In this document: piece by piece, positions 1 to 38,585 of the stretch
How the letters are laid out: the number at the start of each line of letters is the position of its first letter
Numbering within the stretch: position 1 is the stretch's first letter
Source: an uncultured Gilliamella sp.
GTDB lineage: Bacteria > Pseudomonadota > Gammaproteobacteria > Enterobacterales > Enterobacteriaceae
Reading direction: 5' to 3'
Length of the DNA stretch: 38,585 bases
Assembly: GCA_945291235.1 (NCBI GenBank)
Contig: CALYQY010000008.1
Coordinates: 1-38,585, forward strand
The notes under the pieces: model-generated
Database searches by the model: none
Seen by the model: only the letters and a program-made list of their open reading frames with translations
Told to the model about the DNA's origin: nothing
Position numbers and translations under genes: made by a program

Positions 1-68
1 CGTTGGTCTTTTGTGGTGGAAAATGTTGGAATTAGGTTAAGAAATAACGTATCTTAAACACTATTCAA

Positions 69-100
69 CAAAAAAACCGTCAGAAATTGGCGGTTTTTTT
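69..100. terminator. Bidirectional intrinsic terminator
   Basis: A stem of ACCGTC against GGCGGT (one G-T pair) with a 7-base loop is flanked by an A-run on its left and a T-run on its right, so it has a U-tract in both directions. On the minus strand it ends the ppk-ppx transcript. On the plus strand it would end whatever gene lies left of the window. Bases 1-57 hold only short open tails in two plus frames (stops at 38-40 and 55-57) that I cannot assign. Confidence 0.8.
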
Positions 101-120
101 ATCCTCTAATTATGATAATC

Positions 121-1644
121 TCATAACAACATAATCGATAAACTCCAATCATTAATGGCCTGCCAATATTTTTGTTCCTGCTCTAAATCTAATAAAATCA
201 ATTTATTACTTTCCACAAAATTAGTGTCAATTTCGAATGTCATTTTGGTCAATTTGTCTTTAACTAATTTTAATCGAAATGCATTCAAATTAATCTCTGT
301 AGAGCGTTGATTATTGATCAGAATGGAGAGCCTGAGTATTTGTAATAATGAAATAATATGTTTAAATTCAAAAAGGCTAAAATAAGGAAATGCTTCAATA
401 TTAATTGATTTTCGATGATAACGAACAAGTGTCGATAACAACAGTTGTTGTTCTTCGTTAAATCCCGGCAAATTGCTGTTTTGCAGAATGTAACTTGAAT
501 GTTTATGCACAGACGAAAAATTAATTTTTAATCCTACCTCATGTAAAAGTGCTGCCCAATATAAAATGGATTCCACACAAATTGGAATATCGATTTGTGC
601 TTGCTCTTTCCATTGTAAAAAAAAGTATTTTGCTGTTTTGACAACTTGCATAGCATGACGCTGATCGATATTGTAGTGTTTAGATAAAGATTCGGCGGTT
701 GTTTGACGTATGTCTCGATAATTAGGGCCACCGATTAATTCATATAAAACCCCTTCACGTAAAGCATTAGAACTATACTGCAACGAACTTAATCCCAATG
801 CATTAAATACACCACAAAATATTGCCAGTCCACTCACAAAAACCTGTTTACGTTCATCAGATAGTGAAGGGTAGGTAATATCATCAAATGTTTCAAAGTC
901 CAATACATAACTAACTAAATCATCTAATCTCTTCGGGGTAATAATACCGTCACTCACACCAAGATCTAATAGAATATGATGAATAGATTTAATGGTTCCT
1001 GATGTACCAAAAGCAACCGTAATATTCTGTTTTTTGATAGTACTAATCATGGTTTCAATTTGTTGCTCGGCTGCAAGTTTTGCTCGTTGAAATGACTCTT
1101 CATCAATCTTTTGTTGTGGAAAAAAACGTTTATTAAAGGTTACGCAGCCCATTGGACGACTAGCGACAATGATAGGTTTAAGGTTATTGCCTTTGCCAAT
1201 CGCAATTTCAGTTGATCCTCCGCCAATATCAATAACAAATTTAGTATCAATTGATGAAGTGGGTTCAGCGGTCATAGTACCTAAATAGACTAAACGGGCT
1301 TCTTCTTGACCTGAAATAATTTCTATAGGGTAAGGTAATATTTTAGCTGCAGCCTTCAAAAACTTATGCCTGTTTGATGCAACACGAAGTGTGTAAGTTG
1401 CAACAATTCTCACATTTTCCGGAGGAAATCCATTTAAACGTTCAGCAAACAGTTCAAGACACTCTATTCCCCGTTTAATACTCGAGTCACTTAATTGATT
1501 ATTTTCATCTAATCCAGTCGCCAAATGTATATTCTTTTTATTTTTATAAATTATCTGTGTTGCACCATTAATGATTCGTGCAATAATCATATGAAAACTG
1601 TTAGAACCGAGATCAATAACCGCATATTCATTAGATTTCTTCAC
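121..1644 (-). CDS. ppx: Exopolyphosphatase Ppx
   Basis: Exopolyphosphatase of the Ppx/GppA (ASKHA-fold) family, which releases phosphate processively from the ends of inorganic polyphosphate. Its 507 residues match the E. coli length of about 513. The two phosphate-loop motifs are visible: DLGSNSFHM at residues 11-19 and VIDIGGGSTE at 137-146. The catalytic Glu region is SGQEEARL at 111-118. The C-terminal HD-like domain has LLHEVGL and LVRYHRK. The start is GTG; an AAGGA Shine-Dalgarno lies 9 bases upstream and the N-terminus aligns with the family. It lies 12 bases downstream of ppk, so the two are co-transcribed: the polymerase and the degrading enzyme sit in one operon, as in enterics. 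Confidence 0.95.
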   Translation of the reverse strand: MKKSNEYAVIDLGSNSFHMIIARIINGATQIIYKNKKNIHLATGLDENNQLSDSSIKRGIECLELFAERLNGFPPENVRIVATYTLRVASNRHKFLKAAAKILPYPIEIISGQEEARLVYLGTMTAEPTSSIDTKFVIDIGGGSTEIAIGKGNNLKPIIVASRPMGCVTFNKRFFPQQKIDEESFQRAKLAAEQQIETMISTIKKQNITVAFGTSGTIKSIHHILLDLGVSDGIITPKRLDDLVSYVLDFETFDDITYPSLSDERKQVFVSGLAIFCGVFNALGLSSLQYSSNALREGVLYELIGGPNYRDIRQTTAESLSKHYNIDQRHAMQVVKTAKYFFLQWKEQAQIDIPICVESILYWAALLHEVGLKINFSSVHKHSSYILQNSNLPGFNEEQQLLLSTLVRYHRKSINIEAFPYFSLFEFKHIISLLQILRLSILINNQRSTEINLNAFRLKLVKDKLTKMTFEIDTNFVESNKLILLDLEQEQKYWQAINDWSLSIMLL

Positions 1645-1656
1645 GTTTAGATATCC

Positions 1657-3717
1657 TTATTGTTTGGCTTCTAATTGTTTTAAATAATCATAAATAGCGT
1701 GCTGTGCTCGAATTTTTTTCTTATTACCGCGTTGAACATAATTATTCATGTTTTCTTTATCAATAATTCGTGCTTTGACATTATCATTACATTGGATATT
1801 AAAAATATCATGAATAGTTGATTTTAAGATAGGATCAAATATCTTCACACCTACTTCTATGCGGTTATCCAAATTACGTGGCATCCAGTCAGCAGAGGAG
1901 ATGAAAGTATCTTTTTTACCATCATTTTCAAATATATATACCCGTGCGTGCTCTAAATATTGATCGACGATACTAGTTACATATATATTTTCACTCAGAT
2001 TGGGAATTTGAGGTTCTAAAACACAGGTTCCTCGAACAATCATTCTAATTTTTACACCTTCGCATGATGCACGGTATAACTGGTCTATCATCTCTTTATC
2101 AGTGATCGCATTAAGCTTTAAATAGATGCCTGAAGGTTTTCCTGCTTTGGCATTTTGAATTTCTCTTTCAATAAATTCATGAAAACGCAAACGCGTATTT
2201 TGAGGGGAAACAAGCAAATGATTGAACGAAACTGGCTTGAATGGATTTTCAATAAAATTAAACACTTTTATTACTTCGTCTGTAATGGCTGGATCGGCGG
2301 TTAATAATGAAAAATCTGTATACACACGAGCAGTTTTTTCGTTGAAATTCCCCGATCCAATATGTGCATATCGAACAATCTTGTTTTCTTCACGACGATC
2401 AATTAAAAATAGTTTGGCATGAATTTTGAGTTTGGGTTGTGAATAGATAACTTTGATTCCACTACTGAGTAGTCTTTTTGCCCATTTAATATTTGCTTCC
2501 TCATCAAATCGAGCCTGAAGTTCAACCACTACGGTGACTTTTTTACCGTTATTAGCAGCATTAATTGCTGCATGGATAAATCGGGAGTCTTTTGCTACCC
2601 GATAGATATTCATGCGGATATGGGTTACAGCCGGATCAAATGAAGCTTGTCGCATAATTTCTAATACATGCCCAAATGAATAGTAAGGGTAATAAAGAAG
2701 TACATCACGATCTTTAATCGTCGCAAATGCATTTCTAAACTTTTTAAAGCGATTATAAGCCAAACTCGGTAATCGTTTATTTAAAAGGTTTTTTCCACCA
2801 AGATCAGGAAAGTTAGCCAGATCTTTAAAATTAGGGTAACGTCCACCTGGCATGGCATCTTGTTCAGTTAATCTTAATTTGCTGATTAATAATTCAAATA
2901 ATGCTTTAGGCATATCTTTTTGATAAGTAAAACGAACAGGTTGTGCCGTCAATCGCTGCTTCAATCCTTGAGACATTAATTCTAACAAACTGTCTAATTC
3001 TGTATTTAATTCATATTCTGCATCTCGATTGATATTGATTGAATATGCATTCAGTTCTGTGGCATCAAAAAAGACTTTGAAGATATCAGATAAACAATAA
3101 CGAAGGATGTTATCCAAAAAGATAATTGATTTATTTTTGGTTGATACTTCTGACGGCAAAAGTACAAATCGAGGTGCGTTGTCGGTTGGTAACTCAAGCA
3201 GGGCATAACTTATCTTTTCATCACAGATAATTTCAACGGCCAAATAAGCATGATCATCTTTTAAAAATTGGATCAGTTCTGTGTGACTATCCAGTAAAAT
3301 TGGGGTAATGTATTGTCTTAAATTCTGTTTATAATAGTTTTTTATCCAATCTTCCTGATAAGATGAAAGTTGTCTCTCATTAATTAAGAAAATTTGATTT
3401 CTTGCCATTTCAAGTAATAATTCGTTATACAGTTGATCAAACTGGAGTTCAAGTTGTATGACTTTCTGATTAACTTGCCTTAATAATAACTTTGCGTTAG
3501 AAGTAGCGGACTGTCCTTGTTCCTGTTCAATTAATACATATTTTTTCAAATTGGCGTATTGTACTTTATAAAATTCATCGAGATTGCTGGAATAAATGCC
3601 TAAAAATCGAACACGCTCAATAAGTGGATTACTTTTGTCTGCTGCTTCTTGTAAAACACGTTGATTAAAAGCAAGCCAACTAAGTTCTTTGGGAAAATAC
3701 ACTTTTTCTTGTAGCAT
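1657..3717 (-). CDS. ppk: Polyphosphate kinase 1 Ppk
   Basis: Polyphosphate kinase 1 makes inorganic polyphosphate reversibly from the gamma-phosphate of ATP. It has 686 residues against 688 in E. coli. Residues run from the N domain (start [20 protein letters not shown]) through the head domain to two phospholipase-D-like C domains. The expected phosphohistidine is H433 in [12 protein letters not shown], and the second catalytic histidine is H590 in [10 protein letters not shown]; both are offset by 2 from E. coli H435 and H592. ATG start with an AAGAGA ribosome site. It is the first gene of the ppk-ppx operon. An intrinsic terminator at 3771-3800 separates it from pykF, so it probably has its own promoter in the roughly 50 AT-rich bases upstream, although I see no clear one. 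Confidence 0.96.
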
Positions 3718-3770
3718 TCTTTATCTCTTAAAATACAATAATGAAATTTAATACAGGATAACTTAACTTA

Positions 3771-3800
3771 AAAAAAAAGCTAGCATATCGCTAGCTTTTA
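3771..3800 (-). terminator. pykF intrinsic terminator
   Basis: A near-perfect 10-bp stem (AAAAGCTAGC against GCTAGCTTTT, loop of 5) is followed on the minus strand by a run of at least 8 T. It sits 43 bases after the pykF stop codon. Confidence 0.9.
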
Positions 3801-3842
3801 ATTTAAATATATTAAACAATTTTTGCTTTAAAGCAACTTTAC

Positions 3843-5255
3843 CTAAATACGGTGAACTGAAGTGGTATTCGTTGTGCCACTTGGTACTAAAGCACCTGAT
3901 ACCATGACAATAGTATCACCTTGTTGTAAACCACAAATTTTTACAGCTAACTCTTTACCTAAACGGTAAAAATCATCTGTTGAATTAATAGCATCAATTA
4001 AAATTGGCTCAACACCTTTTGTTAGGGCTAATTGATTAACCGTTTTTTGACTTGATGATAATGCTAAAATACGCGCTCTAGGGAAATAATGACGGACTTC
4101 ACGAGCAGATTTACCACTACGAGTTGCAACAACAATCAAAGGCGCACTTAGACGTTCTGCAATTTCTACCGCACCACAACAAACAGCCGCAGTAATACGT
4201 AATTTTTCTTCTTTGGCAGTAAGCTCTAAAGAAGCAGGAATAGTAATGTCTGTACGTTTACAGATAGTCGCCATAACATTAACGGTTTCTAATGGGTATT
4301 TACCTTTAGCACTTTCGCCTGAAAGCATGACTGCATCAGTTCCGTCAATAATGGCATTTGCCACGTCACCCGCTTCAGCACGAGTAGGGCGTGGATTTTT
4401 AATCATAGAGTCAAGCATTTGAGTTGCAGTAATAACAGGTTTAGAAGCTTTATTACATTTTTGAATCATCATTTTTTGAGCAAAAATAACTTCTTCAACC
4501 GCAATTTCCACACCTAAATCACCACGAGCAACCATGATACCGTCAGATGCTTCCAAAATTTCATCAAAATTATCTAATCCTTCTTGGTTTTCAATTTTAG
4601 AGATAATTTTAATCTCTTCACCGCCATGAGATTTCAAATGTGCGCGAATATCTTCAACATCTGAGCGTTTACGAATAAATGACGCAGCGATAAAATCAAC
4701 ACCTTGTTCACAACCAAAAATAAGATCATTTTTATCTTTTTCTGCAAGTGCCGGTAATTTTATTGAAACACCAGGTAAATTAATACCTTTGTTTTCACCT
4801 AAATCACCATTATTCAATACGGTACAGATGACTTCGCTGCCTTTTATTTCTTTGACTTCCATCGCAATTAAGCCATCATCAACAAGAACGCGATTACCCA
4901 CTTTGAGATCTTGAGCAAAACCTTTATATGTTACAGCTACGCGCTCAGCGTTCCCAATGACTGTTTCGTCAGTTGTGAATGTGAATGTTTGACCTGCAAC
5001 TAGTGAAACGTCATTCCCACCTTCCAATTTAATTGTACGAATTTCAGGACCTTTAGTATCAAGCATAATTGCTGCTTTTAAACCTGTTTCTTGCATGACT
5101 TCACGTAGGTTTTTGATACGATTTCCATGTTCTTCATAATCACCATGGGAAAAGTTCAAACGCATTACGTTCATGCCTGCATTTAATAACTTAGCTAGCA
5201 TTTCTTTTGATTCTGATTTTGGTCCAATAGTACAAACGATTTTTGTCTTTTTCAT
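3843..5255 (-). CDS. pykF: Pyruvate kinase I (PykF type)
   Basis: Pyruvate kinase converts phosphoenolpyruvate and ADP to pyruvate and ATP, the last step of glycolysis. Its 470 residues equal E. coli PykF exactly, and the N-terminus [20 protein letters not shown] is of the PykF (type I) kind. Visible motifs are [13 protein letters not shown] (substrate and K+ region), the catalytic-lysine strand [21 protein letters not shown], and the signature [20 protein letters not shown]. The C-terminal allosteric domain ends [14 protein letters not shown]. Ribosome site before the ATG is weak. It is a single-gene unit with its own terminator. The leader is long (about 195 bases from the predicted promoter) and contains a small ORF plus an intrinsic terminator, both described separately; expression is therefore probably controlled in the leader. 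Confidence 0.95.
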
Positions 5256-5322
5256 AATATTATCTACTAGTTGTTAAGGTTGAAGTTTAATTTTAAATAA
5301 ACTGTTTTTAATTATGTTCACG

Positions 5323-5351
5323 CAAAAAAAAACCAATGCCCATGCATTGGT
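5323..5351 (-). terminator. Intrinsic terminator inside the pykF leader
   Basis: On the minus strand, an 8-bp perfect stem (ACCAATGC against GCATTGGT, loop ATGG) is followed by 8 or more T, about 70 bases before the pykF start codon. It begins about 10 bases after the stop codon of the leader ORF at 5362-5424. Either it is an attenuator of pykF or it is the 3' end of a small RNA or small-protein gene. Confidence 0.8.
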
Positions 5352-5361
5352 ATGTAATAAG

Positions 5362-5424
5362 TTAGCAGTAACCCAAAAAGTTACTTGTATTAACTGCAAT
5401 CTTTGAAAAATTAAATATTTTCAT
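5362..5424 (-). CDS. Possible 20-residue leader peptide upstream of pykF
   Basis: The minus-strand reading frame encodes MKIFNFSKIAVNTSNFLGYC and a TAA stop. A TAAGGA Shine-Dalgarno lies 13 bases before the ATG, which is long but usable. It starts about 25 bases after a predicted promoter and stops just before an intrinsic terminator, the classical position of an attenuation leader peptide. A small hairpin (AGTAAC against GTTACT) lies within its last codons. The composition (three Phe, three Asn, two Ser) does not point strongly to one regulatory amino acid. I know of no described leader peptide for pykF. It could also be a small secreted or membrane peptide, or chance. Confidence 0.4.
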   Translation of the reverse strand: MKIFNFSKIAVNTSNFLGYC

Positions 5425-5456
5425 CAAAAAATATATATCCTTAAAAATCTGTGTTT

Positions 5457-5485
5457 ATTATAGTCTTAACCACACTTTAAATAAA
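5457..5485 (-). promoter_or_regulatory. Predicted sigma70 promoter of the pykF leader
   Basis: On the minus strand a consensus -10 TATAAT (5457-5462) stands 17 bases from a weak -35 TTTATT (5480-5485). The start of transcription would fall near 5450, giving a leader of about 195 bases before the pykF ATG. Confidence 0.6.
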
Positions 5486-5589
5486 GTTTTTTATCAAAAA
5501 AACTAGATTATATTTGACGAAAACAAAAGAAGAATCATCCTAATTAACGAATACAAATGGCAAGATGTTCTTAACGACATTCATTGCTA

Positions 5590-6009
5590 TTACATCAGAT
5601 CTTTAAGTTGATAAATGAGTTCATTGCTTTCATTTTTCAATGTCAATTGATCTTTGTTCAAGCTGACTTTTGCACCTTCTGTAATCATTTGGGTAATAAT
5701 GCCATCTAACTTATCTAATTGTTCATCATTACAAAGCATCTTTGTCATACCAACGCCTGCACCTTTGATTGTTTCATTTTCTAAGGTGACTTTTGCGACA
5801 AATCGGTTACACATTTTTCCAGTAATATTCATATTTTCGCCAAACTCAAGTTCTGCAGCTTTATCTGAAGAAACATCTTGTCCATTCGCTTTTACCAATA
5901 CAAAATGGTGATGTAACAAATCTTCAGCTTTAATTTTATTTGATTCTCCACATCCAGTTACTACTAAAGCTCCTACAAATAATGATGTTAATAGTAATGT
6001 CTTTTTCAT
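5590..6009 (-). CDS. hslJ: HslJ-like META-domain lipoprotein
   Basis: A small outer-membrane-type lipoprotein with a META domain, matching E. coli HslJ (heat-inducible, implicated in novobiocin tolerance) in length (139 against 140) and in motifs. The signal peptide ends in the lipobox VTGC with Cys20 as the lipidated residue. The META core shows HHHFVLVKANGQDV, FGENMNITGKMCNRF and GMTKMLCN, with the paired cysteines of the family. The ATG is preceded by a strong AGGAG. It is divergent from hrpA; the 73 bases between them are AT-rich and contain TATAAT (6039-6044) on the hrpA strand without a good -35. No terminator is visible downstream. Confidence 0.9.
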   Translation of the reverse strand: MKKTLLLTSLFVGALVVTGCGESNKIKAEDLLHHHFVLVKANGQDVSSDKAAELEFGENMNITGKMCNRFVAKVTLENETIKGAGVGMTKMLCNDEQLDKLDGIITQMITEGAKVSLNKDQLTLKNESNELIYQLKDLM

Positions 6010-6082
6010 CTTAACTCCTAATGATAGTTTAAATTTGTTATAATAGATTTAATTAAAATTACTTACAAATATTTTACTCTTT

Positions 6083-9000
6083 ATGTTATCTCAACAGCAA
6101 ATTAAATTTCTAGAATCAATGACTTTCTTAGACAAGCATAAAATATTGAAGCTTGCTAAGAATAATCAAGATCTAGCAAAAATCAATTTAGCGGTAACTC
6201 AAGCTGTTTCACATTATCATGCAAGATTGACGTCTTTACCTGCACAGATTGAATATCCGTCTAATTTACCTGTGGCTGAAAAAAAATCAGAAATTTACCA
6301 TGCGATTCAGCAGCACCAAGTGGTAATTATTGCAGGTGAAACTGGTTCCGGTAAAACAACACAAATTCCTAAAATCTGTTTAGAATTAGGTTTAGGTGTA
6401 AAAGGATATATTGGACATACCCAACCAAGGCGGCTTGCAGCCCGTTCTGTCGCCAATCGCATAGCGGAAGAGTTAAATACCGAAATAGGGCAGTTAGTCG
6501 GTTATAAAGTCAGATTTTCTGATCAGGTTAGTGATACCACATTGATAAAATTAATGACTGATGGCATTTTGCTGGCTGAAATTCAAAAAGATAAACTTTT
6601 ATTGCAATACGATACTATCATTATTGATGAAGCTCATGAACGTAGTCTTAATATTGATTTTATTTTGGGATATCTGAAACAATTGTTACCTAAACGCCCT
6701 GATTTGAAAGTGATCATAACGTCTGCAACCATTGATGTTGAGCGATTTTCTAACCATTTTAATCATGCGCCTATTATAGAAGTATCTGGAAGAACCTATC
6801 CTGTCGAGGTACGATATCGTCCGCCAATATATGATAACGAAGATGATAAAGAGATTAACAAAAATAGTGATTTTCAACCTATCATTGATGCAATTGATGA
6901 GTTATCTAAAGAGAATTCAGGTGATATTTTAATATTTTTAACTGGTGAGCGAGAAATACGTGATTTAGCCGATACACTAAACAAGCTTGAATTACGTCAT
7001 ACCGATATATTACCGTTATACGCTAGGTTATCTGCTTCCGAGCAAAACCGTATTTTTCAACCACATTCTAAACGACGCATTGTGCTTGCTACCAATGTAG
7101 CGGAAACTTCATTAACCGTACCCGGAATTAAATATGTCATCGATCCTGGATTGGCCAGAATAAGTCGCTACAGTTATCGAACTAAAGTTCAACGTTTACC
7201 GATTGAACCTATATCGCAGGCTTCAGCTAATCAACGAAAAGGTCGATGTGGACGTACTTCAGATGGTATTTGTATTCGTCTTTATGATGAACAAGATTTT
7301 TTATCTCGCCCTGAATTTACCGCCCCTGAAATCTTACGTACAAATCTTGCTTCTGTCATATTACAAATGACATCGTTAGGTTTGGGTGATATAGCTGCTT
7401 TTCCTTTTGTCGAGGCTCCCGATTCAAAATATATTCGTGATGGAATTCGTTTATTAGAAGAACTTGGTGCCATATTCACCAAGCATCATCAATACCATTT
7501 AACTCAAATAGGCAAAATTTTGGCACAATTACCGATTGATCCTAGATTAGCCAGAATGTTAGTTGAAGCAAGACGATTAGGTTGCACTAAAGAAGTTATG
7601 ATAGTAACCGCAGCGTTGTCAATTCAAGACCCAAGAGAACGCCCTTTTGATAAACAACAGGCTTCAGATGAGAAGCACAAACGTTTTGCAGATAAAGATT
7701 CAGATTTTATTTCTCTTATTAATTTATGGAATTATATTCAAGAGCAACAAACCCTGTTATCGGGTAATCAGTTTAGAAAGTTATGCCCGAAAGAGTATTT
7801 GAATTATCTCCGCATTCGTGAATGGCAAGACGTCTATACTCAAATTCGTCAGACCATTAAACAATTATCTTTTCCAATCAATAGTCAACCCGCAGATTAT
7901 CGATCATTACATGTGGCTTTATTAAGTGGTCTACTTTCACATATTGGTTTAAAAGAGATTGAAAGAAACGAATACCTTGGTGCTCGAAATATCAAGTTTG
8001 CCATTTTTCCAAATTCAGTGTTATTTAAAACTCAACCTAAATGGTGCGTTGCCAGTGAGCTTGTTGAAACCAGCCGACTATGGGGTAGAACAGTAGCTAA
8101 AATTGATGCAGAATGGATTGAACCCATAGCTAAACATTTAGTGAAATACAGCTATAGTGAACCTAGGTGGTCAAAAAAACAGGGCACTACAATTGCAAAT
8201 GAAAAAGTGACATTATTTGGATTGCCTATAGTCCAAAATCGAATTGTAAATTACAGCCAGATAGATCCTGTGTTATCCCGTCACTTTTTTATAAGACATG
8301 CTTTGGTAGAAGGGGATTGGATTACTAATCATAAATTTTATAAACTAAACCAAAAGTTGATTAATGAAGTCGAAGATCTTGAACACAAATCCCGTCGTCA
8401 AGACATTTTAATCGATGATGATCAGTTATTTGATTTCTATGATCAGCGTATTGATAAATCAATTGTTTCAGTTAAACATTTTGACAATTGGTGGAAGCAA
8501 AAGCAAAAAACTTCACCTGATTTTCTCAAATTTGAAAAACAGATGTTAATTAACCAATCAGCACAATTGATTGATTTAACTCAGTTCCCTGATTATTGGT
8601 ATCAAGATCAATTCAAACTGCCTCTTAATTATGAGTTTGATTTAGGTAATAACCGTGACGGTGTCACTGTTAGAATTCCTATTGATATATTGAATCAAAT
8701 CAAAAATGATGGATTTGACTGGCAAGTACCCGGTTTTAGAAAAGAATTGATAGTATCCCTTATTAAATCATTACCTAAGTCTTTACGGCGCAGTTTGGTT
8801 CCTGCACCTAATTATGCTGAAGCATTCTTAAGTAGAGTAACATCGATCAAACATCCGTTACTTGAAACATTAGAGCATGAATTTCGAAAAATGACAGGGG
8901 TTCAAATTACTCATGAGGATTGGCAGTGGGATCAAGTTCCAAATTATTTAAGAATTACCTTTAGCATTATAGATAATCAAGGTAATGAAATTGCTCATGG

Positions 9001-9964
9001 CAAAGATCTTAATCTTTTAAAAGAGCAATTAAAAGCTAAAATACAATCAGCATTATCCTCATTGACTACTAAAAAATCAGCAAATCCAATTGAGTTAAAT
9101 AACTTAACCGATTGGACATTTGGTACCCTACCGGCTATTTATGAAGAAAAACAAAAAAATTACACAGTCAAAGCATATCCAGCCATTGTAGATGATCATA
9201 AATCAGTCAGTATTAAGTTAGTCGATAATCAAATCGAGCAACAGCGATTAACTAAACTTGGTTTAAGACGTCTTCTCATGATAAATATTCCTTCACCAAT
9301 CAAATATTTACATGAAAAATTACCAAATAAATCTAAATTAGGTCTCTATTTTAACTCATTTGGTACTGTACTCGATCTTATTGATGATTGTATAGCCTGT
9401 GGCATTGACTATTTGATTGAAAAAAATAATAAACCTATTCAAACTGCTGAGCAGTATCAACATTTACTTGAGTATACAAAAGCGAATATTAACCAAGTTG
9501 TGGTTGATATAGCCAAACAAGTAGAAGCCATCTTAACACTTCATTTTAATATTAATAAAAGATTGAAAGGGCGTGTCGATTTATCTTTAGCTTTTGCCTT
9601 ATCTGATATTAAAAATCAGCTTAATCATTTAGTTTATAAGGGATATGTTGCACAATCAGGTTACGACAGATTGAATGATATCTATCGATATTTATCCGCA
9701 ATTGAAAAGCGAATTGAAAAATTAATGCTTAATACGACAAAAGACAGACAATCAATGAATATTATTGAAGAAATTCAGAATTATTATCATCACTTTTTAA
9801 GTAGCCTTTCAAAAAATCAGAAATTAGAAAATCGTGTTCATGAAATACGCTGGATGATAGAAGAATTAAGAGTTAACCTTTTTGCTCAGCAGATGGGCAC
9901 TCCTTATCCAATATCAGCTAAAAGAATTAAACAACAGATTGAGTTGATAAAATCAGAATTATAA
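6083..9964 (+). CDS. hrpA: ATP-dependent RNA helicase HrpA
   Basis: DEAH-box RNA helicase HrpA, 1293 residues (E. coli about 1300), which acts on stalled or collided ribosomes and on mRNA processing in E. coli. Helicase motifs are intact: GETGSGKT (residues 85-92), TQPRR, DEAH (182-185), SAT, and QRKGRCGR. They are followed by the winged-helix/ratchet region and the long HrpA-specific C-terminal half ending EIRWMIEELRVNLFAQQMGTPYPIS. The family aligns from the first residues, so the ATG is taken despite no clear Shine-Dalgarno. It is the only plus-strand gene between ppx and yaiI. Converges with ydgH across a short intergenic hairpin. Confidence 0.96.
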   Translation: MLSQQQIKFLESMTFLDKHKILKLAKNNQDLAKINLAVTQAVSHYHARLTSLPAQIEYPSNLPVAEKKSEIYHAIQQHQVVIIAGETGSGKTTQIPKICLELGLGVKGYIGHTQPRRLAARSVANRIAEELNTEIGQLVGYKVRFSDQVSDTTLIKLMTDGILLAEIQKDKLLLQYDTIIIDEAHERSLNIDFILGYLKQLLPKRPDLKVIITSATIDVERFSNHFNHAPIIEVSGRTYPVEVRYRPPIYDNEDDKEINKNSDFQPIIDAIDELSKENSGDILIFLTGEREIRDLADTLNKLELRHTDILPLYARLSASEQNRIFQPHSKRRIVLATNVAETSLTVPGIKYVIDPGLARISRYSYRTKVQRLPIEPISQASANQRKGRCGRTSDGICIRLYDEQDFLSRPEFTAPEILRTNLASVILQMTSLGLGDIAAFPFVEAPDSKYIRDGIRLLEELGAIFTKHHQYHLTQIGKILAQLPIDPRLARMLVEARRLGCTKEVMIVTAALSIQDPRERPFDKQQASDEKHKRFADKDSDFISLINLWNYIQEQQTLLSGNQFRKLCPKEYLNYLRIREWQDVYTQIRQTIKQLSFPINSQPADYRSLHVALLSGLLSHIGLKEIERNEYLGARNIKFAIFPNSVLFKTQPKWCVASELVETSRLWGRTVAKIDAEWIEPIAKHLVKYSYSEPRWSKKQGTTIANEKVTLFGLPIVQNRIVNYSQIDPVLSRHFFIRHALVEGDWITNHKFYKLNQKLINEVEDLEHKSRRQDILIDDDQLFDFYDQRIDKSIVSVKHFDNWWKQKQKTSPDFLKFEKQMLINQSAQLIDLTQFPDYWYQDQFKLPLNYEFDLGNNRDGVTVRIPIDILNQIKNDGFDWQVPGFRKELIVSLIKSLPKSLRRSLVPAPNYAEAFLSRVTSIKHPLLETLEHEFRKMTGVQITHEDWQWDQVPNYLRITFSIIDNQGNEIAHGKDLNLLKEQLKAKIQSALSSLTTKKSANPIELNNLTDWTFGTLPAIYEEKQKNYTVKAYPAIVDDHKSVSIKLVDNQIEQQRLTKLGLRRLLMINIPSPIKYLHEKLPNKSKLGLYFNSFGTVLDLIDDCIACGIDYLIEKNNKPIQTAEQYQHLLEYTKANINQVVVDIAKQVEAILTLHFNINKRLKGRVDLSLAFALSDIKNQLNHLVYKGYVAQSGYDRLNDIYRYLSAIEKRIEKLMLNTTKDRQSMNIIEEIQNYYHHFLSSLSKNQKLENRVHEIRWMIEELRVNLFAQQMGTPYPISAKRIKQQIELIKSEL

Positions 9965-9984
9965 TAAATTAGCCTAATAGAGAA

Positions 9985-10000
9985 GGGCGCTAATGCGCCC
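9985..10000. terminator. Intergenic hairpin between converging hrpA and ydgH
   Basis: A perfect 6-bp GC stem (GGGCGC against GCGCCC, loop TAAT) lies midway between the two stop codons. Neither side has a real T-run, so it is a weak terminator or an mRNA 3'-end stabiliser serving both genes. Confidence 0.45.
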
Positions 10001-10010
10001 AAATTAAAGA

Positions 10011-11069
10011 TTAACGATATAAGTCAACAAACACGGTAATATTAGGGCCATTTGTATCTTGTGCAATTCTAGCAATATGATAATACTTGGCACCAGCTTC
10101 TATCGCTCTTTTACCTGCTTGATATGAAATTTCCTGATCTGTGACATAATAGCCACGGAATTTTATTGTATTGAAAGGAACCATTTTAGCTGCTGTTCCA
10201 TCATTTAATTCTTGAATTTTACGACCATCCGAAAGAGTGACAGTGTAACGATTTACACGCTGTGGTTCGCTCATGACTTCAGGTTTTTCTGAAGTAGGAG
10301 TATTAGTTTGTGCTGTTGTAATAGTCGTTGTAGTCGAATTAGTAGAAGAAGCAGTATCGATAACTTTGACTTTGTTATTAAATTTATCAGCATAAAACTT
10401 TTCATTAAATGCAGATGGTGAATAATACCCCGGTCTTTCAACTTGCATTGCGGCTTCGCCACCTTGGGCTAAAGCTAATTGTCCTGCTTCGGAATCATAA
10501 GGGATTGCATTTTCAGGTTGAAGTTTACGCTCTGGTGCATCTTTCTTAAATAAATAGGCAACAACCTGCAAATTACTTCCTAATTCTGAACGATTATCAA
10601 TATAGTAAGCATAAGCACCTTTGTTTAAAGCTTCTTTTGCAATTGATTGATTAATATCATATTCACTTGGGAAATAACCACGAATACGAACAATATCATA
10701 AGGTTCTAGGCGAATAGCTTTAGATTTAGGGTATTCGTAGACTCCACCAAATTGGCGAAAGTTGTCAGTTTTCTCTTCGGCTTTAGGTGCATTAGCTTTG
10801 TACAATTTAGCATAAACAATACGCAAAGTATCATTAGAAGGGCTGATATTTGTCGTTGTAATATAGAAAGACGCAGCACCTTCTTTGTCTGCTGCTTTAG
10901 ACATAGCCAACACATAATCGCTATCAGTATAAAATGCACCTCGAACAGAAATTTGTTTGAAAGACTGCAAGTTGCTTGCTTGTTCTTCAGTTAACTGCTG
11001 AGCCGCATAAGAATACATAGGAACAAATGTAACCATAGCAGCAATAAGTGTTTTCTTTAAACTCGTCAT
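10011..11069 (-). CDS. ydgH: YdgH-like triple DUF1471 periplasmic protein
   Basis: A secreted protein of the YdgH/YhcN (DUF1471) family with three repeats of the domain. A signal peptide precedes a likely cut after YSYA (residue 22). Repeat 1 carries ISVRGAFYTDSD and KAADKEGAASFYI, repeat 2 VRIRGYFPSEYD and LNKGAYAYYID, and repeat 3 IKFRGYYVTDQE and EAGAKYYHIARI. A Thr/Ser-rich linker (about residues 238-260) separates repeats 2 and 3 and is longer than in E. coli YdgH (352 against 314 residues). E. coli relatives are linked to envelope stress and biofilm; the molecular function is unknown. Single-gene unit between hrpA and fnr. Confidence 0.85.
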   Translation of the reverse strand: MTSLKKTLIAAMVTFVPMYSYAAQQLTEEQASNLQSFKQISVRGAFYTDSDYVLAMSKAADKEGAASFYITTTNISPSNDTLRIVYAKLYKANAPKAEEKTDNFRQFGGVYEYPKSKAIRLEPYDIVRIRGYFPSEYDINQSIAKEALNKGAYAYYIDNRSELGSNLQVVAYLFKKDAPERKLQPENAIPYDSEAGQLALAQGGEAAMQVERPGYYSPSAFNEKFYADKFNNKVKVIDTASSTNSTTTTITTAQTNTPTSEKPEVMSEPQRVNRYTVTLSDGRKIQELNDGTAAKMVPFNTIKFRGYYVTDQEISYQAGKRAIEAGAKYYHIARIAQDTNGPNITVFVDLYR

Positions 11070-11132
11070 ATTCTATAAACCTTACAATTTTTAAATCGTA
11101 TATTAAATATTTGTTATTTTAACATAAAAAAA

Positions 11133-11846
11133 TCAGTTACCTAAACTTATTAGCGCATTTAAATTTTTAATAAAAATATATCTGCCTTTAACGTGTAAAA
11201 TATCTTGTTCTTGTAGTTTCGACAAAATTCGGCTAACAGTTTCAATCGTTAAACCTAAATAATTTGCTATATCACTACGGCTCATAGATAACTTTATGTT
11301 TAGTGATGTGTGACCACGATTTTCATATCTTCTATAAAGAGAATATATAAAATAGGCTAGGCGTTCATCAGCCTTTTTCTGAGAATAACATAAAATTAAT
11401 TTTTGATAGTTATAAATGTCATTACTTAATAACCTAAATATCATGCTTCTGACACAAGCATTTGATTCAACTAAAGACATTAGTTCTTCATAACGCAATT
11501 CACAAGCTAAAGTATTAGTAAGCGCTTTAATGTTGTTATTATATATTTTAGTTGATATAGAATCCAGTCCAACAATATCACCAGGTAGATAAAAGCCATT
11601 AATCTGTTCTTTATTGTCTGATGTTGTAACATAGGTTTTTACAGCACCAGAATGAATAATAAAAAACCGAGTAAAATCAGTGCTCTTGGATACTATGAGT
11701 TCATCTTTAGCATAAGTCTTTTTACGTTCCAAAACATTATTTAAAGTATTATTTAATAACATTGGTAGACATAAAGAGCCTATACTGCATAATTCGCAAG
11801 GAACTGAATAACTTTTTGATCGTATATTCTTATTGGTAGTTTGCAT
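11133..11846 (-). CDS. fnr: FNR-family oxygen-sensing regulator
   Basis: A CRP/FNR-family regulator of 237 residues. The four [4Fe-4S] ligand positions of FNR are present: C17, C20 and C26 (CELCSIGSLC, same spacing as E. coli C20-C23-C29) and C115 (LACELRYEE, equivalent to C122). A cyclic-nucleotide-type beta roll covers about 40-125, a dimer helix about 130-165, and the helix-turn-helix 188-211 has IETVSR with E202, S205 and R206, the residues that read TTGAT half sites in E. coli. It should switch genes to anaerobic metabolism. Sequence is clearly more diverged from E. coli FNR than its neighbours are from their homologues, and it lacks the E. coli C-terminal tail, so a paralogue is possible. 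Shine-Dalgarno weak. Confidence 0.85.
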   Translation of the reverse strand: MQTTNKNIRSKSYSVPCELCSIGSLCLPMLLNNTLNNVLERKKTYAKDELIVSKSTDFTRFFIIHSGAVKTYVTTSDNKEQINGFYLPGDIVGLDSISTKIYNNNIKALTNTLACELRYEELMSLVESNACVRSMIFRLLSNDIYNYQKLILCYSQKKADERLAYFIYSLYRRYENRGHTSLNIKLSMSRSDIANYLGLTIETVSRILSKLQEQDILHVKGRYIFIKNLNALISLGN

Positions 11847-12452
11847 AATAAATTAATCATTAATCCAAGTTCAGTTCTAGCCAAGAGTAACATATTTTTA
11901 TGATAAAACAACAATTGGCCAATTCATATAGTTTAAATTATTAATCAACAAAACGTTCATTTAGTTTAAATTAACAGAAGGCAAGCATTAAAATAAGCAT
12001 AATAATGAAAAGTATTAATAGGTGTTAGCAATTATATACTAAAGATAATCGATTTTATATTATGATATTGACTATCACTCTAAAAGGTTAAATTACGGTT
12101 TGATCTGATAGTTAAAGAACTTTTAATCAATTTTGAATTGAAAGTAGGGTTTAGCAAAACGGAGATATAACTGAAAATCATTTTAAGTTCGTAATAATGA
12201 TTGTATTTAACATAATATACATTATCCAAATCTTATCCAATTGATTAAAAACAATAAAATCTAAATTTTTTTTCATTCATATGGCTACTTAATGTTCATG
12301 AAGAATAGGGCGTTATATAAGATTTATAAGTAGAAAATTAAATCTAGTTCAATGATTTATAATTACGAATTTAAGTTAATTTTTTTAAAATTCACTTATT
12401 AATAATAATTATTAATTTATTATAGAATACCCAACTGGCTAAATACAATCCG
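11847..12452. other. Gene-free AT-rich region upstream of fnr
   Basis: No credible coding frame. Elements I see: a 12-bp palindrome AATTGGCCAATT at 11913-11924; a 12-bp direct repeat TAGTTTAAATTA at 11929-11940 and 11962-11973 (33 bases apart), both possible operators in the fnr promoter region; and a minus-oriented dif-like site at 12205-12232 (separate entry). No clear TTGATNNNNATCAA FNR box was found. Confidence 0.5.
12205..12232 (-). other. dif-like XerCD site 1 (minus orientation)
   Basis: Read on the minus strand the 28 bases are arm GATTTGGATAA, centre TGTATA, arm TTATGTTAAAT. The last two parts are identical to E. coli dif (XerD arm TTATGTTAAAT, centre TGTATA). Only two bases, both in the XerC arm, differ from the second site at 13295-13322, which lies in the opposite orientation. 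It may be the chromosomal dif, or an attachment site left by an XerCD-using phage. Confidence 0.8.
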
Positions 12453-12671
12453 TTAAATCATAAAAAATAAGCCTTTATGTTTACCATCAAAAAAGACAAG
12501 TACAATAAATATTATGATAACAGCCAAAATAATTCTAAATTTTCTTTTTTTAAAAAGTTTTTCAATCTTGTTATTTAGATAAGTTCTATCAACATAACTC
12601 ATACATAATATCAAAATAACCAATAAAATAGCTATTGGAACAGCTAAAACCATATCATTATTAATTGTCAT
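12453..12671 (-). CDS. Small two-helix membrane protein, unknown
   Basis: A 72-residue hypothetical protein with two hydrophobic segments (about residues 7-26 and 46-62) separated by a very basic loop (NNKIEKLFKKRKFR). By the positive-inside rule both ends should face out with the loop in the cytoplasm. Not recognised. It lies between the two inverted dif-like sites, next to a phage replication remnant, so it could be phage or cargo material; small two-helix proteins also occur as toxins or phage coat-assembly proteins. The ATG has only a weak GAG upstream. Confidence 0.4.
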   Translation of the reverse strand: MTINNDMVLAVPIAILLVILILCMSYVDRTYLNNKIEKLFKKRKFRIILAVIIIFIVLVFFDGKHKGLFFMI

Positions 12672-12828
12672 ATTTTTGTTTAACTCATTATCTATATCTA
12701 ACTATAAATGCAATTACCCGGAATCCTTTTTCTTAAAAATAATTGAAACGGTTATCGTAAAATCACTGTCAAAATTACCAAACCTTAAAACGATTTAATC
12801 AAAATCCTAATCCTAAATAATAATGTAA

Positions 12829-13253
12829 CATTTATTATCTAGAACGCATAACAAAATTCATACAGATATGTTTTCACATTATTGGGGATTATCAAACTAT
12901 GAACGATTAAATGAATTACATGATGAATTTTTGTATTTAGATAAAAAACTGGGGATTTTGAAACTATCAGCGAACAATTAATAAGGTGTAGCGTAGTAGA
13001 AACCACACGTTCAGCAAATACTAATGCAATGTATGCGATTCAATGGGCGCATGGACAAACATTTGATTTTAACAAATCACAGGTTCAAATACACAGAGCA
13101 CGTTTGAGAAAAATCGGCATTGATATAGCACAGCGTTGCAATCTGGCAAAATTTAGCCCGATTTCTGTTCGAGAAATCCGACAGGTTACGGTATCTGATT
13201 GTCCAATTCCTGATTGGTACAAAATGCCACAGATATTTAAATTAGCGTCGTAA
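12829..13253 (+). pseudogene. Remnant of a phage replication initiator (II/X-like)
   Basis: Two adjoining plus-strand frames read as one protein end. Frame one (open from 12829, ATG at 12868) gives MFSHYWGLSNYERLNELHDE and FLYLDKK. A one-base loss in the G run near 12951 moves to a second frame: GDFETISEQLI, then VHRARLR-type text QIHRARLRKIGIDIAQRC, ending SDCPIPDWYKMPQIFKLAS. The (R/K)ARLRKIGIDI block and the PDWY-near-C-terminus are hallmarks of the C-terminal part of filamentous-phage/plasmid replication proteins (gene II/X family; f1 pII ends PDWYNEPVLKIA). The N-terminal catalytic part is missing. The last 75 codons (ATG 13029) are open but alone would not make a working initiator. Ends 42 bases before a dif site. 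Confidence 0.65.
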
Positions 13254-13294
13254 ATTGGTTAGCTGAATGATGAAAATTCACGTACGTTTATCGT

Positions 13295-13322
13295 GATGCG
13301 GATAATGTATATTATGTTAAAT
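13295..13322 (+). other. dif-like XerCD site 2 (plus orientation)
   Basis: Arm GATGCGGATAA, centre TGTATA, arm TTATGTTAAAT. Compared with E. coli dif (XerC arm GGTGCGCATAA, then the same centre and XerD arm), 26 of 28 positions agree. This is the better dif candidate in the window. The neighbouring genes (fnr, ydgH, rlhA, htpX, hslJ) have E. coli homologues in the terminus half of the chromosome, which fits a chromosomal dif location. Confidence 0.88.
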
Positions 13323-13351
13323 AATATTTATTGTTTAGGAATCAATAAATT

Positions 13352-13465
13352 ATGTTATTTTATCTGATGATAATACTATTTATTGCCTTACTGAGTTATA
13401 ACCTATTCCTAATTAACATCAACATTCATACTTTAGCATTTAATATTTTTTGCCAAAATTTCTAA
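13352..13465 (+). CDS. Possible 37-residue membrane peptide
   Basis: An ATG with TTAGGA 11 bases upstream opens a 37-codon frame starting MLFYLMIILFIALLSYNLFL, one hydrophobic helix followed by a short polar tail. It begins 30 bases after dif site 2. No family recognised; in AT-rich DNA such frames arise by chance, and it may be a fragment of a larger lost gene. Confidence 0.22.
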   Translation: MLFYLMIILFIALLSYNLFLININIHTLAFNIFCQNF

Positions 13466-13542
13466 AGTTGAATGTTTATTTGTAACCAAAAATTATTTGA
13501 AACAAATGTATTGAAATTTGAATGAACCAAAACCAAAGCATT

Positions 13543-15489
13543 TTATTTAGATATGAAAATAATTTCGCTTCCTGACAATGGCATTTTTAAAACATGATTT
13601 TTAATTTTACCCCAAACTTGCATTTCACATGCTTTACAGTTAAATTTCAAAATGAGCTCTTCATTATTATTTTGTATTAATTTCATTGGTGTGACTTTTG
13701 TTTTGACACCTTGAATACCTTTAGCTTGTTTCGGACATAAATTGAACGCAAATCGCAAACAGTGTTTTGTTATCATCAAAGGAACATCATCTTTAATTTC
13801 ATGAGCTTCATATGCGCTTTCTATTAATTGAACACCATGTTGTTTATAAAACTCACGGGCTTTATGATTATAGACATTAGCTAAATAAGTTAATTGATTA
13901 TCGGGATAAATTGGTTTTGGGTTAGTTTCAGGCTTACGCTTATTGGTTTGGTAGCTTGCTAACCTTGCTGAAGTTAATTTTTCAATAATGTCTCGTCTTA
14001 ATTGATTAAGTTGACTGCTGGGAATAAAATAAATTATCGATAAATCGATAATAAGCTCAGACAAATAATAAATAGTTTGCCCAAGTTTAGATAGATTATC
14101 TTGAATATTTTTTAACGCTTTATCAGTTTGATTCGCCAAATCAAATTGACCAATCAGATCTAATTCGACACAAATACCCTCCTCACTTTTGGCTTTCAAC
14201 TGAATTCCATTATCGATATTAGACAACACAAACGAAACACCAATACGACGAACGCTTGAATCTTTGAGTAAGTTTTGTTGCCATAAATGATCTAAATTAC
14301 GATTAACAATAAAAGGCAATTTGATGGTATTAAGCGATTTAGGAATTTCATTAGGATAAACCCGATATTGATTAGCACCTAATTTATCGACTTTATCTGC
14401 TCGAAATCCAAACACTTCTCGTTTAATGAGGACATTTAGACCATCACCATTAGTTAACATTTTTTCAGATTTAATATCAATATACTGAGCGGTTACATTA
14501 GTTATTTCACCAATTTGTAATCCAATAAATTTTGGCGACTCAAAAGCACCAATGTCAGGTTTTCGACCAGTAACAAAATAGTCTGTATTACCACGGTTAA
14601 ATGTTCGTTTGGGATCTGGTGTAAAAAAGTATTCTGTTTTGCCACTAGAAGCAGCCGTTAAATTCGATGAATTTGAAAGGATGTTATCCAATTTTTGTCG
14701 ATAATGTGCAGTAATATTTTTTACATAAGTTAAATCTTTATAACGCCCTTCTATCTTAAACGATCTTACACCAGCTTGGATTAGCGATTCTAAATTATCT
14801 GATTGATAATTGTCTTTCATCGATAACAAATGCTTTTCGTAAGCAACAACACGTCCTTGATCATCTTTTAAAGTAAAAGGCAATCGGCAAGCCTGTGAGC
14901 AATCTCCACGATTAGCACTACGCCCAGTTTGCGCATGTGAAATATAGCATTGCCCGGAAAAAGCGACACATAACGCACCATGAATAAAAAACTCTATTTT
15001 TGCATCTATTTGCTTAAAAATAGTCGTAATTTCATTTAAGTTTAATTCACGTGCTAATACAATTTGCGAAAAACCAACATCGGATAAAAACTTTGCCTTT
15101 TCTGGCGTTCGAATATCCATTTGCGTACTGGCATGTAAGTCGATTGGTGGAATATCTAAATTTAAAATACCCATATCTTGCACGATTAACGCATCGACGC
15201 CTGCATGATAGAATTGCCAAATTAATTGTCTTGCAGATTCTAATTCATTATCATGAAGAATCGTATTTAACGTAACAAAAACTTTAGCGTAATAACGATG
15301 TGCAAATTCAACTAATTTTGCAATATCACTAACCGAATTTCCTGCATTATGACGAGCGCCAAAACTAGGCCCGCCTATATATACAGCATCTGCACCATGT
15401 AAAATTGCCTGCATCGCAATTTCAATATTTTTTGCAGGACTTAGTAATTCTAATTGGTTTTTATTCTGATATTGATCCATCTGTGACAT
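13543..15489 (-). CDS. rlhA: 23S rRNA C2501 hydroxylation protein RlhA (peptidase U32 family)
   Basis: RlhA (formerly YdcP), a U32-family protein needed for 5-hydroxycytidine at position 2501 of 23S rRNA in E. coli. It has 648 residues (E. coli about 650-670). The N-terminal U32 barrel has ELLSPAKNIEIAMQAILHGA (12-31) and HGALCVAFSGQCYISHAQTG, with cysteines C174, C181, C197 and C201 in the region that holds an iron-sulfur cluster in relatives. The C-terminal DUF3656/collagenase-like part ends with ITKHCLRFAFNLCPKQAKG and KFNCKACEMQVWGKIKNH. The length excludes the short relatives TrhP/YegQ and UbiU/UbiV. Single-gene unit driven by a strong promoter at 15542-15570. Confidence 0.94.
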   Translation of the reverse strand: MSQMDQYQNKNQLELLSPAKNIEIAMQAILHGADAVYIGGPSFGARHNAGNSVSDIAKLVEFAHRYYAKVFVTLNTILHDNELESARQLIWQFYHAGVDALIVQDMGILNLDIPPIDLHASTQMDIRTPEKAKFLSDVGFSQIVLARELNLNEITTIFKQIDAKIEFFIHGALCVAFSGQCYISHAQTGRSANRGDCSQACRLPFTLKDDQGRVVAYEKHLLSMKDNYQSDNLESLIQAGVRSFKIEGRYKDLTYVKNITAHYRQKLDNILSNSSNLTAASSGKTEYFFTPDPKRTFNRGNTDYFVTGRKPDIGAFESPKFIGLQIGEITNVTAQYIDIKSEKMLTNGDGLNVLIKREVFGFRADKVDKLGANQYRVYPNEIPKSLNTIKLPFIVNRNLDHLWQQNLLKDSSVRRIGVSFVLSNIDNGIQLKAKSEEGICVELDLIGQFDLANQTDKALKNIQDNLSKLGQTIYYLSELIIDLSIIYFIPSSQLNQLRRDIIEKLTSARLASYQTNKRKPETNPKPIYPDNQLTYLANVYNHKAREFYKQHGVQLIESAYEAHEIKDDVPLMITKHCLRFAFNLCPKQAKGIQGVKTKVTPMKLIQNNNEELILKFNCKACEMQVWGKIKNHVLKMPLSGSEIIFISK

Positions 15490-15529
15490 CGTTTATTCTC
15501 AAAAATACTTCAAATTTTAGTGTTTTAAT

Positions 15530-15573
15530 TTATTGACAAGCGTTATAGTGAATTCACTAAGACTTGTCAATAA
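15530..15573 (-). promoter_or_regulatory. rlhA promoter with large overlapping inverted repeat
   Basis: On the minus strand, -35 TTGACA (15565-15570) and -10 TATAAC (15542-15547) are 17 bases apart, almost consensus. They lie inside an imperfect hairpin-forming repeat: outer arms TTATTGACAAG (15530-15540) and CTTGTCAATAA (15563-15573), inner perfect palindrome TAGTGAATTCACTA (15546-15559) covering the spacer and part of the -10. The inner palindrome has the look of an operator for a dimeric repressor; I do not recognise the regulator. Confidence 0.75.
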
Positions 15574-15618
15574 TAACAGGGTAATACTTTTATTTAATAA
15601 AATGTTAATTTGTGATTT

Positions 15619-16488
15619 CTATTTAAGATAATGTCGTGCTTTTAAAGCCGCTATACGTTTGTCTAATGGCGGATGAGACATAAATAGTTCTGAAATTTTG
15701 GTTTTTTTCGCACCATTTATACAAAATGCCATTATCGATGAATCTTCTTTAGGTTCGTAACTTGTTTTTAACTTTTCTAACGCTGCAATCATTTTATTTG
15801 CACCTACCAATTTTGCCGAACCAGCATCAGCATGAAATTCACGGTAACGTGAAAACCACATAGTAATAATACTTGCCAAAATACCAAAAATGGTTTCAAA
15901 GACCATAACAATTAGATAATAAATCATTTGGGATGATCCTCGATTACGTTCATCCATGGCTTGAGTTGCCAATGAAGCTAATAGTCTGGATATAAAAATA
16001 ACAAATGTATTAATTACACCCTGTAATAAAGTCATTGTAACCATATCTCCATTAGCGATGTGACTCATTTCATGTGCAATGACAGCTTCTGCTTCATCCT
16101 GTGACATCGTACTTAATAAACCTGAGCTAACGGCAACCAATGAACTATTTTTACTTGCTCCTGTAGCAAATGCATTCATATCATTAGCTTCATAAATTGC
16201 CACATCTGGCATTTTTAAACCAAGCTGTTCTGCCTGATGATTAACAATATTTAATAACCATTGTTCTTGAGTATTGGCCGCACGTTTAATCAGTTTTCCT
16301 TTAACCGATTTTAATGCTATTGTTTTAGAGAATAAAAGAGATATATATGAACCACCAAAGCCAAATATACCTGCAAAAATCAATAATCCTAAAGTACTGT
16401 GAGCATCTACCCCCAATATACTTAGGATAATACCAAAGACAAACATTACTGCTAAGTTAGTCAGTATAAATAGCCCTACTCGCATCAT
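15619..16488 (-). CDS. htpX: Membrane zinc metalloprotease HtpX
   Basis: HtpX, an inner-membrane M48 zinc endoprotease that degrades damaged membrane proteins with FtsH. 289 residues (E. coli 293). Two N-terminal membrane helices (about 5-25 and 34-53), the zinc motif HEMSH (H139, E140, H143), two further hydrophobic segments (about 155-175 and 188-212), the third ligand E217 in [15 protein letters not shown], and the C-terminal [12 protein letters not shown] start as in E. coli, with GGAG 7 bases upstream of the first ATG. Transcribed away from ffs, alone. Confidence 0.95.
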
Positions 16489-16661
16489 AAATCTACTCCA
16501 TATTGTTTTTAGCTTTTAATAAAAAAGCCTAGAAAATTGCCTATTATATTAATTCAACAAAAATACTTCTTTCTATTAGATAGGATGGCTATATGTTGTT
16601 ATATAGAATGATCAGTTAGTTAGTTTTATTTTTGAAAAGATTAAAGCATTGCAGATAGTTT

Positions 16662-16773
16662 GGAGGAGACCCTATCAGCCACATCCCACACACATATTTT
16701 TTACTTTGGCTGCTTCCTTCCGGACCTGACCTGATGAGCAAAGAAATGTTGCAAGAGGACCCATAGAGCCTCC
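16662..16773 (-). ncRNA. ffs: 4.5S signal recognition particle RNA
   Basis: The minus strand holds the universally conserved SRP domain IV, GGTCAGGTCCGGAAGGAAGC and AGCC (about 16708-16732), with the GGAA tetraloop and the asymmetric loop bound by Ffh. Ends pair: 5' GGAGG (16769-16773) with 3' CCTCC (16662-16666). About 112 bases, as in E. coli (114). The RNA binds Ffh to target membrane proteins. A short 5' leader (promoter at 16788-16816) would be removed by RNase P as in E. coli. Ends are accurate to a few bases. Confidence 0.95.
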
Positions 16774-16787
16774 ATTGAGGAGGTCGT

Positions 16788-16816
16788 ATTATGCTTGAAT
16801 CAATTAATTAATACAA
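16788..16816 (-). promoter_or_regulatory. Predicted ffs promoter
   Basis: On the minus strand -35 TTGTAT (16811-16816) and -10 CATAAT (16788-16793) are 17 bases apart, with transcription expected to start near 16780, a few bases before the mature 4.5S 5' end. Confidence 0.6.
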
Positions 16817-16830
16817 ACATTTTTTTAATA

Positions 16831-16876
16831 AAAAAAATTGAACGACCTTTCTTTAATCAATCAAAAAAAGGTCGTT
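16831..16876 (-). terminator. ihfA (pheST-ihfA operon) terminator
   Basis: A perfect 10-bp stem (AACGACCTTT against AAAGGTCGTT) with a 16-base loop is followed on the minus strand by CAATTTTTTTT. Lies 30 bases after the ihfA stop. Confidence 0.85.
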
Positions 16877-16905
16877 TAATTATCACACGAATACTTACCT
16901 AACTT

Positions 16906-17199
16906 TTAAAGCGTTAGGTTTTTTTCTACGCGATCTCTAAATTTAATTCCTGGTCTAAAGGTAACAACCCGACGAGCAGAGATATCTACACTTTCACCCG
17001 TTTTTGGATTTCGACCCGGTCGTGAATTTTTATCACGAATAGTGAAATTACCAAACCCAGATAATTTAACAGGTTCCCCTTTTTCTAAAGCCACTCGTAT
17101 CTCTTCAAAAAAAAGTTCAACAAGGACTTTAGCTTCTTGACGATCAATATTAAATTTATCGGCAAGACGATCTGCAATATCAGCTTTAGTTAATGTCAT
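16906..17199 (-). CDS. ihfA: Integration host factor subunit alpha
   Basis: IHF alpha, 97 residues (E. coli 99), the DNA-bending nucleoid protein that acts as a heterodimer with IhfB. Visible: [22 protein letters not shown], the core VKLSGFGNF, and the DNA-arm [10 protein letters not shown] with the intercalating Pro, then [16 protein letters not shown] [12 protein letters not shown]. The frame stays open 18 codons further upstream into pheT, but the family start is the ATG at 17199, with AAGAGA eight bases upstream and only 5 bases after the pheT stop. Last gene of the pheST-ihfA unit, as in E. coli. Confidence 0.96.
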
Positions 17200-17204
17200 A
17201 ATTA

Positions 17205-19592
17205 TTATTCTCTTAATAGGGCTTTGAAACGAATTTGTAAAGCAGTAACACACCTGCTTACAATGTTTGTTATATCTTCTTCTTCAAGTGTACGTGATTT
17301 GTCTTGTAAAATCAAACTGATAGCAAGGCTTTTTTCATCATCCTTAATGTTATCGCCTTGATAAACATCAAACAGATTAACTTTGATAAGTTGCTCACCA
17401 CCAGCCTTTTTACACTCAGAAATAATATCTGCTGCTGGAATTGTATTTGAAACGACAATAGCAATATCTCGTTTATTTGACGGATATTTTGATACGTCCT
17501 GAGCCGACGGTACCTTTTTGTTATTAATTTTAGCTAAATTTATTTCAAAAACAAGCGTTTTACCATTTAAAGATAATTTTTTTTCAATTTCTGGATGCAA
17601 AACACCTAAATAACCAATAATTTCATCATTTACAAAAATAGCGGCACTTTGTCCAGGATGTAAAGCAGACAAATTAGATTTTTCATAGCGTACGTCTTGA
17701 GCACATCCTAGAATCGAAAATATTGACTCAATATCCCCTTTTAGATCATAAAAATCAACAGCTTTTTTAGGTAATGTCCAATGTTCTTCATATAAATTAC
17801 CCGTAATTACACCCGATAACATTTGTTCCTGACGAACACCAAATTCACTTTTATCGTCTGGAATAAAGCGTAAGCCAGTTTCAAACAATCTAATTCTTGA
17901 TTGTTGTCGGTTTTGATTATATAACACTGCGCCTAATAATCCAGTCCATAATGATAAACGCATAACTGACATTTCACTTGAAATAGGATTAGGTAAGTGA
18001 ATTTGGTTTAAATCAGGATGCAAAATTTGTTGTACTTTTGGATCAACAAAACTGTAAGTTACAGCTTCTTGATAACCTTTATCAACTAATAAATCTTTTA
18101 TTCTAGCTAATGAAATTTGACCTTCTGGTTTTGGCTGCATGACAGACTCAATGTTTAAGTTGGCGTTTGGAATATTGTTATATCCATAAATACGCGCCAC
18201 TTCCTCAACGAGATCTTCTTCTATCTGTATATCAAAACGCCAACTTGGTGTTTCAACTGACCAAATTTCATTTTTATAATTAACTTTACATCCAAGTCTT
18301 TCTAAAATATCAGTGATTTTTTGTGTATCAATTGTATAACCAATTATGCTATCAATTTTATTACGGCGTAGTTGTATGTTAGCTGATTTTGGCAATTCAG
18401 TTGAACTGGTTTTGTCAACAATCGGTCCGACCTCACCGCCACAAATATCGAGGATAAGTTGTGTTGCTCTTTCCATCGCAATGCTTTGTAAAGCTGGATC
18501 AACTCCTCTTTCATACCGATGAGACGCTTCAGTATGCAGACCATATTCACGAGCTTTCCCGGTAATAGCTAATGGTGCAAAGAAGGCCGATTCAAGAAAA
18601 ATATCTTTCGTCGATTGAGTCACACCAGATTTTTCTCCGCCCATAATACCGGCTAAGGCAAGTATTTTATCATGATCCGCAATAACTAAAGTTTGATCAT
18701 TCAATTCAGTTTCATTGCCATTAAGTAAAACAACTTTTTCACTTTTTCGAGCATATCTTACAATAATGCCCTTTTCTATTTCGGCAAGATCAAATGCATG
18801 CATTGGATGACCAAGCTCTAACAAAACAAAATTTGTTATATCGACAACCGCATCAATAGACCGTATTCCCCCACGACGTAATTTTTCTTTCATCCAAAGT
18901 GGGGTTAATGCGTTTACATTGATATTTTTGATAACACGCCCTAAATAACGAGGCGCAGCTTTAGGCTCATCAATTTGGATTGATAATGTATCTGAAATTG
19001 TTGCAGGCACGCTTTCAACTTGAAGTGATTTCATTGGAATATTGTTCACTGCTGAAATATCACGAGCGACACCAATGATTCCAAAACAATCAGCTCTATT
19101 TGGCGTTACACTGATGTCAATTGAAACATCGTTAAGATTCAGGTATTCACGAATATCTTGCCCTAAAGGAGCATCATCAGGTAATTCAATTATGCCATTA
19201 TGATCGTCCGTTATCCCAAGTTCTGAATAAGAGCAGAGCATCCCTTCTGATGGTTCACCTCGCAATTTTGCGGCTTTAATTTTAAAATCACCGGGTAAAA
19301 TTGCACCAACAGTTGCACAAGCAACAGTTAATCCTTGACGACAATTTGGAGCACCACAAACAATATCGAGTAATTCTGGTTTTCCAATATCTACTTTGGT
19401 AACTCTTAGCTTATCTGCATTTGGATGTTGCTTACATTCAACAACTTTCCCGACTACAACTCCCGAAAAGTTACCTGCCACTTCCTCAACATCATCAACT
19501 TCTAAGCCTGCCATGGTTAATTGATCGGCTAAGGTATCGCTACTTATTTCTGGATTGATCCATTCACGTAGCCAACTTTCACTAAATTTCAT
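17205..19592 (-). CDS. pheT: Phenylalanyl-tRNA synthetase beta subunit
   Basis: PheT, 795 residues, the same length as in E. coli. It forms the alpha2-beta2 enzyme with PheS and edits Tyr-tRNA(Phe). Domains in order: N-terminal B1 with an EMAP/OB tRNA-binding fold (about 40-150, [20 protein letters not shown]), the B3/B4 editing module (about 210-395, with GHPMHAFDL), B5 (about 400-475), a catalytic-like B6/B7 module, and the C-terminal ferredoxin-like anticodon-binding B8 domain (about 700-795, [15 protein letters not shown]). ATG with GGAG 8 bases upstream; 16 bases after pheS. Confidence 0.97.
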
Positions 19593-19608
19593 GTTTTGAT
19601 CTCCAGAA

Positions 19609-20734
<1,126 letters not shown>

Positions 20735-20774
20735 TAATTCACTTTGTTAAAATAACTATTGCTATCCATAACGA

Positions 20775-20797
20775 TAAAAGCCGAGATAACTCGGCTC
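20775..20797 (-). terminator. rplT terminator
   Basis: A perfect 7-bp stem AGCCGAG against CTCGGCT (loop of 4) followed by TTTTATC on the minus strand, 12 bases after the rplT stop. It closes the thrS-infC-rpmI-rplT unit, with pheM-pheST starting just after it. The T-run is short, so some read-through is likely. Confidence 0.8.
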
Positions 20798-20808
20798 TTA
20801 TAAAGCAA

Positions 20809-21165
<357 letters not shown>

Positions 21166-21194
21166 TTATATCCTCTAAATAATTAACCAATAAA

Positions 21195-21392
21195 TTAAGC
21201 GTATGGAACACACGCTACAACTAAACCTAAATCACCTTTTGACACAGTTGTCAAACCACGTAAATGACGTTTACGTTTGGTTGATTTTTTAGTTAGGATA
21301 TGACTCTTGTTAGCTTGCTTATGCTTGAAGCCACCAGAAGCTGTTTTTTTAAAGCGCTTTGCTGCGCCTTTTACTGTTTTAATTTTAGGCAT
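21195..21392 (-). CDS. rpmI: 50S ribosomal protein L35
   Basis: L35, 65 residues as in E. coli. [23 protein letters not shown] and [16 protein letters not shown] are the family signature; highly basic. AGGA ribosome site. The 85 bases between infC and rpmI contain an AT-rich hairpin (AATTCT against AGAATT, around 21440-21465), in the position where E. coli has the L20 operator. Confidence 0.98.
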
Positions 21393-21477
21393 TTTACTAA
21401 TTCCTACTTCGCATTGTTAATGACAATGAAAAAATGGTGTAATTCTCAATAAAATTAAGAATTAGCTTGATGAACCA

Positions 21478-22017
21478 TTATTTCTTCTTCGGCGCAAGCA
21501 CCATGATCATTTGACGACCTTCAATCTTAGTTGGATAAGATTCAATGGTTGCCAAATCAGCTAAGTCTTCTTTAATGCGATCAAGCATTTCAGTCCCTAA
21601 CTGCTGGTGAGCCATTTCACGTCCACGGAAACGTAGCGTGACTTTAGCTTTATCGCCATCTTCAAGAAAGCGTATCAGGCTGCGGAGTTTTACCTGATAG
21701 TCGCCTTCGTCTGTACCAGGTCGGAATTTAATTTCCTTAACCTGAACAACCTTTTGCTTCTTCTTCTGTTCTTTTGTTGCTTTACTTTTTTCATAGAGGA
21801 ACTTGCCATAATCCATAATTCGACAAACAGGTGGTTCTGCATTAGGGCTTATTTCAACTAAATCTAAAGCAGCTTCTTCAGCTTGTTTTAAAGCTTCATC
21901 CAAGCTAACAATACCGAGCTGTTCACTATCGACGCCGGTTAATCTCACCTCGCGAGCAGTAATTTCATCATTGATTTTATGCGCACGTGTTGACTGAATT
22001 CGTTTACTGACTTTAAT
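21478..22017 (-). CDS. infC: Translation initiation factor IF-3 (ATT start)
   Basis: IF-3, 179 residues (E. coli 180), which binds the 30S subunit and rejects non-canonical start codons and elongator tRNA. A GTG at 21948 opens a 156-residue frame, but this would cut off the N domain. Reading upstream gives [19 protein letters not shown], which aligns with the E. coli N-terminus (KRVQTARPNRINGEI). The start is therefore the ATT at 22015-22017, 8 bases after a perfect GGAGG (22026-22030). AUU is the conserved infC start used for IF-3 autoregulation. Conserved C domain: [17 protein letters not shown] and [14 protein letters not shown]. Confidence 0.95.
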
Positions 22018-22044
22018 ATCTCATTCCTCCAAATTAATTTATCT

Positions 22045-23970
22045 TTAATTCATCTGTTCTAATGAACGACTATGAATTTCGTTAAGCAACAATTCTATAA
22101 CATGTTTCACTTCAAAGCTACCAAGATCTTTACCTTGACGAGTTCGAACTGAAATCGTACCAGATTCCATCTCTTTGTCACCACAGACAAACATATAAGG
22201 AACACGTTTTAGAGTATGCTCACGAATTTTAAACCCAATTTTCTCATTTCTCAAGTCTGCTTTTGCTCTAATTCCAACTTTTTGCAGTTTCTCGGTCAAT
22301 TGTTTAGCATATTCAGCTTGATTATCGGTAATATTGATAACTGCAACTTGCAATGGTGCTAACCAAGTAGGGAAGAATCCCGCACAGTTTTCTGTCAAAA
22401 TTCCCATAAAACGTTCCATTGATCCTAAAATTGCGCGGTGAATCATGACAGGAACATGACGCTCATTATCTTCACCCACGTAAGTTGCATCTAAACGCTC
22501 TGGTAACATAAAGTCAAGCTGAACTGTTCCGCATTGCCATGCACGACCTAAACAATCGTGTAAAGTAAATTCGATTTTTGGTCCGTAGAAAGCACCTTCA
22601 CCCGGTAAATATTCAAATTCTATGCCATTTTCAGTTAAACACTCAGCTAAGTCTTTTTCTGCTAAATCCCATGTTTCATCTTTACCAATTCGTTTTTCCG
22701 GACGAGTTGATAATTTTACAGTTATGTCTGTAAAGCCAAAAGTACTATAAGTATCATAAACCATTTTGATACAGCTATTTACTTCACTACGAATTTGACT
22801 TTCTGTACAGAAGATATGGGCATCATCTTGGGTAAAACCACGAACACGCATTAAACCATGTAAAGATCCAGAAGGTTCATTACGATGACAACTACCAAAT
22901 TCAGCCATACGTAATGGTAAATCACGATAAGATTTTAAACCTTGATTAAAAATTTGAACATGTCCCGGACAGTTCATTGGTTTAATACAGTATTCTCGAT
23001 TTTCAGAAGAGGTAACAAACATTAATTCTTTATAGTTACCCCAATGTCCTGTCTTTTCCCATAAAACACGATCCATCATAAAAGGGCCTTTCACTTCTTG
23101 ATAATCGTATTCTTTTAATTTGGTACGAACAAATACTTCAAGCTCACGGAAAATAATCCAACCGTCATTATGCCAAAACACCATTCCTGGCGCTTCTTCT
23201 TGCATATGGTAAAGATCAAGCTGCTTACCTATTTTACGATGATCCCGTTTAGCCGCTTCTTCTAAAAATTGCAGATAACTATCTAATTGTTTTTTATCTG
23301 CCCAAGCTGTGCCATAAATGCGTTGTAACATTTTATTATCACTGTTACCACGCCAATAAGCGCCAGCAACTTTTTGTAATTTAAAATGGTGGCAAAAACG
23401 CATATTAGGAACATGAGGACCGCGGCACATGTCAATATACTCTTCATGATGATAAAGTGCTGGAGTAGAATCTTTAGGAATATTTTCATCTAAGATTGCA
23501 ATTTTATAAGGTTCACGTCGTTCCCAAAAAACCTCTCTTGCTCGTTCCCAACTCACTACTTCTTTTTTTACTTCATAATCTTTTTTGGCCAATTCATGCA
23601 TACGTTTTTCTAATGCATCAAGATCTTCCTGAGTTAAAGAGTGATCTAAATCGACATCATAATAGAAGCCATTATCAATTGTTGGCCCAATTGCCATTTG
23701 CGTATTTGGCCATAGCTGTTTTATTGCATGACCTAACAAGTGAGCGCATGAGTGACGAATTATTTCAAGTCCATCTTCATCTTTTGATGTGATAATCGCT
23801 AGAGTTGAATCATGCTCGATCAAATCACAAGCGTCTTTACGTTCACCATTAACTCGCCCAGCAATACACGCTTTGGCAAGGCCTGCTCCGATACTTTGAG
23901 CAACTTCTAAAACACTAACAGGCTTATCAAATTGACGTTGACTTCCGTCAGGAAGAGTAATAATTGGCAT
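22045..23970 (-). CDS. thrS: Threonyl-tRNA synthetase
   Basis: ThrRS, 641 residues (E. coli 642). N-terminal TGS domain (1-60), editing domain with HxxxH (H73, H77) and CxxxH (C182, H186) that removes Ser from tRNA(Thr), class II catalytic core with zinc ligand C334 in MNCPGH, and the C-terminal anticodon-binding domain (about 540-641). AAGGAT ribosome site. It is the promoter-proximal gene of thrS-infC-rpmI-rplT, 27 bases before infC. Its leader (23971-24031) carries an anticodon-arm mimic, so translation should be repressed by excess ThrRS. Confidence 0.97.
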
Positions 23971-23990
23971 AATAAATCCTTATAACAGTG

Positions 23991-24011
23991 GTGCGCCACA
24001 CGAAAGCGCAC
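23991..24011 (-). promoter_or_regulatory. ThrRS autoregulatory operator (anticodon-arm mimic)
   Basis: In the thrS leader RNA, a 7-bp stem GTGCGCT against GGCGCAC (one T-G closing pair) closes a 7-base loop TTCGTGT. CGT is at loop positions 3-5 after a T, i.e. exactly as anticodon 34-36 after U33. This copies the anticodon arm of tRNA(Thr)(CGU), as in the E. coli thrS operator, and lies about 20-40 bases before the ATG. ThrRS binding here would block ribosome access. Confidence 0.82.
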
Positions 24012-24037
24012 ATGCGTACATAAAAAATTGACCGTGT

Positions 24038-24065
24038 ATAATACCATTTATGTGCTATTTTTCAA
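24038..24065 (-). promoter_or_regulatory. Predicted thrS promoter
   Basis: On the minus strand -35 TTGAAA (24060-24065) and -10 TATTAT (24038-24043), 16 bases apart. The start would fall near 24031, giving a leader of about 60 bases that contains the operator hairpin. Confidence 0.55.
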
Positions 24066-24211
24066 ATAAACATATGTTTTATCTTGTCACTGTTTTATCA
24101 ACTCATTATGAGAACAATAAAATTGATTAACTCAACTAAAAATAAGTTACTTTGTTGAGTGATTAAAGTTTATAATTTTCTGCCTATAAATGAAAAATTT
24201 GATTGTGAAAA

Positions 24212-24670
24212 ATGATGAAAATATGGATTGATGCTGATGCCTGCCCTAACCCTATTAAAGAAATCCTATATCGGGTAGCGAATCGCAAATCAATAATTAT
24301 AACTTTAGTTGCAAACCAATGGTTAACTATTCCCACGTCTCCGTTTATAAAAAGATTACAGGTAGTAAATGGCTTTGATGAAGCTGATAATAAAATAGTT
24401 GAATTAGTTGAAAAAAATGATTTAGTAATCACGTTTGATATTCCATTAGCCTCTGATGTGCTTCATAAAGGGGCTTTTGTGCTAACACCACGAGGTGAAC
24501 CTTTCACATTAGAAACCATAAAAGAGCGACTTGTGATGCGAGACTTTATGGAAACTATGCGGGCTAGTGGTATACAATCTAAAGGCCCTTCTGCATTTTC
24601 AAACAAGGATAGAGAAAAATTTGCCAATCAACTTGATAAATTAGTTCGTGAATTATCAAAAGAAGGGTAA
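24212..24670 (+). CDS. yaiI: UPF0178 / YaiI family protein
   Basis: A 152-residue DUF188/UPF0178 protein (E. coli YaiI 152). Conserved signature IWIDADACPNPIKEILYRVA at the N-terminus, VANQWL, FDEADNKIVE, DLVITFDIPLA and LTPRGEPFT. The family has a PIN/NYN-like acidic pattern (D7, D9, and D78-region DLVITFD), suggesting a nuclease-type fold, but no function is established. The start may be the second Met (24215), which fits E. coli better. Divergent from thrS; converges with recO, with no visible terminator between. Confidence 0.9.
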   Translation: MMKIWIDADACPNPIKEILYRVANRKSIIITLVANQWLTIPTSPFIKRLQVVNGFDEADNKIVELVEKNDLVITFDIPLASDVLHKGAFVLTPRGEPFTLETIKERLVMRDFMETMRASGIQSKGPSAFSNKDREKFANQLDKLVRELSKEG

Positions 24671-24693
24671 TCATTTTTTATAGTAAATAATTC

Positions 24694-25386
24694 TTAAATT
24701 TTCAGAAACAGCTCTCTACTTTTGAATGGTTTTGAACCAACATAAGGCTTTAATGCCATTCGAGTAAACCGTTTAGCCGCTTTTAATGTATCCTCATCAC
24801 AAAATTGACGATAACCTAATGCCAATACTTCTTTACCCGTAAAACTGGTACTATTTTCAAGTAAACTACTGATAAAGCCCTTTTCTGACTGATATTGATA
24901 ATACATCGATTCGATAATTTCATCCCCCGTTGCACTACAATGAAAAAAATCAATGTGATAGCCTAAACTTTCTAATAATGCTAATTCAAATGAACGTAAC
25001 ACATTTTCAGCCGGAACTAGCTGCGCTAATTGTTGCAAGCTTTTAAGATAGTGTTCAAAAAGTGTAGGTACGCCAACTTCGGGGACTAAAACTCGATGCA
25101 ATAACTCATTCAAATAAAAAGCACTATATAACGATACAGAAAAAAGCGGCAACGTTAGCGCTATACCTTCAACTTGTCGTAAAGTTTTTATTTCACCCAT
25201 ACCAGAATATTGAACAATAATGGGGGTAAAAGGTTGTAAAATGCCCTTCAATGAAGATTTTTTACGTCTAGCCCCTTTGGCTAACACCGTTATTTTTCCT
25301 GCATTTTCAACAAATAAATCGACTAATAGACTTGTTTCACTATAAGTACGAGTATGTAAGACAAATGCCCTTTGCCAATTTTCCAT
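24694..25386 (-). CDS. recO: DNA repair protein RecO
   Basis: RecO, 230 residues (E. coli 242), the recombination mediator that with RecR loads RecA onto SSB-coated DNA and anneals strands. N-terminal OB fold (MENWQRAFVLHTRTYSETSL; VLAKGARRKKSSLKGILQPF), helical C-terminal domain with FELALLESLGYH and the conserved AAKRFTRMALKPYVGSKPFKSRELF at the end. In E. coli recO follows era in the rnc operon; here it stands alone. AAAGG ribosome site. Confidence 0.94.
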   Translation of the reverse strand: MENWQRAFVLHTRTYSETSLLVDLFVENAGKITVLAKGARRKKSSLKGILQPFTPIIVQYSGMGEIKTLRQVEGIALTLPLFSVSLYSAFYLNELLHRVLVPEVGVPTLFEHYLKSLQQLAQLVPAENVLRSFELALLESLGYHIDFFHCSATGDEIIESMYYQYQSEKGFISSLLENSTSFTGKEVLALGYRQFCDEDTLKAAKRFTRMALKPYVGSKPFKSRELFLKI

Positions 25387-25470
25387 TTAAAATGCCTTTT
25401 ATCATATAACTATAATTTTGATTAAAAAGAGTGCTTGATTAAAAAATGAATAATTTTTTTAAATTTTCAA

Positions 25471-25499
25471 CTGAAATTAAACTAAATTTCCGATATAAT
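25471..25499 (+). promoter_or_regulatory. Predicted promoter of the antiporter-ubiT operon
   Basis: -10 TATAAT (25494-25499) with a 17-base spacer to CTGAAA (25471-25476). Start near 25506, 40 bases before the ATG. Confidence 0.5.
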
Positions 25500-25545
25500 C
25501 AATAGCTAACTAATGAGATGATTATAGGATAACTAATAGAAAACC

Positions 25546-27174
25546 ATGGAACTTTTTTCAACAATATTACTTATAGTGCTAATTGTATCACTTTCAGGTG
25601 TGGTAATAAAATTACTACCATTCCAAATTCCGTTACCACTTATGCAAATACTACTGGGTTGTGTTTTAGCAGCTTTTGGTATTTATGTAAAATTTGACCC
25701 TGAACTATTTCTGGTATTGTTTATACCTCCATTGCTTTTTGCAGATGGACGAAAAACATCAGTCAAAGACTTTGTACATAATGCCAGAGAAATTGTTGGA
25801 TTAGCACTCGTTCTTGTCGTTATTTCTATAATTGCATTAGGTTATCTTCTAAATTGGATGTTGCCAAAAGTTGAATTAGCTGCCGCACTCGCGTTAGCTG
25901 CAGTACTATCACCTACCGATGCCGTTGCACTAGGTGGAATAGTCGGTAAAGGGCGTATAGAAAAAGAAAAAATGGAGATTATTGAAGGCGAAGCTTTAAT
26001 GAATGATGCATCTGGTCTGGTATCATTAAAATTTGCTATTGCAATTGCAACCGGCTTGCTTGAATTTAATTTATTACAAATTAGTCTTTCTTTCTTTGTT
26101 GTCGCTCTTGGTGGCTTAGCTGTTGGTGTTTTATTTACTTGGTTATATGCACGTATTTTACGTTTAATTAATAAATTAACCCACAATGATCCCGCCATCC
26201 AAATTGTTTTACTATTCTTACTTCCTTTTGCTGCCTATATCCTTGCTGAAGAATGTCACTGTTCAGGGATTTTAGCCGCTGTGAGTGCTGGTATGACCGT
26301 TAACCATTCTGGTATGATGCGCAACGCCCCTTTGACCGCTCGTTTACAATCAGATAGTACATGGTCGATGTTAACATTCGTATTCAATGGATTTGTCTTT
26401 ATTTTATTAGGTATTCAATTACCAAGTATTTTAAATAATACTTTTGCTGAAAACCAAACAGACTCCTCTATTGAAGTATGGCAATTATGCTTTATTGTCG
26501 TGTTTGTATTTATCGTATTAATGGGAACACGATTTGCTTGGTTATGGGCTATGAAACATATGCCTACTTTACCATTTGGAACAAAACGTCCACTTGCATT
26601 CCGTTCTTATACTACACGCGATCTTTGGATTTCCACTTTTGCTGGTGTTCGCGGAGCTATTACCCTAGCGGGTGTATTATCTATTCCAATGACAATTGGT
26701 GGTCGTTATCAACTTGTTTTTATCGCAGCTGGCATTATTTTAATTTCATTAATTACTGCGGTTATCGTCTTACCTATTTTATTACGAGGTAGTGTTATTT
26801 TAGATAACTCTCAACAAGATAATGAAATTTTGACAGTTAAGGGGCAAATGGCGGAAGAAGCTATTGTGAGTCTTGAAAAAATGCAAAACAATTTACTTCA
26901 AGAAACGTCTGAAGCTGGTTTAGATCAAGAAATAATACATGAAGTGGGTTCACGTGTTATCGGTTCTTTAAGACGTCGAACAGGATTAAAAGATTTAGAA
27001 CAAAAAGCGATGGAAGCTGAAAATCTTGAAAGACGTATGCGTCTTGTGGCAATCGGTGCAGAACGCACAGCTTTACTACAAATGAAAGTTCGTAATGAAG
27101 TGAGTGAAGAAACATTTGAACATTTAAATACTGACCTCGATATTTATGAAAAAATGATATCTGGAGATTCATAA
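25546..27174 (+). CDS. yjcE: Na+/H+ antiporter, CPA1 family (YjcE-like)
   Basis: A cation/proton antiporter of the NhaP/CPA1 type with 542 residues, close to E. coli YjcE (549) along its length. About 12 hydrophobic segments in the first 420 residues. The ion-binding core is ALAAVLSPTDAVAL with the ND pair EALMNDASGLVSLKFA; later AGVRGAITLAGVLSIP. The last 120 residues form a soluble, helix-rich cytoplasmic tail (VSLEKMQ, RVIGSLRRRTGL). It would expel Na+ or K+ using the proton gradient. The Shine-Dalgarno is poor. The stop codon abuts the ubiT ATG, so the two are translated together. Confidence 0.92.
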   Translation: MELFSTILLIVLIVSLSGVVIKLLPFQIPLPLMQILLGCVLAAFGIYVKFDPELFLVLFIPPLLFADGRKTSVKDFVHNAREIVGLALVLVVISIIALGYLLNWMLPKVELAAALALAAVLSPTDAVALGGIVGKGRIEKEKMEIIEGEALMNDASGLVSLKFAIAIATGLLEFNLLQISLSFFVVALGGLAVGVLFTWLYARILRLINKLTHNDPAIQIVLLFLLPFAAYILAEECHCSGILAAVSAGMTVNHSGMMRNAPLTARLQSDSTWSMLTFVFNGFVFILLGIQLPSILNNTFAENQTDSSIEVWQLCFIVVFVFIVLMGTRFAWLWAMKHMPTLPFGTKRPLAFRSYTTRDLWISTFAGVRGAITLAGVLSIPMTIGGRYQLVFIAAGIILISLITAVIVLPILLRGSVILDNSQQDNEILTVKGQMAEEAIVSLEKMQNNLLQETSEAGLDQEIIHEVGSRVIGSLRRRTGLKDLEQKAMEAENLERRMRLVAIGAERTALLQMKVRNEVSEETFEHLNTDLDIYEKMISGDS

Positions 27175-27687
27175 ATGATAGCAAACAAACATCAGTTTTT
27201 AGGCCATATTCATTCACAGTTTGTTGACAAAGCCCCTCATGTTTTGGGGCTAACTTTACGTTGTATTCCGTTTAATTTGAAAAAACAGGCAATTGAACAA
27301 CTATTACAACTACAATTTAAACATTCATTAGAAGATGGTGATCTCGATTTTTTAGAAAATCGTTGGTTAAAAATTGAAGTTACCGATCTTCAACTTACTT
27401 GGTTTGTTAGCTTAATTGATAATAAACTCGTAGTGAGTCGAGAGGAAATTGCTGATGTAAGTTTTATTGGTAATGCAAACGATTTGATTATGATAGCAAC
27501 CCGGCGCCAAGATCCAGACACCCTATTCTTCCAACGGCGACTAATCGTCGAAGGTGATACAGAACTAGGACTGTATGTAAAAAATCTAATGGATTCCATT
27601 GAACTTGATTCAATGCCTAAACTTTTAAGGCTGACCCTTGAAAAAATGGCCAACATTATAGAGTCTGCGCCGAAAAATACATTTTAA
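27175..27687 (+). CDS. ubiT: UbiT, SCP2-domain ubiquinone biosynthesis accessory factor
   Basis: A 170-residue SCP2 (sterol-carrier) domain protein matching E. coli YhbT/UbiT. Conserved LRCIPFNLKKQAIEQLLQLQF near the N-terminus and RRQDPDTLFFQRRLIVEGDTELGLYVKNLMD. UbiT binds ubiquinone precursors and is needed, with UbiU and UbiV, for oxygen-independent ubiquinone synthesis. In E. coli yhbT lies next to and divergent from ubiUV; here it is directly fused in operon with the antiporter (0 bases between stop and start). Ends with a strong terminator. Confidence 0.92.
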   Translation: MIANKHQFLGHIHSQFVDKAPHVLGLTLRCIPFNLKKQAIEQLLQLQFKHSLEDGDLDFLENRWLKIEVTDLQLTWFVSLIDNKLVVSREEIADVSFIGNANDLIMIATRRQDPDTLFFQRRLIVEGDTELGLYVKNLMDSIELDSMPKLLRLTLEKMANIIESAPKNTF

Positions 27688-27702
27688 ACTGATAACAGCT
27701 AT

Positions 27703-27727
27703 GGGGGATTATATTTCCCCCTTTTTT
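27703..27727 (+). terminator. ubiT terminator
   Basis: Stem GGGGGA against TCCCCC with a 7-base AT-rich loop followed by TTTTTT, 15 bases after the ubiT stop. Confidence 0.92.
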
Positions 27728-27852
27728 ATTGATTATATCATCCTCCCTATCTTACTTTTTCTTACCTATACTATTAAAAAAACAGGCATGAATTCTCTAG
27801 AAAAGATTGTTTAAATAGCCTATTTATCTGTTACTTAAAAAAATATTATCAT

Positions 27853-27878
27853 CACATTGTGATTAAAATCACAATGTG
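27853..27878 (+). promoter_or_regulatory. Perfect CRP-type operator
   Basis: A 26-bp perfect palindrome (arms CACATTGTGATT and AATCACAATGTG, 2-base centre) contains TGTGA-TTAAAA-TCACA at 27858-27873, identical to the CRP consensus TGTGA-N6-TCACA. It lies about 90 bases before the start of the hydrolase gene. An FNR box is not present. Confidence 0.8.
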
Positions 27879-27965
27879 GCAAAAACTTGATTTTCCTATC
27901 TGGTTCATTGTGGCTTAATGAATATTCCTTATCTTTATGGTGCGTATAGAAAATGGAGAAAAATT

Positions 27966-29021
27966 ATGCTCAAAAGAAAGACTAAATTCTTCATGTTTGT
28001 TTTTTTGACAATACCTTTTTTTGGGCATTGTTTAGGTTTTCATAACAAAAAAGAGTCGGATTATGTGATTGAACATTTCAAATTTAATAATGGAAAAACT
28101 GAAAGTATAAAAATACATTACACTACTCTTGGCAATCCTGACAACAAACCAATTTTAATATTGCATGGTACAACTGGAAGTGGTAGCGCAATGTTAAATA
28201 ATAGCTTTGGTCATGCATTGTTTGATAAAGGAATGCCATTAGATGCTGAAAAATATTTTATTATCCTCCCCGACGCAATAGGCACGGGTAAATCGTCTAA
28301 ACCTTCTGACGGTTTAAAAGGCGATTTTCCTCATTATGATTATACCGATATGGTTAATGCTCAATATCAACTATTAAAAAATAAGCTAAATATTGAGCAT
28401 ATAGCATTAATCATCGGTAACTCAATGGGAGGAATGAATACATGGAAATGGGTAACGATGTATCCTGATTATATGACAGCCGCTATTCCTATGGCTGCTA
28501 CCCCTGCGCCAATGTCCAGCCGTAACTGGATTATGCGGAAAATGGTTATCAATGCTATCAAAGATGATCCCGACTGGAACAAAGGTTTTTATACCAAACA
28601 ACCCGAACAGTTTCAATTAGTCTATAATTACTACAATATCGCAACTAATGGCGGTGACATTGCATGGCAAAAGCAAGCATATAATACGGAAGAAACAGAA
28701 AAAATATTAAAAGATAAATTAAACGAACGTGTTACGATGGATACTAACGATTTTTTATATCAATGGGATGCGGCAAGAAATTATGATCCAACCAAAGATT
28801 TAAATAAAATCAAAGCACGAATTTTAGCTATCAACTCTGAGGATGATGAAAGAAATCCAGCTTCGACCGATTTAATGGAAAAAGCCATACAGAAGATTCC
28901 CAATGCAAAGTACTACTTGATTCCAGCTTCTGAAAAAACTACCGGACATGGCACAACAATGATAGCGGACTTATGGAAAGCCCAATTGATTCTTTTTCTA
29001 GAAGAGAATAATTTAAATTAA
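27966..29021 (+). CDS. Secreted alpha/beta hydrolase (MetX-like fold)
   Basis: An alpha/beta-hydrolase fold protein of the homoserine-acetyltransferase-like group, 351 residues from the start chosen here. Oxyanion region LHGTTGSGS (67-75), nucleophile elbow GNSMGG with Ser153, acid in NSEDDERNP (D293 or D294), and His328 in TTGHGTT. The N-terminus MLKRKTKFFMFVFLTIPFFGHC is a signal peptide (the Cys22 context is not a good lipobox), so it acts in the periplasm; true MetX enzymes are cytoplasmic, hence methionine synthesis is unlikely. The ATG at 27966 has GGAG at the right distance; an ATG at 27918 in frame would spoil the signal peptide. Substrate unknown. Preceded by a CRP site. Confidence 0.75.
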   Translation: MLKRKTKFFMFVFLTIPFFGHCLGFHNKKESDYVIEHFKFNNGKTESIKIHYTTLGNPDNKPILILHGTTGSGSAMLNNSFGHALFDKGMPLDAEKYFIILPDAIGTGKSSKPSDGLKGDFPHYDYTDMVNAQYQLLKNKLNIEHIALIIGNSMGGMNTWKWVTMYPDYMTAAIPMAATPAPMSSRNWIMRKMVINAIKDDPDWNKGFYTKQPEQFQLVYNYYNIATNGGDIAWQKQAYNTEETEKILKDKLNERVTMDTNDFLYQWDAARNYDPTKDLNKIKARILAINSEDDERNPASTDLMEKAIQKIPNAKYYLIPASEKTTGHGTTMIADLWKAQLILFLEENNLN

Positions 29022-29042
29022 TAGTTGATATTATTTACTTAT

Positions 29043-29080
29043 GAAGTGAATAAATACGCTTAACTATTCACTTCTTTCTT
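29043..29080 (+). terminator. Terminator after the hydrolase gene
   Basis: A perfect 10-bp stem GAAGTGAATA against TATTCACTTC (12-base loop) followed by TTTCTT, about 20 bases after the stop codon. Confidence 0.75.
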
Positions 29081-29314
29081 ATTAAAAAACTCACAATTAA
29101 CTAACCTAATATTATAAATAATATAACCATTTTTTAAACTTATAATCTTTCTAATTTTTATCCGAAGATATTAAACAAATAAAGTCATTTGTTTTAACAA
29201 GAATTACTTACTTATAATGGCAAAATAAATAGGTTTAAATAATTTAAATTAAGTAAAATATTGTATAATTTAGGTAAGTGACAAATCAAAAATCATCAAG
29301 AGTAAAACGATAAA

Positions 29315-30748
29315 ATGAAAAATAACGCCCAACAACCTACTTTTTACTTTCACGATTATGAAACATTTGGTATTAATCCAGCTCTTGATAGACCCGCTCA
29401 ATTTGCGGGTGTTCGAACTGATGTTGAGCTTAATATTATTGAAGAACCTTTAGTTATATATTGTAAGCTAGCACCAGACTATCTACCTAATCCTGAAGCG
29501 GTTCTCATTACGGGTATTACTCCACAACAAGCAAATCAAAAAGGAGTGAATGAAGCTCAATTTACCAAATTAATTCATCAAGCATTTAGTGAACCCAATA
29601 CTTGCATTTTAGGCTATAATAACATTCGTTTCGATGATGAAGTGACCCGCAATATCCTTTACCGTAATTTTTACGACCCATACGCCTACTGTTGGCAAAA
29701 TGGTAATTCAAGATGGGATCTTCTTGATGTAGTAAGAGCGTGTTATGCCTTACGACCTGAAGGTATTCATTGGCCAACCAACGATTCGGGTTATCCCAGT
29801 TTTCGGTTAGAACATTTAACCAAAGCAAATAATATTACGCATGAACATGCTCATGACGCAATGTCAGATGTGTATGCCACTATCGCCATTGCAAAATTAA
29901 TTAAAGAAAAACAACCTAAATTATTTAACTACTTTTTTACATTGCGCAATAAAAATAAAGTTGCCGAACTTATTGATATAATCAATATGACCCCTCTGGT
30001 ACATGTTTCGGGTATGCTGGGTAGTTATCGAGGAAATATGTCATTAGAATGCCCTATCGCTTGGCATCCACAACAAAATAATGCCGTCATTGTTTGTGAT
30101 CTCACTGGCGATATTGATTCAATTATTGATTTACCAGTGAATATAATACGCGAAAAACTCTATACTAAAACTGAAGATCTTGAACTTGATGAGACTCGCA
30201 TTCCATTAAAACTCGTCCATATTAACAAATGCCCTATCCTTGCACCGATAAAAACTTTACTGCCTGAAAATGCTAAACGATTTTCCATTAATATTGAAGA
30301 ATGTTTAAACAAACAACAAAAGCTATTACAAAATCAAATTTTGTTGCAAGATAAAATGCGAGAATTATTTAGCTTAAGTCATGATTATCCGGCTAATACG
30401 GATGTAGATGCACAAATATATAATGGATTTTTGAGTAATCAGGATAAACTATATTGTGAAACAGTACAAACAACGCCAGTACAGTTATTAGATAGTTTAT
30501 CTCTTAAATTTGAAGACCCTCGTTTAAGTACACTTTTTTTTCGATACAAAGCTCGAAACTTTCCTCAAACCCTAACTCATCACGAACAGATGATTTGGCA
30601 AGATTATTGTCGTGATAAACTAAATACGCCTAAGATTCAAGATTACATTTTAACTTTAGAATTACTTGCTGAAACTTATGTTCAACAACCCGAAAAATTA
30701 GCTTTGATAAAACAGCTTTATCATTACTGCCATTATTTAGTTGGATAA
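29315..30748 (+). CDS. sbcB: Exodeoxyribonuclease I
   Basis: Exonuclease I, 477 residues (E. coli 475), a processive 3'-5' single-strand DNA exonuclease acting in recombination and mismatch repair. N-terminal DEDDh nuclease: HDYETFG with D14 and E16, ILGYNNIRFDDEV, SRWDLLDV, and HDAMSDVYAT with the last catalytic His and Asp. The SH3-like domain and C-terminal helical domain follow; LVHINKCPILAP and YKARNFPQTL are conserved. AAGAG ribosome site; a TATAAT lies at 29264-29269 without a convincing -35. Downstream a small GC hairpin (30761-30777, GGCGT against ACGCC) has no T-run. Confidence 0.95.
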   Translation: MKNNAQQPTFYFHDYETFGINPALDRPAQFAGVRTDVELNIIEEPLVIYCKLAPDYLPNPEAVLITGITPQQANQKGVNEAQFTKLIHQAFSEPNTCILGYNNIRFDDEVTRNILYRNFYDPYAYCWQNGNSRWDLLDVVRACYALRPEGIHWPTNDSGYPSFRLEHLTKANNITHEHAHDAMSDVYATIAIAKLIKEKQPKLFNYFFTLRNKNKVAELIDIINMTPLVHVSGMLGSYRGNMSLECPIAWHPQQNNAVIVCDLTGDIDSIIDLPVNIIREKLYTKTEDLELDETRIPLKLVHINKCPILAPIKTLLPENAKRFSINIEECLNKQQKLLQNQILLQDKMRELFSLSHDYPANTDVDAQIYNGFLSNQDKLYCETVQTTPVQLLDSLSLKFEDPRLSTLFFRYKARNFPQTLTHHEQMIWQDYCRDKLNTPKIQDYILTLELLAETYVQQPEKLALIKQLYHYCHYLVG

Positions 30749-30828
30749 TTAAAATTGAGGGGCGTATTATAGACGCCAAATAAAGCAGTCTGTTATTAAC
30801 AATCAAACAAGTTATTAAATTTTAGACT

Positions 30829-31280
30829 ATGAAACATTTTTTAGCTAAACACGCCACAATCAAACATCGATTATATTCTTTATACTATTCGTTGTTTAGT
30901 TATGGTCGCGGATTATTAATTTTAACGTTAAGTCTTTGGGTGGGTAATTTCATCTCTCAGCTCTTACCCATCATGATTCCTGGTAGTATTATCGGTCTTT
31001 TAACCCTATTCTTTTTATTAGCTTTTCAAATTATCCCTACTCGTTGGATAAAAAATAGCTGCAATTTATTTATGCGTTATATGACATTACTATTTATTCC
31101 TGCTGCAATGGGGATAATGGATAATTACACATTGTTATTAAATAATTGGTTACCCATCATTTTTGGAAGTATTGGTAGTTCACTGTTGGTATTAGTATTA
31201 ACAGCTTGGTTGACAGAAAAACTTCATAAAAAAACAGCCAAAAATTTCGATTTATCAGATAATAATAAGGAAAAACCACT

Positions 31281-31284
<4 letters not shown>
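30829..31284 (+). CDS. yohJ: CidA/LrgA family membrane protein YohJ
   Basis: A holin-like CidA/LrgA (UPF0299) protein, 151 residues (E. coli YohJ 132), with four membrane segments. The signature LLPIMIPGSIIGLLTLFFLLAFQIIP and RYMTLLFIPAAMGIM is clear. It has an N-terminal extension of about 20 residues relative to E. coli and a charged C-terminal tail. Partners YohK, whose ATG overlaps its stop by four bases (ATGA). Family members are linked to pyruvate/3-hydroxypropionate transport and control of cell lysis; the exact role here is unknown. Confidence 0.9.
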
Positions 31285-32622
<1,338 letters not shown>

Positions 32623-32717
32623 TTAATTTTTAAATTTGAACATCATTAAATTTTCAAATTTTATCATAAAGATAAATACTAGATTCATTTAGAGTACTAT
32701 TTGTCTCATATTTTAGA

Positions 32718-32746
32718 TTGCATTTTTATGCAAAAAAAAGTAATAT
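32718..32746 (+). promoter_or_regulatory. artP promoter overlapped by an ArgR-like box
   Basis: -35 TTGCAT (32718-32723) and -10 TAATAT (32741-32746) are 17 bases apart. The palindrome TTGCATTTTTATGCAA (32718-32733) covers the -35 and fits the ARG-box pattern TGAATWWWWATTCA in 12 of 14 core positions. Arginine-bound ArgR would block this promoter, which is sensible for an arginine importer. Only one clear box is seen; enteric operators usually have two. Confidence 0.55.
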
Positions 32747-32780
32747 TTAGTCAATTTTTTTAATTTAGCCAACATTTATA

Positions 32781-33509
32781 ATGAATATTGAATTAAGCCA
32801 TATTAACTGTTTTTATGGTACTCATCATGCATTGAAAGATGTTTCACTTAGTTATCCTCTAGGTGAAACCATTGTATTATTAGGTCAAAGTGGAGCAGGA
32901 AAAAGCTCTTTACTAAAAGTATTTAATTTACTTGAAATACCAACATCAGGTGAAATGACAATAGCTAATTCCCATTTTGATTTTTCCAAAAAAATCAGTG
33001 ATACCACTATCAGACAATTACGTAAAAATGTGGGTATGGTTTTCCAAAACTATAATTTATGGCCCCATTTAACGGTGCTTGAAAACTTGATTGAAGCACC
33101 TTGCCAAGTACTAAATTTATCTAAAAAAGAAGCGACTGATAAAGCAATGTTGATATTACAACGTTTGCAAATTGACGAAATGGCAAATCGCTATCCTCTG
33201 CACCTTTCGGGTGGTCAACAGCAACGAGTAGCAATTGCCAGAGCATTGATGATGGAGCCACAAATTTTGTTGTTTGATGAACCTACAGCAGCATTAGATC
33301 CGGCTATTACATCGCAAGTAGCTGAAATTATTAACGAACTTTCGCAAACAGGAATAACGCAGATTATTGTAACTCATGAAGTCGATTTTGCTCGTAAAGT
33401 CGCTTCACAAGTGATTTATATGGAACACGGTAAAATTATTGAGCGAGGACAATTAGAATGTTTTGCTCATCCTAAAACCGAAGAATTTAAAGCTTATTTA
33501 TCACATTAA
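32781..33509 (+). CDS. artP: Arginine ABC transporter ATP-binding protein
   Basis: ArtP, 242 residues as in E. coli, the ATPase of the arginine importer. Walker [10 protein letters not shown] (35-43), Q-loop [13 protein letters not shown], signature LSGGQQQR (142-149), Walker B ILLFDEP (162-168), and the switch H199. First gene of artP-artI-artQ-artM. 23 bases before the binding-protein gene. Confidence 0.94.
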
Positions 33510-33532
33510 TGATTATAAAATTGGGTGGAGAT

Positions 33533-34267
33533 ATGAAAAAAACTTTATTTGCTATTTTGCTTGCCAGCGTTGCATTGACGTCTCAAGCATCTGAAAATTT
33601 AACTATCGGTACAGAAGCCACTTATGCACCATTCGAATTCACCAATGACAAAAACGAAATTGTCGGATTTGATATTGATGTGATCAACAAAATTTGTGAA
33701 GAGATTAACGCTTCTTGTAAAATTGTTAATCAATCTTTTGATGGATTAATTCCTAGTTTAAAAACGCGTCGAATTGATGCAGCAATTGCTGGGATAGACA
33801 TCACGCCTGAACGTCAAAAACAAATTGATTTTACAAAGATTTATTACGATGATAGTTCAATTCAATTTATTACATTGAAAGACACTTTAACAGATTTGGA
33901 ACAACTAAAAGGTAAACGAATTGGTATTCAAAAAGGGACAACCTATTTGAAATATTTAAATGAAAAATATCCTGACGTTAAACCTGTTAGTTATGATAGC
34001 TATCAGTATGCGTTTTTAGATTTAAAAGCTAAACGAATCGATGCGATTGTAGCCAGTTCTTTTGTCGCGGGTGATTGGTTAAGCAAAGAAACGGATATTG
34101 TTGCTTTAGGTGACAAAATTACCGATCATGATTTTTTTGGAGAAGGCTTAGGTATTGCCTTACGTAAAGGCAATGATCAGTTAAGAGAACAGTTTAATCA
34201 AGCACTTGATAAATTAAAATCAAATGGTGAACTTGACGCCATCTATAAAAAATGGTTTAACAAATAG
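33533..34267 (+). CDS. artI: Arginine-binding periplasmic protein (ArtI/ArtJ type)
   Basis: Periplasmic substrate-binding protein (SBP_bac_3), 244 residues. Signal peptide MKKTLFAILLASVALTSQA, then the mature part with GTEATYAPFEF, GFDIDVINKICEE, FDGLIPSLKTRRIDAAIAG, DITPERQKQIDFT and GKRIGIQKGTTYLKYL. An ATG at 33509 opens the same frame eight codons earlier, but GGTGGAG precedes the ATG at 33533, which begins the signal peptide. Position in the operon is that of artI; similarity alone does not separate ArtI from ArtJ. A strong hairpin follows at 34303-34333. Confidence 0.9.
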   Translation: MKKTLFAILLASVALTSQASENLTIGTEATYAPFEFTNDKNEIVGFDIDVINKICEEINASCKIVNQSFDGLIPSLKTRRIDAAIAGIDITPERQKQIDFTKIYYDDSSIQFITLKDTLTDLEQLKGKRIGIQKGTTYLKYLNEKYPDVKPVSYDSYQYAFLDLKAKRIDAIVASSFVAGDWLSKETDIVALGDKITDHDFFGEGLGIALRKGNDQLREQFNQALDKLKSNGELDAIYKKWFNK

Positions 34268-34302
34268 CTAATAAACTATCAAATTTGATATTATTGTGAT
34301 CT

Positions 34303-34333
34303 CGCCGCTTAAAATGCGGCGAATTTATTTTTT
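34303..34333 (+). terminator. Intercistronic hairpin after the binding-protein gene
   Basis: A perfect 6-bp GC stem CGCCGC against GCGGCG (7-base loop) followed by AATTTATTTTTT, between artI and artQ. It probably ends or protects part of the transcript so the binding protein is made in excess over the membrane subunits. Confidence 0.75.
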
Positions 34334-34353
34334 AATTTAAATACGGTTTTTTT

Positions 34354-35130
34354 ATGTCAGACTTTTTAGCATATGCAATGAACTGGATAATGTCCTCAAT
34401 GGACGGTTTTATCGTGCCTTTAACAAAAGCAACATCCATCACATTGTCATTAGCTTTTGTATCAATGATTGTTGGTATAGTTTTTGCTTTTATTTTCACA
34501 ATTCTAGAATCCGTTCCATTTAAACCTGTTGCATGGCTAATGTCTTTAATTAGCCTTACGATTCGAGCACTACCTGAATTATTAATTGTCGTTGCAATCT
34601 ATAATGGTTTACCATTTCTTTTAATGGCACTAGATGATGGATTTGATATGTCATTGATATTTACCTCAGTTCATATCCAAATGCATATTGCCAATACTCA
34701 GCCCGATCCGTTTTTATGTGGTGTCATTGCATTATCGCTACTTTATGCAGTTTATGCATCCCAAACGCTCAGAGGTGCATTTAAAGCAATACCAAGCGGC
34801 CAAAAACAGGCCGCTCAAGTGCTTGGTTTAAGTAAATTTAGAACGTTCTTTCGTATTATCATGCCACAAATGTGGCGCCATGCTATACCAGGATTAAGTA
34901 ATCAATGGTTGATATTATTAAAAGATACCGCACTAGTCTCAGCCATTGCAATCAATGATCTAATGATGCAAACCAAAACGATTATTGCACGAACTAATCA
35001 ACCATTTCTATGGTATGCGATCGCAATGGTAATCTATTTGATTATTTCAATCTTAAGTCAAAAAGTGATTGAACGAATCGAAAAACGTGCAACTTATTTT
35101 GAACAACCCTCTTCTGCCAAAAGTTTGTAA
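34354..35130 (+). CDS. artQ: Arginine ABC transporter permease
   Basis: ArtQ, 258 residues (E. coli 238), an HisM-type inner-membrane permease with about five helices. LRGLPEL-like IRALPELLIVVAIYNGLPFLL, FLCGVIALSLLYAVYASQTLRGAFKAIPSGQKQAAQVLGLS (the EAA loop that docks on ArtP), and GLSNQWLILLKDTALVSAIAINDLM. The N-terminus is about 20 residues longer than in E. coli (MSDFLAYAMNWIMSSMDGFI); Met12 or Met16 are other possible starts, though no ribosome site picks one. 9 bases before artM. Confidence 0.92.
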   Translation: MSDFLAYAMNWIMSSMDGFIVPLTKATSITLSLAFVSMIVGIVFAFIFTILESVPFKPVAWLMSLISLTIRALPELLIVVAIYNGLPFLLMALDDGFDMSLIFTSVHIQMHIANTQPDPFLCGVIALSLLYAVYASQTLRGAFKAIPSGQKQAAQVLGLSKFRTFFRIIMPQMWRHAIPGLSNQWLILLKDTALVSAIAINDLMMQTKTIIARTNQPFLWYAIAMVIYLIISILSQKVIERIEKRATYFEQPSSAKSL

Positions 35131-35139
35131 GGTTAAATT

Positions 35140-35817
35140 ATGTCTGATAATTTTGTTTATTATCTTAAAATCATCCTACAAGGTCTTCCTGACACGTTAA
35201 GTCTGGGAATTTTAGGTATCTTAACTGCGGGGCTTTTGGCTATCGTTTTTTCATGCTTATTATCACTTAATCATTTTGTATTAACAAAGGTAATACGTAC
35301 CTATATTATTATCTTTACGGGGTCTCCCCTATTAGTTCAGTTATTTTTAATTTATTATGGACCTTCACAGTTTGCTGACTTTTTAAGCCAATTTCCGAGA
35401 TTATATGATCTCATATCTTCGCCTTGGTTTTGTGCTTATTTAGCTTTAACGCTAAATAGTGCGGCGTATACCACACAAATTTTTTATGGTGCTTTAAAAT
35501 CTGTTCCACAAGGACAATGGCAAGCTTGTGAGGCTCTTGGTATGAATAAACGACAAACCTTAAAAATTGTCATGCCTTATGCATTAAAACGTGCCTTATC
35601 CACCTATTCCAATGAAGTCGTTTTTGTTGTCAAAGGCACCGCCCTAGCCTCGATGATTCCGGTAATGGATATTATGGGGTATAGTAATCAGCTTAATGGT
35701 GATTATTACGATTTTTCTATATTTATTGTTGCAGGATTCGTTTACCTCTTGATAAATGGGTTATTAAGCACCATTATGAGGATAATAGAGAAAAAAGCCC
35801 TCACATTTGAAAACTAA
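35140..35817 (+). CDS. artM: Arginine ABC transporter permease
   Basis: ArtM, 225 residues (E. coli 222), the second permease subunit. About five helices; [54 protein letters not shown] (EAA loop) and [23 protein letters not shown] are conserved. Ends one base before the uvrC ATG, so the transporter and the repair gene share a transcript. Confidence 0.94.
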
Positions 35818-35818
35818 T

Positions 35819-37654
35819 ATGAGCCAATTTGATTCAACATCTTTTTTAAAAACAGTCCCACATAAACCGGGCATTTATCAGATGTTTAATGATAAAGAGA
35901 CGATTATTTATGTGGGTAAAGCTAAAGATCTGAATAACCGACTAAAAAGCTATTTTAATAGTAGTAAAAAAACACTGAAAACGGATATGTTAGTTAGCCA
36001 TATCCATCGTATTGAATTTACGATTACGAATACCGAAACCGAAGCCCTACTATTAGAACAGACTTACATTAAAAAACATCAACCACGTTATAATGTTCTT
36101 TTAAAAGATGATAAAAGCTATCCTTTTATTAAATTAAGTAAAGAAAGACATCCACAATTATCACTTTATCGTGGGGCGATTAATCGCAAAAAAGATGAGT
36201 TTTTTGGGCCTTATCCTAGTGGATATGCAGTTAAACAGATTTTAGCGCTATTACAAAAAACGTTTCCGATTAGACAGTGCTTGAACACCACCTATCGGAA
36301 CAGAACTCGCCCTTGCCTGCAATATCAGATTAAACGCTGTTTAGGACCTTGTGTGCCGGGATTAGTGAGTGATGAAGATTATAACGAACAAGTTAATTAT
36401 GTGAGATTATTTTTATCAGGACAATCCGATCAGATCTTACAAAAAATCACTGAAGATATGCTAAAAGCAAGTAATGAACTCAATTTTGAAAAAGCAGCAG
36501 CATTACGTGATCAGTTACAAGCCATTAAACATATCAACGAAAAACAAGCCATTTACAACAATAATGATAATTTAGATGTTATTGGCTTCCACTACGAGTT
36601 TGGTATAGCTTGTATTTATGTCTTATTTATCCGAAATGGACAAACCTTTGGGCATCGTTCTTATTTTCCTAAAGTACCATCAAATACTGAATTGGAAGAA
36701 GTAATAGAAACCTTTTTAGGGCAATTTTATTTGCAAGGCAACCAAAATCGTAATATTCCGAAAAAGATCCTACTCAATTTTTCGTTGTCGGATAAACAAC
36801 CCATGGAAGAGACACTGTCACTTATTGCTGAGCATCAAGTCAAATTGGTTGATGAGCCCAAAGGCGATAATTTAAAGTTACTCAATATTGCAACCGTCAA
36901 TGCGCAAACTGAAGTGAAGAATAAATTATTAACCAATTCGACAAATAAACAACGTTACGATGCACTTAAAACCTTTTTGGGCATTGATAAAATCAATCGT
37001 ATGGAATGTTTTGATATCAGTCATTTCATGGGGAAAAACACAATAGCCTCTTGCGTTGTCTTTGATGATAAAGGTCCGGTAAAATCTGAATTTCGCCGCT
37101 ACAATATTACGGGTATTACACCGGGTGATGATTATGCAGCAATGGAACAGGTATTAACAAGACGTTACAATAAAAAAGATCTACCCGATGAAAAAATACC
37201 TGATGTTATTTTTATTGATGGTGGTAAAGGACAGTTAAACCAAGCCTTACAAGTATTTGAAGGACTCAATGTTAATTGGGATAAACATCACCCTATTCTT
37301 GTGGGGGTGGCAAAAGGCGCTGAGCGCAAAGAAGGACTTGAAACATTGTTTTTTGAAGCGCATGGAACCGGACATTATCTTGATGACCATTCGCCTGCTT
37401 TATTGCTTATTCAACAAATTCGTAATGCATCACACGATCATGCCATTGTGGGGCAACGAAAAAAAGGTGTAAAACAGCTTACAGATAGTGCTTTAGAACA
37501 CATTGAAGGAATCGGTTCAAAAAGACGGCAAGCATTACTTAAACACTTTGGTGGTCTAAGAGAATTAAAAAATGCCAGTATTGATGAAATAGCCCAAGTG
37601 CAAGGAATCTCTAAATCGTTAGCTGAAAAAATTTATTTAAATTTACAACAATAA
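35819..37654 (+). CDS. uvrC: Excinuclease ABC subunit C
   Basis: UvrC, 611 residues (E. coli 610), which makes both incisions in nucleotide excision repair. GIY-YIG nuclease (GIY 18-20, YVG 31-33), UvrBC-binding UVR motif (about 200-238, [15 protein letters not shown]), the central RNase H-like nuclease domain ([29 protein letters not shown]) and the C-terminal helix-hairpin-helix pair ([30 protein letters not shown]). A TTG at 35807 inside artM could extend it by four residues, but the family starts at the ATG (35819). In E. coli uvrC follows uvrY; here it follows artM. Confidence 0.95.
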
Positions 37655-37762
37655 CACATTGAAAAATTATGATATTTCAGGCAACATAAGCATTAAGAAA
37701 CCCCGTTTTTTTAATTTTTGTTAATCTATTGATTAATTAAACAAAAAAAGAGCTTATGTCAC

Positions 37763-38314
37763 ATGAAAATCAATCTTCCTACTTTATTAACGTTATTTCG
37801 AGTTATTTTAATTCCTTTTTTTGTGCTAGCTTTTTACTTATTTCCAACTGAATGGTCTGGTTTTTTTTCGGCATTAATTTTTCTAATTGCTGCAATAACC
37901 GATGTGTTTGATGGTTATTTAGCTAGACGTTTAGGACAAACGACCAAGTTTGGGGCGTTTCTAGATCCAGTTGCAGATAAAATTATTGTCACAATAGCCC
38001 TAATTCTGATCACTCAATATTATCAAGCATGGTGGATTTCCATTGCGGCTATAATTATCATTTCACGTGAAATCATTATCTCTGCTTTGCGTGAATGGAT
38101 GGCTGAGGTTGGAAAACGGAGTAATGTCGCAGTTTCATCTATAGGGAAGTATAAAACTATCGCCCAAATGACAGCCCTAACGTGGCTCCTTTGGCGACCT
38201 TGTGATATTGTAATATATGCTGGACTTGTCGCTCTACTTATTGCTACAGTTTTAACGTTAATATCAATGGTGCAATATTTATGGATTGCGCACAATGACT
38301 TTTTCGATAATTAA
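37763..38314 (+). CDS. pgsA: Phosphatidylglycerophosphate synthase
   Basis: PgsA, 183 residues (E. coli 182), makes phosphatidylglycerol phosphate from CDP-diacylglycerol and glycerol-3-phosphate in the inner membrane. The CDP-alcohol phosphotransferase motif is intact: D47, D50-G51, A54-R55, G64, D68 and D72. Four or five hydrophobic segments. The order uvrC-pgsA-tRNA(Leu) agrees with E. coli (uvrC-pgsA-glyW-cysT-leuZ), without glyW and cysT. The 108 bases after uvrC contain an 8-bp repeat (ACATAAGC at 37684-37691, GCTTATGT at 37752-37759) whose second arm lies against the start codon. Confidence 0.96.
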
Positions 38315-38467
38315 TAGGTTTCAAACCGGTCGTTTCAAGGAATAAATGATTAAAGCAATTTACCATTATAAAACGGCTTATTTTGATGATTATTAACGCA
38401 ATGGTGCAATTTGCATTCAGAATAAAGTTAAACATTAATCAATCAAACAATTTATCTAAAATTTCTA

Positions 38468-38495
38468 TTGACTGAAAAGATAAGACAGGTAAAAT
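38468..38495 (+). promoter_or_regulatory. Predicted tRNA-Leu promoter
   Basis: -35 TTGACT (38468-38473) and -10 TAAAAT (38490-38495), 16 bases apart, start near 38502. A small hairpin (TTACC against GGTAA, 38516-38529) lies in the 5' leader that RNase P would remove. Confidence 0.65.
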
Positions 38496-38540
38496 GCACA
38501 GCATCCGAAACGCAATTACCTTTAGGTAACTAAGTTTTGA

Positions 38541-38585
38541 GCCCGGGTGGTGAAATCGGTAGACACAAGGGATTTAAAATCCCTC
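38541..38585 (+). tRNA. leuZ: tRNA-Leu(UAA), 5' part (cut by window edge)
   Basis: The acceptor/D-arm start GCCCGGGTGGTGAAATCGG and the D-loop GGTAGACAC are those of class II tRNA-Leu, near identical to E. coli leuZ. The anticodon stem AGGGA/TCCCT closes the loop TTTAAAA with anticodon TAA at 38575-38577. The variable arm, T arm and 3' end lie beyond the window. Confidence 0.93.

What the first reader, a model, noticed from the sequence alone, without database searches (positions are those of the whole stretch)
12205..13322. Two dif-like XerCD sites in opposite orientation, 1.1 kb apart
Both sites keep the full XerD arm (TTATGTTAAAT) and centre (TGTATA) of E. coli dif. They differ from each other at two bases, both in the XerC arm. 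One is on the minus strand (12205-12232) and one on the plus strand (13295-13322). A normal chromosome has one dif. Two inverted copies would let XerCD invert the 1.1 kb between them, as in plasmid pdif modules, or they may be the two ends left by a phage that integrated through XerCD (IMEX). Which one serves chromosome-dimer resolution is open; the plus copy is closer to enteric dif (26 of 28).
Basis: partly seen in the sequence, partly recalled or inferred. Interest (0 to 1): 0.9.

Follow-up and report, generated by a model that had tools for sequence, protein, structure and literature searches.

The report
Invertible twin dif at chromosome terminus
In bee-gut Gilliamella and some relatives, the site where cells untangle doubled chromosomes exists as two mirror-image copies around a short stretch of DNA that appears to flip, whereas related bacteria normally have a single copy.

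Summary
In detail: two inverted 28-bp dif sites, 12205-12232(-) and 13295-13322(+), none expected by chance. The window is Gilliamella. In a complete relative the pair sits at the GC-skew/KOPS switch, so it is the chromosomal dif. It is widespread: an inverted pair was read in 28 of 35 genomes of the genus and 4 of 9 others of the family. With one pattern, 15 of 22 family genomes but 0 of 273 others of the order match on both strands. One site is canonical (the plus copy here). The other has a degenerate XerC arm, yet centre and XerD arm are 98% identical between genomes, and a perfect IHF consensus adjoins it in 20 of 32 rows (the window 8 of 9 bases). Orientation differs between close species; three assemblies hold both orientations. 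Inside lie decayed filamentous-phage replication genes. Best reading: a dif-integrating phage left a second inverted site, and XerCD now inverts the module between. Closest known: Acinetobacter pdif C modules, CTXphi integration, the L. bulgaricus dif pair. XerCD causality, phage origin and function are inferred.

The parts
12205..12232 (-). second dif site: degenerate XerC arm (GATTTGGATAA), perfect centre and XerD arm
13295..13322 (+). canonical dif (GATGCGGATAA-TGTATA-TTATGTTAAAT)
   Evidence: relatives
12234..12246 (-). IHF-like site AATCAATTGGATA, 8 of 9 specified bases of WATCAANNNNTTR (consensus recalled); 9 of 9 at one of two fixed places beside the second site in 20 of 32 rows
   Evidence: control
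12186..12199 (+). AGTTCGTAATAATG, XerC-arm-like half site 5 nt outside the XerD arm of the second site; possibly the fossil XerC arm of an older phage junction
   Evidence: element present at the second site in 16 of 28, at the canonical site in 0 of 27
12945..13253 (+). remnant of filamentous-phage replication protein (G2P_X_C, gpII/X C-terminus), stops 41 nt before the canonical dif
   Evidence: Pfam PF05155 E 1.5e-22, PHROG 702 E 2.2e-24
12453..12701 (-). 82-codon open frame (stop to stop), hydrophobic; also open in G001, G009, G032; no Pfam match above cut-off
11133..11846 (-). FNR/Crp-family regulator gene; its 5' end faces the pair
   Evidence: 100% identical to Gilliamella wkB308 and two MAGs
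13543..15489 (-). U32 peptidase gene, 3' end faces the pair

Best explanation
This is the chromosomal dif of Gilliamella in a doubled form. A canonical dif and a second, inverted dif-like site enclose a small module with the XerC arms inside. The second site most likely came with a filamentous phage that integrated at dif through host XerCD in an ancestor; later phages of that kind integrated at the canonical site and decayed inside the module. Because centre and XerD arm stay alike in both sites, XerCD (activated by FtsK at the terminus) can recombine them and invert the module. Shown: the pair, its place at the terminus in a relative, phage remnants, orientation differences, both orientations in three assemblies, core conservation. 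Inferred: that XerCD rather than RecA does the inverting, that the second site is phage-derived, and that it is kept by use.
For: Terminus: in complete genome G005 (40 stretches of 20 kb, a third of it) cumulative skew peaks at 0.84-0.96 Mb and GGGNAGGG flips (6+/0- left, 1+/6- right to 2.2 Mb); the pair is at 0.99 Mb. Distribution. Inversion: G013 and G024, close on the tree, have opposite orientation; at least 4 orientation changes on a 43-row tree. G004 joins the same 1388 bp of U32 flank to the canonical site in one contig and to the second site in another; its fnr and U32 flanks share only 13 bp. G007 has fnr-canonical and U32-canonical, but over a 135-bp flank repeat. Core: centre + XerD arm pairwise identity 0.98 among 28 second sites, against 0.40 just outside and 0.55 just inside; centre identical within the genome in 27 of 27, including G024 where both are TCTATA. 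XerD and FtsK-gamma in 12 of 12 genomes searched. Precedent: inversion between inverted pdif sites with identical spacers was seen experimentally in an Acinetobacter plasmid (PMC13141974, abstract and passages). Phage: G2P domains; G025 has a phage inserted at the XerC arm of an older canonical site.
Against: No read-level or bench evidence of inversion; contig structures can mislead, and the three mixed assemblies are drafts. In the window's own clade the TTATT[AG]CGAAC element lies on the fnr side together with the second site (window, G009, G026; also G001, G032), whereas it is on the U32 side in the other genomes that have it, so at least one swap there had a breakpoint outside dif, which XerCD alone would not give. 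One clade of 7 is all in one orientation. Published CTXphi attP1/attP2 keep a good XerC arm and a bad centre/XerD arm (PMC3089051, passages), the opposite of the second site here, and no parent phage was found. G028, G029, G040, G043, G044 have one dif only. The G005 skew is noisy and the KOPS counts are small.
Confidence: 0.66

Rival explanations
1. Fold-back repair or template switching at the terminus, plus RecA recombination, makes and inverts the pair; XerCD inversion plays little part. Breaks at the terminus fold back on the dif inverted repeat and copy flank DNA outward, as proposed for L. bulgaricus.
For: Exact outward inverted repeats of 10 to 1113 bp beyond the XerD arms in 12 of 26 pairs (27 rows, G011 left out because its 1023 bp is a contig path; 285 bp in G003 confirmed), and 86 bp in G037. 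G002, G014, G031 and G037 have two identical sites inside longer inverted repeats. The flank swap in the window clade fits breakpoints outside dif. PMC5345009 describes two opposite dif sites within 38-76 kb terminal repeats and a fold-back rescue model (abstract and passages).
Against: In G011 the flanks share 1 bp and in G004 13 bp beyond the 21-bp core, short for RecA exchange (general knowledge), yet both orientations appear. It does not explain the IHF consensus beside only the second site.
Confidence: 0.22
2. Inert phage scar: the second site is a fossil of a filamentous phage and does nothing; orientation differences are old accidents and contig artefacts.
For: G2P remnants; XerC-arm-like element outside the second site; decayed contents.
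Against: Core of the second site far more conserved than its flanks, centres matching within each genome, pair read in 28 of 35 genomes.
Confidence: 0.08
3. A phase switch: inversion moves a promoter or regulator site to or from fnr, whose 5' end faces the pair.
For: fnr starts 358 bp from the XerD arm in the window and about 130 and 160 bp in G019 and G004.
Against: fnr lies beside dif also in single-dif genomes; much of the module differs between genomes; no promoter analysis was done.
Confidence: 0.04

Closest known systems
Acinetobacter plasmid pdif (dif) modules, C type
   Same: Two inversely oriented XerC/XerD sites with XerC arms internal; [quoted passage not shown]
   Different: Here on the chromosome, at the dimer-resolution site itself, one small module with the rest of the chromosome in the D place; no shared cargo; second site degenerate in the XerC arm, with IHF consensus
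IMEX / CTXphi-type filamentous phage integration at dif
   Same: Filamentous-phage rep genes next to the canonical XerC arm; G025 shows a phage inserted at dif with a long-centre left junction like CTXphi attP1 (PMC3089051 passages)
   Different: The second site has a perfect centre and XerD arm and a poor XerC arm, the reverse of CTXphi attP1/attP2; phages decayed
Lactobacillus delbrueckii bulgaricus terminal inverted repeat with two opposite dif sites
   Same: Two chromosomal dif sites in opposite orientation at the terminus, inverted repeats around them (PMC5345009, abstract and passages)
   Different: There repeats of 38-76 kb in one subspecies; here sites 0.17-2.5 kb apart, 14 of 26 pairs with under 10 bp of exact outward repeat, in three genera by the tool's grouping
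Single enteric-type dif of the order
   Same: Sequence, terminus location in G005, XerD and FtsK-gamma present
   Different: 0 of 273 genomes of the order outside the family have core matches on both strands; two (G116, G307) have two matches on one strand

Membership tests
chromosomal dif | 28-bp XerC arm - 6 - XerD arm site | tested here: met
   plus copy 26 of 28 to recalled E. coli dif
chromosomal dif | location at skew/KOPS switch | tested here: met
   one-third sample of relative G005; the window's own genome is not held
chromosomal dif | XerC, XerD and FtsK gamma domain in host | tested here: met
   XerD model and FtsK_gamma over cut-off in 12 of 12 relatives; XerC inferred from a second strong hit (272-290 bits) to the XerD model in each; no XerC model was run
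chromosomal dif | single copy | tested here: not met
pdif C module | inverted sites, XerC arms internal, same spacer | tested here: met
pdif C module | carried on a plasmid with alternating C and D modules | tested here: not met
   chromosomal in one-contig genomes such as G005; one search listed no third site in the stretches of up to 6 kb each side, many of them cut by contig ends
pdif C module | XerCD-dependent inversion | tested here: inconclusive
   both orientations in 3 of 35 assemblies; recombinase dependence untested
CTXphi-type integrated element | filamentous-phage genes next to dif | tested here: met
CTXphi-type integrated element | attP1/attP2 with good XerC arm, long or odd centre, poor XerD arm | tested here: not met
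   second site has the reverse pattern; only the phage remnant in G025 looks like it, by eye
L. bulgaricus-type terminal repeat | dif pair inside a very large inverted repeat | tested here: not met
   exact outward repeats 0-1113 bp; window 1 bp

The most novel reading that the evidence does not exclude
Gilliamella and related Orbaceae use a two-site dif: a canonical dif and an inverted, IHF-associated partner kept by selection as a working part of chromosome resolution, for instance so that a XerD arm faces the incoming FtsK from either replichore, or so that XerCD can make a harmless local inversion instead of joining monomer sisters.
Probability: 0.28. Interest if true: 0.92.

Novelty: new variant of a known kind. 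Interest (0 to 1): 0.78.

Why it matters
Inverted chromosomal dif sites are expected to complicate dimer resolution (stated for L. bulgaricus in PMC5345009). A genus that carries them as the rule, with signs that they flip, is a natural experiment on how XerCD/FtsK copes with site orientation, on how dif-integrating phages reshape the terminus, and on how terminal inverted repeats arise. It can be tested in culturable bee-gut symbionts.

Tried and rejected
Own genome: not held, so skew and KOPS were tested on relative G005. Rep of the G025 phage: no pattern match in viral contigs; in annotated phages 55 records, all under 60% identity, best 50.8%, so no parent phage was found. Second site as attP2 of the G025 phage: rejected by eye, different sequence. 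Chance origin: rejected. IHF consensus by composition: perfect match, either strand, in 18 of 27 inner stretches of second sites, 0 of 27 inner canonical, 0 of 27 outer second-site, 2 of 27 outer canonical (window and G032); chance 1.2% per 45 bp. Of 5 single-dif genomes, G029 has a perfect match inside and G044 one outside its dif. Contig ends alone as proof of inversion: dropped, because in G003 a true 285-bp repeat explains the break, and shared contig ends may do so in G020 and G021. The GATTTTA count led nowhere. Whether inversion is frequent could not be judged: only one genome per species is held. Papers: listings 28, 29, 54, 55, 56, 63, 64 and 65, seen as titles and abstract beginnings, showed no report of an inverted dif pair in Gilliamella or Orbaceae; searches returned nothing. 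The library holds open-licence papers only. Passages of PMC3025954 mention two dif only for Vibrio species and for dif in phage genes.

Full report
OBSERVATION. They share the 6-bp centre and XerD arm and differ at two XerC-arm bases. None of 100 shuffles of the window contains one. XerC arms face inward; 1062 nt lie between the arms of the 29-nt inverted match.

HOST AND PLACE. The window's FNR protein is 100% identical to that of Gilliamella sp. wkB308 and two Gilliamella MAGs. The pair lies between fnr (11133-11846, minus) and a U32 peptidase gene (13543-15489, minus). The window's genome is not held. In complete relative G005, sampled as 40 stretches of 20 kb out of 2.40 Mb, cumulative GC skew peaks at 0.84-0.96 Mb, GGGNAGGG changes from 6+/0- to 1+/6- (small counts), and the pair is at 0.989-0.991 Mb. 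So the locus is the replication terminus there and the site is the chromosomal dif; for the window this is inferred from shared gene order. XerD, FtsK-gamma and three IHF/HU-type genes were found in 12 of 12 relatives searched.

DISTRIBUTION. Of 35 genomes of the genus, an inverted pair was read in 28 (in G012 the second site is cut by a contig end, and in G022 the two sites are on two contigs). G020 has two contigs that each begin with the core; G028 and G029 have one site; G018 has fnr and U32 about 170 bp apart with a XerD-arm remnant only; G021 is broken at the place; in G033 and G034 (86 and 74% complete) the flanking genes were not found. Of nine other genomes of the family, G037, G038, G039 and G041 have a pair, G040, G043 and G044 one site, G036 a contig beginning at the core, G042 no match at up to 3 mismatches. 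Control: 295 genomes of the order searched for the 21-bp core with up to one mismatch. Of these, 273 lie outside the family, 199 of them match, none on both strands, and two (G116, G307) have two matches on one strand; of the 22 in the family 15 match on both strands (rows read by eye). A second site with two or more core mismatches would be missed by that control.

ANATOMY. I called the site with the better XerC arm canonical: it has C and G at positions 5 and 6 in 27 of 27. The other is degenerate. Among 28 second sites, pairwise identity is 0.98 over centre and XerD arm, 0.72 over the XerC arm, 0.55 just inside and 0.40 just outside; 23 of 28 have the perfect 17-mer (the pairs with two identical sites, G002, G014, G031 and G037, and truncated G012 were not in this count). 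Centres agree within the genome in 27 of 27; in G024 both are TCTATA, and in G041 both XerD arms end AAC. The second site has an IHF consensus (WATCAANNNNTTR, recalled) abutting or overlapping its XerC arm: 9 of 9 specified bases in 20 of 32 rows examined, 8 of 9 in 7 including the window, fewer in 5, three of which are pairs with identical sites. With both strands allowed it is perfect in 18 of 27 second sites and 0 of 27 canonical sites; outside the canonical site it is perfect in 2 of 27, one of them the window. Seven or eight bases outside the second site's XerD arm, TTATT[AG]CGAAC is present in 16 of 28, against 0 of 27 beside canonical sites; background 6 in 236,018 strand-bases of loci that include some of these places. 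Read the other way it resembles a XerC arm with one extra base. It is absent in the three g3 genomes.

CONTENTS. The shortest modules have sites 165-167 bp apart start to start (G004, G008, G013, G019, G024). Longer ones hold decayed filamentous-phage rep or other DNA. In the window a 102-codon frame matches G2P_X_C (E 1.5e-22). G025 has a 324-residue stretch with both G2P domains, in a phage remnant inserted at the XerC arm of an older 165-type module. In window, G006 and G025 (Pfam) and in G005, G027 and G039 (recognised by eye) the rep end points to the canonical site.

INVERSION. With fnr as reference the canonical arm is on the fnr side in some genomes and on the other side in others. On a tree of FNR plus YdgH (43 rows) the fewest orientation changes is 4, with mixed, identical-site and broken rows left out; G013 and G024 are close and differ, while a clade of 7 is uniform. 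Three of 35 assemblies hold both orientations. G004: the same 1388 bp of U32 flank follows the canonical site in C1 and the second site in C7, while fnr and U32 flanks share 13 bp. G011 (contig length as wkB178): second site to U32 in C11, second site to 1023 bp of fnr flank in C13. G007 (contig length as App4-10): canonical next to fnr in C8 and next to U32 in C44, but across a 135-bp flank repeat, so weaker.

OUTWARD REPEATS. Beyond the XerD arms 12 of 26 pairs have exact inverted repeats of 10 bp or more (10 to 1113 bp), the window 1 bp. By coordinates G031's contains about the last half of the U32 gene. Such exact repeats suggest recent copying of one flank to the other side. This, and the swapped flank element in the window's clade, says that more than XerCD acts here. 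Fold-back repair as proposed for L. bulgaricus (PMC5345009) or breakage of wrongly joined sisters would do it.

MECHANISM. Inversion between opposed pdif sites with equal or nearly equal spacers was detected in Acinetobacter (PMC13141974, abstract and passages). The Gilliamella module has that geometry (C type), equal spacers, and the proteins. The step from geometry to XerCD-dependent inversion is inferred. Phage origin of the second site is inferred from the rep genes, the XerC-arm-like fossil and the conserved inner end; its arm pattern is unlike CTXphi attP1/attP2 (PMC3089051, passages).

NOVELTY. Inverted chromosomal dif pairs are known from L. bulgaricus, XerCD modules from plasmids, and dif phages from Vibrio. 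A family-restricted, widely kept, apparently flipping dif pair with an IHF-marked partner did not appear in listings 28, 29, 55, 56, 63, 64 and 65.

Noticed in passing
L074 6254-8005 (G030), inside the module: A 584-codon LamB-porin frame without stops lies between the two dif sites, the longest frame among the modules listed.
   Followed up: partly
L167 around fnr-U32 (G018): fnr and U32 are about 170 bp apart with only a XerD-arm remnant; elsewhere only four 2-mismatch hits to the 17-base core. A real loss of dif or an assembly gap.
   Followed up: partly
L047 about 6590-6640 (G004, U32 flank): A palindrome built of two opposed XerC-arm-like sequences, possible fossil of a further integration.
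   Followed up: no
L075 (G031), 1113 bp on both sides of the pair: Exact inverted copy of about the last half of the U32 gene on the fnr side of dif in a one-contig genome.
   Followed up: partly
L073 6001-6028 (G029): Single dif whose XerC arm is itself overlapped by a perfect IHF consensus, hinting that the IHF site may be older than the second dif.
   Followed up: no
module of G016/G017: Aca2/YdiL-like open frame between the dif sites (G017 copy searched).
   Followed up: no
G037:C1:544791-546001: Two FtsK-gamma matches about 1 kb apart, the second in a frame with stops.
   Followed up: no
window, just outside 13322 on the U32 side: A perfect IHF consensus (AATCAATAAATTA) lies outside the canonical dif in the window and G032 only, against the otherwise second-site-only pattern.
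   Followed up: no
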